Assembly: GCF_015493435.1 (NCBI RefSeq)
Contig: NZ_WGDD01000060.1
Location: 1 to 59,346 of the forward strand
Direction of reading: 5' to 3'
Source of the DNA: Sulfurovum sp.
GTDB taxonomy: Bacteria; Campylobacterota; Campylobacteria; Campylobacterales; Sulfurovaceae
DNA: 59,346 nucleotides
Shown: piece by piece, positions 1 to 59,346 of the stretch
Position numbering within the stretch: the stretch's first letter is position 1
Layout of the letters: each line of letters opens with the position of its first letter
Notes under the pieces: generated by a model
What the model was told of the DNA's origin: nothing
Seen by the model: the letters and a program-made list of their open reading frames with translations, nothing else
Databases searched by the model: none
Position numbers and translations under genes: made by a program

Positions 1-97
1 GGATAATTGAAGAGTTCTTTCTTTTTCTTTTTGTTTGAATGAGAAATGTTCTGTCAAGCATTACAATTTTATCTTCAAATCCTGAATCATTTTGCAT
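1..97 (-). CDS. Hypothetical protein, N-terminal 32 residues (runs off window)
   Basis: A reading frame opens at an ATG (95-97) on the minus strand and stays open to the window edge, giving 32 residues that start MQNDSGFEDK. A strong AAGGAG ribosome site precedes it by about 8 bases, which is why I accept such a short fragment. The visible part has a short hydrophobic stretch (IVMLDRTFLI) followed by a very basic patch (KRKRK). No family is recognisable. It lies downstream of the Roadblock-type genes in the same direction and may belong to their operon. Confidence 0.5.
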   Translation of the reverse strand, partial: MQNDSGFEDKIVMLDRTFLIQTKRKRKNSSII

Positions 98-130
98 ACT
101 GCTTTCTCCTTTTACAGTGATCCGTTGCCG

Positions 131-469
131 TCAGGGCATCTGATTTAATAGTTTAAACGTACTTCCGAGTGTCGAACTTTTACTGGTAACTAATACCACT
201 ACAAAATCTTTTTCCTTCAGTCTTTTCAAAAACAATCTTTCATTCTCTTCAATATATGTTATATTGACTTCATTATTTTTGAAAAGCAATGCGGCAGTTT
301 TAACCATTTTGAGCAGTTCATCACTGATACTTCCTTTTTTTAAAACCTTTTGCCTTATCGTCATTGAGGTAAAATCAATCAAATAAATTGCTTTGACACC
401 TCTAACACTTTCAAAATATTTAGAATATGCCACTAATATTTCACGGCTTTCTTTGATTAAATCCAACAC
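131..469 (-). CDS. Small protein, possibly Roadblock-like
   Basis: 112 residues, starting at GTG (or the next codon, TTG) about 4-5 bases after AAAGGAA. There is no signal peptide or membrane segment. The pattern of a central AIYLIDF strand, a helix (DELLKMVKTAALLF) and a final VVVLVTSKSSTLG strand-turn resembles the Roadblock/LC7 fold seen in the protein at 880-1260, but the similarity is only by eye. Such proteins often act as partners of small Ras-like GTPases. A terminator-like hairpin (542-575) separates it from the gene upstream. The function is unknown and the Roadblock relation is an inference. Confidence 0.55.
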   Translation of the reverse strand: MLDLIKESREILVAYSKYFESVRGVKAIYLIDFTSMTIRQKVLKKGSISDELLKMVKTAALLFKNNEVNITYIEENERLFLKRLKEKDFVVVLVTSKSSTLGSTFKLLNQMP

Positions 470-541
470 TATTCCTTTAAAACTGCAATCATTTGATAAA
501 ACATCCTTACCTTAAAAGATATTTTATCAAACAACGTGTAC

Positions 542-575
542 AAAAGGAGTGAGCATATAAGAACTCACTCCTTTT
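542..575 (-). terminator. Rho-independent terminator-like hairpin
   Basis: A perfect 12-bp stem (542-553 with 564-575, arms AAAAGGAGTGAG and CTCACTCCTTTT) closes a 10-base loop. Each strand ends in four T, so it could act in both directions. It lies just downstream of the minus-strand gene at 583-786. Confidence 0.65.
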
Positions 576-582
576 CAGTGTA

Positions 583-786
583 TTATCTACTCATATTTTT
601 CAATAGACCATTCACAAAGCCAAGAAGTTGTGGTGTAACTCCTTTAAGATCTTCATTTGTCACATCTAACTCTGCAAGTACGCTCATAAGTTTTTTATAA
701 AACTCTGCAGGTTCTACTGCTCCGGTTTTCATCTCTTCAATATATGTTTTCAAATGTTCTGTTGCCATTGCTACTGCATCTCCCAT
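583..786 (-). CDS. Small hypothetical protein
   Basis: 67 residues, soluble and mostly helical (MATEHLKTYIEEMK, EFYKKLMSVLAELD). It starts at ATG with AGGAGAATCAGC in front. No family is recognised. It follows the Roadblock/LC7 gene in the same direction with 93 bases between, and a strong hairpin (542-575) ends the unit, so the two are probably co-transcribed. The linkage suggests a helper or partner of the Roadblock protein, but nothing in the sequence proves this. Confidence 0.6.
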   Translation of the reverse strand: MGDAVAMATEHLKTYIEEMKTGAVEPAEFYKKLMSVLAELDVTNEDLKGVTPQLLGFVNGLLKNMSR

Positions 787-879
787 GCTGATTCTCCTCG
801 TTCACGTCAAAATTTATTAAAATAAAAAAGGTTTAAGTCTTTCATTGCGAAAAACACCTCTATGTCTTTGTTTTTGGTC

Positions 880-1260
880 TTAGAACGCCTGAATATCTTT
901 AACGAACTGTTTCAGCGCAATAACAAGACCGCCCATTTTGTAACCTGATGAAGTTAAAACCGCCAGTGCAATTTCTTCTCCGAGATCTTTTACCGCAACA
1001 AATCCGCCGCTGCCTGAAATAATCATTTCATTCAATGCGCCTTTTTCTGTATCTTCCAATGCCCCCATTACGGTAGACAATAACGATGCAGTATCCGCTG
1101 CAATAAGCTCTGCATCTCTGTCTTTTACAAAGTAACTTGCCATTTCAAGTCCTTCGGCTGTTGCAATCACTGCACCTTCCAACCCCATTTTTTCGACAAA
1201 TTTCTGAAGAAGTTCTTCTCCCGATGTATTTAGTTTGCTTACATCAATACCTGTTGACAT
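880..1260 (-). CDS. Roadblock/LC7 domain protein
   Basis: 126 residues forming one Roadblock/LC7 domain. Around residue 27 GLEGAVIATAEGLEMASYF matches the first strand-turn-strand, a long helix with AADTASLLSTVMGAL follows, then GGFVAVKDL and EIALAVLTSSGYKMGGLVIAL form the last strands and helix. Roadblock proteins in bacteria dimerise and bind Ras-like GTPases (MglB with MglA is the best-known pair), acting in polarity and motility. No MglA-like GTPase is visible in the window, though the edge gene at 1-97 is incomplete. The start ATG has AAGGAG 8 bases upstream. A 9-bp tandem repeat lies further upstream. Confidence 0.8.
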   Translation of the reverse strand: MSTGIDVSKLNTSGEELLQKFVEKMGLEGAVIATAEGLEMASYFVKDRDAELIAADTASLLSTVMGALEDTEKGALNEMIISGSGGFVAVKDLGEEIALAVLTSSGYKMGGLVIALKQFVKDIQAF

Positions 1261-1353
1261 GTCTAATCTCCTTACGAATTAATTTTTATGAGCGAGTACT
1301 TCACTGACTCATAGGCAAATTGTATTCCAATTAAGTTTTAATTCAGTTGATTT

Positions 1354-1395
1354 AAATCAATCAAATCAATCAAATCAATCAAATCAATCAAATCA
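1354..1395. repeat. 9-bp tandem repeat (AAATCAATC), 4.7 copies
   Basis: Four exact copies of AAATCAATC run from 1354 to 1389, followed by a partial AAATCA. The array sits upstream of the Roadblock operon, some 30 bp beyond a possible minus-strand -10 box (TACAAT, complement of 1319-1324), and downstream of rpsO. The intergenic stretch 1261-1566 otherwise holds only the rpsO terminator. Confidence 0.9.
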
Positions 1396-1494
1396 TGTTA
1401 TGATTGTGTAAAAAGGAAGGGAGCTATGATCTAAGCTAAAATATGGTTTGGCCATGAATTTGTAGTCTCAATTTATGTATGATGTAAACGAGTT

Positions 1495-1530
1495 ATAAAA
1501 ATAACATTCCCCGGAAAGAAGTGGGGAATG
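1495..1530 (-). terminator. rpsO terminator
   Basis: An 8-bp stem (1505-1512 CATTCCCC with 1523-1530 GGGGAATG) lies 37 bases after the rpsO stop on the minus strand and is followed by a T-rich run (TTATTTTTAT, 1495-1504). This is a normal intrinsic terminator. Confidence 0.8.
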
Positions 1531-1566
1531 ATTCTTGAATAAATTCAAGAGGAAGCAGTCAGAAAA

Positions 1567-1836
1567 TCAGTTTCTGATTCCCAGGGCATCTTTGATGGTA
1601 CGCCATCTCTCAAGATCTGTATTCTTGAGATATCTCATAAGTCTTCTTCTCTGACCTACAAGCTTAAGAAGACCAAGTCTTGACGAGTGGTCTTTCTTGT
1701 TTGTTTTAAGGTGTTCTGTCAAGTATTTGATTCTTTCTGTTAAAAGTGCAACCTGTACTTCTGTCGAACCCGTATCGTTTTCGCCTTTTGCGTACTTGGC
1801 AATAATTTCTGCTTTTTTCGCCTGATCCAAAGCCAT
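1567..1836 (-). CDS. rpsO: 30S ribosomal protein S15
   Basis: 89 residues, the usual length of S15. The family signature is complete: [23 protein letters not shown] at the start, then [27 protein letters not shown], with [17 protein letters not shown] in the rRNA-binding core. S15 binds the central domain of 16S rRNA early in small-subunit assembly. The start ATG follows AGGAGGTC. It is monocistronic by appearance, transcribed away from the Rrf2 gene, and ends at the hairpin at 1505-1530. In many bacteria S15 is near pnp; here pnp is 8 kb away. Confidence 0.97.
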
Positions 1837-1955
1837 AATGACCTCCTGATTGGTAGTTAAATTCTCAATTGATATTCAAAATGAGTGCGCAATCATATCA
1901 TATTAAACTTACTTGAGACTTATGAGAAAAGAGATGAAAGTATTTGAAACCTCTT

Positions 1956-1983
1956 TATAATATGAATTGGAGTAAAATACTCC
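1956..1983 (+). promoter_or_regulatory. Promoter and probable operator of the Rrf2 gene
   Basis: A perfect TATAAT (1956-1961) is followed at the expected start-point distance by the palindrome GGAGTA-AAA-TACTCC (1969-1983), extended on both sides by AATT. A symmetric site lying on the transcription start in front of an Rrf2-family gene is typical of autorepression. The sites are seen directly; the binding protein is inferred. Confidence 0.65.
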
Positions 1984-2009
1984 TAATTGATTTGATTAAA
2001 GGCAACTAT

Positions 2010-2408
2010 ATGTTATTAACACGTGCAACCGAATATGCCCTGCTCTCTCTTGAGTCTATCAGCAGAACAGAAAAACCTATCGGTGCGGAGCAGTTGGCAA
2101 ATGAACTGGGTATTCCCAAAAGTTTTCTTGCCAAGATCCTGCAGAGCCTGGCAAAACAGGATATTCTTGAGTCACGTAAAGGTGCCCATGGCGGATTTGT
2201 ACTTACCAAAGACATTCATGATATTACCATTAACAGCATCATTATTGCCGCAGAGGGGAAAGCACCCGCAGTATTTGACTGCAGCAGCTATTCGGATACC
2301 TGTCCCAACGGTGCCATAGGTACCTGCGTTATTTCTCCGTTTCTGGCAAACTTTCAGACAAAGATCAACGACTTTCTTGACGGGCTTACCCTCGGTGATA
2401 TTCTCTGA
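2010..2408 (+). CDS. Rrf2-family Fe-S transcriptional regulator
   Basis: 132 residues from the ATG at 2010. I prefer this start over the one 66 bases upstream because Rrf2 proteins begin MLLTRATEYAL and AAAGG lies just in front. The N-terminal winged helix (IGAEQLANELGIPKSFLAKILQ) and the wing GAHGGFVL are clear. Three cysteines, Cys91, Cys98 and Cys106, have nearly the spacing used by IscR and NsrR to bind an Fe-S cluster, so it probably senses Fe-S status, NO or oxygen. A palindrome (1969-1983) in its own promoter suggests autoregulation. It is followed after 51 bases by the DHH gene. Confidence 0.88.
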   Translation: MLLTRATEYALLSLESISRTEKPIGAEQLANELGIPKSFLAKILQSLAKQDILESRKGAHGGFVLTKDIHDITINSIIIAAEGKAPAVFDCSSYSDTCPNGAIGTCVISPFLANFQTKINDFLDGLTLGDIL

Positions 2409-2459
2409 TTCGCTTTGGCGGACAGAGATTCAATTTTTATCTTCAGCAAGGCACACTTT

Positions 2460-3503
2460 ATGCAACAACATATTTATCATCTCTCCCATATCGATCTTGA
2501 CGGCTACGGCTGCCAATACCTCAGTACTAAATGCTTCGACAAGATCGAATGCTACAATGCCAACTATGGTCCCGAAGTCACTGCACGTCTCGAAGAGATC
2601 GTCAAAAAAGTAGAGCAGGACAAATTTATCCACGGGGAGAAGATGGAACCGCTTATCCTCATTACCGACCTCAACCTTACCACCAAGGAGGGGAACTGGA
2701 TAGAAAAAGAAGTGATACGTATCGGCGCAAAACTACAGCTTCTTGACCATCATGCCACAGGAAAATCTGCGGCGGAACGTTTTGCCTGGTACAAACTCGA
2801 TACGACAAAGTGTGCTACACTTATCACCTATGAGTGGCTGCAGCAGCATTACGGGTTTGACAAAAGCAACGAATATGCACAGATCGTCAAAGCGATCAAT
2901 GCCATTGATATCTGGCTCTCCGACGATCCGCTTTTCGAGTATGGAAAAGTGATGCTCGGTATGATCTCCGGAGCCAGAGAGATCAACCGTATCTTGTTCC
3001 CGGCTGAAGACAGGGCTTTCAAGCTTTCTCTCATTGAAGCGGCAAAAGAGCGTATCCATATCGAAAATGCCCCGATTATACTCGATGACGATCTTCATCA
3101 GATCAAAAAATCTTTTTTCAAACAGCAGCAGAACAATACCAAAGACAATCTTGTCGCTTTCTTTGTCACAGATCTTCTGACAAAAGACAGACAGCGTCTG
3201 ACCATTCATTACAAAGGATACAAGGGTATCCTGGGATACAATGTCGGCAACACTTCCATTATAGGGAACACTTGCATGGTAAATAACCCCGACTATGACT
3301 TCTACATGGATGTCAACTTCAGGGGAAATTTCTCACTCAGAAGCAATAACAGACTCGATGTATCCAAAATGGCTGCCGAAATTGGAAACGGCGGGGGACA
3401 CCCCAATGCCAGCGGCGGAAAAATAGAAGGCTATAAAGATTCTTTTGTTTATGCCGATGTACGTAAGTTCATACAAAACTATATAGATCAGAAATCTCAG
3501 TAG
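2460..3503 (+). CDS. DHH/DHHA1 family phosphoesterase
   Basis: 347 residues from the ATG at 2460, which has AAGG 8 bases upstream. The DHH superfamily metal motifs are present in order: HIDLDGYGCQ (residues 10-19), LITDLNL (67-73), LLDHHATG (DHH at 96-98), and a C-terminal DHHA1-type GGGHPNASGG. The family contains nanoRNases, cyclic-dinucleotide phosphodiesterases and RecJ; this length fits an NrnA-like or NrnB-like oligoribonuclease best, but the substrate cannot be read from sequence. Its stop codon TAG (3501-3503) lies inside the GTAGG end of a palindromic repeat element. Confidence 0.85.
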   Translation: MQQHIYHLSHIDLDGYGCQYLSTKCFDKIECYNANYGPEVTARLEEIVKKVEQDKFIHGEKMEPLILITDLNLTTKEGNWIEKEVIRIGAKLQLLDHHATGKSAAERFAWYKLDTTKCATLITYEWLQQHYGFDKSNEYAQIVKAINAIDIWLSDDPLFEYGKVMLGMISGAREINRILFPAEDRAFKLSLIEAAKERIHIENAPIILDDDLHQIKKSFFKQQQNNTKDNLVAFFVTDLLTKDRQRLTIHYKGYKGILGYNVGNTSIIGNTCMVNNPDYDFYMDVNFRGNFSLRSNNRLDVSKMAAEIGNGGGHPNASGGKIEGYKDSFVYADVRKFIQNYIDQKSQ

Positions 3504-3605
3504 GTTTGGCCTTGCCAAACGCCAAGAGCAAATTCAAACGTACAGTACAATTTCAAATAACTACATATCCACATTGGATTTAACGTTTGGTGGGACCAAA
3601 CCTAC
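3500..3605. repeat. Palindromic element A (GTAGGTTTGG...CCAAACCTAC)
   Basis: 106 bp with terminal inverted repeats. The left end GTAGGTTTGGCCTTGCCAAA is itself a hairpin, and the right end is GTTTGGTGGGACCAAACCTAC. The middle (about 60 bp) is AT-rich and non-coding. It fills the space between the converging DHH gene and recR. The copy at 52851-52953 has the same ends. Confidence 0.85.
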
Positions 3606-3609
3606 AGGA

Positions 3610-4179
3610 TCATATCTTCACTCTTGCCTCAAGCGCACGCGAAAGCGACATCACATCAATATTCTCCAGCTCCACTCCCGTGGGAACACCCTGCGCGATC
3701 TTTGTAAATTTAATGGACAATCCCTGCAGTTTCTCTTCGATATAGAGTATCATGGTATCGGTAGCGATACTCGGGGGAAATGCAAAGATAATTTCTTCCA
3801 CTCCCTCAACCGCATAGAACAGGTGTGCTTCATCCAGGTCACGTACTTCGGAGATGACATAATATACCCCGTCAAACTGTCTGCTCTCTTCAATGGTCAA
3901 AATATCTTTTGCACTTTGAACAACACAGAGTTTTGAACTGTCACGGTAAGGGTCCGAGCAGATCGTACACAGTTCATCTTCACTCATATTGTGGCATTTG
4001 CTGCATTTATGAATACTGTTCACTGCTGTTTCGATAGCATGAGCCAGCTTCATTGCGGCAAACCCATCTTCCATAACGGAGTGGTAGGCCAGGCGGATCG
4101 CGGATTTTTTTCCTATGGAGGGGAAGGCCCCAAAAGCTTCTACCAGATTCTCGAAAGCTTCTATTTTGTAATTTTTCAT
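3610..4179 (-). CDS. recR: Recombination protein RecR
   Basis: 189 residues from the ATG at 4179 (MKNYKIEAF); an upstream extension of ten codons is possible but unlike the family. It shows the helix-hairpin-helix-like start (FPSIGKKSAIRLAYH), a C4 zinc finger at Cys59, Cys62, Cys71 and Cys74, and a Toprim domain (CVVQSAKDILTIEES, YYVISEVRDLD). RecR works with RecO and, where present, RecF in loading RecA at gaps. It is shorter than E. coli RecR (201 residues), which is usual for Campylobacterota. It follows the Dabb gene in the same direction at a short distance. Confidence 0.93.
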   Translation of the reverse strand: MKNYKIEAFENLVEAFGAFPSIGKKSAIRLAYHSVMEDGFAAMKLAHAIETAVNSIHKCSKCHNMSEDELCTICSDPYRDSSKLCVVQSAKDILTIEESRQFDGVYYVISEVRDLDEAHLFYAVEGVEEIIFAFPPSIATDTMILYIEEKLQGLSIKFTKIAQGVPTGVELENIDVMSLSRALEARVKI

Positions 4180-4215
4180 TATTGTTCTTTTTGGTCCGTG
4201 AGTACGCACCCTACA

Positions 4216-4509
4216 TTATTCTCTATGATAGTCAACCACTTTGGAATATTCCACAACCTCTTTGATGAAGTCGACCGCTTTAAGATGTTCCGGGTGTATG
4301 GCATAGGCATCCAGGTTTTCTTTGCTTTCAAATGAGGTAATAATACTGAGATCCATGGCACGTTCTTCTTCGGAAAAATTCATACCTACATCCATACTTC
4401 TCAAACCCGGTACCGCACCCATAAGATTTTCAAGCATTTGTTTTGCCTGTATCATATTGGCTTTTTTATTTTCATCTTTAAACTTGAACATCACAATATG
4501 TACGATCAT
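4216..4509 (-). CDS. Dabb family (stress-responsive A/B barrel) protein
   Basis: 97 residues from the ATG at 4509, chosen because AGGTGG lies directly upstream and the family begins MIVHIVMFKFKDE. The pattern of a first strand IVHIVMFKF, a helix, then IITSFESKENLDAYAIHPEHLK and a C-terminal VVDYHRE is typical of Dabb proteins, which are small dimeric ferredoxin-like barrels. The role of the free-standing bacterial members is not settled. It precedes recR with 36 bases between. Confidence 0.85.
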   Translation of the reverse strand: MIVHIVMFKFKDENKKANMIQAKQMLENLMGAVPGLRSMDVGMNFSEEERAMDLSIITSFESKENLDAYAIHPEHLKAVDFIKEVVEYSKVVDYHRE

Positions 4510-4619
4510 TGCTACCACCTGATTTTTATTCGCCATTATAACTAAATTATGGTAGAATTCGCCAAAATTATTCCTTATTGCCATACTATTTATATGGTAA
4601 TAAAACAGGAGCGTTGCAC

Positions 4620-5753
4620 ATGAGTGAAATGGATTATTATGAAGTACTAGAGGTCAGCAGAGACTGTTCAGGTGCGGAGCTGAAAAAAGCGTACCGGAAA
4701 CTGGCACTGAAGTATCACCCGGACAGAAATCCGGATGACAGGGAAGCAGAAGAAAAATTCAAAATCGTCAATGAAGCCTATCAGGTACTCAGCGATGATG
4801 AGAAGCGTGCCATCTATGACCGCTACGGAAAAGAAGGACTTCAGGGACAAGGTATGGGTGGAGGTTTCGGCGGAGCCAACATGGATGATATTATGGATAT
4901 TTTCAACTCTATGTTCGGCGGAGCCAGCGGCGGCTTTGGCGGCGGTTTCGGAAGAACCCGAAGGGACCCGAGCCAGAAATATGCTCTGGATTTTGAAATG
5001 GAACTGCCTCTGGCCTTCAATGAAGCGGTATTCGGCTGCGAGAAGAAAATAGACATCACCTATAAAACCCCCTGTGAGGACTGCGGCGGAACCGGCGCCA
5101 AAGATGGTAAGATGGAAACCTGCGACTACTGCGGCGGACAGGGACAGGTACTTATGAGACAGGGGCCGATGCAGTTCGCACAGACCTGTCCGAAATGTCA
5201 TGGAGAAGGCAGAAAGATCGTCCAGAAATGTCCAAGCTGTCATGGCAAAGGCTACCATGAAGCATCAGAAACCGTTACCATCAATATTCCCGCCGGTGTC
5301 GACAGCGGTAACCGTCTGCGTGTACAGGGACACGGCAATGAATCCAGGAACGGACAGAGAGGCGATCTTTATCTTACTTTCTATGTAGAAGAAGATGAAC
5401 ATTTCATCCGTAACGGAAGTGATATTTACATAGAAGTTCCCGTCTTCTTTACACAGGCGATCCTGGGAGAGACCATCTCCATCCCTGCCCTTGAAGGAGA
5501 GTTGGAGCTCAAACTCAAACAGAGTACCAAAGATAAAGAACAGTTCATTTTCGAAGGAGAAGGGGTACAGGACGTCCATTCCGGCCGAAAAGGACGTCTG
5601 ATCGCCCAGGTCCGTATGGTTTTACCCAAAAAAATCAACGATACACAGAAAGAACTGCTTGAAAAACTCCAGGAGAGTTACGGTGTTGAAAGCCGCCCGC
5701 ACAAAAGTACTTTTGAATCAGCATTTGACAAAGTAAAAAACTGGTTCAAATAG
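4620..5753 (+). CDS. dnaJ: Chaperone protein DnaJ
   Basis: 377 residues. The ATG at 4620 has AGGAG 8 bases upstream, so I do not use the open frame starting at 4578. Domains in order: J domain (1-70, HPD in LKYHPDRNP), a Gly/Phe-rich linker (about 75-125, GGFGGGFG), a zinc-binding region with four CxxCxGxG repeats (about 150-220), and the C-terminal substrate-binding and dimerisation domains. It stimulates DnaK ATPase and passes unfolded clients to it. dnaK and grpE are not nearby. The gene stands alone, divergent from recR/Dabb. Confidence 0.97.
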
Positions 5754-5808
5754 CAGACTAAGTCCGCTCTGCACTTTTCCCCGCAGAAGCTGGGCACTTT
5801 CACTTCTA

Positions 5809-5847
5809 TTATTACTTCATTAATAAAACAAGTCTATACTGTAGAAT
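5809..5847 (+). promoter_or_regulatory. Promoter region of desulforubrerythrin with AT-rich palindrome
   Basis: A TAGAAT -10-like box (5842-5847) precedes the gene. Upstream lies TTATTA-6 bp-TAATAA (5809-5826), a symmetric AT-rich site of the general sort bound by Fur/PerR proteins. Peroxide control is plausible for this gene but not shown. Confidence 0.4.
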
Positions 5848-5872
5848 AATTTTTTTAAGGAGTACATATATT

Positions 5873-6529
5873 ATGAGACAGTATGAATCATATCGATGCA
5901 ATCAATGCGGAAATGTCGTGGAAGTATCACACGTAGGTGGCGGTACGCTTGTATGCTGCGGGGAAGAGATGGAGTGCGTTACCGTTGACCTTACCCTTGT
6001 CAATTTGATGAAAGCGGTTGCCGGGGAAAGTAAAGCCCGAAACAAATATGAATATTATGCCAAAGTGGCACAAAAAGAAGGCTATAGAGATATCGCGGCA
6101 CACTTTCAGCGCGCAGCAAACAATGAAAAAGAACATGCCAAACTTGAACTGGCACTTCATAACCGTATGAAAAACAACAGTGAAGCATCATGGGGTGACA
6201 CCTTGGCCAATCTCGAAGATGCGATTGCCGGTGAAAGCTATGAAAATCTGACTATGTATCCTGATTTCGAAGCAATTGCAAAAGAAGAAGGCCACAGCGA
6301 AGCAGCGCGGCTTTTCAAGAATATCGGTCAGGTGGAAGTAGAGCATGAAAAAATGTACAGAGAACTTCTCAACCGTCTCAGCAAAGGACATGAATTTGCC
6401 AGTGATGAAGAGGAAGTCTGGATCTGTGAAGTATGCGGGCATGTCCACTACGGCAAAAAAGCACCGAAGAAGTGCCCTGTGTGCGGTCATCCGGAACCCT
6501 ACTTTTCCCGCAAGGTAGAGACCAAATAG
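5873..6529 (+). CDS. Desulforubrerythrin (peroxide reductase)
   Basis: 218 residues with three metal sites in one chain. A desulforedoxin-like N-terminus carries Cys9, Cys12 and the adjacent pair Cys28-Cys29. A rubrerythrin four-helix di-iron domain follows (about 42-170) with repeated ExxH-type ligands ([48 protein letters not shown]). The C-terminus is a rubredoxin with Cys185, Cys188, Cys201 and Cys204. This matches the Campylobacter jejuni protein that reduces hydrogen peroxide and protects micro-aerobic or anaerobic cells. AAGGAG precedes the ATG. It converges on the next gene with 9 bases between the stops. Confidence 0.93.
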
Positions 6530-6538
6530 TCCTGAAAC

Positions 6539-7336
6539 CTACTGTACCTTCTGGTGCAGTACGACCTTGTTCTCTCCCGTTGTCAAATCACCCGTATCAT
6601 TTGCTGCATCATAGGCAATGACATATATTTCATCCCCTCTTTTCAAATAATTCTTTTCTCCAAATTCGGCATAGGCTGTTGCACCGATGGTGATCAATGC
6701 CTGTTTGGGATAACCGCAGGTTTTTAAATGCTCTGCAATATTTTCAAGCGGTCCGAAGTCTTCCTGTGTATTCATTTTCTCGATCAGCCAGTTTTTCAAT
6801 TTGCCGTAAAAGTAGGAATAGCCCCGCAGCGGCGCATCAACACCATAAGGGTGCAGCACACTGTCACGCTTCACAAAAGAGCAAAGATGGTAGCGGTCCA
6901 TAATGCCGCCCTCTTCAAATTTATCTATGGGTATCCATTTATCTCCCATTCCTTTGGAATTGGGCCCCCATGACTTTTTTTCAGAAATTTTTTTGGCTCC
7001 TTCTTTTCGGATGGTACAGTCATTAAAAGTGGTAAACTTTTCAGCGACCAGATCTGCCACCGTATGATCTTCATCATATACGATAGTAAACAGTACAGCT
7101 ATTTCAGGCTCAACCTGTGCATTCGCCTCATAATCCGGAAGGTCAAGTCTGTCAGTCCCTATAGAATAAACTCCCAAAAAACTGTCACTTCCCGGGAGAT
7201 AGAAAGGGAATATCCCTTTAGGCGCATCCGGCTCAGCCGTAACGACATTTTTAAAATCCTCCAGTTCTCCAGCCTGTTCCAAATGGTGGGTAAAATTACC
7301 TGCCACACCCAATCCGATTACATGTATTAAATCCAT
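6539..7336 (-). CDS. DUF5718-like protein with fumarylacetoacetase-like features
   Basis: 265 residues, soluble. The start MDLIHVIGLGVAGNF and the pattern resemble the DUF5718 family that I associate with Campylobacterota. Several stretches recall the fumarylacetoacetate hydrolase fold: VEPEIAVLFTI (metal-binding EPE-like), TFNDCTIRKEG (compare NDxSxRD), a tryptophan/glycine segment, and LKRGDEIYVIAYD near the end. This fold relation is an inference from motif order. An enzymatic role on a keto-acid is possible but the substrate is unknown. It converges with the desulforubrerythrin gene. Confidence 0.6.
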   Translation of the reverse strand: MDLIHVIGLGVAGNFTHHLEQAGELEDFKNVVTAEPDAPKGIFPFYLPGSDSFLGVYSIGTDRLDLPDYEANAQVEPEIAVLFTIVYDEDHTVADLVAEKFTTFNDCTIRKEGAKKISEKKSWGPNSKGMGDKWIPIDKFEEGGIMDRYHLCSFVKRDSVLHPYGVDAPLRGYSYFYGKLKNWLIEKMNTQEDFGPLENIAEHLKTCGYPKQALITIGATAYAEFGEKNYLKRGDEIYVIAYDAANDTGDLTTGENKVVLHQKVQ

Positions 7337-7434
7337 CGCTACTCTCTTTTTTGAATGCTATTATACCACGCAATACACATAAAGTACACAAACTGATCCT
7401 ATACTGAAACAGAAAAACAGGATAAAGGAACAAA

Positions 7435-7584
7435 ATGCCGGATAAAAAAAAGGATAGCAAAAATATAATATTTGTTTCGATTTTTATTGGTACGATGCTG
7501 CTCTTTATGCTGGGTACGGTTATGTATGTTACCAGTCAGGTTGCAAACTGCTCAAGCGCAAAAAAAGCACGAAAACTTTGCTAA
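7435..7584 (+). CDS. 49-residue single-pass membrane protein
   Basis: A short frame begins at ATG 7435 with AAGGA 5 bases upstream. It encodes a lysine-rich start (MPDKKKDSKN), one hydrophobic helix (residues 11-36, IIFVSIFIGTMLLFMLGTVM) and a short tail with two cysteines (VANCSSAKKARKLC). The clean ribosome site and sharp charge/hydrophobic pattern support a real gene. No family is recognised. It is divergent from the DUF5718-like gene and faces HU. Confidence 0.55.
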   Translation: MPDKKKDSKNIIFVSIFIGTMLLFMLGTVMYVTSQVANCSSAKKARKLC

Positions 7585-7619
7585 TATACTAAAAAAAATG
7601 ATTGTTTTAAAGAGGAGGA

Positions 7620-7640
7620 ACAGGCTGCAAAGCAACCTGT
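7620..7640 (-). terminator. Hairpin after the HU gene
   Basis: A 9-bp stem with one G-T pair (ACAGGTTGC-TTT-GCAGCCTGT on the minus strand) starts 13 bases after the HU stop. The T run is not adjacent (the next long T run is about 20 bases on), so it may be a weak terminator or a 3' stabilising hairpin. Confidence 0.5.
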
Positions 7641-7652
7641 ATAAGTAGAAAC

Positions 7653-7934
7653 TTAATTACCTGCAACTGCGTCTTTAAGTGTCTTACCGATTTTGAACTT
7701 AGGCGCTGTATGGGCTGGTTTTGTATATGTTTTATTCGTTCCTGGAACTTTACCTGATTTTTCTGCTACATCTACAGTCGAGAATGTTCCGAAACCTACC
7801 AATGATACAGTTTCTTTGTTTACAAGTGCTTCTGTCACAGATGCAATAAATGCTTTTACTGCTCTCTCTGCTGCTGCTTTGCTTTCAAATTCTCCGTTTT
7901 TCTGTACCAGTTCTACAAACTCTGATTTAGTCAT
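7653..7934 (-). CDS. hup: HU family DNA-binding protein
   Basis: 93 residues, the standard HU/IHF length. MTKSEFVELVQKNGEF, the helix AAERAVKAFIASVTEAL, the VSLVGFGTFSTVDV strand and the DNA-grasping arm with GKVPGTNKTYTKPAHTAPKFKIGKTLKDAV are all family features. HU dimers bend DNA and shape the nucleoid. The start ATG has a purine-rich GGAAGAAG in front and a good TATAAT box about 30 bases upstream. It is followed by a hairpin at 7620-7640. Confidence 0.95.
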   Translation of the reverse strand: MTKSEFVELVQKNGEFESKAAAERAVKAFIASVTEALVNKETVSLVGFGTFSTVDVAEKSGKVPGTNKTYTKPAHTAPKFKIGKTLKDAVAGN

Positions 7935-7963
7935 TCTTCTTCCTTTTAATTTAAGATAAAGCT

Positions 7964-7969
7964 ATTATA
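7964..7969 (-). promoter_or_regulatory. -10 box of the HU gene
   Basis: TATAAT on the minus strand (complement of ATTATA), 29 bases upstream of the HU start codon. No convincing -35 box is seen, which is usual in this lineage. Confidence 0.6.
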
Positions 7970-8140
7970 GCACAATCTAATCTTAAACCATCATAAAAAA
8001 AGTACTCATTCTCGGAAAATAGGGGCTTTTTGGGACTTTTATGCCTTATTACTTATATTCTTTATCTTTAATTAAGATAATTGTTATTTTTATATGATAT
8101 TTGAAGATTAGTATTGAAAAAGTATAATTTTGAGTAAGAA

Positions 8141-8225
8141 TGGTGCGTCAGAGAGGATTTGAACCTCCACACCACTAGGGCACTACCCCCTCAAGGTAGC
8201 GTGTCTACCGTTCCACCACTGACGC
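8141..8225 (-). tRNA. tRNA-Leu (GAG anticodon)
   Basis: On the minus strand the acceptor stem GCGTCAG pairs with CTGACGC, followed by A and an encoded CCA (8141-8143). The anticodon stem-loop is CTACC-TTGAGGG-GGTAG, giving anticodon GAG (8190-8192), which reads CUC/CUU leucine codons. A long variable arm, a leucine feature, lies between it and the T arm GGAGG-TTCAAAT-CCTCT. The length is 85 with CCA. Confidence 0.95.
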
Positions 8226-8274
8226 ATTGCGGCTATATAGTTGAAGTACTATAGAAACTTTATACTGAGGGTAA

Positions 8275-8307
8275 CAAAAAGTTGTAGCGGAAGTATACCG
8301 CCACAAC
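8275..8307 (-). terminator. atpE terminator
   Basis: A 10-position stem with one mismatch (GTTGTxGCGG with CCGCxACAAC, 8281-8307) is followed on the minus strand by five T (8276-8280). It lies 18 bases after the atpE stop. Confidence 0.8.
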
Positions 8308-8324
8308 CTTAAATTCTCTTTAGA

Positions 8325-8630
8325 TTAACCAATGAACGGGTTAGCGTAAAGAGCGATAAGCGCAATTACCAATGTATAGATAACCTGTGCTTCAATCATC
8401 GCAAGCGCAATGAACATTGTAGTCATCAGCTTACCGCCAAGACCTGGGTTTCTGGCTGTACCAGCGATTGTTGCAGCAGCAGTATGACCCATACCTACCG
8501 CACCACCAAGTGCAGCAAGACCAAGACCGACACCGGCAGCAACTACTGAGTACGCTTTGATCATAGATTCGCCTTCACCGGCAAATGCAACAGCACCAAG
8601 TGCCAAGAAAAGTAAGAAAAACTTTTTCAT
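8325..8630 (-). CDS. atpE: ATP synthase F0 subunit c
   Basis: 101 residues. After a hydrophobic leader-like start (MKKFFLLFLALGAVAFAGEG) there are two membrane helices with the glycine-rich first helix (AAGVGLGLAALGGAVGMG), the polar loop GTARNPGL, and the second helix carrying the ion-binding carboxylate Glu80 (ALAMIEAQVIYTL). About ten copies form the rotor ring of F0. It stands apart from the other atp genes, as is usual in Campylobacterota. AAAGGA precedes the ATG, and a terminator lies directly downstream. Confidence 0.96.
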   Translation of the reverse strand: MKKFFLLFLALGAVAFAGEGESMIKAYSVVAAGVGLGLAALGGAVGMGHTAAATIAGTARNPGLGGKLMTTMFIALAMIEAQVIYTLVIALIALYANPFIG

Positions 8631-8855
8631 ATTAAATCCTTTAAGTTAGTAGAGTTCAAGTCTCTTCGACTGTTTTCCAAAGTCCGTTCGGATAGCGTAA
8701 CCGCACTCAAAATGAATACAGCAACCTAAACATAAATGCATAGATTTCCCTACTTATCACTTCGTATAAACGGCAGGATTATAACTAAAATCATTTTAAT
8801 TTATGCTAAAACATCTACCGCTTGCCTGTCAATATTGTCAGCACGCAATACACTT

Positions 8856-9086
8856 TTATTTGTTACATTTGCTACGTCCGTAGAACCAGCCATTCTGATA
8901 ATCCATATTGCTTCGGAACATTTCACTGTTCTTGACATAATTGCCGCCTGCCGTAGTACATCCGTCATGCTGTCCCTGTTTGAATTCCGGTGTATGAGAT
9001 ACAGGTACAGAGGATGGTCCTCCTGTACAAGCACTTAAAAGCAATATACCTACGGTTCCTATCATTCCTGTGAATATGCGTTTCAT
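8856..9086 (-). CDS. Small lipoprotein
   Basis: 76 residues from the ATG at 9086, which has AAGGA upstream. A longer form from an in-frame TTG is less likely. The signal peptide MKRIFTGMIGTVGILLLSAC ends in a lipobox (LLSAC), with Cys20 as the lipidation site. The mature part is about 55 residues, with two more cysteines and a GQHDGCTTAGGNY stretch and NGWFYGRSKC at the end. I do not recognise a family. The upstream stretch 8631-8855 (between this gene and atpE) contains nothing I can name. Confidence 0.7.
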   Translation of the reverse strand: MKRIFTGMIGTVGILLLSACTGGPSSVPVSHTPEFKQGQHDGCTTAGGNYVKNSEMFRSNMDYQNGWFYGRSKCNK

Positions 9087-9198
9087 TTTCTTCCTTTTTC
9101 TCAATATGTTTTAAAAAATTATATCAGAGAAAATGTTATTTAATGTTAAGTTGCATATAAAGTGAATATAATAATTCAAATTGAACCCAGGAGAAAAG

Positions 9199-9834
9199 AT
9201 GAAAAAATTCTTGATGATGAGTATCGGATGGATGCTCTTGACACAATATACACTTGCCGGTGACCCTACAAGCAAAGTGTTCCCGCTCAGTAAAAGCAGA
9301 TTTGCCGTGGTTGACCATGGAAAAGAAAAGATCGTTGACCTTTCCGGCCAGGACTATATTGTGGTTTCTCTCAGGGAAAAAGGAGCCGACGGAATTGCTT
9401 ATGCCGTAGACAGAGACGGTGTTGTCTGGTGGGCTGCATCTATCTCTTCCGGAGCCAAAGGGCACGAAACACCATCGGGTATTTTCCCTATTTTCAGAAA
9501 AGAACGTTTCTATATGTCAAAAGCACATCCGGAAGCCAGCGGGATCAACAATATGGACTTCTCACTCTGGTTCACCCATCAGGGTCATGCCATTCATATG
9601 GGAAATGACGACGGTATGTCCCACGGGTGTATTCACGTAGGTGAAAAGGGGGCTGCAACCATGTTCAAGTGGGCAAAGAAAGGCACCAAAGTAGTCGTTA
9701 CGAGAGAACATTATCTCCCTTTTGTCTATTATGATCTGAGAAAAAGCGGCTATCATGAGTCTAAAGTCAAAAAAGGGTATATCAAGCAGTATCTTAAAAC
9801 TATGAAGCCCATAAAACCTCACATGGCTAACTGA
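9199..9834 (+). CDS. L,D-transpeptidase (YkuD family)
   Basis: 211 residues from the ATG at 9199 (CAGGAG upstream). A signal peptide (residues 1-20) sends it to the periplasm. The catalytic motif is clear: AIHMGN with His133, then Ser141-His-Gly-Cys144 (SHGCIHV). Cys144 is the nucleophile. In most members the motif ends with Arg; here His replaces it. Enzymes of this family crosslink peptidoglycan at diaminopimelate residues, attach lipoproteins, or trim peptides (Csd6 of H. pylori is a related shape-determining case). Which reaction applies cannot be told. A strong terminator follows. Confidence 0.88.
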   Translation: MKKFLMMSIGWMLLTQYTLAGDPTSKVFPLSKSRFAVVDHGKEKIVDLSGQDYIVVSLREKGADGIAYAVDRDGVVWWAASISSGAKGHETPSGIFPIFRKERFYMSKAHPEASGINNMDFSLWFTHQGHAIHMGNDDGMSHGCIHVGEKGAATMFKWAKKGTKVVVTREHYLPFVYYDLRKSGYHESKVKKGYIKQYLKTMKPIKPHMAN

Positions 9835-9841
9835 GATACGG

Positions 9842-9870
9842 AGCAGGCGTCACAGAGACACCTGCTTTTT
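9842..9870 (+). terminator. Terminator after the L,D-transpeptidase gene
   Basis: The stem AGCAGGcGTC with GACaCCTGCT is followed by five T (9866-9870). It lies directly after the plus-strand gene and overlaps the last bases of pnp on the other strand. Confidence 0.8.
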
Positions 9871-12058
9871 ATGCCAGATATTCCGGCGTCGCCAGTTCAA
9901 CCTTCTTGCCTTTCTGCTCCATAACGACCACACTGATATCATCTCCTTCATGGTAACGTTCATGAAGATCATTTACCCTCTCTTTCGCTACCTTGGAAAT
10001 ATGCAGAAGGGCATCAAAACCATCCGGCATTTCGACAAAGATGCCAAAGTCAACGATTTTTTTGACCTTGCCGACATAAGTTTTTCCTACTTCATACTGC
10101 ATCTGTTTTCGTACAGGCGCATTGGCTATTTTTTCAATATGTTCTTTAGCCGCAGCTACTTTTTCTTTGTCATGGCCGGAAAGCTTGACACCGCCTTTAT
10201 CACGGTCAAGATCGATACTCACTTCGAACTTTTCGATAATATCACGAATCGTTGCACCTGCTTTTCCGATAATATCAGCGATCTTTTGGGGGTTGATGCT
10301 GAAATGCTCTGTGCTCGGCAGTGCCTGACTCGCTTCCATCTTCTGTTCAGCGTCTTCCATAATCGTTAAAATATGGTCTTTTCCTTTAGCCGCTTTTTCA
10401 AGTGCATCTTTAAGGATATTCAAGTCAATTCCGCCCAGTTTGATATCCATTTGAAGTGCGGTAATACCTTTTCGTGTTCCTGCTACTTTAAAATCCATAT
10501 CACCGTCATGATCTTCCAGTCCCATGATATCCGTCAATACAGCATATTTATCTCCCTCTGCAACAAGTCCCATCGCAATACCGGCTACCAATTCCACCAT
10601 ATCGACTTCTGCTGCACGCAATGCCAGTGCGCCGCCGCATATCGTCGCCATGGAAGAGGAACCGTTGCTCTCAAGTACTTCCGAAACCAGACGGATCGTT
10701 CCATCATATTCAAGCGGAAGGACCGGTTCGAGTGCTCTTTTGGCCAAATTCCCGTGTCCCAGTTCTCTTCGACCCGGGGCACCTATGAATTTTGCATCTC
10801 CGACGGAATAGCCGGGGAAATTGTAGTGCACCATAAAATGCTCGGTCTGTGTATTTTTATCGGTGATCAATTCAAACATTTGTGCATGCTTTTTGTCTCC
10901 GAGTGTCGCAGTGACCAGAACCTGTGTCTGCCCGCGGGTAAAAAGACATGACCCATGTACCGAAGGAAGGATGTTGGTCTCGATACTGATCGGTCTTACC
11001 TCATCAAGCTCTCTGCCGTCCGCCCGCAGGGATTTTTCAAGTATCATTGTACGCACGACTGTTGACTTGTATTGCTCCAGTACTTTGGAAACCAGTGTTT
11101 TGTCACTCTCTTTTCCTTCCGCTTCCAAGGCTTCCATAATAGCGGTACGTACTTTTTTCAATTCGGTGGAACGTTCGCTCTTTGCCATATGGGAAATAGC
11201 TTTTTCTACCGCTTCACTGTAATGCTCTTCTATATAGCTGTAAAGCGCTTCGTCTGCTTTTTCTGCCGCCAGTACAAGGCCAAGCCCTTCTCTCATAGAT
11301 GGTGCAAATGCTTTTTCAAATGCTGTACTGGCCGATTCAATCGCTTTGGCGGCAAATGCGATCGCATCTACCAGCGCCTCATTCTCAAGTTCGTTGCATT
11401 CCTGATGTTCCAGGATCAGCGGCATTCCTCCCATCATAGGATCGATCATATCCATTTCGACATCATCAATCTTTTCTGACGCCATCGTACGCATTTCAAT
11501 CATTACAATATCTTTGCCGGAACCTACCACAAGCAGGTCAAGGACACTTTCATCCTGCTGGCTCAGTGTCGGGTTGAGTACCAATGCATCATCGATCTTG
11601 CCTACTCTGACGGCAGCGATACTTTTTTCGACAGAGATATCGGAAACATAAAACGCTGCATTGGCAGCATGCAGTGCAGCGACCTGCATATCAACCTCAC
11701 TGTCACTGCTGACCACCATGATCGATATCGTTACAGGATAATTGAACCCTTTGGGAAAAAGCGGACGCAGCGAACGATCCACTATTCGGGAGGTCAGCGT
11801 TTCAAAATCACCGGGCTTTGTTTCTCTTTTGATGAATCCTCCCGGTATTTTCGCTGCCGCATAGGAACGTTCCATATACTGGACTGTCAAGGGAAGAAAA
11901 TCTTCATCAACCGCTTTTTCATCAACTGCCACAGCGGCAATCAGCACCGCTTTCCCCTGCCGGTACATCACTGCTCCGCTTGCCTGTTTGGCAATTTTGT
12001 TAAACGCATATTTTTCATCAAGATTATTCAAATTTATTTCGACGATCTGTTCATTCAT
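9869..12058 (-). CDS. pnp: Polyribonucleotide nucleotidyltransferase (PNPase)
   Basis: 729 residues. Two RNase PH-like domains (about 1-140 and 320-540) flank the helical linker. The second has the catalytic region with FMVHYNFPGYSVGDAKFIGAPGRRELGHGNLAKRAL and the DHDGDMDFKVAG acid motif. A KH domain follows (IIGKAGATIRDIIEKFEVSIDLD) and then an S1 domain (GKTYVGKVKKIVDFGIFVEMPDG). PNPase degrades RNA 3' to 5' with phosphate and acts in mRNA decay. It is the last gene of a minus-strand block, 22 bases after the phosphoribosyltransferase gene, with AAAGGA before its ATG. Confidence 0.98.
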   Translation of the reverse strand: MNEQIVEINLNNLDEKYAFNKIAKQASGAVMYRQGKAVLIAAVAVDEKAVDEDFLPLTVQYMERSYAAAKIPGGFIKRETKPGDFETLTSRIVDRSLRPLFPKGFNYPVTISIMVVSSDSEVDMQVAALHAANAAFYVSDISVEKSIAAVRVGKIDDALVLNPTLSQQDESVLDLLVVGSGKDIVMIEMRTMASEKIDDVEMDMIDPMMGGMPLILEHQECNELENEALVDAIAFAAKAIESASTAFEKAFAPSMREGLGLVLAAEKADEALYSYIEEHYSEAVEKAISHMAKSERSTELKKVRTAIMEALEAEGKESDKTLVSKVLEQYKSTVVRTMILEKSLRADGRELDEVRPISIETNILPSVHGSCLFTRGQTQVLVTATLGDKKHAQMFELITDKNTQTEHFMVHYNFPGYSVGDAKFIGAPGRRELGHGNLAKRALEPVLPLEYDGTIRLVSEVLESNGSSSMATICGGALALRAAEVDMVELVAGIAMGLVAEGDKYAVLTDIMGLEDHDGDMDFKVAGTRKGITALQMDIKLGGIDLNILKDALEKAAKGKDHILTIMEDAEQKMEASQALPSTEHFSINPQKIADIIGKAGATIRDIIEKFEVSIDLDRDKGGVKLSGHDKEKVAAAKEHIEKIANAPVRKQMQYEVGKTYVGKVKKIVDFGIFVEMPDGFDALLHISKVAKERVNDLHERYHEGDDISVVVMEQKGKKVELATPEYLA

Positions 12059-12080
12059 TGTATTGATTCCTTTTGTTAAT

Positions 12081-12758
12081 TTATATTTTTTTGATATTTT
12101 GCCGTTCTACAATCTGCATCACATCTTCATATGCAAGAGCGCCAAATTCCCTATAATAGTATTCTATCGAAATATAGTCCTGTATTTTATAAGGGCAGAA
12201 AACGCCATCACACACGGAAAGAAGGTTTTGGTAAACCCCCTTGTCAAGTATGGGTGTGGCAATATAGATGTTTTTCGCATCTTCTCCTATCACTGATTTG
12301 AGTGCCACCATCATAGTGAGACCGGTTTCTATGCACTCATCGGCCAGAACAACATATTTGCCGCTTAGAGAGGCAAGCTCTTTTCCCTTTCTGTATTTGT
12401 ACACATAGGAAAGCACTTCCTCTTCATACTTTCTTTCCGCTTCTGCATAGACATAGTCTTCACTGATCCCAAAGGCATCTATCAGTGCTTTATGCATAAC
12501 AAGGTCCTCTGTTTCCGAAACCATGGCTATGGCCAATTCATGATTATTGGGTGCCAGAATAGGTTCGGTCAGCAGAATATCCATCTGGGCACCGGTCGCT
12601 TTAGCGATCTGGTCCGCAAAATAGACTCCTCCTTCACTCACTCCGATCACTACGGTCTCATTGCTGCGCAGCAGTTCAAGCGGCAGCGTTTCGAGCAGTT
12701 TATCTGCTGCATCTTTTCTGTTTTCAAAATAAATATCAGGGTTTGAACTGTTCAGCAT
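12081..12758 (-). CDS. Phosphoribosyltransferase-like protein
   Basis: 225 residues. The PRPP-binding loop region reads YVVLADECIETGLTMMVALK, which fits the type I phosphoribosyltransferase signature but has Asp-Glu-Cys where most have two acids followed by a small residue. An upstream VVIGVSEGGVYFADQIAKATG matches the PPi loop and hood. Its base substrate is unknown; some members of this group are salvage enzymes and others are regulatory. It overlaps the J-protein gene by 23 bases and leads into pnp after 22 bases, so it is translated from the same mRNA. GGAG lies 6 bases upstream of the start. Confidence 0.75.
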   Translation of the reverse strand: MLNSSNPDIYFENRKDAADKLLETLPLELLRSNETVVIGVSEGGVYFADQIAKATGAQMDILLTEPILAPNNHELAIAMVSETEDLVMHKALIDAFGISEDYVYAEAERKYEEEVLSYVYKYRKGKELASLSGKYVVLADECIETGLTMMVALKSVIGEDAKNIYIATPILDKGVYQNLLSVCDGVFCPYKIQDYISIEYYYREFGALAYEDVMQIVERQNIKKI

Positions 12759-13008
12759 GCTGCGCTCCGGGAAATTGTTTACTCACTTCATTTTCATCAA
12801 AAGTATAACGAAACTCTTCTATATACTTCATCAATAATGCGTATGCCTGGTTGATCTGATCCATTTTCCGGGGATCACCGCCGAGATCGGGATGATGCCT
12901 TTTGGCAAGATATCGGTACTGACGTTTGATATCTGCTTTGGTGACCAGTTTGGGCAGGTCAAGTATTTCCAGGGCAGATTCGATCTCTTGCATGGGGAAC
13001 GGCATCAT
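12736..13008 (-). CDS. Short J-domain protein
   Basis: 90 residues that are nearly all J domain: LEILDLPKLVTKADIKRQYR, then YLAKRHHPDLGGD with the HPD tripeptide that triggers Hsp70 ATPase, and QINQAYALLMKYIEEF. No zinc finger or Gly/Phe region is present, so it is a class C co-chaperone, distinct from the DnaJ at 4620-5753. Its start overlaps the lptD stop (ATGA, 4 bases) and its end overlaps the next gene by 23 bases, so all three are tightly coupled. Confidence 0.85.
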   Translation of the reverse strand: MMPFPMQEIESALEILDLPKLVTKADIKRQYRYLAKRHHPDLGGDPRKMDQINQAYALLMKYIEEFRYTFDENEVSKQFPGAQHAEQFKP

Positions 13009-15101
13009 TGAAAACTCGCCGATCCGAGACTGACAAACGGTTTAAAATCAAATTGTATATAGAAACTGTTCTCCGTAGTCGCTTCTCCCTCCGGACGGGG
13101 AGTAATATCCTGTCTTAATGCAGCATTCACTCCCCAGCAATCCTGTGTATACTTTCCGCCGAAAAGCCACTGTTTGCTTTCTGATGTATCGATATTGTAT
13201 GTCAGTCCGCCGTATAGCCGGATTTTCTCATTCCACCGATACCCGAAATTAAGATTGATATCATTGGCGGATACCGTCATCATATCATCTGCAAGCTGCT
13301 GTTTGAAAGTATGGCTGAGTGAAAAATTATAAGTGTTTTCGTTCAGTGTGACCCGTGTGGAAGATTCCCGGATCTCATGAAATTCAAATGCATAGGTTAT
13401 GTCACTGTAGAACTGCCACTGATTCCAGTTGTACTGCATTTCATTACTGAGGTCGGAAAATTTGTATTTCCTGTCTACATAATACCGCTGTGAAATCCGC
13501 TGATAAAATTTCAAATTCATATGGGTATCATAAAAGTACTGGCTCAGGGAAAATGCATAATATTCTTCTCTCGGTCTGAGCACAAACAATTCTTTCTGCT
13601 CTTTGCTCAGCGCATCAAAACCAACAGGACTTTGGTACTCTGATCCTGGCAGGATATATTCAAGAGAGGGCTGAAGTACATGAATAAAGGTATCATACTG
13701 CTTTGTCAAATCTGAAAAAAGTTTGGCACTGTGGTAATTATTGAAATACTGAAATTCATTATGGGCATATTCTGCGTTGCCAAAAAATGATTTGTTATAG
13801 TAAAGAGTCTCGCCCAGAGAGAGATTGAGAAAATCATCCAGAAAGGCAGTTGTAAATTCAAAAGGTACTTTCATCTCGACCTGTTTCATGGTAGAGCCTT
13901 CAATCCTGTCAAAATTTTTCAATTGGGCATCGATGCTGTAGGTAAGATTGTTCCAGATAAGTTTGTCAAGATATTGATGCAGCTGTATTGCCGGAAGCTG
14001 CTGAATGGTCTTGTTATTGTTCTCAAGCCTGGTATCAATAAAATATTTTGCATTCAAGCCAAGATAATATGTATCATCGGCCAGAAAATAATTTATTCTG
14101 GATTCCTGGATAGGCACCTGTCCAAAATTTCCGAACGTACTTTTCTGAAGGTTCAAATATTCTATATCGTTCAAATAGATCGTATTGACATACAGCTCAT
14201 CCTCAAACCCTCCTCCCAGAAGATCACTGATGAGTTTGGTTGAATTGTATTGTATCTCTGCCCCGTAATGCGCACGTTTTTGTGTATGATACCGCTGCTG
14301 ATAGGCTGCACTGTCCTGAAAATATCCTGCCCTTATCTGTCCGGAAGAATGGTCGCTGTCTACAAAACGGAAAGTACTGTACATTCCAAGACTCCGGTTC
14401 GTTCGTATCTGCGGATTGAGTTCCAGGTCCATATTCGTACTGATCGCCCAGTAAATCGGCTGTTCATAAATGAGACCTTCATTCGCCCGATATCCTATGA
14501 AAGGAAACAGCAGCCCTGAACGCCGCTCCCTGTCTGTTGAAAAAGCCATATAGGGCGTATAAAAAACCGGTACATCTTTGAAATATATCTTGGTATCATA
14601 CGCTTTCATATATTTTTCTGTACTGTCATAACTTGCACGCGAAGCAACCATTTTCCATATAGGGTCTGTCACTTCACAGCTCGAAAGCACCGTTTCTCCA
14701 AACGTATAGTTCCCTTCTTTTTTCTCTGCCTGCTGTGTAAACATCCACACATCATTTTGACTGACAAGAAAGAGCTCTTTAAAAGTGACTTCCCTGCTAT
14801 TCGTATGTATTTCCATATGAGATATATGTTCTTTGGTTCCCCGGTATCCTATCATCTCAATATCACCGTCAAGCATCAGCAAATGTGTTTCTTTATTGTA
14901 AACTACCCTGTCAGCCCTGATGACAGAATCCTGATAATAGACCACGACCCCGTCTGTAGCAGTCACTGTTGTTTTGCTTGAGTTTAAGTGATTTGCCGTA
15001 ATTTCTATTTTGGTGTGTGCAGCATCTTTCGGAACACTGGAAGCATAGAGAGTACAGGATGCAGCAAAGCAGAGAGGAAGAAAAAGTATTTTTGGCATCA
15101 T
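13005..15101 (-). CDS. lptD: LPS-assembly outer membrane protein LptD
   Basis: 698 residues. The signal peptide (about 1-21, cleavage near LYASS) is followed by an OstA/LptA-like periplasmic domain (about 30-150: KIEITANHLNSSKTTVTATDGVVVYYQDSVIRADRV) and then a long beta-barrel region rich in alternating aromatic residues. Cysteines in SSCEVTDPIW and QDCWGV are the conserved positions for the plug-barrel disulfide. LptD with LptE inserts lipopolysaccharide into the outer leaflet. The start could be either of two adjacent Met codons, and no good ribosome site is seen. It lies between purD and the J-protein gene. Confidence 0.92.
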   Translation of the reverse strand: MMPKILFLPLCFAASCTLYASSVPKDAAHTKIEITANHLNSSKTTVTATDGVVVYYQDSVIRADRVVYNKETHLLMLDGDIEMIGYRGTKEHISHMEIHTNSREVTFKELFLVSQNDVWMFTQQAEKKEGNYTFGETVLSSCEVTDPIWKMVASRASYDSTEKYMKAYDTKIYFKDVPVFYTPYMAFSTDRERRSGLLFPFIGYRANEGLIYEQPIYWAISTNMDLELNPQIRTNRSLGMYSTFRFVDSDHSSGQIRAGYFQDSAAYQQRYHTQKRAHYGAEIQYNSTKLISDLLGGGFEDELYVNTIYLNDIEYLNLQKSTFGNFGQVPIQESRINYFLADDTYYLGLNAKYFIDTRLENNNKTIQQLPAIQLHQYLDKLIWNNLTYSIDAQLKNFDRIEGSTMKQVEMKVPFEFTTAFLDDFLNLSLGETLYYNKSFFGNAEYAHNEFQYFNNYHSAKLFSDLTKQYDTFIHVLQPSLEYILPGSEYQSPVGFDALSKEQKELFVLRPREEYYAFSLSQYFYDTHMNLKFYQRISQRYYVDRKYKFSDLSNEMQYNWNQWQFYSDITYAFEFHEIRESSTRVTLNENTYNFSLSHTFKQQLADDMMTVSANDINLNFGYRWNEKIRLYGGLTYNIDTSESKQWLFGGKYTQDCWGVNAALRQDITPRPEGEATTENSFYIQFDFKPFVSLGSASFQ

Positions 15102-15183
15102 TGACTACTGCAAAAGCGGATAGCATATTTCAACAGAGAGAAAAAAACAGTAGCCTGCGCCTCTTGATGGGTCATTACCTGTC

Positions 15184-16452
15184 CTAAAGTGCCTGATAAG
15201 CAATATCAGTTCGGCACTGTTTTCCGGCAAAATGAACCTGGCCCACAAGCATATAGGCACGTTTCTGCGCTTCCGCTATGCTGTTGCCCAAACCGACACA
15301 GACAAGTACACGTCCTCCGGTCGCATAGAGTTTACCCTCTTCATCCCGGCTTACACCGGCATAAGAAATATGCGCATTGCCTTCAAGATCAGGATGATGA
15401 ATATCATCAACTATGATCTCCGCAGGTTCTGACGATTTATAGGGATAATCTTTGCTTGCCATCACAACACCTACAGCATATTTGTCATAAAACTCGATCT
15501 TCGCGGAAGGAAGATCACCCGTCGCCGCTTTGTAAAAAAGTTCACTTGCCGGCGACTTGAGCAGCGGCATCAACTCTTCACATTCCGGATCACCGAAACG
15601 TACATTGTATTCAAGTATGATCGGCTCGCCTTTGACCACCATGACACCAATGAAAAGTACACCGGTAAACGGCATCCCTTCTTCTTCCATCCCTTTGAGC
15701 GTCGGCTTGATAACGCGTTCGTCCAGTTTTGCATAAATCTCATCATTGACCAACGGTGTCGGTGCGTAGGCTCCCATGCCGCCTGTATTGGGGCCTTCAT
15801 CATTGTTCAGCAGTCTTTTGTGGTCTTGTGCCGCAGGCAGTACCACATAATCTTTTCCGTCACAGATCGCAAAGACGGAGAGTTCATAACCGTCAAGAAA
15901 TTCTTCGACCACAATGGAAGTCCCTGCTTCACCGAAAGAGTTTCCCGAAAGCATTTCACCTGCTGCCTTTTTCGCCTCATCACGGCTTTGCGCGATAATG
16001 ACCCCTTTGCCGCCGCAGAGCCCGTCGGCTTTCACGACGATAGGTGCGTTAAGGGTATTGATGAATTTATATGCTTCTTCGAGCAGATCTGTTTCTATGT
16101 ATCTCGCGGTAGGTACATTGTGGCGGGCAAGAAAATTTTTCATAAAGATCTTGGAACCTTCCAGCTGTGCCGCTTTGGCCGTAGGGCCGAAGATCGTCAA
16201 AGCCCGGGCCTTGAATACATCGACGATCCCTTCAACCAAAGGAGCTTCCGGACCGACAATCGTCAGGTCCACCCCCTTGGCTTCTACAAAATCCGCCAGT
16301 GCATTGAAATCACTGATACCCAGGTTCTCGCCCAGCATATCTGTTGCACCGTTTCCGGGAGCGAAGTAGATCTTATCTACATTTTCGTCTTTTTGAAGTG
16401 CCAAACCGATAGAGTACTCTCTACCTCCAGAACCTATGATCAATACATCCAT
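15184..16452 (-). CDS. purD: Phosphoribosylamine--glycine ligase
   Basis: 422 residues, the normal length. The N-terminal GSGGREYSIGLAL, the ATP-grasp core (KIFMKNFLARHNVPTARY, VVKADGLCGGKGV), the QDHKRLLNNDEGPNTGGMGAY motif and the Mg-binding EYNVRFGDPE are all present. PurD makes GAR in the second step of purine synthesis. GGAGAAAATC precedes the ATG. The upstream DNA holds a 92-bp palindrome and, beyond it, a 6S RNA candidate in the same direction, so readthrough from the 6S promoter may add to purD expression, as happens at 6S-ygfA in other bacteria. Confidence 0.97.
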   Translation of the reverse strand: MDVLIIGSGGREYSIGLALQKDENVDKIYFAPGNGATDMLGENLGISDFNALADFVEAKGVDLTIVGPEAPLVEGIVDVFKARALTIFGPTAKAAQLEGSKIFMKNFLARHNVPTARYIETDLLEEAYKFINTLNAPIVVKADGLCGGKGVIIAQSRDEAKKAAGEMLSGNSFGEAGTSIVVEEFLDGYELSVFAICDGKDYVVLPAAQDHKRLLNNDEGPNTGGMGAYAPTPLVNDEIYAKLDERVIKPTLKGMEEEGMPFTGVLFIGVMVVKGEPIILEYNVRFGDPECEELMPLLKSPASELFYKAATGDLPSAKIEFYDKYAVGVVMASKDYPYKSSEPAEIIVDDIHHPDLEGNAHISYAGVSRDEEGKLYATGGRVLVCVGLGNSIAEAQKRAYMLVGQVHFAGKQCRTDIAYQAL

Positions 16453-16509
16453 GATTTTCTCCGAAAAATTTAAAAGTTAATAGTATAAGCAAGGGGTTTT
16501 AGTAGTAGA

Positions 16510-16601
16510 GATCATTGTGCGTAGAGGATTTTCAAAAAGGTTTGAAGGCGAACTCCCCGTTCGTCAATGGCCTTTTTGGAAGTCCTATGCGTGCAAGAAT
16601 C
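16510..16601 (+). repeat. 92-bp long imperfect palindrome, possible plus-strand structured RNA
   Basis: Arms 16510-16540 and 16571-16601 (31 bases each) pair at 23 positions by Watson-Crick rules. Five of the eight remaining positions become G-U pairs if the plus strand is the RNA, but mismatches on the minus strand. The loop contains a second hairpin (16547-16553 with 16559-16565, GGCGAAC and GTTCGTC, again one G-U on plus). A TATAAG box (16482-16487) lies upstream on the plus strand. It could be a small RNA antisense to the 6S-purD transcript, or a mobile palindromic element. Confidence 0.45.
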
Positions 16602-16611
16602 ACCGCTAATA

Positions 16612-16799
16612 AAGGGCCCGAGTGGCCGTTCTGTTAAAGTCGGCCCTAAAAAGCCAACGGTGCAGGAGAGAGCAGGCCTTTAGGAGGCAATTTCTCGCGG
16701 GTTGCCCCGCTCGAACGAAAATGCCTACACACCAGTCTGCTACATGTCCCACTAAGATTAATGTTGGACCCCATATACAGTTATCGAACCACTCAGGTT
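16612..16799 (-). ncRNA. ssrS: 6S RNA candidate
   Basis: A minus-strand RNA of about 185-190 bases fits the 6S plan. The ends pair (CCTGAGTGG at 16797-16789 with CCACTCGGG at 16625-16617, one G-U), a central bubble carries a side hairpin on each strand (GTCC...GGGAC and GTTGGC...GCCGAC), and a long apical arm ends in GCGGG-GCAA-CCCGC. A TATAAT box (16806-16811) sets the start near 16799. 6S binds RNA polymerase with the vegetative sigma factor, mimicking an open promoter. Position upstream of a purine gene also fits. It was not scored against a covariance model. Confidence 0.7.
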
Positions 16800-16805
16800 A
16801 AATAG

Positions 16806-16811
16806 ATTATA
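16806..16811 (-). promoter_or_regulatory. -10 box of the 6S RNA candidate
   Basis: TATAAT on the minus strand, seven bases before the inferred 5' end of the 6S RNA. The hemD gene ends upstream at 16860, so this is a separate promoter. Confidence 0.6.
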
Positions 16812-16859
16812 CCCTATTTGCTGTTAGAAGTGAATAATATTCTGCCTAAAAAACACTTT

Positions 16860-17501
16860 TTACAGTGATTTTGCTTTTTCAATACAGGCAGAGATCAGAG
16901 GTTTGTCCGCCACAGCATAATGTGCTTCCTCCGGCAGATGGGCCAGTGTTGCATTTCCTATCACCACAGCCGTATAGCTTGGATCCCACCTGAAGTTCCG
17001 GAGAAAACAATGGATGGTTGAAGGAGAGGTAAAAATAACAATGGCATTTCTGGCAGGCTTCCCATCTTCACCATAGGCGATACAGCCGGTTTCATAAATA
17101 ATTTGTTCACGCAGTACAATGCCTGCTTTTTGCAGGAATTCTTTAGAATCAAAAGAAATCTCTCTGGGACGGAGATAAAGAATTTTTCTCTCCGAGAACT
17201 GTGATATGATATCACGGCTGAGAACAGATCCGTAATAGGATTCAGGATGATACAGTACCTTCCCTCCCAGCATTTCTATCTGTTTTTTTGTTGCCCCGCC
17301 TATGGCGATGGAAGGATATTTTTTCCAACGCAGGTCAATTGTATCTGCTGTCACGACCGCCTGTTTGGAGGTGAACATTAAAGTATCACAGTCATTAAAA
17401 TCGATCGTATCCGCCACCCTTGAGAAGCGGATCATGGGCAGAGAAACAGTATCTGCCCCGGGGGTGGGGGAAAGCAGGTAAATCGGTCTTGTGCCTGACA
17501 T
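16860..17501 (-). CDS. hemD: Uroporphyrinogen-III synthase
   Basis: 213 residues from the ATG at 17501, which overlaps the CDF stop as TGATG. HemD proteins are poorly conserved, but the two-lobed pattern is visible: LMFTSKQAVVTAD in the first lobe, IAIGGATKKQIEMLG, VLYLRP-like ILYLRPREIS between lobes, then VIFTSPSTIHCFLRNF and AVVIGNATLAHL in the second. It closes the linear tetrapyrrole to uroporphyrinogen III for haem and sirohaem. It is translationally coupled to the CDF transporter gene upstream. Confidence 0.87.
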   Translation of the reverse strand: MSGTRPIYLLSPTPGADTVSLPMIRFSRVADTIDFNDCDTLMFTSKQAVVTADTIDLRWKKYPSIAIGGATKKQIEMLGGKVLYHPESYYGSVLSRDIISQFSERKILYLRPREISFDSKEFLQKAGIVLREQIIYETGCIAYGEDGKPARNAIVIFTSPSTIHCFLRNFRWDPSYTAVVIGNATLAHLPEEAHYAVADKPLISACIEKAKSL

Positions 17502-18454
17502 CAATGACTGACTTTTCCCAGATCGGACAGCGGTTTTCCATGCAGCATGGCTGTATTGATCTCTTCATCGTCATACGGGTCGAAATGCGGGGTGATCATC
17601 CAGCGCCTTTTATGATCGAGTTCCATGATCCTGTCTTCCACTTCTTCTGCGATACGATGGGCTTCAAGCAGTGGCATATCAGGCCGAAGCACCATATGAA
17701 ACTCCACAAAATTCGTGGTTCCGTCTGTTCGTGTTTTCAGCCAGTGATAACTCGTTACTTCAGGATGGGTTGAAATAATTTCCCCGATACTGGCGACCAT
17801 TTTGCCGTCCAGTGCCTTGTCAAGCAGTATTTCAATACCTTCCACAATAATTTCATACGCTGAGTAGATAATATAGAGGCCGATCCCCAGGCCGAAGATC
17901 GCATCAATGGCATGAATATCGGTCAGATAGACCAGCCCCAGCGATAAAAGCACCGCAGCATTGCTCCAGAGGTCCGTTTTGTAATGCAGTGCATCCGCTT
18001 TGATCACAAGATTGTCAGTTTCTTTGGAAATACGCAGCAGATACTGAACCAGAATATACGTGACAACAATAGAAAATATCATGGCCAGAATAGAAGGGGT
18101 CAACAGTTTTGTCGCACTTTCATGCAAGAGTTTTTCGATCGCCAGATAAATAATATATAATCCCGAAACAGTTACAACCGTTCCCTCTATCACGGAAGCA
18201 ATCGCCTGAATTTTTCCTTTGCCGTAATGATACGAATCATCCGGGTCTTCTTCCGACTTTTTAATGGCAAAAAAATTGAACATGGATACTGCCATATCAA
18301 GAAGCGAGTCGATGGCTGAAGCCAATACCGCTACGGAACCGCTGGCAATACCGATCGTGAGTTTGACGAACACAAGCAGTGTTGCCACACTGGTTGAAAC
18401 AGCTGTAGCTTTTTTCTGCGGTGACATTTTTTGCGGTAATATCTGTTTTTTCAA
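17501..18454 (-). CDS. Cation diffusion facilitator family transporter
   Basis: 317 residues, starting at TTG (18454) about 6 bases after AGGATA. The N-terminal part has about six membrane helices with the two metal-site motifs of FieF-like pumps: SAIDSLLD in helix 2 and ADALHYKTDLWSN in helix 5. The cytoplasmic C-terminal domain follows (about 215-300, TDGTTNFVEFHMVL, HRIAEEVEDRIME). These carriers export Zn2+, Fe2+ or related ions against protons; the ion cannot be told from sequence. It overlaps hemD by one base, so the two are co-expressed. Confidence 0.92.
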   Translation of the reverse strand: MKKQILPQKMSPQKKATAVSTSVATLLVFVKLTIGIASGSVAVLASAIDSLLDMAVSMFNFFAIKKSEEDPDDSYHYGKGKIQAIASVIEGTVVTVSGLYIIYLAIEKLLHESATKLLTPSILAMIFSIVVTYILVQYLLRISKETDNLVIKADALHYKTDLWSNAAVLLSLGLVYLTDIHAIDAIFGLGIGLYIIYSAYEIIVEGIEILLDKALDGKMVASIGEIISTHPEVTSYHWLKTRTDGTTNFVEFHMVLRPDMPLLEAHRIAEEVEDRIMELDHKRRWMITPHFDPYDDEEINTAMLHGKPLSDLGKVSH

Positions 18455-18550
18455 GTAATATCCTATAGCTTTGAATGGTGAAGATTATAACATGTGAAAA
18501 TTAAAATGAAACATATTGGCACAGACGGGAAAGGCCGCCTGTGTCACATT

Positions 18551-20416
18551 TTATGATACTACTTTTGTTGCAAGATTGGCCACTCTTTGGGCAAAGGCAC
18601 CTTTGTCTTTCGGCTCCAGACCTTCCGAAAGCTTGGCGGAGTCAAGAAGGATCCATGCAAGATCTTTGAAAAGCGCATCTTCTTTTACATTCTCAAGTTT
18701 TTTGATCATTTTATGGTCCGGATTGATTTCAAGAATAAGCGGGATCTCCGGCATCTCCTGCCCCATTTGTGCGAACATCGCCGCCATCCCTGCCATAGGG
18801 TCCGAAGCATCTTTGAGTACACAGGATGGACTGTCGGTCAAACGTGTAGAAATCTTCACTTCTTTGACTTCATCGCCCAATATCTCTTTGATCTTGTCCG
18901 TCAACGGCTTGAACTCTTTGCTGATCTCCTCTTTTTCCTCTTCCGTTTTGCTGTCCGGTGCTTCTATCGTAGTGATATCCTTGAATGTCCACTCTTTATA
19001 GGAACCGATCATAGGGGAAACAATACTGTCCACTTCATTGTCATCCATGATGAGCACTTCAATATTCGCCTTTTTATAAGCTTCGAGCAGCGGTGAATTT
19101 CTCAATACCTTCTCATCTTCGCCTACAATGTAATAGATCTCTTTCTTCTCTGAATCCCCGCGTGAAATATAGTCATCAAGGGAGATCATGCCTTCTTCCA
19201 TAGAACTCTTGTATCTGACGATCTCAAGCAGTGTCTCTTTGTTGGTATGGTCCGTATAGATACCCTCTTTGACCACCCTGTTGTACTGTTCCGTAAATAT
19301 CTCCATCTTCTCGCTGTCGAGTTTTTTGATCGCCCCGAGGATCTTCTTGACGGAGTTCTGTTTAATGTTGGCAAGGATCCTGTTCTCCTGAAGCAGCTCA
19401 CGAGATACATTGAGCGGAAGATCTTCTGAATCGATGATCCCTTTGACAAATCTCAGATACGGAGGCAGCAGTTCTTTGTCATCGTCGGTAATGAAAACGC
19501 GCTTGACATAGAGTTTTACACCCGGCTGATAGTCCGCTCTGTAGAGATCCATCGGTGCTGTTTTGGGAATATAGAACAGTGTTGTAAATTCATTAGCACC
19601 CTCTACCTTGTTATGCAGGTAGGTCAACGGCTCATCATCACCATGGGAAAGGGTCTGATAGAACTCGATGTAGTCTTCCTCTTTCAGTTCGGACTTCGGC
19701 AGTGTCCAGAGTGCCGTTGCTTCATTGATCTGCTCGGATTTCTGAACCGTCTTGGTCTCTTTTTCCTCACCTTCGCCTGTTGTCTCTTCTTCTGTATAGT
19801 TCAGCATGATCGGATAGGCGATATGATTGGAGTACTTCTTGACAACTTCCTGTACTCTCCATTTGTCAAGGAACTCTTTTTCATCTTCTTTGAGTTTGAT
19901 GTAAATGACCGTTCCGTGTTCATCTTTCGTGACCGGCTTGACCTCATATTCACCTGTTCCGTCCGTAGAGAACATATAGGCCTGATCTTCTCCGGCTTTT
20001 TTCGAAATGACATCGACCTTTTCAGCCACCATGAATACCGAGTAAAAACCTACCCCGAACTGTCCAATAAGATTGGAATCTTTTTTCGCATCACCGGTAA
20101 GATTCTCCATAAAGGCTTTCGTACCCGATTTTGCAATGGTCCCGAGATTGTCCATCAAGTCTTCCTCATTCATACCGATCCCGTTATCACCGATCGTCAA
20201 TGAATTGTCCTCTTTGTCAAGTTTGATGGAAATCTTCCCGCTCCAGTTCTCCTCTTTGAATTTCTCATCCGTTAAAGAAAGGTAATTGAATTTGTCCAGC
20301 GCGTCACTCGCGTTTGAAACCAACTCTCTTATAAATATCTCTTTGTTCGAATAGAGCGAGTGGGTCATAAGCTTTAAAAGCTGTCCTATTTCTGTTTGAA
20401 ACTGATGTTTTGCCAT
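18551..20416 (-). CDS. htpG: Chaperone protein HtpG (Hsp90)
   Basis: 621 residues, full length. The GHKL ATPase motifs are present: EIFIRELVSNASDALDKFNY, LTIGDNGIGM, and GQFGVGFYSVFMVAEKV. The middle domain contains LPLNVSRELLQENRIL with the catalytic arginine, and the C-terminal dimerisation domain ends the protein. A charged insertion with EEETTGEGEEKET (near 220) is a typical linker. AGGAG precedes the ATG. It appears monocistronic, with AT-rich non-coding DNA on both sides. Confidence 0.98.
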   Translation of the reverse strand: MAKHQFQTEIGQLLKLMTHSLYSNKEIFIRELVSNASDALDKFNYLSLTDEKFKEENWSGKISIKLDKEDNSLTIGDNGIGMNEEDLMDNLGTIAKSGTKAFMENLTGDAKKDSNLIGQFGVGFYSVFMVAEKVDVISKKAGEDQAYMFSTDGTGEYEVKPVTKDEHGTVIYIKLKEDEKEFLDKWRVQEVVKKYSNHIAYPIMLNYTEEETTGEGEEKETKTVQKSEQINEATALWTLPKSELKEEDYIEFYQTLSHGDDEPLTYLHNKVEGANEFTTLFYIPKTAPMDLYRADYQPGVKLYVKRVFITDDDKELLPPYLRFVKGIIDSEDLPLNVSRELLQENRILANIKQNSVKKILGAIKKLDSEKMEIFTEQYNRVVKEGIYTDHTNKETLLEIVRYKSSMEEGMISLDDYISRGDSEKKEIYYIVGEDEKVLRNSPLLEAYKKANIEVLIMDDNEVDSIVSPMIGSYKEWTFKDITTIEAPDSKTEEEKEEISKEFKPLTDKIKEILGDEVKEVKISTRLTDSPSCVLKDASDPMAGMAAMFAQMGQEMPEIPLILEINPDHKMIKKLENVKEDALFKDLAWILLDSAKLSEGLEPKDKGAFAQRVANLATKVVS

Positions 20417-20559
20417 GTGCTTCTCCTAAGTTGTCTTATTTTTGTGGGATTATAGTATATTTTTAGATAAATTTCAAGTTTTCTTGAAAGATACTTTAGC
20501 GAAAGTGACTAAAGTATCATTTGTTTCCTGATTTATTCTACTTTTGGTATACTGTTTTT

Positions 20560-21054
20560 ATGAAAAAACTATATTTGATCAGACATGCAAAATCAGACTG
20601 GAGCGACCCGGGCAAAAATGACTTTGACCGGGGCTTGAACAAAAGGGGCAAACGCTCCATTTCACTGATGGCAAAAGCATTGAAGAAAAAAGGTATCATG
20701 CCCGACCTCATACTTTCTTCTGCGGCAAAACGTGCAAAGAAAACGGCGAAAGGGTTGGCAAAAGTGCTTGGGTATGAGGGGGAGATCATTTTCGATAAGA
20801 CACTCTATTTCACAGAGCCGGAAGAAATGCTGGAAAGGCTCCGAAATACGGATGAACGATATACGCATATTTTTTTGGTGGGGCATAATCCGGAAATAAC
20901 CGAATTCAGCAATAGACTGACATCAGAATATATTGATAATATTCCGACACTCGGTATCGTCGGTCTCACTTTAAAGACAAACACATGGAAAGCCGTCAGA
21001 ACACATCAGGCTAAAATGGACTTTTTCATCTTTCCGAAAATGTTCAGCAGCTAA
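20560..21054 (+). CDS. sixA: SixA-like histidine phosphatase
   Basis: 164 residues from the ATG at 20560. The phosphohistidine-phosphatase RHG motif appears as LIRHAKSDW (His9), with DLILSSAAKRAKKTA and a later GHNPEITEF carrying the second catalytic histidine. E. coli SixA removes phosphate from HPt or PTS histidines. The presence of an HPt protein in this window (29037-30293) makes a signalling role attractive, but there is no direct link. No clear ribosome site is seen, so the start rests on the family's usual N-terminus. Confidence 0.85.
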   Translation: MKKLYLIRHAKSDWSDPGKNDFDRGLNKRGKRSISLMAKALKKKGIMPDLILSSAAKRAKKTAKGLAKVLGYEGEIIFDKTLYFTEPEEMLERLRNTDERYTHIFLVGHNPEITEFSNRLTSEYIDNIPTLGIVGLTLKTNTWKAVRTHQAKMDFFIFPKMFSS

Positions 21055-21078
21055 ATCGATCCGTATATTGTAAAATGG

Positions 21079-21402
21079 TTATTTGGCAGGCGGACATTCC
21101 ATCTTTTGCTTTTCAGCCAGAAGCTGCTGTTTTTTCCTCGCTGCATCCCTCAGGACAATTCTTTTTTCCACACTGCTCGTGATCCAATAGCTGGGCAGGG
21201 TTGCCAGATAAGGTTGTACCTGTGAGGCAGGCAAACTTCTGATCTTGGATGTAAATTTATCTACCTTGACCAGTTTTTCGTCAAGAACGATACATTCACT
21301 GGTCTTTTTGCCGCTGTCAACAAACGGTATATCCGGTGTCTGGTTACATCCCGTCATAAACATTCCCACTACAGGAAGTGCCATTATTAATGTTCTCTTC
21401 AT
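21079..21402 (-). CDS. Small lipoprotein, hypothetical
   Basis: 107 residues from the ATG at 21402 with AGGGG upstream. The signal peptide ends at a lipobox (FMTGC, Cys19). The mature protein is about 89 residues, with a predicted long helix near the end (VEKRIVLRDAARKKQQLLAEKQK) and two further cysteines (SECIVL, KMECPP) that could pair. I do not recognise a family. It converges with sixA (24 bases between stops). Confidence 0.7.
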   Translation of the reverse strand: MKRTLIMALPVVGMFMTGCNQTPDIPFVDSGKKTSECIVLDEKLVKVDKFTSKIRSLPASQVQPYLATLPSYWITSSVEKRIVLRDAARKKQQLLAEKQKMECPPAK

Positions 21403-21716
21403 CAATATCCCCTTTTTTGGAAATAGTATAGCAGGAATTAGCTGAAGGGGGAAGAAAGGCTGTGACAGCAGATAGGTGTCCGTCAGAAGTGACTAAACAC
21501 CCCTCACAGATGCAATAAGATGTGAAACAGGATAATGCCATTAATTTGCCGTATCTTTGACCGAACAAAACGAAACCGTTTGGTCAAAGATGTAGTAAAG
21601 CATGAAAGTCACTTGCCCTTAGTTTGTATCAGGTTTGGATGTTTGTGCGAAGGAGCTTATTCAGAAGTAAGTGACTGCGTCACATCATCCAAAGATGATG
21701 CAAAATAAGGAGCAAG
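21403..21716. other. Intergenic region with inverted repeat
   Basis: 314 bases without a gene I can support. It contains a perfect 10-bp inverted repeat (21553-21562 ATCTTTGACC, 21582-21591 GGTCAAAGAT, loop 19) and near its right end a short CATCAT...ATGATG hairpin that could serve as the guaA 3' end. Neither is followed by a proper T run. Confidence 0.5.
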
Positions 21717-23258
21717 TTATTCCCATTCGATGGTGGCTGGTGGCTTGGAGGAAATATCATACACCACACGGTTGATCCCGTCGATCTCATTGATAATGCG
21801 TCTGCTCATTCCTTCCAGTACATCGTGCGGTACGTGCGCAAAGGTAGCCGTCATGCCGTCGACAGATTCTACCATTCTGATACAAACGGTATTGTCATAG
21901 GTACGGTTGTCACCCATCACACCCACTGACTGTACGTTCAGAAGCACGGTAAATGCCTGCCATACTTTATCGTAGTAGCCGGTCGCTTTGAGTTCTTCCT
22001 GCATAATAGCATCTGACTCACGAAGCAGGCTGAGCGCTTCTTCGTTCACATCACCCATGACACGAATAGCCAGACCGGGACCAGGGAAAGGATGTCTGCC
22101 TATCATGTCTTTGGGAAGCCCGAGTTCAAGTCCCAGCTTTCTGACCTCATCTTTAAATATCTCTCTCAAAGGTTCTACGAGCTCAAAGGTCATCCAGTCC
22201 GGAAGCCCGCCCACATTATGGTGTGATTTGATGGTTTTGGAAGGACCTTTGACGGAAACAGACTCAATGACATCCGTGTACAGTGTTCCCTGTGCAAGGA
22301 AACTGACATCGGTATGCTTCTTCGCCTCCTCATCAAAAACTTCTATAAATTTCTCACCGATCACTTTTCGTTTCGTTTCAGGATCGGTCACACCCGCAAG
22401 TGCTTCCATGAATTCTTTTTTTGCATCAATAGTGATAAGGGGGATATCAAGCATTCTGAACATCGCCTGTACCTGCTCCGCCTCATCTTTGCGAAGGAGT
22501 CCCTGATCTACAAATACACAGATAAGCTGTTCTTTGGGAAGTGCTTCATGCAGCATCGCCGCAACCACCGATGAATCCACTCCGCCGCTTACACCGCAAA
22601 GTACTTTTTTGTCACCGACCTGCGCTCTAATTTCTGCGATCTTCTCTTTAGCGAAAGAGCCCATATTCCAGGTACTTTCGCATCCGCAGATATGCTTGGC
22701 AAAATTTTTCAGCATTTGTGTACCTTCTTGCGAATGATGGACTTCGGGATGGAATTGAAAAGCATAGATCTTGCGATTTTCATCAGCAATGGCCGCATAG
22801 GGCGAATTTTCACTGGTACCCACCACTTCAAACCCTTCAGGAAGCCTTTCCGCCCTGTCACCGTGACTCATCCATACAATAGAATCCTGTGTCACATTTT
22901 TGAAAATGGGAGAATGTTCATTCTCGATATGCAGTTTTGCTTTGCCGTATTCATGATGGTCTGCGGGAATAACAGAACCGCCGAAATGCTGTGTGATCAG
23001 CTGCATGCCGTAGCAGATTCCCAAAATAGGCAGCCCCAAATCCCAAATAGCATCATCCGGTTTGTAGGCGTCCTCTGCATAGACAGAAGCGGGTCCACCG
23101 GAGAGAATGATCCCCTGCGGTTTTCTTGCTTTGATATCTTCAATCTTTTCACGATATGGTACAACTTCAGTATAGACACCCGATTCTCTGAGTTTGCGTG
23201 CAATGAGCTGCGTGTACTGGGAACCGAAATCCAGAACTAAGACAGGTACTTGTTTCAT
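21717..23258 (-). CDS. guaA: GMP synthase (glutamine-hydrolysing)
   Basis: 513 residues from the ATG at 23258. An ATG nine bases upstream would leave no gap after AAAGGA, so I reject it. The glutaminase domain has [18 protein letters not shown], the nucleophile Cys in LGICYGMQL and the His/Glu pair in [10 protein letters not shown]. The synthetase domain has the PP-loop [15 protein letters not shown], and the C-terminal dimerisation domain ends in PPATIEWE. It converts XMP to GMP. It follows nhaD at 16 bases in the same direction. Confidence 0.98.
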
Positions 23259-23274
23259 TAATGACATCCTTTAA

Positions 23275-24597
23275 TTATCCGATATGCAGTACGATAAACT
23301 GGAAATACCAGACTGCTATTGAAATGATATATCCGACCAGAATGGTCCAGGCATATTTCATATGGGAGCTAAACGTATAGATACCTTGCAATTTGCCCAT
23401 GACACCGACACCTGCTGCCGATCCGAACGAAATGAGTGAACCGCCCACACCTGCGGTCAGGGTTACCAGCATCCACTGTTCTTTGGCAAATGCACCCATA
23501 TTCGGCTCTGCCTTGAGTACTGCGGACATTACCGGAACGTTGTCGACTACAGAAGAAAGGAAACCGACACCGATATTCACGCTTGTCGGACCGAATTTAT
23601 CGTACAGTGCCGTGAAGTATTCGAGGAACCCGAGAAAATGAAGGCCCCCGACCGCCGCAAGAATACCAAAGAAGAAGAGCAGTGTATCATTCTCTATGTG
23701 CGCGATCCATGAAAAAGCATTGAGCTTTGTCGGACCGGAATTCTGATTAATGTAGTACACATACATTTTCAAAAGTGCCAGACCAAACATCATTCCCCAC
23801 ATGGCAGGCAGATGGAGTACCTGGTGTGAAACAACAGCCAAAACGATCGTCAGGGCGAAAAGACCGATAATCTGTTTTCCGCCTTCAAGGATCACTGCTT
23901 TTTTCTCTTCTGCATTGAACGGGGGCTTGCCCTCAGGCACAAAACGGCTTAGAAGAAATGCTGTTACATACCACCCAAGGATAGACGCCGGGAAAAGATA
24001 GAGGAATTCATTGAAGGCACCTTTTCCGTCCACCCATACCATCAATGTTGTAATATCGCCGAACGGAGACCAGGCACCTCCGGCATTGGCAGCGACAACG
24101 ATATTGATCGCTCCGGGAACCAAAAAGGCTTTATTCTCCTTGTCGATCGTGATCAGTACGGTTGAAAGTATCAGTGCCGTTGTCAGGTTGTCTGCCACAG
24201 GAGAAATGAAAAAAGCCAGCAGACCCGTCACCCAGAAAAGCTTTTTATAACTGTAGCCCTTGGAAACAAGGTTATAGCGAAGTGCCGAGAACACACCACG
24301 GTCGATCATGGCTTCAATGTATGTCATGGCCACCATCAGGAAGAAGAAGATACCGGCGATCTCATAGATCAGCAGTTCAACCTCATGCTCCAGCCTGTGT
24401 CCGTCAAGTCCGTTCATAGCATAATAAACCCCGATAAGCATAAAGATACCTGTACCTGCAAGCAGGGCCGGTTTTGCTTTGTTGATCTGGAACTTGTCTT
24501 CTGCGGCGATGAAATAGTATGCGGCGACAAACAGGATAAGGGAAAGTATCCCCACCCACGTCGTCGTCAAATCCAAATGTGCTGCTGCTTCTGTCAT
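23275..24597 (-). CDS. nhaD: NhaD-type Na+/H+ antiporter
   Basis: 440 residues from the ATG at 24597, preceded by CAGGAGAAAG. About 11-12 membrane helices are seen. Ion-transporter superfamily motifs include SPVADNLTTALILSTVL, ANAGGAWSPFGDITTLMVW and SSVVDNVPVMSAVLKAEP, with paired Asp-Asn signatures and glycine-rich GVGGSLISFGSAAGVGVMG. It exchanges cytoplasmic Na+ (or Li+) for protons, which fits a marine organism. It lies between nadB and guaA in a minus-strand run with short gaps (39 and 16 bases). Confidence 0.92.
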   Translation of the reverse strand: MTEAAAHLDLTTTWVGILSLILFVAAYYFIAAEDKFQINKAKPALLAGTGIFMLIGVYYAMNGLDGHRLEHEVELLIYEIAGIFFFLMVAMTYIEAMIDRGVFSALRYNLVSKGYSYKKLFWVTGLLAFFISPVADNLTTALILSTVLITIDKENKAFLVPGAINIVVAANAGGAWSPFGDITTLMVWVDGKGAFNEFLYLFPASILGWYVTAFLLSRFVPEGKPPFNAEEKKAVILEGGKQIIGLFALTIVLAVVSHQVLHLPAMWGMMFGLALLKMYVYYINQNSGPTKLNAFSWIAHIENDTLLFFFGILAAVGGLHFLGFLEYFTALYDKFGPTSVNIGVGFLSSVVDNVPVMSAVLKAEPNMGAFAKEQWMLVTLTAGVGGSLISFGSAAGVGVMGKLQGIYTFSSHMKYAWTILVGYIISIAVWYFQFIVLHIG

Positions 24598-24636
24598 TCT
24601 TTCTCCTGTATATATGGTACTGTACATCGTACAGTC

Positions 24637-26088
24637 TTACTCAGACTCGATATAGTGCGACCCCAGAGATTCCGTACGCGCCAATGCCGCATCCACAATG
24701 GCAGATGCGGTATTGAGACGCAGTTGAAGCAGTCGTCCTATCTCATGGTTTTTCATATCATAGATCAGATTTTTCGCCTCAAGAAGTCCCCGGGTCGTTC
24801 TGATAATCCCTATATCCTCCCACATCACCTGACGCAGTTTCTGTTTATAGGATTTATCATTTTCTTTGTGCAGAATATTACCGTAATCTTTCTCAAATTC
24901 AGGTGTTTTTATCTGCTGGTGTTCTCTGCCCAAGAGGTGATCGACTGCACGCTTGGCAAAAACCGCTGCTTCAAGCAGCGAATTGGAGGCAAGACGGTTG
25001 GCACCGTGTACGCCGGTGCGTGCTGCTTCACCTATCACATATAGCCCTTCCATACCTGGAATGCAGCCGTTCACATCGCATTTGATCCCTCCGTTGGCAT
25101 AGTGAAAAGCCGGAGAAACAGGCACTTTGTCTTTGGGAAAATGATATCCCAGTCCGGCAAAAGTATGTGTAATATTCGGAAAACGGTGTTCAAACCATTT
25201 CGCTTCGAACATCGAGAAATCAAGATAAGCCTGTTTTCCCGTATTGCGTTTATGCTTGAAAATACCCCTGGATACAATATCCCGGCTGGCAAGCTCCCCA
25301 CGTTCGTCATATTCAAACAGAAAACGCTCTCCGTCTTCGTCTATGATGTGGGCACCTTCCCCGCGAAGCGCTTCAGTCAGGAGAAGTTTTCTTGCAAAAG
25401 GTGTATCAACAAAAACTGTCGGGTGAAACTGCATGAATTCCATATCGGCAAGTTCAATCCCTTTTTCCACACAAATACCGTGAATGTCGGCAGAGACCGT
25501 ACGGGAATTGGTATTGTACGCATAAAGCGACCCCACCCCTCCGGATGCGATGATCACATCATCCGCATAAATGGTCGTCGGTTCATAATTGACCGTTGCC
25601 TTTACACCGTAACATCTTCCGTTTTCGATGAGCAGATCATAGACCAGCGTGTTTTTCTGCAGCTTGTGCCTGTTCTGCAGCATCATAAAGTAGTGCATAT
25701 AACGCCCTGTTGCATCCCCGCCGGCATGGATAATACGTGCTACCGAATGTGCTGCTTCTTTGGTATAGAGCAGTTTTCCGTCCGCAGCACGGTCAAATGC
25801 CATCCCTTTGGCAATAATATCCGGTGTCGTCTCGAGGGAAGTCCGGGAAAGTATTTCAACTGCTTCTTTTATATTATGATATGCACCTGCAGCCATCGTG
25901 TCGGAGACATGCAGGGGCACGTCGTTTTCATCCAGTGCTGTCGCCATTCCGCCCTGAGCATAAAAGGTATTGCATTCCCAGGGAATATCTTTACAGACCA
26001 CCAATACTTTTTTGCTTTCTGGAAGCTGCATAGCGGCATACAAACCTGCAATACCCGCCCCGATTATCAATACATCATACTTATTCAA
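24637..26088 (-). CDS. nadB: L-aspartate oxidase
   Basis: 483 residues if translation starts at TTG 26088, which lies just after AAAGGATC and gives the normal N-terminus before the FAD motif (DVLIIGAGIAGLYAAMQL). An in-frame ATG 78 bases upstream would add an unlikely basic tail. It also shows HAGGDATGRYMHYFMM, the active-site segment FMQFHPTVF, and GVHGANRLASNSLLEAAVFAKRA. NadB oxidises aspartate to iminoaspartate for quinolinate and NAD synthesis, often with fumarate as acceptor under low oxygen. nadA and nadC are not in the window. Confidence 0.95.
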   Translation of the reverse strand: MNKYDVLIIGAGIAGLYAAMQLPESKKVLVVCKDIPWECNTFYAQGGMATALDENDVPLHVSDTMAAGAYHNIKEAVEILSRTSLETTPDIIAKGMAFDRAADGKLLYTKEAAHSVARIIHAGGDATGRYMHYFMMLQNRHKLQKNTLVYDLLIENGRCYGVKATVNYEPTTIYADDVIIASGGVGSLYAYNTNSRTVSADIHGICVEKGIELADMEFMQFHPTVFVDTPFARKLLLTEALRGEGAHIIDEDGERFLFEYDERGELASRDIVSRGIFKHKRNTGKQAYLDFSMFEAKWFEHRFPNITHTFAGLGYHFPKDKVPVSPAFHYANGGIKCDVNGCIPGMEGLYVIGEAARTGVHGANRLASNSLLEAAVFAKRAVDHLLGREHQQIKTPEFEKDYGNILHKENDKSYKQKLRQVMWEDIGIIRTTRGLLEAKNLIYDMKNHEIGRLLQLRLNTASAIVDAALARTESLGSHYIESE

Positions 26089-26134
26089 AAAGATCCTTTG
26101 TTCCGCAGGGTGCTCAAAGCTCCTCTGTATTTTT

Positions 26135-26263
26135 TCATTTCTTTGTCTGATTGGTATCCGGCACATAGACCGGATTTGTCTTGTAACCGCATCCCGACAA
26201 AACGATACAGCAAAGTGATGCTATAATCATTGCATGAAAAAAGCGTCTATGATTCTCTCTCAT
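26135..26263 (-). CDS. LptM-like tiny lipoprotein
   Basis: 42 residues from the ATG at 26263. A basic start (MRENHRRFFH) leads into a hydrophobic stretch and a lipobox (VLSGC, Cys25), then GYKTNPVYVPD. The order Cys-Gly-x-K-x-x-P-x-Y-x-P is the mark of LptM (YifL) proteins, which help LptD mature by guiding its disulfides. lptD is 11 kb away in the same orientation. The first 30 bases overlap the 5' end of the divergent DciA-like gene. It precedes nadB by 46 bases. Confidence 0.65.
   Translation of the reverse strand: MRENHRRFFHAMIIASLCCIVLSGCGYKTNPVYVPDTNQTKK
26222..26227 (+). promoter_or_regulatory. -10 box placing the start point at the DciA-like start codon
   Basis: TATAAT ends seven bases before the ATG at 26234. 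If used, transcription would begin at or one base from the start codon, giving a leaderless mRNA. The box also lies inside the oppositely directed lipoprotein gene. Confidence 0.45.
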
Positions 26264-26683
26264 CTTACCGACCAACCTCAGTTTAAATCTTTGAAACAGC
26301 ATGCCTGTTACAAAAAATATCTCTCCCTGCTTGGTGCAAAGTGGCAAAAAGCCATTGCATTTGTCTACATACGGAACGAGACACTTTTTGTAGCCGTAAC
26401 ACATCCGGGCTTCAAAATGGAACTCAATTATAATAAAGATATATTAAAGAGCGTATTAACACAGCTTTCCGACATAGACAAAAGCTGTAAAATGCTGCGG
26501 GCACAGAAAGTGGTGGTCTTCCACAGCAAATACCGTTCAGTCATCCAACACAGCAGTCAAAACGCTACCGTTCCGTTCTATAATGAACTGGCTTCCCCTG
26601 ATTTCTGTATTGAAAGCCTGGATGAAGACATCAAGGCCAAATTCGAAGCCATCAAAGCACAGATCCGGGGGCAGCATTCATGA
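26234..26683 (+). CDS. DciA-like (DUF721) protein
   Basis: 149 residues. The first half shows the DUF721 pattern: LLGAKWQKAIAFVYIRNETLFVAVTHPGFKMEL, then a helix KDILKSVLTQL. DciA proteins help load the replicative helicase DnaB in bacteria without DnaC; the C-terminal half here (after 90) is longer than the minimal domain and not recognised. It overlaps uvrC by 4 bases (ATGA), so the two are co-translated. No ribosome site is visible, in line with a leaderless start. Confidence 0.7.
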   Translation: MKKASMILSHLTDQPQFKSLKQHACYKKYLSLLGAKWQKAIAFVYIRNETLFVAVTHPGFKMELNYNKDILKSVLTQLSDIDKSCKMLRAQKVVVFHSKYRSVIQHSSQNATVPFYNELASPDFCIESLDEDIKAKFEAIKAQIRGQHS

Positions 26684-28476
26684 TTTCCACCATCAAATCC
26701 CTTCCCCCTTCTCCGGGTGTCTATCAGTATTTTGATGCACAGGACAGACTGCTGTATGTCGGAAAGGCCAAAAACCTCAGGAACAGGGTCAAAAGCTACT
26801 GGCGTTTTACCCCTGATTTTTCTGTCAACCCGGCCCAGAGCCCCCGCATTATCAAAATGCTGCATGAAGCGGTACGCCTTGACTATGTTGTTGTCGGGAG
26901 CGAAGAAGATGCGCTCATTTTGGAAAATTCCCTGATCAAACAGCTGAAACCCAAATACAACATCCTGTTAAGGGATGACAAGACCTATCCGTATATCTAT
27001 ATCGATGAATCACAAGCCTATCCGCGTTTTGAGATCACACGCAAAGTGGTCAAAGGCAGAGATATCACCTACTACGGCCCTTTCCCTTCCGGAGGAAGAG
27101 CCCTTTTTGATGCCCTGTATGAAGTCTATCCTCTGGTACAGAAGAAAGCCTGTCTTCGCGAAGGCAAAGCCTGTCTTTTTTTTCAGATACACAAATGTCT
27201 TGCCCCCTGTGAGGGGCGTATCTCTCCGGAGGAGTACAACCAAATCGTACAGGAAGCCAAAACAGCCATTACCAAACGAAGGAAACTGACAGATGCCCTC
27301 AAAGAGAAAATGGGCAGGCTGGCCATTCAGGAACGTTTTGAAGAGGCAGCTGCACTGCGTGACAATATAGAAGCGATCTCGGCACTGACCGTTCGTTCCG
27401 ACATCGACCTTGCCAAGCAGACGGATCTTGATATTTTCGCTATTCTCAACGGTGATGAACGGGGCGTGGTCGTCAAGCTTTTTATGCGCCAAGGCAAAAT
27501 TATCTCCAGTGCCTATAACTACTTCAGGCATACCCATATTTTTGAAGAGAATGAAGCCTATAAACAGGCACTGCTTGAATTTTATACGATAGACACTCCC
27601 CAGACTGCCCAGACGATTCTTACCGCCCACCGTTTTGCAGATGCCCCGCAGGTAGCACAAACACTCAGCAGCCGTTTCGGAAAAAAGATCGTCATAGAAA
27701 ACCCTCTGCGGGGAGCCAAAGCAAAACTGACCGAGCTGGCACTTCAGAACTGTCGGGAACTGCTGCGAAATACCAAAAGTGATACTGTAATGGAACAGAA
27801 GATCGCCGATCTGCTCGATCTCTCTGTCATACCCTACCGTATTGAAACATTTGACAATTCCCATATGATGGGAGCCGCTACGGTCGGCGGCATGGTAGTA
27901 TGGAACGAAAACAAATGGGACAAAAATGCTTACCGCCGCTATACACTGCATGCGCGTGACGAGTACGGACAGATGAGCGAAATGCTGAAGCGGCGTATCG
28001 AACATTTCAAAACGGAACCGGCACCGGACCTCTGGATTCTCGACGGGGGACAGGCCAACCTCAACCTTGCCTTTTCCCTGCTCAAAGAAGCACAGATCAA
28101 TTTAGATGTCATAGCGATCGCCAAAGAAAAACTCGATGCAAAAGCACACCGTGCCAAAGGTGCCGCCAAAGATATCCTCTATACAGCCGGCGGCATCATC
28201 GAACTCAAACCGGGAGACAAACGCCTGCACTGGATACAGCGGCAGCGTGATGAGGCACACCGCTATGCCATCACGTATCACCAGAACAAAAAGCGTAAAG
28301 AGGACACACAAATTTCCCTGCTCAAGCAAAAAGGCATCGGTAAAGCCACCGTAAAAAAACTCATCGACTATTTCGGTACCTTTGATGCTATTAGGAATGC
28401 TTCGGCGGAAGAGATAGAGAAAGTTACAAATAGGAAAATTTCCAGTATTATCAAAAATAATACTGAAGAATTGTAG
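26680..28476 (+). CDS. uvrC: Excinuclease ABC subunit C
   Basis: 598 residues. Domains in order: GIY-YIG nuclease (PGVYQYFDAQDRLLYVGKAKNLRNR, about 10-95), a cysteine-containing region, the UVR motif that binds UvrB (LAIQERFEEAAALRDNIEAI, about 205-230), the RNase H-like nuclease (ETFDNSHMMGAATVGGMV, LWILDGGQANLNLA) and C-terminal helix-hairpin-helix repeats (KQKGIGKATVKKLIDYFGTF). UvrC cuts on both sides of bulky DNA lesions. It starts inside the DciA-like stop codon. A 124-base gap with a weak A/T palindrome follows. Confidence 0.97.
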   Translation: MISTIKSLPPSPGVYQYFDAQDRLLYVGKAKNLRNRVKSYWRFTPDFSVNPAQSPRIIKMLHEAVRLDYVVVGSEEDALILENSLIKQLKPKYNILLRDDKTYPYIYIDESQAYPRFEITRKVVKGRDITYYGPFPSGGRALFDALYEVYPLVQKKACLREGKACLFFQIHKCLAPCEGRISPEEYNQIVQEAKTAITKRRKLTDALKEKMGRLAIQERFEEAAALRDNIEAISALTVRSDIDLAKQTDLDIFAILNGDERGVVVKLFMRQGKIISSAYNYFRHTHIFEENEAYKQALLEFYTIDTPQTAQTILTAHRFADAPQVAQTLSSRFGKKIVIENPLRGAKAKLTELALQNCRELLRNTKSDTVMEQKIADLLDLSVIPYRIETFDNSHMMGAATVGGMVVWNENKWDKNAYRRYTLHARDEYGQMSEMLKRRIEHFKTEPAPDLWILDGGQANLNLAFSLLKEAQINLDVIAIAKEKLDAKAHRAKGAAKDILYTAGGIIELKPGDKRLHWIQRQRDEAHRYAITYHQNKKRKEDTQISLLKQKGIGKATVKKLIDYFGTFDAIRNASAEEIEKVTNRKISSIIKNNTEEL

Positions 28477-28600
28477 CCTATTTGATATTTTTTACTAAAA
28501 AAAGAAGCTTTTTCATGGCATTTTCAGATTAATTGTACTAAAGTCTTATTATAGATTCTACTAATCTCTGCCGGAAGACTGCATTAAGGGAGGAAAATTC

Positions 28601-29017
28601 ATGACACGTCCTGATCCTATAGATCAAGAATACAGATTCAAAGACGGGCTGATCGTAAGCTCTACAGACCTTAAAGGTATCATTACTTATGCAAACCGTA
28701 CTTTTTGCAATATTGCAGGCTATACCAAGCAGGAACTCACCGGAAAGAACCATAATATCGTACGGCATCCGGATATGCCAAAAGCGGCGTTTAAAGAATT
28801 GTGGGAAACGATACGTTCCGGAAAAGAATGGACAGGGATCGTTAAAAACCTCAGAAAAGACGGGCTCTACTACTGGGTTTATTCCCACATCACACCTGTT
28901 ATGAACGAAGAAGGCGAAATTACCGGCTATACTGCTGCAAGAAGACCGGCCACAACAGCCGAAATCGAAGAAGTAGTTCCAGTCTACAAAGCATTGGTCG
29001 AAGAAGAAAACAAGTAA
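28601..29017 (+). CDS. PAS domain protein of the Aer/CetB type
   Basis: 138 residues, essentially one PAS domain. DLKGIITYANRTFCNIAGYT, the NIVRHPDMPKAAFKELWET core, GKEWTGIVKNLRKDGLYYWV and SHITPVMNEEGEITGYTAARRP follow Aer and Campylobacter CetB, whose PAS binds FAD and senses redox for energy taxis. There is no membrane segment and no output domain, so it must act through a partner protein. GGAGG lies 7 bases before the ATG. It is first in a four-gene signalling run (28601-33849), with 19 bases to the next gene. Confidence 0.9.
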   Translation: MTRPDPIDQEYRFKDGLIVSSTDLKGIITYANRTFCNIAGYTKQELTGKNHNIVRHPDMPKAAFKELWETIRSGKEWTGIVKNLRKDGLYYWVYSHITPVMNEEGEITGYTAARRPATTAEIEEVVPVYKALVEEENK

Positions 29018-29036
29018 ACAAGGAGTTGTTCAAAAG

Positions 29037-30293
29037 ATGTATTATATCACAAACCAAAACGACCAGATTATCGCTGCAAGTTCCGCCCTGCTCGACCTTC
29101 TCAAGCTTGAGAATGCAGATGCGCTTTACAGGCAGATAGCGCTTAATGCCATTGAATTCTCGACAGATGAGGAGGGCATTACTGTCAAAACACCAAAGGA
29201 TGAGGCACACTACCATGCAGACCGGGAAACACTTTCAAGTGTTCTGGGTACAATGACGCTTGTCCGTCTTACGACAGAGATCTTTACCGAAAATACGGTG
29301 GTAGAGCAGCCAGTCCTGCCCGAAAAGGCGGAAGAAAAAGAAGATGACTTCTCTCTGCTTGATGATGACGAAGTACTTTTTGGGATCAAAGAAGATACTG
29401 TTCAGGACGATATCAGCATGCCGCTTGAAGTCAAAGAAGCAGAAAAAGAAGCAACAGAGGAGGAAGAAGAAAACGATCTTTTCGATCTGATCCTCCCGAG
29501 CAAAGCCGAAGAGACGATCGGCGAGATAGAAGACAAAGAAGTGACAGCCAAAGCCTCTGCCCCCGTCTATATAGATGTCGAACAGATTTCAAAAAACATA
29601 GGTATTTCACAAGAGGATTACAATACTTTCCTTACGGAATATATTGACACAGCCCTCTCCCTTGAAGAAGATCTTAGAAGTGACGATAACAACAAACGGA
29701 CCGCGGCAACACATACACTCTTTCATCTTTCCAATGTATTACAGCTCCCCATCATCACAGAAATCATTGAACAGCTCAAATATACGGAATCCGAAGATAT
29801 AGACAGTTCCATACAGCATTTCTACGATACGCTGAGCAGGCTGACCACTTCCAAACCGGAAAATACAGAGAAAAAAGAAACAACGGTTTCCGTGGAAAGA
29901 GAAGAGGGTCCATCAGAAAACTTCAAAAGTTTCGGTACGATCGATCTTTCAGATGTGAAACCCATTCATTTTGATTTTCAGGTAGAAGAGGCAGCCAAAG
30001 AACTCAGCCTGCCGCCGGAACTGATCGAAGAATTTATTCATGATTTTATCAAACAGGCACATGAAGAAACAGATAAAATGCTGAAAGCCTATGAAAAAGG
30101 CGACCTTGATACCATTCAGAAGATCGGCCATCTGCTCAAAGGTACCGCAAGCAATCTTCGGATCAATCCGCTCTCAGATACACTTTATGAAATACAGTTC
30201 TGTGAAGACAGCAGCCAGCTCGAAAAGCTGATTAAAGACTATTGGGCACATTTTATCTCTTTTGAGACCCAGTTTAATCTCAAATCAAAATAA
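29037..30293 (+). CDS. HPt phosphotransfer protein
   Basis: 418 residues. A PAS-like N-terminal domain (1-85, [21 protein letters not shown]) is followed by a very acidic linker (about 95-175, rich in Glu), a first degenerate HPt-like bundle (about 180-265, with [13 protein letters not shown]), and a C-terminal HPt domain with the phospho-acceptor motif [13 protein letters not shown] (His365). This is a stand-alone phosphorelay shuttle. It lies between the PAS protein and the hybrid kinase, its likely phosphate source. No DNA-binding output is encoded in the run. Confidence 0.8.
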
Positions 30294-30307
30294 AAGGAAT
30301 TGAAACA

Positions 30308-33300
30308 ATGACTATACGTAACCGACTTAAACTCGTAGCAATGGTACCTATTATACTCCTTATCCTGCTTTCAAGTTATTTCTTTATCACTTCCTATCTG
30401 AACTTTGAAAAAGCAAATGCACTCAAAACCGTGCTGGCGAACAATGCCGTTTTGAGCAAATCACTGACTGCCGTCGGTAAAGAGCGGGGATTAACCGCAC
30501 TGTACATGGGAAGCGGCAGAAAAAGCTTTTCCGAACCGCTTGCCAAACAGAGAAAAAGTACAGACATAACATTTTCGCAGCTCAAGCGTTCTCTTCAGAC
30601 AGATGAAACAAGTTATCTCCCTTTTATACTTGGTGTCCTCGGTGAAAGAAACCTCGTCGACAACCAAAAGTACAAGGCCCTGCTGAGAAACCTGCCTAAA
30701 ATTTCCAAAATCAGAAAAGAGGCAGACACAGAGGGAACTTCTTTCAAAAAAGTATTCTTTGACGGATATACAAATACTTTGTCCAGTCCGATTTTCAGCA
30801 ATATGCTCCAAATCAAAAATTTTGCACTTGACAATAAGATTTCATCTCTTATCTCCACCCTGACCCAGCTTTACACGGTCAAAGAGAATGCCGGTCTGGA
30901 AAGGGGATTTGTTTCCTACTATATGACCAAGCGTGCTTCCATGTCATTTGAAGAGATCGCACTATGGGACAAATTCAAAACAAAAGCAAACAGTTTCAAT
31001 ATTAATGAAATAACAGACAAGAAGCTGCGCCGGGATGTTCGTGCCATTCTTGATGCACCCAAAGCAAAAGAGGCCCTTAAAGAACTTGCGGAAACATCTT
31101 CTGCCATTCAGACCGATGTTGATAACGGCGACTACCAGGATGAACCTATTGACTGGTTCAGACTGCAGACACAGAAAATTGCACTTTTTTCCAAAGCGGA
31201 ACTTGTCATTTCAAATGCACTCTGGAAAAAGGGAGAGACATACCTTCAGGAACAGTTGACGCTGCTTGCCATCGCCACAGCCATACTGCTACTTGCATTG
31301 ATCCTTGCCTACCTCGGATTCACGACCACGAGGGACATTACAAGAAACATCAAAGAACTTGAAGATGTTTTGAACAAAGCCGTAGATGAAATGAAAAGCA
31401 GTGAGCATTATCTTGCATCCGATACTGCCTATATTGAAAATATTGACCTCGATACCCATGAAGGAACCAAAGAAGCATACCGCTTCCTTGAAACACTGGT
31501 CGACACCGCCAAGGAAGATAAACTGACAGCCCTGCAGGCCAATGAAGCCAAATCCCTCTTCCTTGCAAACATGTCACATGAGATCCGTACACCGCTGAAC
31601 GGTATTGTCGGATTTACCGAAATACTCAGGAGTACAGACCTCAATGATGAACAGAGAGAATTCCTTTCTATCATCGACAAAAGTTCCGAGAACCTCCTGA
31701 GTATTATCAACAATATTCTTGACCTTTCCAAAATCGAAAGCAACAAAATTGAAATTGAAAATATCGTATATGACGCAGCAGAAGAGTTTGAGAGTGCTGT
31801 TGAGACTTATGCGGTCGGTGCTTCGGAAAAAAATATCGACCTGAATTTCTATATGGATCCTGCCATCAGTCCAAAACTCAAAGGCGACCCTACCAAGATA
31901 AAAGAGATCCTGATCAATCTTTTGAGCAATGCGATCAAATTTACAAGCTACGGCGGAGAGATCAACCTTGAGATCCATAAAGTACAGAATGAAGATGAAA
32001 AAATGCCGCGTATCAAATTCTCTGTACAGGACAATGGTATCGGTATGACCAAAGATCAGCAGGAACGTATCTTCGATGCCTTTTCACAAGCAGATGTTTC
32101 TGTCACCAGAAAATACGGCGGTACAGGTCTCGGCCTGACTATTTCAAGCCAATTCGTCGAATTGATGGGCGGGACACTCGAACTTGAAAGTGCCAAAGAC
32201 CAGGGAACCACCTTCTTCTTCACTATTCCTGTTGAAGAAGTTATTTCTACGGAAACGAATTATGCGCATGCCTTTAAAGATATGGTCATCGGGAAATATC
32301 AGCAGGAAATCCCCAGCAAGCTTGATACGTATCTGGCTTCCTATTTTGAGTACTATGGACCGGAAGTCAAATACTTTGAAACGATTGATGAACTCCGCGA
32401 CCTCAGTCAGCTGAATGAATGCAAAACATACTGGATCGATCTTGACAAAGCAAAACAGAATATCATCGATGCCCTTGCACATATTGACAAATCACAACTG
32501 ATCGTCATTGCAAATGTCACCAGCAGAAGCAAGATCGAAGCTATGGACATAGACCAAAGCAATGTCATCTTTAAACCTGTTACCCTGACCAAGCTCAAAG
32601 AAATACTTGTAAAAAGTGCCGACACGGTACCTCAATTGACAGAAGAAGCGCTTCCGACACATGCAACCATGTTCGATGCCAAGGTACTGGTTACCGAAGA
32701 CAATATCATTAACCAGAAACTTATCAAACGTATTCTTGAAGAACACGGCATTACAGTCGATCTTGCCAACAACGGACTGGAAGCCTTTGAAAAACGAAGA
32801 AACAACCCCTATGATCTGCTCTTTATGGATATTCAGATGCCTGTCATGGACGGTATTGAGGCAACACATGAAATCCTGGATTATGAAGAAGATGAGGAAG
32901 TACCCCATGTACCGATCGTTGCACTGACTGCCAATGCGCTTAAGGGCGACAGAGAAAGGTTCCTTGGTGAGGGAATGGATGAATATATCACCAAACCGAT
33001 CGAAACAAGTGAACTGCTTTATATTCTCAATAAATTTCTTGCCTCTAAAGCAAAAACCGTAACAGTTGAAGAGAAAAAAGAGCAGCTTGACGAAGCAAAA
33101 CCACCTGTACAGGAAATCCAACAGGAAGAAAAAACAGTTGAAACAGCCGCTGACGAGGCGATCATTCCTTTGGATGATGTCATCACCCCTGATGAAGAAG
33201 CACATGCAGAGAAAGATATTCTTATTGCAAAAAAATTCATTCTTGAAAAGCGGGTGCTGGCAAAAGTGCTGGACAATCTCGGGTATCATTACGTGATACT

Positions 33301-33475
33301 CGATGATCCTGAGACACTGGAAAGCGAAATTGCATCCGGAAAATACGATATTGTATTTACCGATGAAGATCTTGCCGACAAGAATCTCAGCGAAAAGAAC
33401 GGGAATCTGGCTATAATCACATCCGTGAATTCTAAAGAAGAGATTGAATCTCTTATCAATAAATATAGAGGATAG
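30308..33475 (+). CDS. Hybrid histidine kinase with nitrate/nitrite-sensing (NIT) domain
   Basis: 1055 residues. A membrane helix (about 7-30) leads into a periplasmic NIT-type domain (about 45-310) whose start [15 protein letters not shown] is characteristic. A second helix (about 318-342) is followed by a linker, the HisKA domain with the phospho-acceptor His424 ([13 protein letters not shown]) and the ATPase ([24 protein letters not shown]). A degenerate receiver-like part (about 660-775) precedes a true receiver with Asp841 ([17 protein letters not shown]) and another receiver-like tail with [12 protein letters not shown] domains sense nitrate or nitrite in NasR and NreA-like systems; the ligand here is inferred. 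Confidence 0.9.
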
Positions 33476-33480
33476 TACAT

Positions 33481-33849
33481 ATGGGATTAAAAGTATTGGT
33501 TGTTGATGATGATTTTATCAACAGGAAATTATTACAGACTCTTTTAAAGAAGAATCCTATGGTAACAGATATTATTGAGGCGGAGAACGGTTCTGACGCA
33601 TTGGAGAAAATGAAAAAAGATCCGGGCATCAATCTTATTCTGCTTGACATCATGATGCCGATCGTAGACGGAATAGAGTTCCTCAAGATCTTTAGACTCG
33701 ACATGGCAAATGCCCATATACCGGTCATTGTACTCTCTACAGACGATACAAGAAAAACGGAAGTGTTTGACAATGGAGCCAATGATTTCCTTAGAAAACC
33801 GATCAAAGAAGAAATGCTTTCTGCCAAGATCGAGCAGTGGAGCAGCTAA
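33481..33849 (+). CDS. Single-domain response regulator
   Basis: 122 residues, one receiver domain and nothing else. VLVVDDDFINRKLLQTLL has the acidic pair, LILLDIMMPIVDGIEFL has the phospho-acceptor aspartate, and VIVLSTDDTRKTE and NDFLRKPIKEE carry the switch Thr/Ser and Lys. CheY-like proteins of this kind act by protein contact. It is five bases after the hybrid kinase gene and ends the operon at a hairpin region. Together with the HPt protein it could complete a relay. Confidence 0.93.
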   Translation: MGLKVLVVDDDFINRKLLQTLLKKNPMVTDIIEAENGSDALEKMKKDPGINLILLDIMMPIVDGIEFLKIFRLDMANAHIPVIVLSTDDTRKTEVFDNGANDFLRKPIKEEMLSAKIEQWSS

Positions 33850-33850
33850 G

Positions 33851-33905
33851 CCGATAGACTGTCTATCGGATTTATCTGCGGAATCATCCTGCAGATACTG
33901 CGTTT
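33851..33905 (+). terminator. Terminator region between converging genes
   Basis: Three hairpins in 55 bases: CCGATAGA-CTG-TCTATCGG (33851-33869), ATCTGC...GCAGAT (33874-33896), and the overlapping GCAG-ATA-CTGC followed by GTTTTT. The last fits a plus-strand intrinsic terminator for the signalling operon; the region may serve lon as well. Confidence 0.55.
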
Positions 33906-36323
33906 TTAAAGCAGCGCTTCTTTCAGTACTTCGTCCACATTGGACACACCAATGATTCTAATATGTTTTTTCACTTCATTCGGAATATCATCCAGGTCAC
34001 GTTCATAATTTTTCTGCGGGATAAGCGCTTTGGTCACACCTGCCTTGTATGCGGCAATAAGCTTTTCTTTAAGTCCGCCTATAGGAAGTACTTTCCCGGT
34101 CAGTGTCACTTCTCCTGTCATCGCTACCCTGTTGTCTATTTTTCTGCCGCTTAAAATAGAAGCAATGGCTGTTACCATAGTAATACCGGCACTTGGACCA
34201 TCTTTGGGCGTTGCACCTTCGGGGACGTGGATATGGAGGTCATAGCGCTTATAGACTTCACTCGGGTCTACGTTAATACGCTCTTCCCTTTCTTTGGGGG
34301 TATGGGGAATGCAAGACGGTGTTATGGGAAGTTTTTTTTCATCGATAAGTATTTTAACGACAGAATGGGCAATACGTACTGACTCTTTCATAACGTCGCC
34401 GAGGCTTCCCGTAAGCTGGAGCATCCCCTTCCCTTTGATCTTGATCGCTTCAATGGTCAACACGTCTCCGCCGACCGCTGTCCAGGCAAGACCGCTCACG
34501 ACACCCACCTGGGGCTTTTTATCCACCAGCGATATCTCGAAAACTTTTTTGTCGGTAAAATGCTCCAGGTTTTTCTTGGTGATCGCAATATGGTCTTTGC
34601 CCATATCTTCAAGCAGCATACGGGCAGACTTTCTCATCAGTCCTGCAATACGCCGGCGGAGGTTTCTTACCCCGGCCTCCCGGGTATATTCGTCTATCAG
34701 TATTTTCAATGCCTTGTCTGAAATACTGAATTCCCTGCGTTTCAGAGCATGTTTTTTCAGTTCCTGGGGGATCAGGTAGCGTTTGGCGATCTCGAATTTC
34801 TCTTTTGGCGTATAGGAATTAAGTCCTATGAATTCCATTCTGTCACGAAGCGGTGCAGGAATACGTCCTACATCATTGGCCGTGGCAATAAAGATCGCTT
34901 TGCTCAGATCGATGTTGAAATTCAGATAGTAGTCCCTGTACTTGCTGTTCTGCTCCGGGTCGAGTATCTCGAGCAGTGCCGCTGTCGGGTCACCCCGCAT
35001 ACTGCGCCCTATTTTGTCTATCTCATCCAGTACAATCACCGGGTCCATACTTTTTGCCTCTATGAGACCCTGTACCAGACGGCCCGGCATCGCACCCACA
35101 TACGTTCTTCTGTGCCCTCTGAGTTCATTGACATCTTCCAGTCCCCCCAGCGCAATACGTACAAGCGGCCGGCCAAGCGCTGTAGCAATGGAGTTTGCCA
35201 AAGAAGTCTTTCCTACACCCGGAGGTCCGGCAAAACAAAGAATGACACCGCCTGCTTCTTTCTGTTTAATGCCCCTGAGCTCTGCGAGTTCCCGTACAGA
35301 AAAAAATTCTACGATACGCTCTTTCGGTTTTTCCAGAGAATAGTGGTCTTTATCGAGCTCTCTGGAAACGTCTTTGACACTTAGATTTTTCTTGGTCAGT
35401 TTGCCAAACGGCAGCTCAAGTACCCACTCCAGATAGCTCTGAAGCACATTGGCATCCGCAGAATCCGGGTGCATGCGTGCAAGACGGTCAAGCTGCTTGC
35501 TGATCTCCATGAAAGCATCTTCGTTCATATACGGTTTAAGGGCTTCTACCTTTTCTCTAAAGGCAGCGATCTCTTCTTCTCTCTGGGTATCCATTCCCAG
35601 TTCATGCTGTATCTCTTTGAGCTGTTCTTTCAGAAAATATTCTTTATTGGTCTGCTCGATCTTTGTATGTACTTTGGTGCGGATCTCCCGCTGGACTTTG
35701 GCAGATTCTATTTCGGAGCTTACCACATCTATAAGCTCCAGCAGCCTTTTTTCAATATCCGGTTCGACATAAAGTGCATAGGCCACATCTTTGTCAAGCT
35801 TGAGCATCGAGGAGACAAGGTCGGCAATGCGGTTGGGTTCATCGTTTTCTTCGATGGTGCGTACCAGATCGGCAGGGAAATGGCTGCTGAGAGAAGAGAG
35901 TATCTTGATCTTGTCACGAAGCACCCCCATCAGAGCATCTACTTTGAGCGGGTCATACTCGGAAGGTTTCACAATATCGATCAACGCTTTGTTAAAATCA
36001 CCTTCTACCGGTTCAAGCATTTTCCCTCGTGCAAGTCCCTGAAAAAGTATTTTCACTCTTCCGTCAGGAATGTGTACTTTACGCATAATAGAACCTATGA
36101 CCCCTACACGGTACATGGCATCAAAATCACGGCTTCCTTCTTTTTCGGGAACAGACGAAGTCACGAAAAGCAGAGAATTGTTTTCCATGGCATCTGTCGC
36201 CGCATCGATGTCTTTCTGGTCTGTCAGAAAAACAGGACTGATCATAAAAGGATAAAGAAAAAGCTCATCTTCCACCACAATAGGCAAAATAGCCGGAAAA
36301 TCGTCATAATCACTCAGTTGCAC
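33906..36323 (-). CDS. lon: ATP-dependent protease La (Lon)
   Basis: 805 residues, starting at GTG with AAAGGA 7 bases upstream. The LAN substrate-binding N-domain (about 1-210) and a coiled-coil linker precede the AAA+ module (GPPGVGKTSLANSIATALG, VIVLDEIDKIG). The protease domain has the Ser-Lys dyad in PKDGPSAGITM and TGKVLPIGGLKEKLIAA. Lon degrades misfolded and short-lived regulatory proteins. It follows bamD in the same direction at 60 bases, with a small GAGG/CCTC hairpin between. Confidence 0.98.
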   Translation of the reverse strand: MQLSDYDDFPAILPIVVEDELFLYPFMISPVFLTDQKDIDAATDAMENNSLLFVTSSVPEKEGSRDFDAMYRVGVIGSIMRKVHIPDGRVKILFQGLARGKMLEPVEGDFNKALIDIVKPSEYDPLKVDALMGVLRDKIKILSSLSSHFPADLVRTIEENDEPNRIADLVSSMLKLDKDVAYALYVEPDIEKRLLELIDVVSSEIESAKVQREIRTKVHTKIEQTNKEYFLKEQLKEIQHELGMDTQREEEIAAFREKVEALKPYMNEDAFMEISKQLDRLARMHPDSADANVLQSYLEWVLELPFGKLTKKNLSVKDVSRELDKDHYSLEKPKERIVEFFSVRELAELRGIKQKEAGGVILCFAGPPGVGKTSLANSIATALGRPLVRIALGGLEDVNELRGHRRTYVGAMPGRLVQGLIEAKSMDPVIVLDEIDKIGRSMRGDPTAALLEILDPEQNSKYRDYYLNFNIDLSKAIFIATANDVGRIPAPLRDRMEFIGLNSYTPKEKFEIAKRYLIPQELKKHALKRREFSISDKALKILIDEYTREAGVRNLRRRIAGLMRKSARMLLEDMGKDHIAITKKNLEHFTDKKVFEISLVDKKPQVGVVSGLAWTAVGGDVLTIEAIKIKGKGMLQLTGSLGDVMKESVRIAHSVVKILIDEKKLPITPSCIPHTPKEREERINVDPSEVYKRYDLHIHVPEGATPKDGPSAGITMVTAIASILSGRKIDNRVAMTGEVTLTGKVLPIGGLKEKLIAAYKAGVTKALIPQKNYERDLDDIPNEVKKHIRIIGVSNVDEVLKEALL

Positions 36324-36349
36324 TATACATCCTTTGGTTTTTCATTTTA

Positions 36350-36366
36350 ATAGAGGGGACCTCTAT
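36350..36366. other. Short hairpin between bamD and lon
   Basis: ATAGAGG-GGA-CCTCTAT, a perfect 7-bp stem with a 3-base loop. No T run follows on the minus strand, so it is more likely a stabilising or regulatory hairpin upstream of lon than a terminator. Confidence 0.4.
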
Positions 36367-36383
36367 ATCAAAAGTCCACGCTT

Positions 36384-37037
36384 TTAGTCGAAGATCTCTC
36401 CGATAATGCCTTTCTCAGGCGGCGTAATATCTGCCATTTCAATGACTGAGTCCTTGTTCTTCGCCCTGTATATTTTTGCTGCTTCAGGTTTGCCGGTACG
36501 GGCATACAGTGCAGCGATATTTTCATTGAGCAGATACTGCGCCATATACAGACGCACAAGGATCGTCTGTACAAGCGGATTATAGACAGAGTCCGGATAG
36601 CGCATCAGATATGTTTTTGCACCGTTGATACTGTCCATAATAAGTTTCTGGTCTTTATAGACATCTTTAATACCCAGGAATGAGGCTTTTAGCTTAAGAT
36701 ACTCAATGTAGTTGCGGTTCTTCTCCCCGCCGAAACGCTTGTTGTACTCGTCAAGATAATACCCGGCAAGCAGGTATTCCTCTTCGTCCATGTGTGCAAC
36801 AGCAAGCATCATCATAGCTGTTTGCATCAAAGGTGAACGCATATGTTCACTTTTGAGTGAAATATAGTAAGCATCTGCTTTGTCCATATTCCCCGCTGAA
36901 ATGCTGTCCCCTATCTTCTGGTACCAGTAGAGTGCCGGTTTATTGAACTCCGCTACTTCATCATCATCTTTGGCACATCCGGCCAAAAAAAATGCTAACG
37001 CCATACCTATCAAAATACTCTTTTTGAAATTGAACAT
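36384..37037 (-). CDS. bamD: Outer membrane assembly lipoprotein BamD
   Basis: 217 residues. The signal peptide ends in a lipobox (FFLAGC, Cys21). The rest is made of TPR-like helical hairpins (LYWYQKIGDSISAGNMDKADAYY, MLAVAHMDEEEYLLAGYYLDEYNKRF, AKTYLMRYPDS-YNPLVQTI), the order seen in BamD/ComL. BamD binds BamA and helps insert outer membrane proteins. GGGGTAAAA precedes the ATG. The LptD encoded at 13005-15101 would be one of its clients. Confidence 0.9.
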   Translation of the reverse strand: MFNFKKSILIGMALAFFLAGCAKDDDEVAEFNKPALYWYQKIGDSISAGNMDKADAYYISLKSEHMRSPLMQTAMMMLAVAHMDEEEYLLAGYYLDEYNKRFGGEKNRNYIEYLKLKASFLGIKDVYKDQKLIMDSINGAKTYLMRYPDSVYNPLVQTILVRLYMAQYLLNENIAALYARTGKPEAAKIYRAKNKDSVIEMADITPPEKGIIGEIFD

Positions 37038-37149
37038 TTTTACCCCGTCATTTTATAAATCTTATAAACACTATAATATCTCAAAGTATGTAAGAGGTCT
37101 ATTAGAGATACTCAAAAAATGATTTGGCACCTCCTTTTTTCTTTTATGC

Positions 37150-37155
37150 TATAAT
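37150..37155 (+). promoter_or_regulatory. -10 box of the MntA/HepT operon
   Basis: TATAAT, 20 bases before the GTG start of the antitoxin gene. No -35 box stands out. Confidence 0.5.
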
Positions 37156-37175
37156 TAAAAAAAGAAAGGTTTGCA

Positions 37176-37484
37176 GTGCAGAAAGAACATATTCTCACTT
37201 ACTTGACCGATATAAAAGATGAACTTACGAAAAAGGGAATTGAGAAGATAGGACTTTTTGGCAGTTTTGCAAAAGACAGTGCAGGACAATTGAGTGATAT
37301 TGACATTGCGATAAAGCTAAAAAAATCCTATTTGGATGAACATGATGTCTGGGAATACTTCAGGTTGATCGATACAATTAAAAATAGACTTTTTTCACGA
37401 TTTTCAAAAAAGGTCGATATTTATGATCTTGACAGCAGCAGTGATATCAAAAACTGTATTGAGAAAGAGATTATTTATGTCTAA
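37176..37484 (+). CDS. mntA: MNT-type nucleotidyltransferase antitoxin (MntA)
   Basis: 102 residues from a GTG at 37176 with AAAGG 7 bases upstream. The minimal nucleotidyltransferase motif GSX10DXD is exact: GSFAKDSAGQLSDIDIAI. In type VII toxin-antitoxin pairs MntA adds AMP to a tyrosine near the HepT active site and so silences it. It overlaps the HepT gene by 8 bases, the usual arrangement. The pair begins a small accessory patch between core genes. Confidence 0.9.
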   Translation: MQKEHILTYLTDIKDELTKKGIEKIGLFGSFAKDSAGQLSDIDIAIKLKKSYLDEHDVWEYFRLIDTIKNRLFSRFSKKVDIYDLDSSSDIKNCIEKEIIYV

Positions 37485-37896
37485 TCCCTACGATAGACTA
37501 AAAGTCATACAAAAAAAAATCAATTTCATTGAAACTATCTACCGGGAAGATGGGTCCATTACAAAAGCCCTATCGGATGAAAAGCGCTCAAGAGCATCCA
37601 TTTTAATGTATCTGACTTCCATCGCAGAACAGTTCAATAAGCTTGCAGAAGATGCCGAATTTGATATATTACGCCGATTTCACAAAGATGATCTCAAAGG
37701 CAGTTATGATGTCAGAAACTATATCGCTCATGACTATGAAGGTGTCAACCTAAGTGTCATCGAACACATTATCCGAGATAAACTTCCCAAGATAAATACA
37801 ATTGTTGAACAACTGCTTTCCCCGATAGAAAAAGTTGCAAGAGCACAGAAACAGGATTCTGTGGGTGATGGATGTGCAGATGATGGGTTAAAATAA
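37477..37896 (+). CDS. hepT: HEPN-type ribonuclease toxin (HepT)
   Basis: 139 residues from the ATG at 37477 (MSNPYDRLK). A longer frame from 37423 lies within mntA and is rejected. The DUF86/HEPN helices are followed by the RX4HXY catalytic motif RNYIAHDY near residue 80. HepT proteins cleave RNA (tRNA ends in the Shewanella case) unless AMPylated by MntA. The last 25 residues are polar and may be disordered. It depends on the overlapping mntA upstream. Confidence 0.9.
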   Translation: MSNPYDRLKVIQKKINFIETIYREDGSITKALSDEKRSRASILMYLTSIAEQFNKLAEDAEFDILRRFHKDDLKGSYDVRNYIAHDYEGVNLSVIEHIIRDKLPKINTIVEQLLSPIEKVARAQKQDSVGDGCADDGLK

Positions 37897-37925
37897 AGGC
37901 TACCGAAACTAAAATAATCCTCTCT

Positions 37926-38471
37926 TCACCTGAATCGTTTGAATACCTCTTTGAAGTCTATTTCAAGAGCACAGTCAATCGTCTCGAAAAGCAGTTTTTC
38001 ATTGGTAAAATCACCCACTTTAGTATATTTGTCATTTTTTAAGGTATACACTTTTGCCTTGAGGTCTTCAGGGTATACCATCAGATAATAATCAACTTTT
38101 TCAGCTTCGTAAATATCAAATTTCACTGTTTCATCTTTTTTCGCAGTGGAGGGGCTGAGTATTTCTATAATTATTTTGGGAGATTTTGTCAAATACTTTT
38201 CCCCATCGTCATTGCAGCTAAATACAATATCGGGCCTTAATACGGTTGTATCCGAAACCTTCCAATCATTCTCGAAAGAGACGATACATTCGTTGCACGC
38301 TTTTTCCTCCAGTGATTTTCTGAGCGCATAGATGATTTCTGTCGCTATATTTTGATGGATACGCATAGGAGCCGGAGCCATTGAGATAGCCGCCCCCTCT
38401 ATCAGCTCCCACTCACCTTCCCATTTTTTGTAGTCGTCATATGTATAGTTCAACAAAGTTGCAGTTGACAT
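37926..38471 (-). CDS. Uma2 family (DUF820) putative endonuclease
   Basis: 181 codons including the stop, from the ATG at 38471. AAGGAG lies just upstream, so the 53-codon extension is rejected. Uma2 marks: YTYDDYKKWEGEWELIEG at the start, HQNIATEIIYALRKSLEEK, then the PD-(D/E)XK-like core VLRPDIVFSCND and KIIIEILSPSTAKKDETVKFDIYEAEKVDYYLMV. The family is thought to be a nuclease fold found in high copy in cyanobacteria, with no settled role. It converges on the HepT gene with 29 bases between. Confidence 0.88.
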   Translation of the reverse strand: MSTATLLNYTYDDYKKWEGEWELIEGAAISMAPAPMRIHQNIATEIIYALRKSLEEKACNECIVSFENDWKVSDTTVLRPDIVFSCNDDGEKYLTKSPKIIIEILSPSTAKKDETVKFDIYEAEKVDYYLMVYPEDLKAKVYTLKNDKYTKVGDFTNEKLLFETIDCALEIDFKEVFKRFR

Positions 38472-38663
38472 CAAATCTCCTTTTGTTGGCTGTCTGCTAT
38501 TATACCACAAAACAAAAACTACGTTTTTCTTCGTCCCCATGTCCACATTAGGTATGTACCAGTATTTGTACCATGTACCATACCATAAGGTACCCCTCTT
38601 TGATACCCAAAACAAGATCATTGTTTTCAAAGTGCTTTGAATAGCATTGGCATCACCTGACCC

Positions 38664-38684
38664 CTTTATTCTTTATTCTTTATT
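38664..38684. repeat. 7-bp tandem repeat (CTTTATT) x3
   Basis: Three perfect copies of CTTTATT lie exactly where the surviving mazF reading frame loses its N-terminal half. The stretch could mark the joint of a deletion. Confidence 0.85.
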
Positions 38685-38686
38685 CT

Positions 38687-38911
38687 GTCGTCATTGTACC
38701 GCTGACAACACAGTTGACAGACAAAACCTATCCTTTGCGATACAGCATACCCAAACGCAACAAACTGATGGAAAATTCAGAACTTTTATGCGATCAGATA
38801 AGAGCGATAGATATTAACCGTATTATCCCTGAAAAACTGGCATCTCTTACGGCGAAAGAGATGCTTGAAATCGAGCAGCATATTCAAATAATATTGGATT
38901 TTGCACAATAA
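38687..38911 (+). pseudogene. Decayed MazF/PemK-family toxin (C-terminal half)
   Basis: The open frame reads VVIVPLTTQL, a gap, then YPLRYSIPK and ENSELLCDQIRAIDINRI, and a final helix SLTAKEMLEIEQHIQIILDF. These match the C-terminal half of MazF-like mRNA interferases (VxxPLTS, then the LCxQIRxIDxxR signature). The N-terminal half, with the first strand and the catalytic arginine region, is missing and replaced by A/T repeats; the frame upstream has no plausible start before a TAG at 38642. No mazE-like antitoxin is seen nearby. Confidence 0.7.
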
Positions 38912-39054
38912 AGGGTACCTTCTTCACCCCCAACATCTTCGTTAGGTGTGTATAATGATGGCAGTCTGAGATGCAATCGCAGCATTAAAAAATCTTATTT
39001 AATATTTGTTTTATCTTAGCTATGATATTCTATATATATAAAGTATTGCATTTA

Positions 39055-39122
39055 AGAAAAGGCCTAACTTGCTATAAAGCAAGGACGGAAAGCCACGGGT
39101 CTTAAAAGAGACAGCCTGATTG
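39055..39122 (+). promoter_or_regulatory. GEMM-I (cyclic dinucleotide) riboswitch aptamer
   Basis: The conserved core is plain: AAGGCCTAAC, a hairpin CTTGC-TATAAA-GCAAG, then GGACGGAAAGCCACGGGTCT, a second stem closed by AAAAGAGAC and AGCCTGATTG. This follows the GEMM-I layout (GGGCAAACC, P2 hairpin, GACGCAAAGCCACGGGCCT, P3, AGCCAGGTTGCCG). It differs at GACGGAAAG, where GACGCAAAG is usual, and in the left core. GEMM-I binds c-di-GMP; a variant class (GEMM-Ib) binds 3',3'-cGAMP. It lies 225 bases upstream of the giant surface-protein gene. Confidence 0.85.
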
Positions 39123-39123
39123 T

Positions 39124-39198
39124 AAGTTATAAAACTTATCACATCCTTGTCCGATGTAGATACGAATTTTACCCTGTCGTACAGATGGGGTTTTAAAG
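39124..39198 (+). promoter_or_regulatory. Probable expression platform of the riboswitch
   Basis: Between aptamer and first gene lie GTAAGTT-ATAA-AACTTAT (39122-39140), ACATC-7-GATGT (39141-39157), and ACC-CTGT-CGT-ACAG-AT-GGGG followed by TTTT (39170-39194), which looks like an intrinsic terminator. TCCTTG at 39144-39149 could also pair with CAAGGA inside the aptamer (39080-39085), a possible switching helix. The helices are seen; which state is ON is not known. Confidence 0.45.
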
Positions 39199-39203
39199 GT
39201 GTC

Positions 39204-39350
39204 ATGATGAAAACATTAAATTCTTGTTGGGGGTATTTGCTCCTCTCGATGCTTCTACTCACTTTTTTCAAAAACAGCATTAAGCACTATCGCTATCGCC
39301 TAATTCCCATAACTCTAACTCTATTCTCAGGAAAAAGGAGTTGTTTATGA
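39204..39350 (+). CDS. Possible 48-residue leader membrane peptide
   Basis: A short frame (MMKTLNSCWG, then YLLLSMLLLTFF and a basic tail) begins after AAAGGTG and ends in TGA that overlaps the ATG of the giant gene (ATGA). The overlap and ribosome site argue for translation and coupling. Against it, the peptide has no known relatives that I recognise, and its second half shares space with the next gene's ribosome site. Confidence 0.35.
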   Translation: MMKTLNSCWGYLLLSMLLLTFFKNSIKHYRYRLIPITLTLFSGKRSCL

Positions 39351-42300
39351 AAAGATTCATTATTTTATTGAAAATTACTTGTTTATTTATATTGAATTAT
39401 ACGAATATATACGCATGGAATAGGTTTGACGGCGGTAATATTGAAATTGATGTAAACACTAATTTTTCCCTTATTTATGGGGGAAGTGGTACTTCCGTAA
39501 AAGGAGATTTCGTCGCAACAGGCAACACAATTATGGATGGCGATAAAAGTACCAACTATTTTGCAGGATCAACCCCTCACATGCTGCACCAAGATTCCGA
39601 AATCGATGCGCTGGGAACAAGTTCTAAAAACAGGAATTCTTCTTCTGCCACACTTTCTCTGCCAAGTTATGTTACCAAAGACCATATCGTGTGGGCAGGT
39701 CTTTTCTGGCAGGGCCAGATACATGATAGTGCAAACAATACAAATCAAGTAAACAGCGATGTCAGAGGTTGGAATACCGTTCATATGAAAACACCTGATG
39801 GAACGGTACATGAGATATCTGTTCCTCCCAGCGGAAACAACAATCCAACACATACCGCTTACCATTATGCCTATCAAAGAGGTGGCAAATACCGTTTTTT
39901 CTATAGTGCCTATGCTGATGTTACGCAAATAATAAAAAATGGCGGATATGACAACAGCCATAAAACTTTTACTGTAGGAAATATCAACTCTACCGATAGA
40001 GCAGATAGTGGAACATGGATGTACTTCAGCCATATCAATGAAGCCAATGGGGGACAATGGTATGGCAGTAACTTACGTATGGGACATTTTGGCGGCTGGA
40101 GCCTCGTAGTGGTATATGATGTAGATCAGCAGACCATGAATGACCATTCTGATGTTAAATATAAGAATATCTCTATTTATAACGGATTTGACCAGTTTCT
40201 CACATGGGGAGGAAGAAGAGATGTACCCTTTGAAACCTCGATCCATCTCGAAGGTTTCAGAACACCTTCAAATGGTGTTATTTCAAGTAAACTTCTCTTC
40301 TTCGGCGGGGGAGGAGACTACGGAATGGCCAGTGATACCCTCGCTATTGAAGACGGGGGAAATCGTGGTTCCTATGAAGATTTGACAAATAACTGGAATA
40401 GAGGTACACAAAAATTCAATGGAACCTTTACCAACATGAACACTCTGATCAATCCTTCCAAGTCATATTATCAGGGGATAGATCTTGATATTTTCGATAC
40501 TTCAAACATGATGGCCCATGCCCAAACAGATACCAATATCAAATTCGGTGTTGTCTATAATGCTTCCAAGCGTTACTGTGACCAGGTCTTTCCACAGGTA
40601 CTTGCATTCTCCACGGAACTCTATATGCCTAAACTGTGTTATGACTATACAGTAAGAATGGGAGATTACATAAGGATACCGTCAAAGAACCGGGAGATCA
40701 ATGCTTCTATCATATCGGATGAGCTGCCGCTCAATCTAAAAATACTGTTGAGAAGCCAGGAAGCCGACTTTGATCTTCTTGATGCACGCATGCAAATTGA
40801 CTTCACCCCTTTAAGCGGGTCACTGGGGATCTTGCGCAAACCAAACACTGCGGAGGTTTCACCACCAAATATCAATGCCTACATACCGGTTGACTCCAAT
40901 GCAAGCGGCTTCTTCCCTATTGGCCGTGGTATTACGCCGCACAGTGCAGAACCCGGGGGTAAAATTTATCCTCTGGAAAGTAATTACGCAAAGACATCCT
41001 ATACATATACGCATACCAATGATCGTATTGATGCAAAATTTGATATTGTGCTTCAAACGGAAATCAATTTTGCGGGGAACACCAGGGTACCCTACAGGCT
41101 TTCAACACAGGGTACAATTGAAAAATGCCCCACCAATGCAGCCTATGATCCTATTTGGAATATATTTAATGCCGAAAGAACAGACAGTTATAAGTATGAC
41201 CCCGTTAATGAAGCATACCTGCGCTATCCACTCTATACCCAGATTGCAGGCAAGGACTACGCTGTAGATATTGTCAGATATCAGGAAGGAGATCTCAGCA
41301 ATCCGTTCCAAGACAAGAACAATACTGTCGTAGAAGTCGAACTCATTGATGCCGGCAGTTTTGACAATAACAGTTCCGTCGGCTTTGACAGTATTTGTGA
41401 AGAGCCTGCCGCACTGGGAAGTACCAACCACGGTACATTTATAAACTTTTACAATACTGACCGTATCGAGATCAATATTCCTGACGATATTGATGGATAT
41501 GACAACGAGATCGCTCTTGAAAATGCTGCCTTCAGAATGTGGATATTGACCCATGAAGTCAATGCGACTACGGGAGAAAGAGAAATTATACACCACAACT
41601 GTACTTCTCTGAATGGAAGCTGTTTTCAAAACCTGTATGCCAATACGGTCTCAGCGTATGACACAACTTCTTTATGCAGCAATGACTGTTCATCCGGCAA
41701 TGAGCTGGAATGCTATATGTGTATGCGAAAATATTTTGCGACACCTGTCTGTTCGAGAGACAATTTCTCGGTACGCCCTGACGGCTTTAGAATTGCCATC
41801 AGTGACAACAATGAAAGCACTTCGTCCCTACCGGTACCGGTAATGCTCATACAAAATAACAGTGAGGCAAAAGATTATGCTTCTTCCGTCAAACCATTTG
41901 AGCTTGCAGCCGGCTACAGGTATCCTTTTGAAGTCAATGCTACCTTGTATCAGACCGGCTTGAAATCGACCGGATACTACAACATAGACTTTTTTGCCAG
42001 ACAAAACATAACACTCATTCCGAATGTGAGTAACAAATCCGGCGTACTGAGTGCTATGGAATTTACGCAGCAGAGTGATCCGTGTATCGACAAAACCCAT
42101 CGAAGTCTTGGGTTTAGAATGATCAACAGTGAAATTGACGACAGCGTTACACTCCCGGATGTTCTGCCGCCAAGCGGCCAGTACCCCCAGATCAATGTCG
42201 GTACATACAAGCTGTGGATCGTAGATGCGAACTGGACAGAAGTCGACCAGGCATACTCTGCCAGAAAACCTGTATTTAACAACCGCCCTACCAATGACTG

Positions 42301-43549
42301 TATCGATTCCGATGCCAACCATATTGTCAATGACGAGGGCAAGATCGGATGTCTGACTTCATCGACCATTAAAGAAGATAATTCCAATTACTTAGATCTC
42401 TACCTTGACTTTAACCCTTATCGGTTTGACCTTTCAGGTATTACGCTGAAGAACAATCCCGATATAGACCAAAGCTGGCTCTATTTTAATAATCTCGCGA
42501 ATGATAATAATGATATCGGTATGGCCGCCAATGTCAAGGGTATTATCAGTGCTGTAGACAGAGACAATAATATCACGACAAACTTTACTGCCGGGTGTGC
42601 AGCTAAAGATGTTGAACTGTGGATAGAAGGGAACGTGACTGCCGACAGTGTTACACCCGACTCTAACATTTCTGCGGGAGTCTCCACTGAGGCAAACGGG
42701 ATGTCGCTGCAGCAAACACTGGTCGATATTGGTAATTCTGACGGCAGTGATGTGGAAACAGACAACAACCTGACACTTGAAGCAGACAATTTTACTTCCG
42801 TAGAAGAAGGCAATGCAACGGTAGACCTTTATATCAACTTCGATAAAAACTACACAACCCCTTCCAATCCTGTACAGGTATTTTTCAGTGATGTGAATGC
42901 TTCTTCTCCGGGTGCATGGTCACATGCACAAATGAAACAGCATTATATACCCGACGGAAATCAGCAGCTGGACAGCAACCGTATCTTCCTTTATGCCAAA
43001 GTTGCACCTAAGCTGGGTGATGAATATATCATTACCTACGACAATAACTATACTACTTTCCTGAGGGTTGATGTTTACTGTAACGACACTGCTATGATCA
43101 CATGTTATGACTTACAGCATGTCGATGATACAAACACCAGCAGAAATATTCTGGGAGTGCAGGAGGAACTGCACAATACAGGACCGGCTGCCTGGTATCG
43201 TATGGAAAACCATATAGCAGCATTAGACGGCAATGTAACAAGGCTCAAAGCTGATCATAACGGCATAATAGAACTGCCTATCAATACCGATATTACATTT
43301 GATTCCAACGGGTCAACATCTGACCTGACATTTACATATCCGTACGGACAGCCGCGACCGGGTAATTTTGTCATTACCATAACCCCTGATGCATGGTTGA
43401 AATATAACCCGGACCCTGCCAAGAAAGGCTTACCTGAATTTTCTATACACTATCTCCTGCAGGGGCTCAAGTGGAAGGGTGAAGGCAGAACCGGGCATGT
43501 GATAGGAACCGATCCGTATTCAGGAGAAAACAAGAGGCTGAACTGGTGA
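39347..43549 (+). CDS. Giant secreted, cysteine-rich surface protein (MshQ-like position)
   Basis: 1400 residues from the ATG at 39347 (AAGGAG 6 bases upstream). A signal peptide (1-23, ending NIYA) is followed by a module with VWAGLFWQGQ, YSAYADVTQII and FGGWSLVVVYD (about 110-260), a pattern I associate with large bacterial surface proteins that carry repeat domains. A cysteine-dense stretch (about 740-810, with CYMCMRKY) leads to SRDNFSVRPDGF, which resembles the DUF6701 signature of MshQ. The rest is beta-rich with many Asp/Asn. No membrane anchor or sortase motif is seen. It is followed by four prepilin genes, so a pilus-tip or adhesin role is inferred. Confidence 0.6.
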   Translation: MKRFIILLKITCLFILNYTNIYAWNRFDGGNIEIDVNTNFSLIYGGSGTSVKGDFVATGNTIMDGDKSTNYFAGSTPHMLHQDSEIDALGTSSKNRNSSSATLSLPSYVTKDHIVWAGLFWQGQIHDSANNTNQVNSDVRGWNTVHMKTPDGTVHEISVPPSGNNNPTHTAYHYAYQRGGKYRFFYSAYADVTQIIKNGGYDNSHKTFTVGNINSTDRADSGTWMYFSHINEANGGQWYGSNLRMGHFGGWSLVVVYDVDQQTMNDHSDVKYKNISIYNGFDQFLTWGGRRDVPFETSIHLEGFRTPSNGVISSKLLFFGGGGDYGMASDTLAIEDGGNRGSYEDLTNNWNRGTQKFNGTFTNMNTLINPSKSYYQGIDLDIFDTSNMMAHAQTDTNIKFGVVYNASKRYCDQVFPQVLAFSTELYMPKLCYDYTVRMGDYIRIPSKNREINASIISDELPLNLKILLRSQEADFDLLDARMQIDFTPLSGSLGILRKPNTAEVSPPNINAYIPVDSNASGFFPIGRGITPHSAEPGGKIYPLESNYAKTSYTYTHTNDRIDAKFDIVLQTEINFAGNTRVPYRLSTQGTIEKCPTNAAYDPIWNIFNAERTDSYKYDPVNEAYLRYPLYTQIAGKDYAVDIVRYQEGDLSNPFQDKNNTVVEVELIDAGSFDNNSSVGFDSICEEPAALGSTNHGTFINFYNTDRIEINIPDDIDGYDNEIALENAAFRMWILTHEVNATTGEREIIHHNCTSLNGSCFQNLYANTVSAYDTTSLCSNDCSSGNELECYMCMRKYFATPVCSRDNFSVRPDGFRIAISDNNESTSSLPVPVMLIQNNSEAKDYASSVKPFELAAGYRYPFEVNATLYQTGLKSTGYYNIDFFARQNITLIPNVSNKSGVLSAMEFTQQSDPCIDKTHRSLGFRMINSEIDDSVTLPDVLPPSGQYPQINVGTYKLWIVDANWTEVDQAYSARKPVFNNRPTNDCIDSDANHIVNDEGKIGCLTSSTIKEDNSNYLDLYLDFNPYRFDLSGITLKNNPDIDQSWLYFNNLANDNNDIGMAANVKGIISAVDRDNNITTNFTAGCAAKDVELWIEGNVTADSVTPDSNISAGVSTEANGMSLQQTLVDIGNSDGSDVETDNNLTLEADNFTSVEEGNATVDLYINFDKNYTTPSNPVQVFFSDVNASSPGAWSHAQMKQHYIPDGNQQLDSNRIFLYAKVAPKLGDEYIITYDNNYTTFLRVDVYCNDTAMITCYDLQHVDDTNTSRNILGVQEELHNTGPAAWYRMENHIAALDGNVTRLKADHNGIIELPINTDITFDSNGSTSDLTFTYPYGQPRPGNFVITITPDAWLKYNPDPAKKGLPEFSIHYLLQGLKWKGEGRTGHVIGTDPYSGENKRLNW

Positions 43550-44322
43550 TACATATGTGCAATGCTTTTAAAAGACGCCTACAAAGACCTGCTGTTGCTA
43601 TGATTGAACTCATCTTTGCCATTACTATCATGGGAATTGTACTTATGAGTGCACCTATGCTGGTGAGCCGTTCCGTACAGAGCAGTTTTACCGCACTGCA
43701 GCAGGAATCAATAGCAGCAGCTTCTGCCCAAATATCTATGATAATGACTGCGGCATGGGACCATAACGATGCCAATACTACGATCGGTATGCCTGTTCTT
43801 CATACCGATAGCGGCACAGGGGCAGTATCTCCGCTTATTGTAAACTGTACCACAAATGCTCCTGTCGGCGTAAGCAGCAGGAGCGGGCGATTTTGTAAAA
43901 ATACCCGAATGCCTTCCTATTGGTGGGCAAGTCCTATTGCCCTTGACAGTGCTTATGAAGACATCGATGACTTCAATGGCCTGGAGGGAAATGTCACTCT
44001 GTATAACAGTGAATCCTATGATTCATCCCGAGGTGACTATATTGACAAGAACGTCAAAATAGCAGTAAGCGTGTCTTATGGAGATGATGTACCGAGAAAT
44101 GCAGGGGGAGGCCTCTCTGGCGGCTATAAGAAAAACACCACTTTCTCCAATCCGTTCAGGACTTCCACTACCGCTACAACAAGCAATATAAAACTGATCA
44201 GTGTTACGCTTACTTCAAACAATCCATCGAGTGAATTAAGCAATAAAAATATTACGTTAAGCGCATTTATGTGCAATATCGGTGCCCCTGAAGATCTTAT
44301 AAACAACAAGGCAGGATTATGA
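43546..44322 (+). CDS. Prepilin-like protein, MshD/PilV type
   Basis: 258 residues. It starts at GTG 43546, overlapping the stop of the giant gene (GTGA); AGAGG is 9 bases upstream, whereas the ATG at 43555 would be too far. A basic leader (NAFKRRLQRPA) is cut after Ala to leave VAMIELIFAITIMGI, with the conserved Glu at +5 and a hydrophobic N-helix. The rest is a polar globular domain with two short cysteine-bearing turns. Minor prepilins of this class initiate pilus assembly and are processed by PilD/GspO. It overlaps the next gene by 4 bases. Confidence 0.8.
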   Translation: MIHMCNAFKRRLQRPAVAMIELIFAITIMGIVLMSAPMLVSRSVQSSFTALQQESIAAASAQISMIMTAAWDHNDANTTIGMPVLHTDSGTGAVSPLIVNCTTNAPVGVSSRSGRFCKNTRMPSYWWASPIALDSAYEDIDDFNGLEGNVTLYNSESYDSSRGDYIDKNVKIAVSVSYGDDVPRNAGGGLSGGYKKNTTFSNPFRTSTTATTSNIKLISVTLTSNNPSSELSNKNITLSAFMCNIGAPEDLINNKAGL

Positions 44323-45329
44323 ATATAAAAATGTTTCAAAACAGAAATGCCTTTTCTCTCATAGAATTGATTTTAGTCATCGTTATTTTGGGTATAGTCG
44401 GTTCCATCGGATCTTCTATTATTTCTGATGTATTCAAAAACTATATTTTACAGCGTGCCACACAGCGTGCCAGCCTGAAAACGGAACTTGCCGCTCAGCA
44501 GATAGCCAATTTTCTGAGTTATAGAATTCCGCACACAACATTGGCAAGAAATCCAAACGACCTTACTGATTCTATTCTGGTAACCGAGGTTGATCCGTCT
44601 CTTGGCGGAGATGAAGACAACATACATACCGTACTGGAATGGATTGGTGCTGACAACGACAGCTTTACGGCATCGAGAATTCCGGGATGGAACGGTTTTT
44701 GCGATATAGCCGATTCCAACCAAACTTATATTAAAACGCCCGGATCTAATTTGAACCTGGCACGGAGCGTCATTAAAAACCTTTCCAATAATAGAATTAA
44801 CTTATTTAATACTACTACTCCCAATGTTGCTATCTTTTTCAGAGATGTGCTTTATACCAAAAACCCGGATAAAATTTACGATGTAAAGAGCTGTATGGGA
44901 ATGACCCCCGGTAGTGATACAAGCTGTATTTCAACCGTACGAAGAACACCGACAGGAACAAATGCCTACAAAAAACAGACACTGAAATTTGTCAGTGGTT
45001 CTGCAACACAAAAAGTGCTTGCAGAGCACTATAAACTTGCCTGGACCGCCTATGCCATCGTGCCTTTCAGCCACAACAGCAATACGCCCTGTGCCAGGGG
45101 TGAATCTCACTGTGACCTGAAACTGTTTTACAATTATCAGCCCTGGGACGGAGACACGCTGGACTTGGGAGCCAATTCAAACATTCCCCATGCCACCCTC
45201 ATTACCAATGTAACAGTATTTAAATTTGCCGAGCTTGGCAGTACACTTAGGTTCAAACTCTGCGCACAGGAAAATATAGGCGGAGACTACAACGTTACTA
45301 TCTGTAAAGAAAAGGCGATAATACTATGA
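44319..45329 (+). CDS. Prepilin-like protein, MshO/PilW/GspJ type
   Basis: 336 residues. The leader MNIKMFQNRNA precedes FSLIELILVIVILGIVGSI, with Glu at +5 and Ala at -1. Its length and order in the operon fit the large minor pilins MshO, PilW or GspJ. The C-terminal part has six cysteines (SCMG, SCIST, PCARGESHC, LCAQE, ICKEK), possibly paired. It overlaps both neighbours by 4 bases (ATGA), a sign of strictly coupled translation. It has no role outside the pilus that I can suggest. Confidence 0.8.
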   Translation: MNIKMFQNRNAFSLIELILVIVILGIVGSIGSSIISDVFKNYILQRATQRASLKTELAAQQIANFLSYRIPHTTLARNPNDLTDSILVTEVDPSLGGDEDNIHTVLEWIGADNDSFTASRIPGWNGFCDIADSNQTYIKTPGSNLNLARSVIKNLSNNRINLFNTTTPNVAIFFRDVLYTKNPDKIYDVKSCMGMTPGSDTSCISTVRRTPTGTNAYKKQTLKFVSGSATQKVLAEHYKLAWTAYAIVPFSHNSNTPCARGESHCDLKLFYNYQPWDGDTLDLGANSNIPHATLITNVTVFKFAELGSTLRFKLCAQENIGGDYNVTICKEKAIIL

Positions 45330-45904
45330 GAAAAGCATTTTCAATGATCACAGCCATTTTTGTCATTGTCATGATGGCTTCTGTAGCCATGCTTGTTTTT
45401 AACATGTCCGGCAAGGTCACCAAGTCCACCTCATTTCAGTACAGGGAAGAACAAGCTGCACTTCTTGCCAAGAGTTACACTGAACTTGCCGTACTTGCCG
45501 TCATCAATCATGACCGGAACAGTACCGGAGTATGCATACAAAACATCAATGGTGTAGTCAAAGGTATCACACCGGGAGGGGGAATACCATCAGGAATAAG
45601 CAGCACGAACGGAGGAGGATATTTAGTACAGACACGTATATATTATATCGGGAATGATCTAAACAAAACAACAAACATAGGAAGCTCATACTGGCTCAAT
45701 AAAACCATGCCTCTCAAAACAAACTATAATACCACCACTCCACCACTGGATGATGCAGTTGCGGCGATTATAGTAGATGTTTCTGTCAGATATAAAGACC
45801 CCGATGTTGTAGAAGCCTACACTCTGTCCCACGGTGGTTCAGCCCCATCATCAAGGCAAATCCCCTGGGTAACCTATCACCGCAGGACACTTCAAAAAAT
45901 ATGA
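45326..45904 (+). CDS. Prepilin-like protein without Glu5, MshP/PilX/GspK type
   Basis: 192 residues. The leader is very short (MRKA) and cleavage would leave FSMITAIFVIVMMASVAML. Position +5 is Thr, not Glu. Loss of Glu5 is the mark of GspK, PilX and MshP, which sit at the very tip of the pseudopilus or pilus where no subunit lies above them. The globular part has a Gly-rich loop (TPGGGIPSGISSTNGGGY). It overlaps its upstream neighbour by 4 bases and probably forms the tip complex with the other minor pilins. Confidence 0.75.
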   Translation: MRKAFSMITAIFVIVMMASVAMLVFNMSGKVTKSTSFQYREEQAALLAKSYTELAVLAVINHDRNSTGVCIQNINGVVKGITPGGGIPSGISSTNGGGYLVQTRIYYIGNDLNKTTNIGSSYWLNKTMPLKTNYNTTTPPLDDAVAAIIVDVSVRYKDPDVVEAYTLSHGGSAPSSRQIPWVTYHRRTLQKI

Positions 45905-45918
45905 AAAAAGGATACTCT

Positions 45919-46560
45919 ATGCGTCGAAATGCGTTCACACTGATTGAACTCATCTTTGTTATTATTATTATTGGCATTTTAGCAATGATGGCATTACCAA
46001 GAATGAGCCGTGATATTCGACAGGAAGCGGCAGACAACATTCTTTCTGCCATACGCTTTACCAAACAGATGGCATTGATAGATGATAAAACTTCTACCTA
46101 TGGCCATTGGCAGAAAAAATTATGGGCCATACGCTTTACCGATGCCGCAGATTATCAAAATACTTTTTATACCATCGCTACCGATGACAATAATAATACG
46201 GTCATCAGTAAAAATGAAGCTGCTATTGACCCCACAAACGGAAAATATCTCTATAACAGCAGCGGAAGTTTTGCTTCGCGTGCAAGTGATGAAAGCCCCA
46301 ATATCTTCATAGGACATAAGTACGGAATAAACCGTATTACATTCGGCGGCGGCTGTGCTTCTGACCAAAAGCATATAGCATTTGATCAGCTTGGTCGTCC
46401 TTTTAACGGTATAGGCAATGCAAAAAATAATTATGCAAAATACATACATTCAGACTGTACGATAACGTTTGGTTTTGCAGACAGCAGCGTAGAAGATTTG
46501 AACATTGTCATTGAAAAACAAACCGGTCATGCCTACATTGTTGGTCAGCCAAACTCTTAA
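45919..46560 (+). CDS. Prepilin-like protein, MshC/GspH type
   Basis: 213 residues from the ATG at 45919, which follows AAAAAAGGATACTCT. An earlier ATG (45901) overlaps the upstream stop but has no ribosome site. The leader MRRNA is cut to leave FTLIELIFVIIIIGILAMMALPRM with Glu at +5. The length and a globular domain ending in VEDLNIVIEKQTGHAYIVGQ fit GspH/FimT/MshC. It ends the riboswitch-led operon; a 9-bp direct repeat (46583-46600, TTAAGTTAC twice) follows before hpf. Confidence 0.8.
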   Translation: MRRNAFTLIELIFVIIIIGILAMMALPRMSRDIRQEAADNILSAIRFTKQMALIDDKTSTYGHWQKKLWAIRFTDAADYQNTFYTIATDDNNNTVISKNEAAIDPTNGKYLYNSSGSFASRASDESPNIFIGHKYGINRITFGGGCASDQKHIAFDQLGRPFNGIGNAKNNYAKYIHSDCTITFGFADSSVEDLNIVIEKQTGHAYIVGQPNS

Positions 46561-46665
46561 AACGGATTCCATTTACCCTTCATTAAGTTACTTAAGTTAC
46601 AATTAAGCATGGAGAATAAAGAGCCTCTCCGGCTTTCTCCGTATCTTACATTTAAAGGATTTATC

Positions 46666-47199
46666 ATGAATAAAAGTATTACAGGAAGACATTTTGAACT
46701 GACCGACGCTATTAAAGCGTATGCAGATACTCTGCTGGATGGTCTTAAAAAATATCATCTCGATATTACATCAGCCAATATCGTTATTTCAGCAGACGAA
46801 AAGAACGGAAAAAAAGGTTTTGCTGTAGAGTTCATTGTAAATCTGAAAGACAAGAACACCATTGTCATCACACAGGTAGACAAAGATGTCTATGCTGCAC
46901 TGGATCTTGCGAGCGAAAGAGTGAAAAAGAGCCTCAGAAGACATAAAGACAAGATCAAAGATCACCGGATCATGAGCTTCAAAGACATGGGGGAAGAAGC
47001 AGAAGCTGTTTCAGAAATAGCAACAGAAGACGTTGAGATCGTACCTATGGACCTTGAACTGCACAAACCGCTTGACTTCGACGAAGCCATCGATGCCCTC
47101 CGAGAAGAGAAAAAAAGACAATTCATCGTCTTTAACGACTATGACGGCCATATGAGAGTCATGTATAAAAGAGCCGACGGCAAATTCGGCCTCTATTAA
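46666..47199 (+). CDS. hpf: Ribosome hibernation promoting factor, long form
   Basis: 177 residues from the ATG at 46666 (AAAGGAT upstream; the earlier in-frame ATG at 46609 is rejected). The N-terminal domain begins NKSITGRHFELTDAIKAYAD and binds the 30S decoding region. The C-terminal domain (about 120-177, KPLDFDEAIDALREEKKRQFIVFNDY... GKFGLY) dimerises and joins two ribosomes into 100S particles. This long form is usual outside the Gammaproteobacteria. A palindromic repeat element begins 4 bases after its stop. Confidence 0.93.
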   Translation: MNKSITGRHFELTDAIKAYADTLLDGLKKYHLDITSANIVISADEKNGKKGFAVEFIVNLKDKNTIVITQVDKDVYAALDLASERVKKSLRRHKDKIKDHRIMSFKDMGEEAEAVSEIATEDVEIVPMDLELHKPLDFDEAIDALREEKKRQFIVFNDYDGHMRVMYKRADGKFGLY

Positions 47200-47202
47200 T
47201 CA

Positions 47203-47326
47203 GGTACCCACAAGGGGCACCTCTACGATTTACATAAATATTCGTCTCCGTAGGGGCAATCCCTCGTGGTTGCCCTCATATCCATGATAATATTTATTTT
47301 TCATCCATGGCAAATGGTACCCCTAC
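47203..47326. repeat. Palindromic element B (double hairpin)
   Basis: Two hairpin arms, GGTACCCACAAGGGGCACC (ends CTCTAC) and GTAGGGGCAATCCCTCGTGG (ends TTGCCC, 47250-47275), are followed by a further GGTACCCCTAC at 47316-47326. Element E (51790-51869) is its reverse complement in layout. The final CCCTAC contains the stop codon of recG on the minus strand. Confidence 0.8.
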
Positions 47327-49149
47327 GATTTTTCAACATTTTTGATACGCATCTTCGCATACGCTACAACGGATTCATCTTCAGCCATATCGAGCCATTT
47401 GAAACGCTGTCCGCTCTGAATGGTACCATCGAGTATGTCTCCGCTGTCACGGAACTTCAAGTCAAGTTTGGCGATGTCGAAGCCGTTGGTGGTCTGTGCA
47501 AACTGTTCAAGCCTGAAATTTTCTGCGTTATTTGAAAAAAGATAGCACCAGCTTTTCAGACCGTTGCGCCCTACCCGTCCCCTCAACTGATGCAGAGTTG
47601 CCAGTCCAAGCCGTTCAGCACCAACAATGACAATAAGAGTCAGTCTCGGTAGAGAAATGCCGACCTCTACCACGGTAGTGGCCAGAAGTATGTTACCCTT
47701 CTCTCTGAAATCAAGCAAAACTTTCTCTTTTTGTTTGTCTTTCCCGTGCGTGACATAAACATTTTCAAAACGCTCTTCCCAAAATTCCCTGCTTTCATCA
47801 AGTGACTGGTAAGGGACTTCACTGCTCTCTTCTACCAGCGGATAGACAATGAGCACCTGGTGCTTCTGTGCGATCTCCTCTTTAATATGGTTGAGTAGAT
47901 CGGGAAAATCTTCTCTTCCGACAGTCTGTGTCAGGACTTCTCTCTCAAAAGGAGTTGTAGTAATGAGAGAAACATCCAGCAGTTCGGACTCCATCATCGC
48001 CTGGGTTCTCGGAATAGGTGTAGCAGAAAACTGAAGATAGTGCGGTTTCCTCTCTCCTGGGCTTACCAGTGCTTCAAGGCTTTGGCGCTGTTTGGTACCG
48101 AAACGGTGTTGTTCATCCACCATGACCAGCGAAGCTTCCGGCAAATCTTCTTTGAACAGCAGGGCATGTGTGCCTATGATGAAGTCGGCCTCCTTGTAAG
48201 TGCCTTCCGCTTTCCCCTGCATCACCAAAGCGATCTTGACATTTTTTGGCAAATGTTTGCAGGCTTCCTCATAGAGCTGAAGCGCCAGCAAGGAAGTGGG
48301 AGCCATCAGAATGCTTTTGTGCGGCAACGCCATCATCGCCGATGCGAGGATCACCATCGTTTTTCCTGAACCCACATCACCGACGACCATCCGTTTTGCC
48401 GCTTTATCCTCCCGGGAAAGATCCTGCTGTATCTGTGCTATGACACTCTGCTGCTCTTTAGTGAGCTTAAAGGGAAGGTTTGAAACAAAAGGTTCAATAC
48501 TCCCGTTCAGTGCACGCAGCGCAGGGAAATCTGTTCTTTTGCCGCGCAGTTTTCTCAAATGATTATAGGCTTCGACGAATTTCAGTACCTCAACGATCTC
48601 AGGCTTGAAATTGCCGTTCTCATAAACCTCGTCCATCTTTTTGGGAAAATGGACACGCATCAGCGTCGCCACCTCTTTGGAGTCCAGCCCCTCATCAAAA
48701 AAATTTTTCTCCGTGATGTATACTTCCATCAAGGAGGCGATCTCGCTCTCTTTGAGGACAGTCTTGTATTTGGGTGTGATCTTCCCGATCTGTTTGATGG
48801 ACTTCGGCTGAGGCATCTGCAGATACCCTTTATATTCATCGAGTCTGCCCTGAATGACATGCGACGAGCCTGCTTCAAAGAGTTTATGATGGTAGGACGT
48901 GACACGGAAGAATGTGGAAGAGAGCCTGCGTCCGGACTGTGTCAAAAGAAAGGTCACCCTCAGCTTTCCTCCGTACACACTGCTCTCGATCACTTTGGCT
49001 TCGAGCGTATGTACCTTGCCTATCTCCAGTGTCGTTGAAAGCGTGGTATCGTTGTAGGAGGCCGGGACGATAAGCGCAAGATCGAGCAGCGAATAGATCT
49101 TGAGTTTTTTAAAAAGCTGTTTCGCTTCTTCCACGATGGACTCCGTCAA
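47323..49149 (-). CDS. recG: ATP-dependent DNA helicase RecG
   Basis: 608 residues, starting at TTG (49149) without a clear ribosome site. A shortened wedge/OB domain (about 50-160) precedes the helicase motifs: VVGDVGSGKTMVILASAM (Walker A), VMVDEQHRFG (DEQH here, DExH family), FSATPIPRT, and motif VI LRGRVGRNG. RecG reverses stalled forks and branch-migrates Holliday junctions. It is shorter than E. coli RecG (693), as in Helicobacter. Its stop TAG (47323-47325) lies inside the terminus of repeat element B. Confidence 0.94.
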   Translation of the reverse strand: MTESIVEEAKQLFKKLKIYSLLDLALIVPASYNDTTLSTTLEIGKVHTLEAKVIESSVYGGKLRVTFLLTQSGRRLSSTFFRVTSYHHKLFEAGSSHVIQGRLDEYKGYLQMPQPKSIKQIGKITPKYKTVLKESEIASLMEVYITEKNFFDEGLDSKEVATLMRVHFPKKMDEVYENGNFKPEIVEVLKFVEAYNHLRKLRGKRTDFPALRALNGSIEPFVSNLPFKLTKEQQSVIAQIQQDLSREDKAAKRMVVGDVGSGKTMVILASAMMALPHKSILMAPTSLLALQLYEEACKHLPKNVKIALVMQGKAEGTYKEADFIIGTHALLFKEDLPEASLVMVDEQHRFGTKQRQSLEALVSPGERKPHYLQFSATPIPRTQAMMESELLDVSLITTTPFEREVLTQTVGREDFPDLLNHIKEEIAQKHQVLIVYPLVEESSEVPYQSLDESREFWEERFENVYVTHGKDKQKEKVLLDFREKGNILLATTVVEVGISLPRLTLIVIVGAERLGLATLHQLRGRVGRNGLKSWCYLFSNNAENFRLEQFAQTTNGFDIAKLDLKFRDSGDILDGTIQSGQRFKWLDMAEDESVVAYAKMRIKNVEKS

Positions 49150-49256
49150 ATGAGAAATGAGAAGTGGAAAATGAAAAATTCCGACTACTTGGTTTAAAGT
49201 ATATCAAATTAATAGGAATAAAAGAGGAAAATATGTCAGATTGTCATGTTTATCGC

Positions 49257-49330
49257 GCAGGGTGCTGTGCCCGACGGCACCTTTGTGTGATCAAATGTTT
49301 AATTGGTGCTGTGAGGACACAGCACCCTAC
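49257..49330. repeat. Palindromic element C (GCAGGGTGCTGT...ACAGCACCCTAC)
   Basis: 74 bp. The ends GCAGGGTGCTGTG and CACAGCACCCTAC pair, with a nested hairpin on each side (GGTGCTGTGCCCGACGGCACC and GGTGCTGTGAGGACACAGCACC). It lies between recG and the M16 gene. Elements D and F2 belong to the same subfamily. Confidence 0.85.
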
Positions 49331-49341
49331 ACAGAATGTTT

Positions 49342-50625
49342 CTACTTTTTCGTCACAATAGAGAAAGAGAGTTCTGAGAGTTCTTTGTGGGAAGTGATGA
49401 AATCGTTCATCTCATCCAGTGTCACCGTTTCGATCTTTTTCAACTGCTCTTTGGAAAAGCCAAGCGGCCTGCCGTAATAAAATTCATTATAGGCTCTGTT
49501 CAGTCTTTGGCTGAGTGTTTCTGTTCTAAGCGGTTCGCTGCCTACAAGAAACTTCTTTGCCGCTTCAAGTTCTTCAGCGGTGATCCCTTTGCTGACAAAA
49601 TCGTCCACCACTTTCTGTACCAGTTTTTTGGCTTCATCCTGCGTACTGAGTTTTGTCTGAAGATACCCACTGAGATAGGAAGCATATTTGGTACGTCTGA
49701 GCATCGCATAGGCACCGTATGTCAAACCCCTTTTCACACGTATCTCTTCCATCAGCCTCGAGCCGAAACCTGCCCCGCCGAGAAGGTACTCTGCAATCTT
49801 TGCTTTGTACTGGTCCTTCTCTTTGTAGGAGTAGTTGAACGGCGCACCGAAATAAATGTATGCCTGCTGTGTATCTTCAGGTGTGATCACTGTCTCTTTT
49901 TTGTCGGAAGCTGTAAAATATTTTATCTGCTCCCGTTTCACTTTCGGCAGCAGCGGCAAAATTTCATGTGTGTATTTTTCCGCATCCTCCAAAGAGAGGT
50001 CGCCCCCTATCACCACGATCGCATTGTCATACCCCAAATGGGAAGATATGAAATTTTCAATATCGTCAAGTGTGACAGATTTGACACTTTTTACCGTGCC
50101 GTCATAAGGCCTGCCCAGCGGAGTTCCCTTAAAAAGTTCTTCTCTCAGCTTTGTTGCGGCTATATAGTCAAAATCACTCTTTTTCTGTGTCAGCCAGCCG
50201 ATCTTCTGGCGTTTGACCTGCTCCAGTGCTTTCTGGGTATAGTTGGGGTCTTTCAGCAGTTCCCTGAGCCTTTCGACAGCATAGGGAAATTCACTCTTGA
50301 GCGAGGAGACTTCAAACACAAAACTTTCCCTTCCCACATGTGCAGAGATATCTACCGCATGCGCATCGAGTTTTTCGGCAAAACCGACACTGCCGTCTTT
50401 TTTCGTACCTTCATTAAAAAGTTTGGACGACATATCTGCCAAACCGTCTTTGGTTTCACTCAAATGTCCTGCGTTGGTAAACACAAGCTGCAAAGACACA
50501 ATGGGAATAAATTTTCCTTCCTCAAATACCACAGGTACCTTTGTATCTTTGATCGTGATCTCTTTTGCCGTATCTGCCATGAGTAGTCCTTGTAACATTA
50601 TAAATAGCATTATTATTTTTTTCAT
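49342..50625 (-). CDS. M16 family peptidase homologue, zinc motif absent
   Basis: 427 residues with a signal peptide (MKKIIMLFIMLQGLLMADT). The two M16 halves are visible, and the C-terminal substrate-binding region (LRTETLSQRLNRAYNEFYYGRPLGF) is kept. At the place of the HxxEH zinc motif the sequence reads GLADMSSKLFNEGT, so His, Glu and His are all missing. Such partners (like the core or alpha subunits of M16 pairs) bind peptide but do not cut alone. No catalytic partner is in the window. A GAGG site lies between its start and repeat element D. Confidence 0.85.
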   Translation of the reverse strand: MKKIIMLFIMLQGLLMADTAKEITIKDTKVPVVFEEGKFIPIVSLQLVFTNAGHLSETKDGLADMSSKLFNEGTKKDGSVGFAEKLDAHAVDISAHVGRESFVFEVSSLKSEFPYAVERLRELLKDPNYTQKALEQVKRQKIGWLTQKKSDFDYIAATKLREELFKGTPLGRPYDGTVKSVKSVTLDDIENFISSHLGYDNAIVVIGGDLSLEDAEKYTHEILPLLPKVKREQIKYFTASDKKETVITPEDTQQAYIYFGAPFNYSYKEKDQYKAKIAEYLLGGAGFGSRLMEEIRVKRGLTYGAYAMLRRTKYASYLSGYLQTKLSTQDEAKKLVQKVVDDFVSKGITAEELEAAKKFLVGSEPLRTETLSQRLNRAYNEFYYGRPLGFSKEQLKKIETVTLDEMNDFITSHKELSELSFSIVTKK

Positions 50626-50634
50626 TTATACCTC

Positions 50635-50708
50635 GTAGGGTGTTGTGTCCTCACAACACCATCTGTATTTTGAATCTATATTCGGTGTTGTCAGGGACAA
50701 CACCCTAC
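50635..50708. repeat. Palindromic element D (GTAGGGTGTTGT...ACAACACCCTAC)
   Basis: 74 bp. The ends GTAGGGTGTTG and CAACACCCTAC are a perfect inverted repeat, with inner hairpins GGTGTTGTGTCCTCACAACACC and GGTGTTGTCAGGGACAACACC. It lies between the M16 gene start and the mqnC stop (2 bases from the stop). Confidence 0.88.
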
Positions 50709-50710
50709 CG

Positions 50711-51772
50711 CTAAAATCTTTCCAATATCTCATACGCCGTATTGCGTTTTGCCGGTTTCTCTCCGATATCTTTAATGAGCCGTATCATCTCTTCCTGATT
50801 CATCTCGTTCTTCGCACCCGCAGCGGAGACCACATTTTCTTCCATCATGGTCGAGCCGAGATCGTTCGCCCCGAAAAGCAGTGCCATCTGTCCTATGTAG
50901 GAACCCTGTGTGACCCATGAACTCTGGATATTCGGTACATTGTCCAGAAAAAGACGTGCAACGGCAAGATAGCGCAGATACTGGTTTGATGTGGTTTTGG
51001 TAATAGTCGGCAACTCTCTTTTGAGCTGGGTATGGTCACTCTGGTACGACCACATGATAAATGCTCTGAAACCGCCCGTCTCATCCTGAAGCTGACGTAC
51101 ATGCTCCCAGTGCTCCACGATTTCTCTTGTCGTCTCTACGGTTCCGTACATCATCGTAGCCGTAGATTTGATGCCCAACTTATGGGCTTCTCTGTGTACT
51201 TCCAGCCAGGTATCTTTGTCGAGTTTCTTGGGTGCGATGATATCCCGTACCCTGTCAGAGAGTATTTCAGCCCCCGCACCGGGAATGGAACTGAGCCCTT
51301 TGGCTTTGAGCCGTGCCAGTACTTCGGAGATACTCAGATTGGAGCGGCGTGCAATATAGTCTATCTCAATGGCAGAAAAACCGTGAATAGTGACCTGCGG
51401 ATATTTTTGGTGAATGTGCTCCACCAGGTCTTCATACCATTCAATCTCCAGTTTGGGATGTACCCCGCCCTGGAAGAGTATCTGCGTTCCTCCGATGGCG
51501 ACAAGTTCATCGATCTTCTGATCGATCTCATCGAAAGTGAGGATATAGGCATCTTCTTTCTTCTCATGCGTATAGAAAGCACAAAATTTGCAGTCGACCC
51601 AGCAGATATTGGTATAGTTGATATTTCTGTCCACGACAAACGTGGTCACCCCTCTGGGGTGCATCTCTTTTTTGCGTGTAAGGGCCATTTTGCCGAGTGT
51701 TTTCAGGTCGGCTTTCTCTATGAGCTCTACAGCTTCGTCGATGGTCATTCTTTTTTGCATGGTTGTCGTCAT
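50711..51772 (-). CDS. mqnC: Dehypoxanthine futalosine cyclase
   Basis: 353 residues from the ATG at 51772 with AGGA upstream; the longer form is rejected. It is a radical SAM enzyme with the cluster motif CWVDCKFC (Cys57, Cys61, Cys64, CX3CX2C). Family segments include GGTQILFQGGVHPKLEIEWYE, LSSIPGAGAEILSDRVRDIIAP and the C-terminal GANDLGSTMMEENVVSAAG. It cyclises dehypoxanthine futalosine in the futalosine route to menaquinone, the respiratory quinone of Campylobacterota. mqnA, B, D and E are not seen here. Confidence 0.93.
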   Translation of the reverse strand: MTTTMQKRMTIDEAVELIEKADLKTLGKMALTRKKEMHPRGVTTFVVDRNINYTNICWVDCKFCAFYTHEKKEDAYILTFDEIDQKIDELVAIGGTQILFQGGVHPKLEIEWYEDLVEHIHQKYPQVTIHGFSAIEIDYIARRSNLSISEVLARLKAKGLSSIPGAGAEILSDRVRDIIAPKKLDKDTWLEVHREAHKLGIKSTATMMYGTVETTREIVEHWEHVRQLQDETGGFRAFIMWSYQSDHTQLKRELPTITKTTSNQYLRYLAVARLFLDNVPNIQSSWVTQGSYIGQMALLFGANDLGSTMMEENVVSAAGAKNEMNQEEMIRLIKDIGEKPAKRNTAYEILERF

Positions 51773-51789
51773 TTTCAATCCTATTGCAT

Positions 51790-51869
51790 GGGCAACCACA
51801 AGGGATTGCCCCTACATTCTTTGAGGTGTTATATTGCACCTTCCGTAGGGGTGCCCCTCGTGGGTACCC
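51790..51869. repeat. Palindromic element E (double hairpin)
   Basis: Arms GGGCAACCACAAGGGATTGCCCCTAC and GTAGGGGTGCCCCTCGTGGGTACCC enclose about 33 variable bases. Each arm folds on its own (GGGCAA/TTGCCC and GGGT/ACCC). It is the reverse-complement arrangement of element B and lies between mqnC and nusB. Confidence 0.85.
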
Positions 51870-51884
51870 TGAAATTATCCGGGA

Positions 51885-52277
51885 TTATTTCCCTATCGCG
51901 TCCAGAACGCCGTTGATGAACTGTGGCGACTTCTCGTCCGCAAGCGATTTGGCAAGCTCCACCGCTTCGTTGATGATGATCGCTCTGTCCGTCTTGGCGA
52001 CGAGTATTTCATAGGCACCGAGACGCAAAATGGCTTTTTCTACTCTCCCGATGCTTTCATAGTCCCAGTCGCTCAAATGTTTCTCAATTTCCGTATCGAG
52101 CATTTCAAGGTTTTGTATGGTCCCGTCAAAGAGTGAATGTGAAAAATCCCTCTGCTTGTTGCGTATCTTGTCCTCTTCAAGTATTTCATCCGAGAATTTC
52201 GCAATATTTTCATTGCCCAAATCGTAGGCATAAAGTAAACCCACTACTGCTGTTCTTGCCTGATGTCTTGTTGCCAT
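51885..52277 (-). CDS. nusB: Transcription antitermination protein NusB
   Basis: 130 residues from the ATG at 52277 (AAGGA upstream); the 14-codon extension is rejected because NusB begins MATRHQARTAVVGLLYA. The all-helical fold is visible, with the conserved C-terminal half IGRVEKAILRLGAYEILV and IINEAVELAKSLADEKSPQFINGVLDAI. It binds boxA RNA with S10 during rRNA transcription. It follows ribH in the same direction, the common ribH-nusB order. Confidence 0.95.
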   Translation of the reverse strand: MATRHQARTAVVGLLYAYDLGNENIAKFSDEILEEDKIRNKQRDFSHSLFDGTIQNLEMLDTEIEKHLSDWDYESIGRVEKAILRLGAYEILVAKTDRAIIINEAVELAKSLADEKSPQFINGVLDAIGK

Positions 52278-52352
52278 CTGTTTTTTCCTTTGCACAGCGG
52301 ATCGCTCCGCCAAAATCATAAAGACGGGTCATCCCGCCCTCTGCAGTTTGTA

Positions 52353-52820
52353 TCAGTCCAGTTCACCATAAAGGTTGATCAGCTCGATCAGTCCGACCAT
52401 AGCCTCAGCACCTTTGTTACCGGCTTTCGTTCCCGCTCTTTCAATTGCCTGTTCAATGCTGTTGACGGTCAATACCCCGAATGTTGCCGGTTTTCCGTGT
52501 TTGAGTGTCACATTGGCCACACCTTTGGTCGCTTCTGCCGAAACATAGTCAAAGTGCGGTGTTGCCCCTCTGATCACTGCACCCAGACAGCATACGGCAT
52601 CGTATTTGCCTGAAGCCAGTGCTTTGTCAAGTGCGAACGGGATCTCAAAAGCACCCGGTACCAAAATAAGGTCGAGGTCTTCAGTGTTTCCGCCGTGTCT
52701 TGCATAGGCATCTTTGGCACCTTCTACCAGCCTGTCGGTAATAAAATGGTTGAATCGTGCATTGATGATCGCTACTTTTTTACTTCTGTCTACAGAAAGA
52801 TTGCCTTCTACTATTTTCAT
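52353..52820 (-). CDS. ribH: 6,7-dimethyl-8-ribityllumazine synthase
   Basis: 155 residues, the standard length. Key parts are [37 protein letters not shown], the active-site stretch [25 protein letters not shown] (catalytic His in the TPHFDYV segment) and [27 protein letters not shown]. It forms 60-mer or pentameric shells and makes the last riboflavin precursor. AAAGGAT precedes the ATG. It is upstream of nusB, and repeat element G separates it from kdsA. Confidence 0.97.
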
Positions 52821-52850
52821 TTTTATCCTTTATGTTTTATCGGTGTATTC

Positions 52851-52953
52851 GTAGGTTTGGCCTTGCCAAATATTTAATTTCAGCTCAAGCCAAAGAAAAA
52901 AGCTTTTCATTCAAAAAATATTTTATCTTGGCGTTTGGCAAAGCCAAACCTAC
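52851..52953. repeat. Palindromic element G (GTAGGTTTGG...CCAAACCTAC)
   Basis: 103 bp, with left end GTAGGTTTGGCCTTGCCAAA and right end GGCGTTTGGCAAAGCCAAACCTAC. Both ends match element A at 3500-3605. It lies between kdsA (minus, stop 7 bases away) and ribH. Confidence 0.88.
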
Positions 52954-52959
52954 CTCATC

Positions 52960-53760
52960 CTATTCTACAATAGAACGGATCGCATCGATTTGTTCTATCA
53001 GTGTGTCAAGTTTTTGCAATTCTATCATATTTGGGCCGTCACTCAAAGCAATACCGGGATCAAAGTGGGTTTCAAAAAAGAAACCGTCTACGCCGACCGC
53101 TGCCGCTGCACGCGAAAGATAAGGCACGAATGAACTGTCACCGCCGCTGCTTGTACCGCCGCTTGCAGGCATTTGTACCGAATGTGTCGCATCGAAGATG
53201 ACCGGTGCGAACCGACGCATGGTCACCAGCCCGCGCATATCTACCACCAGGTTGCCATAGCCGAAACTTGATCCGCGTTCAGTCAGCCAGACATGGTATT
53301 TTTCAGCATTCTCGTATGTCACTTCACCGTCAAATCCTCTGGTTTTAAGGACTTTTGCAACAGAGTGTTCCATTGCCGCAGGGGCAAGGAACTGCCCTTT
53401 CTTGATGTTCACCACAGCCGAAGTCTTCGCTGCAGCTACCAGCAGATCGGTCTGTCGGGACAAAAATGCCGGTATTTGCAGTACATCCGCTACCTCTGCC
53501 GCTGCCGCAGGCTGAGTGTAGTCATGCACATCTGTCAGTATTTTGTAACCGAACTCTTCTTTGACTTCGGCAAGCATTTTCAGCCCCTCTTCCAGTCCGG
53601 GACCTCTGAAACTGTCCAGACTGGTACGGTTGGCTTTGTCAAAACTCGCTTTAAAATAAAAGTCTTTGGTACAGTCGTCATGGTATTTGCCCAACGCTTC
53701 GGCAATACGCATCACATTGTCACGGCTTTCAAGGACACAAGGTCCGGCGATCAGTATCAT
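52960..53760 (-). CDS. kdsA: 2-dehydro-3-deoxyphosphooctonate aldolase (KDO-8-P synthase)
   Basis: 266 residues. [84 protein letters not shown], and [12 protein letters not shown] are typical. It joins phosphoenolpyruvate with arabinose-5-phosphate to make KDO-8-P for lipopolysaccharide. AAGGAAAG precedes the ATG. It is followed by ribH and nusB, and is 25 bases from the EamA gene. It works in the same LPS pathway as the lptD product. Confidence 0.97.
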
Positions 53761-53785
53761 TTCTTTCCTTCGATCCGAAGAGATT

Positions 53786-54688
53786 CTACGGTTTCTCTTT
53801 TACCAGAGCCACTATAAGCCCTGAGATAATCACAAGGATTATACCCAAAATTGTCCAAAAACCCGGTATGGGATCTCCCAAAGCGATCCCGATGATCATA
53901 CCAAAAAGGATATTGGTATAGCTTATCGTCCCGACGATACCGGCTTTGGTCAATTCATAGGCTTTGGTCATCAAAAGCTGGGAGAGGGTTGCACTGATAC
54001 CCACTGCAATGATAAAAAGCCACTGTACTCCTCCGGGCATAACGAACGGTGCAATGATCCAATCCCACTCTTCACTGACCGTAACCACACTGCCTATGGC
54101 CATGAAGAGCAGCGGTCCGAGCGTTCCAACAAGCATAAAACTCATTACGATTGCACGGGTGTCATAATATTTGCGCAGTTCCCTGATGGATGTATAGGCA
54201 AGTGCCGCACCGACACCGGAAAAAAGACCGAGAATATCATATTTGTTGAACACACCTCCCTCGGGCTGTGCGATCATTATAATGCCGGCAAAACCAAGTG
54301 CCAGAGCGATCACGGCACTCCAGTGAAGTTTTTCCCTCAAAAAGATCCAGGCAAAAAACGCCACGAACAGCGGTGACGTTTTATTGTAAGTGATCGCTTC
54401 ACCAAGAGGGATCTTTCCCATAATGTAAAAATAGGCAAGCAGCGCGAGAAAACCCATGGTCCCCCGGAAAAGAAGCAGCAGAGGTTTTCCTCCATCCTGT
54501 TTGAGCGGTACTTTCCAGATGGCCGCGCCAATAAGCACTACACCGAAGACATTACGAAAAAAAGTCACTTCCAGCGCAGGAAGCTGCTGCGTCAGCAGTT
54601 TGGCAAAGCCGCCCATGACACCGAAACTCAATGAGGCAAGAAGCATCAGCAGAATACCTCTGTCAAGATTCTTGATCTTCTCTTTCAT
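53786..54688 (-). CDS. EamA (DMT) family transporter
   Basis: 300 residues from the ATG at 54688 (AAAGG upstream, 6 bases). About ten membrane helices in two EamA repeats: the first has [18 protein letters not shown] and the [22 protein letters not shown] signature, the second [15 protein letters not shown] and [22 protein letters not shown]. These carriers export metabolites such as amino acids, but the substrate is unknown. It is transcribed toward kdsA. Confidence 0.88.
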
Positions 54689-54771
54689 ATGCAACCTTTA
54701 GCCCGATTCTGTTTTTGGTGGAAGTGTAGCATAATTGGGTAAAAGGGAATGCATACCGCATGCAGACGGGG

Positions 54772-55512
54772 CTACTTTATTCTTACCGCTTTGAGATCAC
54801 CATAGAGTATCAAGTCTTTCAAAACAGCTTTCTGGGCTATGCCGTCTTTTCCTATGGCAAGCATCAGCTCTCCCCGATTGCTTTCAAACAGTTTCTGGTA
54901 GACAATGGCGGTCAGATAGGAAAAATCTCCTTTCCCGAGCATTTTTTCATAGCGCGGGTATGCTTTTGCGGGAGGCACGATCACTGTCACTTTCCCTCCC
55001 TGCTTTTCTGCACCTACTGCTGTCAATTCATATGTTTTTGGAAGCAAAAGAGTCACTTTTGAAGGCAAATTGAAATAGAGCGTCAACAAGTCATCTTTAC
55101 TGTAAAAATCAAGTATTTTACTGGAACGGCCGTATACTTTTCCCTTTTTTTTCTTGACAGTTGTCTTGGTCACCTTCTGTGTTTGATGGTCTATCTCATA
55201 TATTTTGGTTTCAACCTTGCCGCTGTGGCTCCTGCGCACCCTGAAAGAATCTGAAACAAGCATACCTTCTTCGATATGTCCTCTGCTGATATATTTTTCC
55301 TGACGATTTCCGCTCAGACGCTTTACAATGCCCGTAGTTCTGGCATTGATCTCAATGAGGTAGGCATTGCCGTGGGTTTCAAGGTGGGCATCGCAAATAC
55401 CGAGCTGACCGAACACTCCGTAACTTATGCTGTATCTTGCATCGAGTACTTTGGCTTCCATGACACTGGCCAGCAGCAGCATAAAAAGCAGACCCAAAAC
55501 AGTTTTTTTCAT
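54772..55512 (-). CDS. DUF3108 domain protein, periplasmic
   Basis: 246 residues with a signal peptide (MKKTVLGLLFMLLLASVMEA). The rest is beta-rich: ARYSISYGVFGQLGICDAHLETHGNAYLIEINARTTGIVKRLSG is typical of the DUF3108 start, later LDFYSKDDLLTLYFNLPSKVTLL and ending in AIGKDGIAQKAVLKDLILYGDLKAVRI. Its function is unknown; related proteins may be outer-membrane-associated carriers. GGAG lies just upstream. It is divergent from the MscS gene. Confidence 0.8.
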   Translation of the reverse strand: MKKTVLGLLFMLLLASVMEAKVLDARYSISYGVFGQLGICDAHLETHGNAYLIEINARTTGIVKRLSGNRQEKYISRGHIEEGMLVSDSFRVRRSHSGKVETKIYEIDHQTQKVTKTTVKKKKGKVYGRSSKILDFYSKDDLLTLYFNLPSKVTLLLPKTYELTAVGAEKQGGKVTVIVPPAKAYPRYEKMLGKGDFSYLTAIVYQKLFESNRGELMLAIGKDGIAQKAVLKDLILYGDLKAVRIK

Positions 55513-55594
55513 TTTTGCTCCTAATTGACCCGGAAATATGCAATAAAAACCACTTCAAATTCTATTGCATAATCCGGCTTGAACAATATTTTAC

Positions 55595-55600
55595 TATAAT
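55595..55600 (+). promoter_or_regulatory. -10 box of the MscS gene
   Basis: TATAAT, 32 bases before the ATG at 55632. It lies in the divergent space shared with the DUF3108 gene. Confidence 0.55.
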
Positions 55601-55631
55601 TGTGTGTATAAAAAGTGAAGGGGAGGGGGAA

Positions 55632-56843
55632 ATGCCGCAAACACTCCAAACACAAGGCAATGTCACAAACACCGGTATTACCGAAGCCATACCAAAGGAA
55701 CTCAATGTCATCAATGTCCTCGATACAGATATCATAGGTACGGTGCAGACACAGCTTTCACCCTACTATGAGGCACATCCTATTCTTGCAAAAACGTTCT
55801 GGGGGATCCCTTTTGCCAATCTTGCTGTAGCTGTCATTCTCTTTTTTCTGATACTCGGACTGCGCAAGTTTTTCACCAAGATCGTACTCGTTGCATTGCA
55901 AAATCTTGCAAAACGCTCTGCAACATTCTATGATGACAAGGTGATCTCGGCACTCAAAGAGCCTGTACGGTTTACCTTTATTGTCATTGCCCTGCATGTT
56001 TTCTTTCTGCTCACGTTCAAAGAGACACCTTTTATCGTAAAAATACTCGATACCCTCATTATTTATACTGTTTTCTGGGCTATTCTTGCTGTCACTGAAG
56101 CCCTCCGCGGACTCATTTACAGTGCTACAGGAAAATTCAACAAAGATCTTTCCAAAGAGATGGGCAACTTTATACTGACCATTTTAAAGATTCTCATTGG
56201 AGGTATAGGCCTTGGAGCCATGCTGCAAATCTGGGGGGTCAATGTCACGGCCCTCATCGCCTCGCTTGGGCTGGGCGGACTTGCCTTTGCTCTCGCCGCC
56301 AAAGATACTGCTGCCAACCTTTTCGGTTCTTTCGCACTGCTTGCAGACAAATCTGTACGCATCGGAGAATGGGTCAAAATAGGGCCGGTAGAGGGGGTAG
56401 TAGAGGATGTCGGTATGAGAACGACCAAGATACGCTCTTTTCAGAAATCGCTCATTACCGTACCCAACCAGGTCGTCGCCAATACACCCATAGAAAATTT
56501 TTCGCGCAGAGGCATTCGACGTATCAAAATGGATATCGGCCTGACTTACGGTACGTCAAGCGGGCAGATCACAAAGATCGTTTCCGATATTAAAAGTATG
56601 CTGCAGGAGAATGAAGGTATCGCGCAGAATGAATCACTTATGGTCAATTTTACCGCTTTTGGGGACAGTGCCCTCGACATATTTATTTACGCATTTACCC
56701 ATACCGCAAACTGGGCCAAGTATCTTGAGATCAGAGAAGATATCCACCTTAGGATCATGCAGATCGTCGAAGAAAACGGATCGGGCTTTGCCTTTCCTTC
56801 ACAAAGTATTTATGTGGAATCCCTTCCTTCGGAAAAACAGTAA
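55632..56843 (+). CDS. MscS family mechanosensitive ion channel
   Basis: 403 residues from the ATG at 55632, just after GGGAGGGGGA; an earlier in-frame TTG is rejected. The N-terminal part has several membrane helices (about 60-90, 115-140, 150-175 and 195-220). The pore-lining TM3 is LGLGGLAFALAAKDTAANLFGSFALL, with the Gly/Ala packing typical of MscS. The cytoplasmic beta domain starts VRIGEWVKIGPVEGVVEDVGMRTTKIRS, and the C-terminal vestibule ends at SQSIYVES. It opens under membrane tension to release osmolytes. Confidence 0.93.
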   Translation: MPQTLQTQGNVTNTGITEAIPKELNVINVLDTDIIGTVQTQLSPYYEAHPILAKTFWGIPFANLAVAVILFFLILGLRKFFTKIVLVALQNLAKRSATFYDDKVISALKEPVRFTFIVIALHVFFLLTFKETPFIVKILDTLIIYTVFWAILAVTEALRGLIYSATGKFNKDLSKEMGNFILTILKILIGGIGLGAMLQIWGVNVTALIASLGLGGLAFALAAKDTAANLFGSFALLADKSVRIGEWVKIGPVEGVVEDVGMRTTKIRSFQKSLITVPNQVVANTPIENFSRRGIRRIKMDIGLTYGTSSGQITKIVSDIKSMLQENEGIAQNESLMVNFTAFGDSALDIFIYAFTHTANWAKYLEIREDIHLRIMQIVEENGSGFAFPSQSIYVESLPSEKQ

Positions 56844-56871
56844 TACTCCTGTGCTCTGCATTATTTTCTGC

Positions 56872-56877
56872 TATAAT
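56872..56877 (+). promoter_or_regulatory. -10 box of der
   Basis: TATAAT, 29 bases before the der start codon at 56907. Confidence 0.5.
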
Positions 56878-56906
56878 TGCAACAATTATCTACAGAAAGA
56901 ATATTT

Positions 56907-58307
56907 ATGCAAGCACACAATTTAAAAAAAGTAGCCATACTCGGCCGTCCCAATGTCGGAAAGAGTTCCCTTTTCAACCGTCTGGCAAGACAGAGAGATG
57001 CCATTACTTCCGATATCTCTGGAACAACGCGCGATATCAAAAAACGTATCGTAACTATTTCGGGTGACAGGGAATTCGAAGTGATCGATACCGGGGGGAT
57101 AGACTACTCCTCCGAACTCTTTTCCAAAGTAGCGGACTTCTCGCTCAAAGCGGCCAAAATGGCCGACGTGATCATCTACATGGTCGACGGGAAAACCCTC
57201 CCCGATGAAGAGGACAGGGAACTCTTCTACAAACTGCAGGAACTGAACAAACCGCTTGCTCTCGTCGTCAACAAGATCGACAATGACAAAGAGGAGGAGC
57301 GCTACTGGGAATTCCTCGAATTCGGTGCCGATGCCACCTTCCCGATGTCTGTGAGCCACAACCGCTACTTCAATGACTTCTACGCCTGGCTGGAGCAGTA
57401 TATCCCTCATAAAGAGGAGAAAGTACCGCTTGAACTCACAGAAGCTGAGGTCGACCCTTTCGAGGAGATCGTACGCGACATCAACAGTACCGTTGAAGAG
57501 GTGGACAACAAGGTCAGCGTCGCCATCATCGGACGGGTCAATACGGGGAAAAGCTCCCTGCTCAACGCCCTGCTCGGAGAAGAACGCTCCGTGGTCTCTG
57601 ATGTGGCGGGTACGACCATCGACCCGATCGATGAGACGATCGAACACAATGACTACGAGATCACTTTCGTGGACACTGCGGGGATCAGAAAGCGAAGCAA
57701 GATCGTGGGCATCGAAAAATATGCGCTCGGACGTACCGAGGCAATGCTGGAAAAAGCCGATATCGCCCTGCTGATCATCGATGCCACGGTCGGCGTGACC
57801 GAGCTGGATGAAAGAGTGGCAGGCCTCATAGAAAAATTCCGGCTCGGTGCGCTCATCGTCATCAACAAATGGGATATCCGCGGAGAAAAGAGCTACGAAG
57901 AAGCGATCGACGACATCCGTGACGAGCTCAAGTTCCTCCACTACGCACCGCTCATCACCATTTCTGCCAAGACCGGTATGCGCGTCAATAAAATACTCGA
58001 CCAGATCACGGCAATCTACGAGAGATACAAGCAGCGTATTCCGACCTCCAAACTCAACGACGTGCTCAGAGAAGCCATGCAGCGCCACCATGTTCCTTCT
58101 CATAACGGTGCACTGGTCAAGATAAAGTTCGCCACGCAGTACGAGACCAAACCACCGAAAATTGCGCTGATTACCAACCGCCCGGACGGTCTGCACTTCT
58201 CCTACAAACGCTATCTGGCGAATTACATCAGAAGCAAATTTAACTTCGAGGGTGTCCCGCTGGACATTGTAGCAAGGAAACGCGGAGAAAGGTTTGAAGA
58301 GGAGTAG
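56907..58307 (+). CDS. der: GTPase Der (EngA)
   Basis: 466 residues from the ATG at 56907; the upstream ten-codon extension is rejected. Two GTPase domains lie in tandem: the first has GRPNVGKSSLFNRLARQ, SGTTRDIKKR, DTGG and NKID; the second has GRVNTGKSSLLNALLGEE, AGTTIDPIDE, DTAG and NKWD. A KH-like domain ends the protein (about 385-466). Der is needed for 50S subunit assembly. Its stop TAG (58305-58307) is inside the GTAGG end of repeat element F1. Confidence 0.97.
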   Translation: MQAHNLKKVAILGRPNVGKSSLFNRLARQRDAITSDISGTTRDIKKRIVTISGDREFEVIDTGGIDYSSELFSKVADFSLKAAKMADVIIYMVDGKTLPDEEDRELFYKLQELNKPLALVVNKIDNDKEEERYWEFLEFGADATFPMSVSHNRYFNDFYAWLEQYIPHKEEKVPLELTEAEVDPFEEIVRDINSTVEEVDNKVSVAIIGRVNTGKSSLLNALLGEERSVVSDVAGTTIDPIDETIEHNDYEITFVDTAGIRKRSKIVGIEKYALGRTEAMLEKADIALLIIDATVGVTELDERVAGLIEKFRLGALIVINKWDIRGEKSYEEAIDDIRDELKFLHYAPLITISAKTGMRVNKILDQITAIYERYKQRIPTSKLNDVLREAMQRHHVPSHNGALVKIKFATQYETKPPKIALITNRPDGLHFSYKRYLANYIRSKFNFEGVPLDIVARKRGERFEEE

Positions 58308-58333
58308 GTCGTGGTGAGGACACCTCGACCTAC
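58304..58333. repeat. Short palindromic element F1
   Basis: GTAGGTCG-T-GGTG-AGGA-CACC-T-CGACCTAC, a 30-bp near-perfect hairpin. It has the same GTAGG/CCTAC termini and TGAGGACAC core as the larger elements. It is fused to the der stop codon. Confidence 0.8.
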
Positions 58334-58363
58334 GTAAATAACTCTCAGCTATACTGTAAAAAT

Positions 58364-58436
58364 GTAGGGTGCTGTCCCCCGACAGCACCAAAAGTTTCAT
58401 ATTTTTCAATGGTGCCGTGAGAACACAGCACCCTGC
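58364..58436. repeat. Palindromic element F2 (GTAGGGTGCTGT...ACAGCACCCTGC)
   Basis: 73 bp. The ends GTAGGGTGCTGT and ACAGCACCCTGC pair, with inner hairpins around GCTGTCCCCCGACAGC and GGTGCCGTGAGAACACAGCACC. It is the reverse complement in layout of element C. It lies between der and trpS. Confidence 0.85.
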
Positions 58437-58495
58437 AAAACTCTTTTTTTTCTATTTTCGAAACGCTACACACTTAACGCTTAACGCTTTCCTGC

Positions 58496-58501
58496 TATAA
58501 T
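58496..58501 (+). promoter_or_regulatory. -10 box of trpS
   Basis: TATAAT, 28 bases before the trpS start codon. A doubled CTTAACG lies about 20 bases upstream. Confidence 0.5.
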
Positions 58502-58528
58502 TTTGCAAAAATCACAGCAGGAATCAAA

Positions 58529-59346
58529 ATGCGCGTACTTACAGGAATCCAGGCTTCGGGAAAACTTCACATCGGAAATTACTTCGGTGCCATGAAACCG
58601 ATGGTAGAACTTCAGGAAGAACATGAACTTTTTACATTCATAGCGAACTACCATTCGCTTACTACCTCAAAAGATGCCGAAACACTCAGACAGAACACCA
58701 TTGAAGCCGCAGTAGATTACCTCTCGGTAGGCATAGATCCCCAAAAGACCACTTTCTGGGTACAGAGCCATGTGCCCGAAGTACTTGAACTCTACTGGAT
58801 CCTCTCCAAGTTCACACCCATGGGTCTGCTGGAACGTGCCCACTCCTACAAAGACAAAGTCGCCAAAGGCATCCCGGCAAGCCATGCACTTTTCTCCTAC
58901 CCCGTACTGATGGCGGCAGACATTCTGCTGTATGATGTGGAAAAAGTCCCTGTAGGAAAAGACCAGATACAGCACGTGGAAATGACCCGGGATATCGCTA
59001 TCAAGTTCAACAATGAATACGGCGATCTTTTTACCCTTCCCGAGCATATGGTGGCGGAAGATGTAGCAACCATCCCCGGTATAGACGGGCAGAAGATGAG
59101 CAAAAGTTACGGCAATGCCATCGACCTTTTCATGGATGAAAAACCGTTACAGAAGAGATGTAACAAGATCGTCAGTTCCTCTACCCCGCTGGGCGAGCCT
59201 CTGGAATGGGAGAACTGCAACATCTACAACCTTTCAGCACTCTTTCTGGATGAGGCACAGAAAAAAGAGCTTCAGGAACGCTACAGAAGCGGCAAAGAGG
59301 GTTATGGCCACTTCAAGAAATACCTCAAAGAGCTTATCTGGGAAGA
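58529..59346 (+). CDS. trpS: Tryptophanyl-tRNA synthetase, N-terminal part (runs off window)
   Basis: The first 272 codons of the gene, from the ATG at 58529 (AGGA upstream); the 3' end is beyond the window. The class I HIGH motif appears as GKLHIGNYFGAMK, with LMAADILLYDVEKVPVGKDQIQHVEMTRDIA in the tryptophan/tRNA region and the KMSKS loop in GQKMSKSYGNAI. It charges tRNA-Trp. Full-length members are about 320-335 residues, so roughly 50-60 are missing. Confidence 0.95.
   Translation, partial: MRVLTGIQASGKLHIGNYFGAMKPMVELQEEHELFTFIANYHSLTTSKDAETLRQNTIEAAVDYLSVGIDPQKTTFWVQSHVPEVLELYWILSKFTPMGLLERAHSYKDKVAKGIPASHALFSYPVLMAADILLYDVEKVPVGKDQIQHVEMTRDIAIKFNNEYGDLFTLPEHMVAEDVATIPGIDGQKMSKSYGNAIDLFMDEKPLQKRCNKIVSSSTPLGEPLEWENCNIYNLSALFLDEAQKKELQERYRSGKEGYGHFKKYLKELIWE

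Follow-up and report, generated by a model that had tools for sequence, protein, structure and literature searches.

A giant exported protein encoded with four minor prepilins in Sulfurovum is a probable tip adhesin of an MSHA-type pilus

Large exported proteins encoded with minor pilins are known from several type IV pili. In Vibrio cholerae, MshQ is a putative adhesin of the MSHA pilus, and surface piliation by MSHA drops when mshQ is lost (PMC7096442). In Myxococcus, PilY1 and four minor pilins prime the pilus and sit at its tip, with one set per cluster (PMC7541494). Riboswitches for cyclic di-GMP (c-di-GMP) precede adhesin or pilus genes in Bacillus (cap; PMC4933901) and Clostridioides difficile (PMC6200980), and the MshEN domain carries a c-di-GMP-binding motif, RLG...Q (PMC5013675). 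Sulfurovum indicum up-regulates mshL on elemental sulfur (PMC10045233), and a cluster that overlaps DUF3344 has been predicted to be a domain of fibrillar adhesins, its function being ambiguous (PMC9210967).

At vents, at seeps and in sulfidic caves, the sulfur-oxidising Sulfurovum and its relatives are abundant as primary producers, and they must stay attached to minerals and sulfur particles. We analysed a 59,346-nucleotide stretch of Sulfurovum sp. DNA (the window) containing a gene for a 1400-residue protein, here called the giant (Table 1). An earlier note, made from the letters alone, had described a 1400-residue open reading frame whose product has a signal peptide but lacks an anchor, and this description was borne out. 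The frame runs from ATG 39347 to the stop at 43549, AAAAAGGAG lies immediately 5' of the ATG as ribosome-binding site, and the signal peptide is MKRFIILLKITCLFILNYTNIYA with cleavage before WN. Neither a lipobox nor LPXTG was found in the protein, and a hydrophobicity scan detected no hydrophobic stretch past residue 40. An in-frame TTG lies ahead of the ATG, at 39341.

Table 1. Positions of the features in the window and the evidence for each.
Feature	Position	Strand	Evidence
c-di-GMP-I (GEMM-I) riboswitch aptamer (predicted)	39052..39127	+	Rfam RF01051; own covariance model; covariation
Conserved leader GATGTAGATACGAATTTTACCC ... AAAGGTGTC	39128..39203	+	Common words in many riboswitch-bearing relatives
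48-aa ORF, stop overlapping the giant's start (ATGA)	39204..39350	+	Resembles relatives' giant N-terminus, other frame
Giant MshQ-like surface protein, 1400 aa	39347..43549	+	ORF; homologues by BLAST and C-terminal profile
Signal peptide, residues 1-23	39347..39415	+	Sequence; sole strongly hydrophobic stretch of the giant
GWSLVVVYD module, residues 24-425, all beta, DUF3344-related	39416..40621	+	AlphaFold; tblastn
Ig-like beta-sandwich, residues 426-588	40622..41110	+	VIA-align
Cys-rich, partly helical section, residues 752-802	41600..41752	+	Cys conservation; helices in AlphaFold model
SRDNFSVRP motif and DUF6701-related C-terminal core, residues 803-1400	41753..43546	+	PF20419 scores in relatives; AlphaFold
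Prepilin 1 (PilV/MshD-like position)	43546..44322	+	N-terminus AMIELIFAI; conserved directly 3' of giants
Prepilin 2 (PilW/MshO-like position)	44319..45329	+	PF07963 E 2e-5; conserved
Prepilin 3, no Glu5 (PilX/GspK/MshP-like position)	45326..45904	+	Prepilin-like N-terminus FSMITAIFVI; conserved
Prepilin 4 (FimT/GspH/MshC-like)	45901..46560	+	PF07963 E 7e-6; GspH model E 7e-6; placement

AlphaFold models the giant as beta-sandwich domains, with pLDDT 87.2 for residues 24-595 and 82.7 for residues 590-1400. PDB fold searches returned only generic Ig-like or beta-sandwich matches to single domains at low TM or Z (Z up to 9.1); residues 426-588 aligned by VIA-align at Z about 9 with streptococcal shaft pilins and with Ig-like domains of adhesins and integrins. 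None of these PDB matches pointed to a ligand-binding fold. A lectin fold, which the earlier note had raised as a possibility, was not found in fold searches of the AlphaFold models, and an unrelated enzyme fold, the outcome which that note had set against its own proposal, did not appear in structure prediction or in fold searches. The proposed cysteine-dense section is present: five cysteines fall in residues 777-802, ahead of CSRDNFSVRP, and when the protein was shuffled 2000 times only one shuffle reached as many in 26 residues. Across 61 homologues, C789, C792, C802, R804, D805, N806, F807, R810 and P811 are invariant, and C781, C789, C792 and C802 are at least 90% conserved.

Direct searches of Pfam, NCBIfam and PDB sequences gave no match for the giant itself. 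However, BLAST detected homologues in 78 of the order's 150 genomes searched, and a profile of the C-terminal family found relatives in 108 of the 150. A single-sequence peptide-pattern scan found none because its patterns were taken from variable places of the giant, whereas an alignment-based scan did find them. Sixteen positions are invariant over 30 order-wide homologues, most of them in the C-terminus; the N-termini of these 30 are variable and carry adhesin-type domains (Ig, cadherin, Calx-beta and F5/8C in Pfam). Neisseria_PilC, the C-terminal domain of PilY1, is absent from the window protein (Pfam, NCBIfam) and from the families matched by the 30 homologues. We take DUF6701 (PF20419, cut-off 27 bits) to be the domain of MshQ. 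Neither the window protein nor its genome contains a match to it; same-family homologues pass the cut-off in 29 of 150 genomes, with up to 81.4 bits (E 2.7e-23), and their matching stretch aligns with residues about 803-1400 of the giant. On sequence comparison, then, the giant is a remote DUF6701/MshQ relative via intermediates, and lies outside the family as Pfam delimits it; the MshQ/DUF6701-like motif claimed earlier reflects a real relation, reached only through intermediate sequences that score with PF20419. Searches for DUF6701 proteins on plasmids, and for text on DUF6701 in the literature searched, returned none.

The GWSLVVVYD motif occupies residues 250-258, and W251 is conserved in at least 90% of the set of 30 homologues. 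By tblastn, this region matches a Thermus thermophilus DUF11 protein (E 3e-15), whose own DUF3344 score is 27.1 bits (PF11824, cut-off 27.2); the window protein gave no match in a Pfam search for DUF3344. The module thus occurs outside the phylum, in surface proteins of Thermus, Deinococcus and Priestia, as the earlier note had supposed of other surface proteins.

The giant gene is indeed the first of a tight run, as had been claimed, followed by four overlapping prepilin genes at 43546-46560, and the linkage is conserved across the order. Prepilins 1-2-3 lie directly behind 64 of the 70 giants with at least 2.6 kb of downstream sequence, to which the count is confined, most often with a 7-nt overlap (named records). 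Of the six exceptions, four belong to pairs of giants, in which they are the upstream copy, and one is followed by two copies of prepilin 2. Prepilin 1 in the window starts at GTG 43546 or ATG 43555. In some relatives prepilin 4 is placed upstream of the giant in divergent orientation. This arrangement bears on the idea that the giant serves in general at the outer surface or in the biofilm matrix, and has no more in common with the pilins than operon and c-di-GMP switch, with no physical contact. The occurrence of the module in Thermus, Deinococcus and Priestia would fit, as would the lack of an annotated pilin gene near the Thermus and Deinococcus module proteins looked at, and the genus's other c-di-GMP-I riboswitches precede unrelated surface proteins. 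Yet across the whole order it is the conserved C-terminal half that the prepilins are linked to, and the overlapping frames are much tighter than co-regulation needs; we consider this idea quite improbable.

Family-model matches show an MSHA-type pilus machine in the genome. An MshL-type secretin (TIGR02519, 252.0 bits, cut-off 250.2) is encoded on another contig than the giant, together in the genome with an MshE-type assembly ATPase with an MshEN domain (PF05157, 68.7 bits; PF00437, 439.7 bits), two PilT-like ATPases and a prepilin peptidase; an MshEN-bearing assembly ATPase was matched in 148 of the 150 genomes. The genome also carries a complete type II secretion system (T2SS). Because the MSHA machine is on another contig and a T2SS is also present, the giant is paired with the pilus by elimination. 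It is unlikely that the giant is instead a secreted substrate, with the prepilins forming a short pseudopilus that pushes it through a secretin in T2SS fashion, after which it is released or matrix-bound outside the pilus. The missing anchor, the likeness of the four prepilins to a GspH/I/J/K set (prepilin 3 lacking Glu5), the T2SS itself and the description of PilY1 as an analogue of T2SS substrates (PMC7541494) speak for such a role. However, the T2SS has its own pseudopilins beside its genes, and the DUF6701 relatives and the MSHA machine point to a pilus. To our knowledge, T2SSs do not usually devote a separate set of minor prepilins to each substrate gene.

Transformation pili, too, make use of tip proteins with minor pilins, and the giant might by that token be the tip of a DNA-uptake pilus and not of an adhesive one. 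This is very improbable, since the relatives' N-terminal modules are adhesin-type domains, the machine scores as MSHA type and c-di-GMP regulation suits attachment.

The earlier note had suspected that cyclic dinucleotides gate the making of the protein; a predicted c-di-GMP-I riboswitch does precede the gene, and it recurs before the same gene in relatives. The window aptamer scores 47.8 bits with RF01051 (gathering score 35) and 72.4 bits with a covariance model built in this analysis; in 18 relatives, 12 of the 20 base pairs show covariation, and 94% of cells are paired. In 121 sequences searched, each of the 23 strong matches lies a short way upstream of a giant. The riboswitch precedes only 17 of 83 distinct giants, so it is not required for the giant's basic role. 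At the ligand site, numbered after the Vc2 structure, the window aptamer keeps G at the position taken as G20 and has U at that taken as C92, and its loop is AUAA instead of GNRA, whereas most relatives' aptamers keep the C and a GNRA loop. Its activity is therefore uncertain. In many relatives that have the riboswitch, the leader words GATGTAGATACGAATTTTACCC ... AAAGGTGTC likewise separate the aptamer from the start codon, and the leader is probably the expression platform. The 48-aa ORF starts 77 nt past the aptamer, and most relatives' giants start about 66-94 nt past theirs; its MMKTLNSCWGYLLLSMLLLTFFKN resembles MKIFNSFWTYMFFPMFLLAFFRN in the N-terminus of one relative's giant (L160). The frame offset at 39204-39350 may be a real frame change or an assembly indel.

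The earlier note had suggested a protein carried on or secreted through the pilus, perhaps as an adhesin, and each step of this open to computation came out in its favour. Taken together, the giant probably primes the assembly of a retractable type IV pilus of the MSHA type and serves as its tip adhesin. The signal peptide without an anchor, the beta-sandwich domains, the close minor-prepilin linkage, the conserved DUF6701-related C-terminal half behind variable N-terminal modules, the MSHA-type machine in the genome and the riboswitch argue for this role; tip location, ligand binding and c-di-GMP switching are inferred. Against it stand the lack of any family-model score for the window protein, the placing of the MSHA machine on another contig beside a T2SS in the genome, the absence of a recognised ligand-binding fold, the small share of giants with the riboswitch, and the U at the C92 position and missing GNRA loop of the window aptamer. 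In the pilus-tip model, the giant would be exported by Sec, and its C-terminal half would dock on the minor-pilin complex, with prepilin 3 (no Glu5) on top. It would then prime the pilus and ride at the tip through the MshL secretin, and its N-terminal modules, here the GWSLVVVYD/DUF3344-like module and the Ig-like domain, would reach out and bind a surface, such as a mineral, a sulfur particle, matrix or a neighbouring cell. Bound to the riboswitch, c-di-GMP would change how strongly the giant gene and the prepilins behind it are translated or transcribed, in the window acting first on the 48-aa leader ORF, and would supply the tip to pili when the cell commits to attachment.

The genome encodes 14 GGDEF domains. 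The canonical RLG...Q is absent from its own MshEN, which has KLI...R and SFA...I instead; congeners have non-canonical motifs of the same kind (30 loci, one of them from this genome), and among 20 further genomes of the order only one showed the canonical first motif. Across the order, the MshE ATPase has mostly lost the motif, and therefore the riboswitch RNA is the visible c-di-GMP input. The loss is old, because the first motif is also non-canonical in genomes without a riboswitch among the matches listed. We also considered whether gain of the riboswitch compensated for this loss and rejected it, as no swap is shown and 19 of the 20 further genomes are non-canonical. More tentatively, Sulfurovum-type Campylobacterota might take the c-di-GMP decision to extend sticky pili in the tip mRNA and not at the assembly ATPase: the machine would always be able to run, and the messenger would pick which exchangeable tip is made, together with the minor pilins that belong to it. 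Several giants in one genome would make such a choice by c-di-GMP possible.

The giant and its riboswitch are a concrete candidate for the Sulfurovum attachment organ and its control. The pilus-tip model would extend the MshQ-type tip to a second major lineage and give DUF6701 and DUF3344, two unexplained domains, a role that can be tested. It would also provide a natural case of a riboswitch gating a pilus tip, in a group in which the MshE c-di-GMP motif is mostly lost.

Compared with described systems, the giant resembles MshQ of the MSHA pili of Vibrio, Shewanella and Aeromonas in being a large exported protein encoded beside minor prepilins, with a C-terminal half related to DUF6701 through intermediates. 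It differs in a sequence too far for the Pfam model, in a DUF3344-like module in the N-terminal half, in the c-di-GMP riboswitch in front, and in gene order: its gene is apart from the machine genes and first in the prepilin run, not last as we take mshQ to be. With PilY1 and FimU/PilV/PilW/PilX of Pseudomonas and Myxococcus it has in common a genetic unit of one giant exported protein and four minor prepilins, and a variable N-terminus with a conserved C-terminus; unlike PilY1, it has no Neisseria_PilC or vWA domain (Pfam), and its C-terminus is DUF6701-like. The DUF3344/DUF11 surface proteins of Thermus and Deinococcus contain the same GWSLVVVYD beta module, but the two scanned have no DUF6701 match and no prepilin genes are annotated alongside. 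Finally, as in Bacillus cap and C. difficile, a c-di-GMP riboswitch lies upstream of a surface-attachment gene, here before a pilus-tip-type protein and its minor pilins, and in Campylobacterota.

Our best reading of the giant 1400-residue surface protein encoded here makes it both the adhesin at the tip of an MSHA-type pilus and the protein that primes this pilus, related to MshQ and, in a fifth of its family, synthesized under the control of a c-di-GMP riboswitch, the switch in the window being predicted. The source assembly comprises 2.16 Mb in 61 contigs (99.6% complete; the window is contig C60), and a 37,255-base contig of a same-genus genome (G073) carries the nearest homologue. Inspection of the protein revealed a signal peptide and no lipobox, sortase motif or second hydrophobic stretch, as expected from the earlier note, which had described an exported protein without an anchor.

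Features in the window and elsewhere in the same genome
Feature	Location	Strand	Remarks
purD RNA motif	16616-16743	-	96.1 bits; upstream of purD-like gene 15184-16452
c-di-GMP-I aptamer	39052-39127		upstream of giant gene
Leader ORF	39204-39350		48 residues; opens at 39204 or 39207, where most relatives' giants start; out of frame with giant
Giant ORF	39347-43549	+	1400 residues; ATG 39347 with good ribosome-binding site; in-frame TTG upstream at 39341
Giant signal peptide	residues 1-23
Prepilin genes 1-4	43546-46560	+
S30AE ribosome hibernation factor gene	46609-47199		directly 3' of prepilin run
Second c-di-GMP-I riboswitch	L119:5006-5085 (C26)		24 nt before gene for 192-aa protein
PilM/MshI-position protein, PilO-like protein, small protein, MshL secretin, AAA ATPase (as MshM), TPR protein (as MshN), MshEN-T2SSE ATPase, GspF/MshG-type protein	C16		consecutive, in this order
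Type II secretion system	C2		own pseudopilins
PilT-type ATPases	C54, C57
Short major-pilin-like prepilins	C22, C46
Prepilin gene directly followed by GGDEF protein gene	L200:7508-8974 (C22)		further major-pilin-like genes adjoin
Prepilin peptidase	C12		single

The giant gene leads a prepilin operon, as had been proposed: four prepilin genes follow it, with reading frames overlapping by four bases. Of 70 giants from named records that have 2.6 kb or more of sequence downstream, 64 have prepilins 1-2-3 behind them in this order; in 38 of these cases the overlap is 7 bases. The six exceptions include one with a doubled prepilin 2 and four that are the upstream giant of a neighbouring pair. Prepilin 4 lies downstream, or divergently upstream of the giant, at many loci. 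Judged by sequence appearance and gene order, the prepilins were assigned to the MshD/O/P/C or PilV/W/X/FimU types. Two or more giant genes lie close together in L139, L178, L187, L189 and G066:C145, and the upstream member often lacks prepilins of its own; such neighbours are possibly alternative tips.

Of 150 related genomes, 78 gave a BLAST hit to the whole protein and 108 a match to a profile of its C-terminal half (84 of the 106 good-quality ones); the homologues range in length from about 900 residues to more than 4000. The family is constant in its C-terminal half, where C789, C792, C802, R804, D805, N806, F807, R810 and P811 are invariant across 61 homologues. The region before it is swapped among relatives, carrying bacterial Ig, putative Ig, cadherin-like, Calx-beta, PKD, F5/8 C or DUF11 domains, a repertoire that is adhesin stock.

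The suggestion of a DUF6701/MshQ-like motif after the cysteine section was borne out through the relatives, whose giants reach 81.4 bits (E 2.7e-23) against the DUF6701 Pfam model (PF20419) and, in 29 of 150 genomes, score above the cut-off; the window protein itself has no match to it. The best match (L101) begins at about SRDNFAIRP and spans the region aligned to window residues about 803-1400. The kinship is real but remote. The GWSLVVVYD module was likewise found in other surface proteins, residues 24-451 matching those of Thermus thermophilus (pTT27) and Deinococcus grandis (E 3e-15 to 9e-15). The Thermus homologue scores 27.1 bits against DUF3344 (PF11824; cut-off 27.2), and a cluster overlapping DUF3344 is a predicted fibrillar-adhesin domain of ambiguous function (PMC9210967). 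The surroundings of these Thermus and Deinococcus genes contain no annotated pilin neighbours; the module thus belongs to surface proteins at large, and it is the C-terminal half that accompanies pilins.

AlphaFold predicted nearly all beta structure for residues 24-595 (pLDDT 87.2, pTM 0.87), and, for residues 590-1400 (pLDDT 82.7, pTM 0.78), beta domains together with a cysteine-rich section that is helical. PDB fold searches matched residues 426-588 to streptococcal shaft pilins, SdrG and integrin Ig-like domains (Z 8-9), and the C-terminus to single Ig-like sandwiches from many proteins. The alternative that the giant is an unrelated enzyme was not borne out, no enzyme fold convincingly spanning a domain in these searches. 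The GWSLVVVYD module proper had no clear PDB relative, which does not argue for a new fold.

We ran a covariance model, trained on the window's riboswitch and 17 from relatives, over the window and 120 giant loci (1.79 Mb). Its 23 matches of at least 42 bits all closely precede a giant gene and share its strand; a single further match (12.9 bits) is noise. After removal of duplicates, 83 giants have 300 nt or more of sequence upstream; the riboswitch precedes 17 of them, window included. In 18 aptamers (these 17 plus the second riboswitch of the window's genome), standard pairs fill 94% of the pair cells and 12 of 20 pairs show changes on both sides, a level that none of 500 shuffles reached. 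The leader from aptamer to start codon is also conserved in relatives, and the window's genome encodes 14 GGDEF domains. The window aptamer keeps its fold and the guanine that we take to be G20, with U at the position that we take to be C92 and AUAA, not a GNRA loop; its activity may be reduced or retuned, or it may be decaying. Aptamers before the giants of L153, L156 and L063 are similarly altered at the conserved 3' end and are possibly decaying or retuned switches. The 192-aa protein behind the second riboswitch has no Pfam match. Congeners (L071-L100; G001-G077) carry up to 21 c-di-GMP-I riboswitches (RF01051) per genome, often preceding genes for surface proteins, lipoproteins, response regulators or a TolC-like protein, which amounts to an extensive c-di-GMP regulon based on RNA.

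The start codon of relatives' giants lies mostly 66-94 nt past the aptamer. In the window, the leader ORF is similar in sequence to the N-terminal end of the giant in one relative (L160), and its stop TGA (39348-39350) overlaps the giant's ATG (ATGA). It represents either a split extended signal peptide, now translationally coupled, or an indel in the gene or assembly.

The genome encodes an MSHA-type machine, its MshL secretin scoring 252.0 bits (cut-off 250.2), and the type II secretion system has its own pseudopilins. Therefore, by elimination, the window prepilins most likely serve the MSHA machine. Prepilin 3 of the window resembles PilX and GspK in lacking Glu5 (PMC7541494). MshE of V. 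cholerae has two 24-residue motifs that bind c-di-GMP (PMC5013675). Both have degenerated in the genome of the window and in its congeners, and among 20 further genomes of the order the first is non-canonical in 19, the sole canonical one being in L250 of G094 (RIGDRLIHEGLITQDQLMQALKRQ). The riboswitch before the giant gene is thus the c-di-GMP input to this pilus that can be seen, but motif loss at MshE is older and wider than the riboswitch, and replacement of one by the other is not supported. Though not a DUF6701 member by the Pfam rule, the giant, on our best reading, would work like PilY1 and MshQ.
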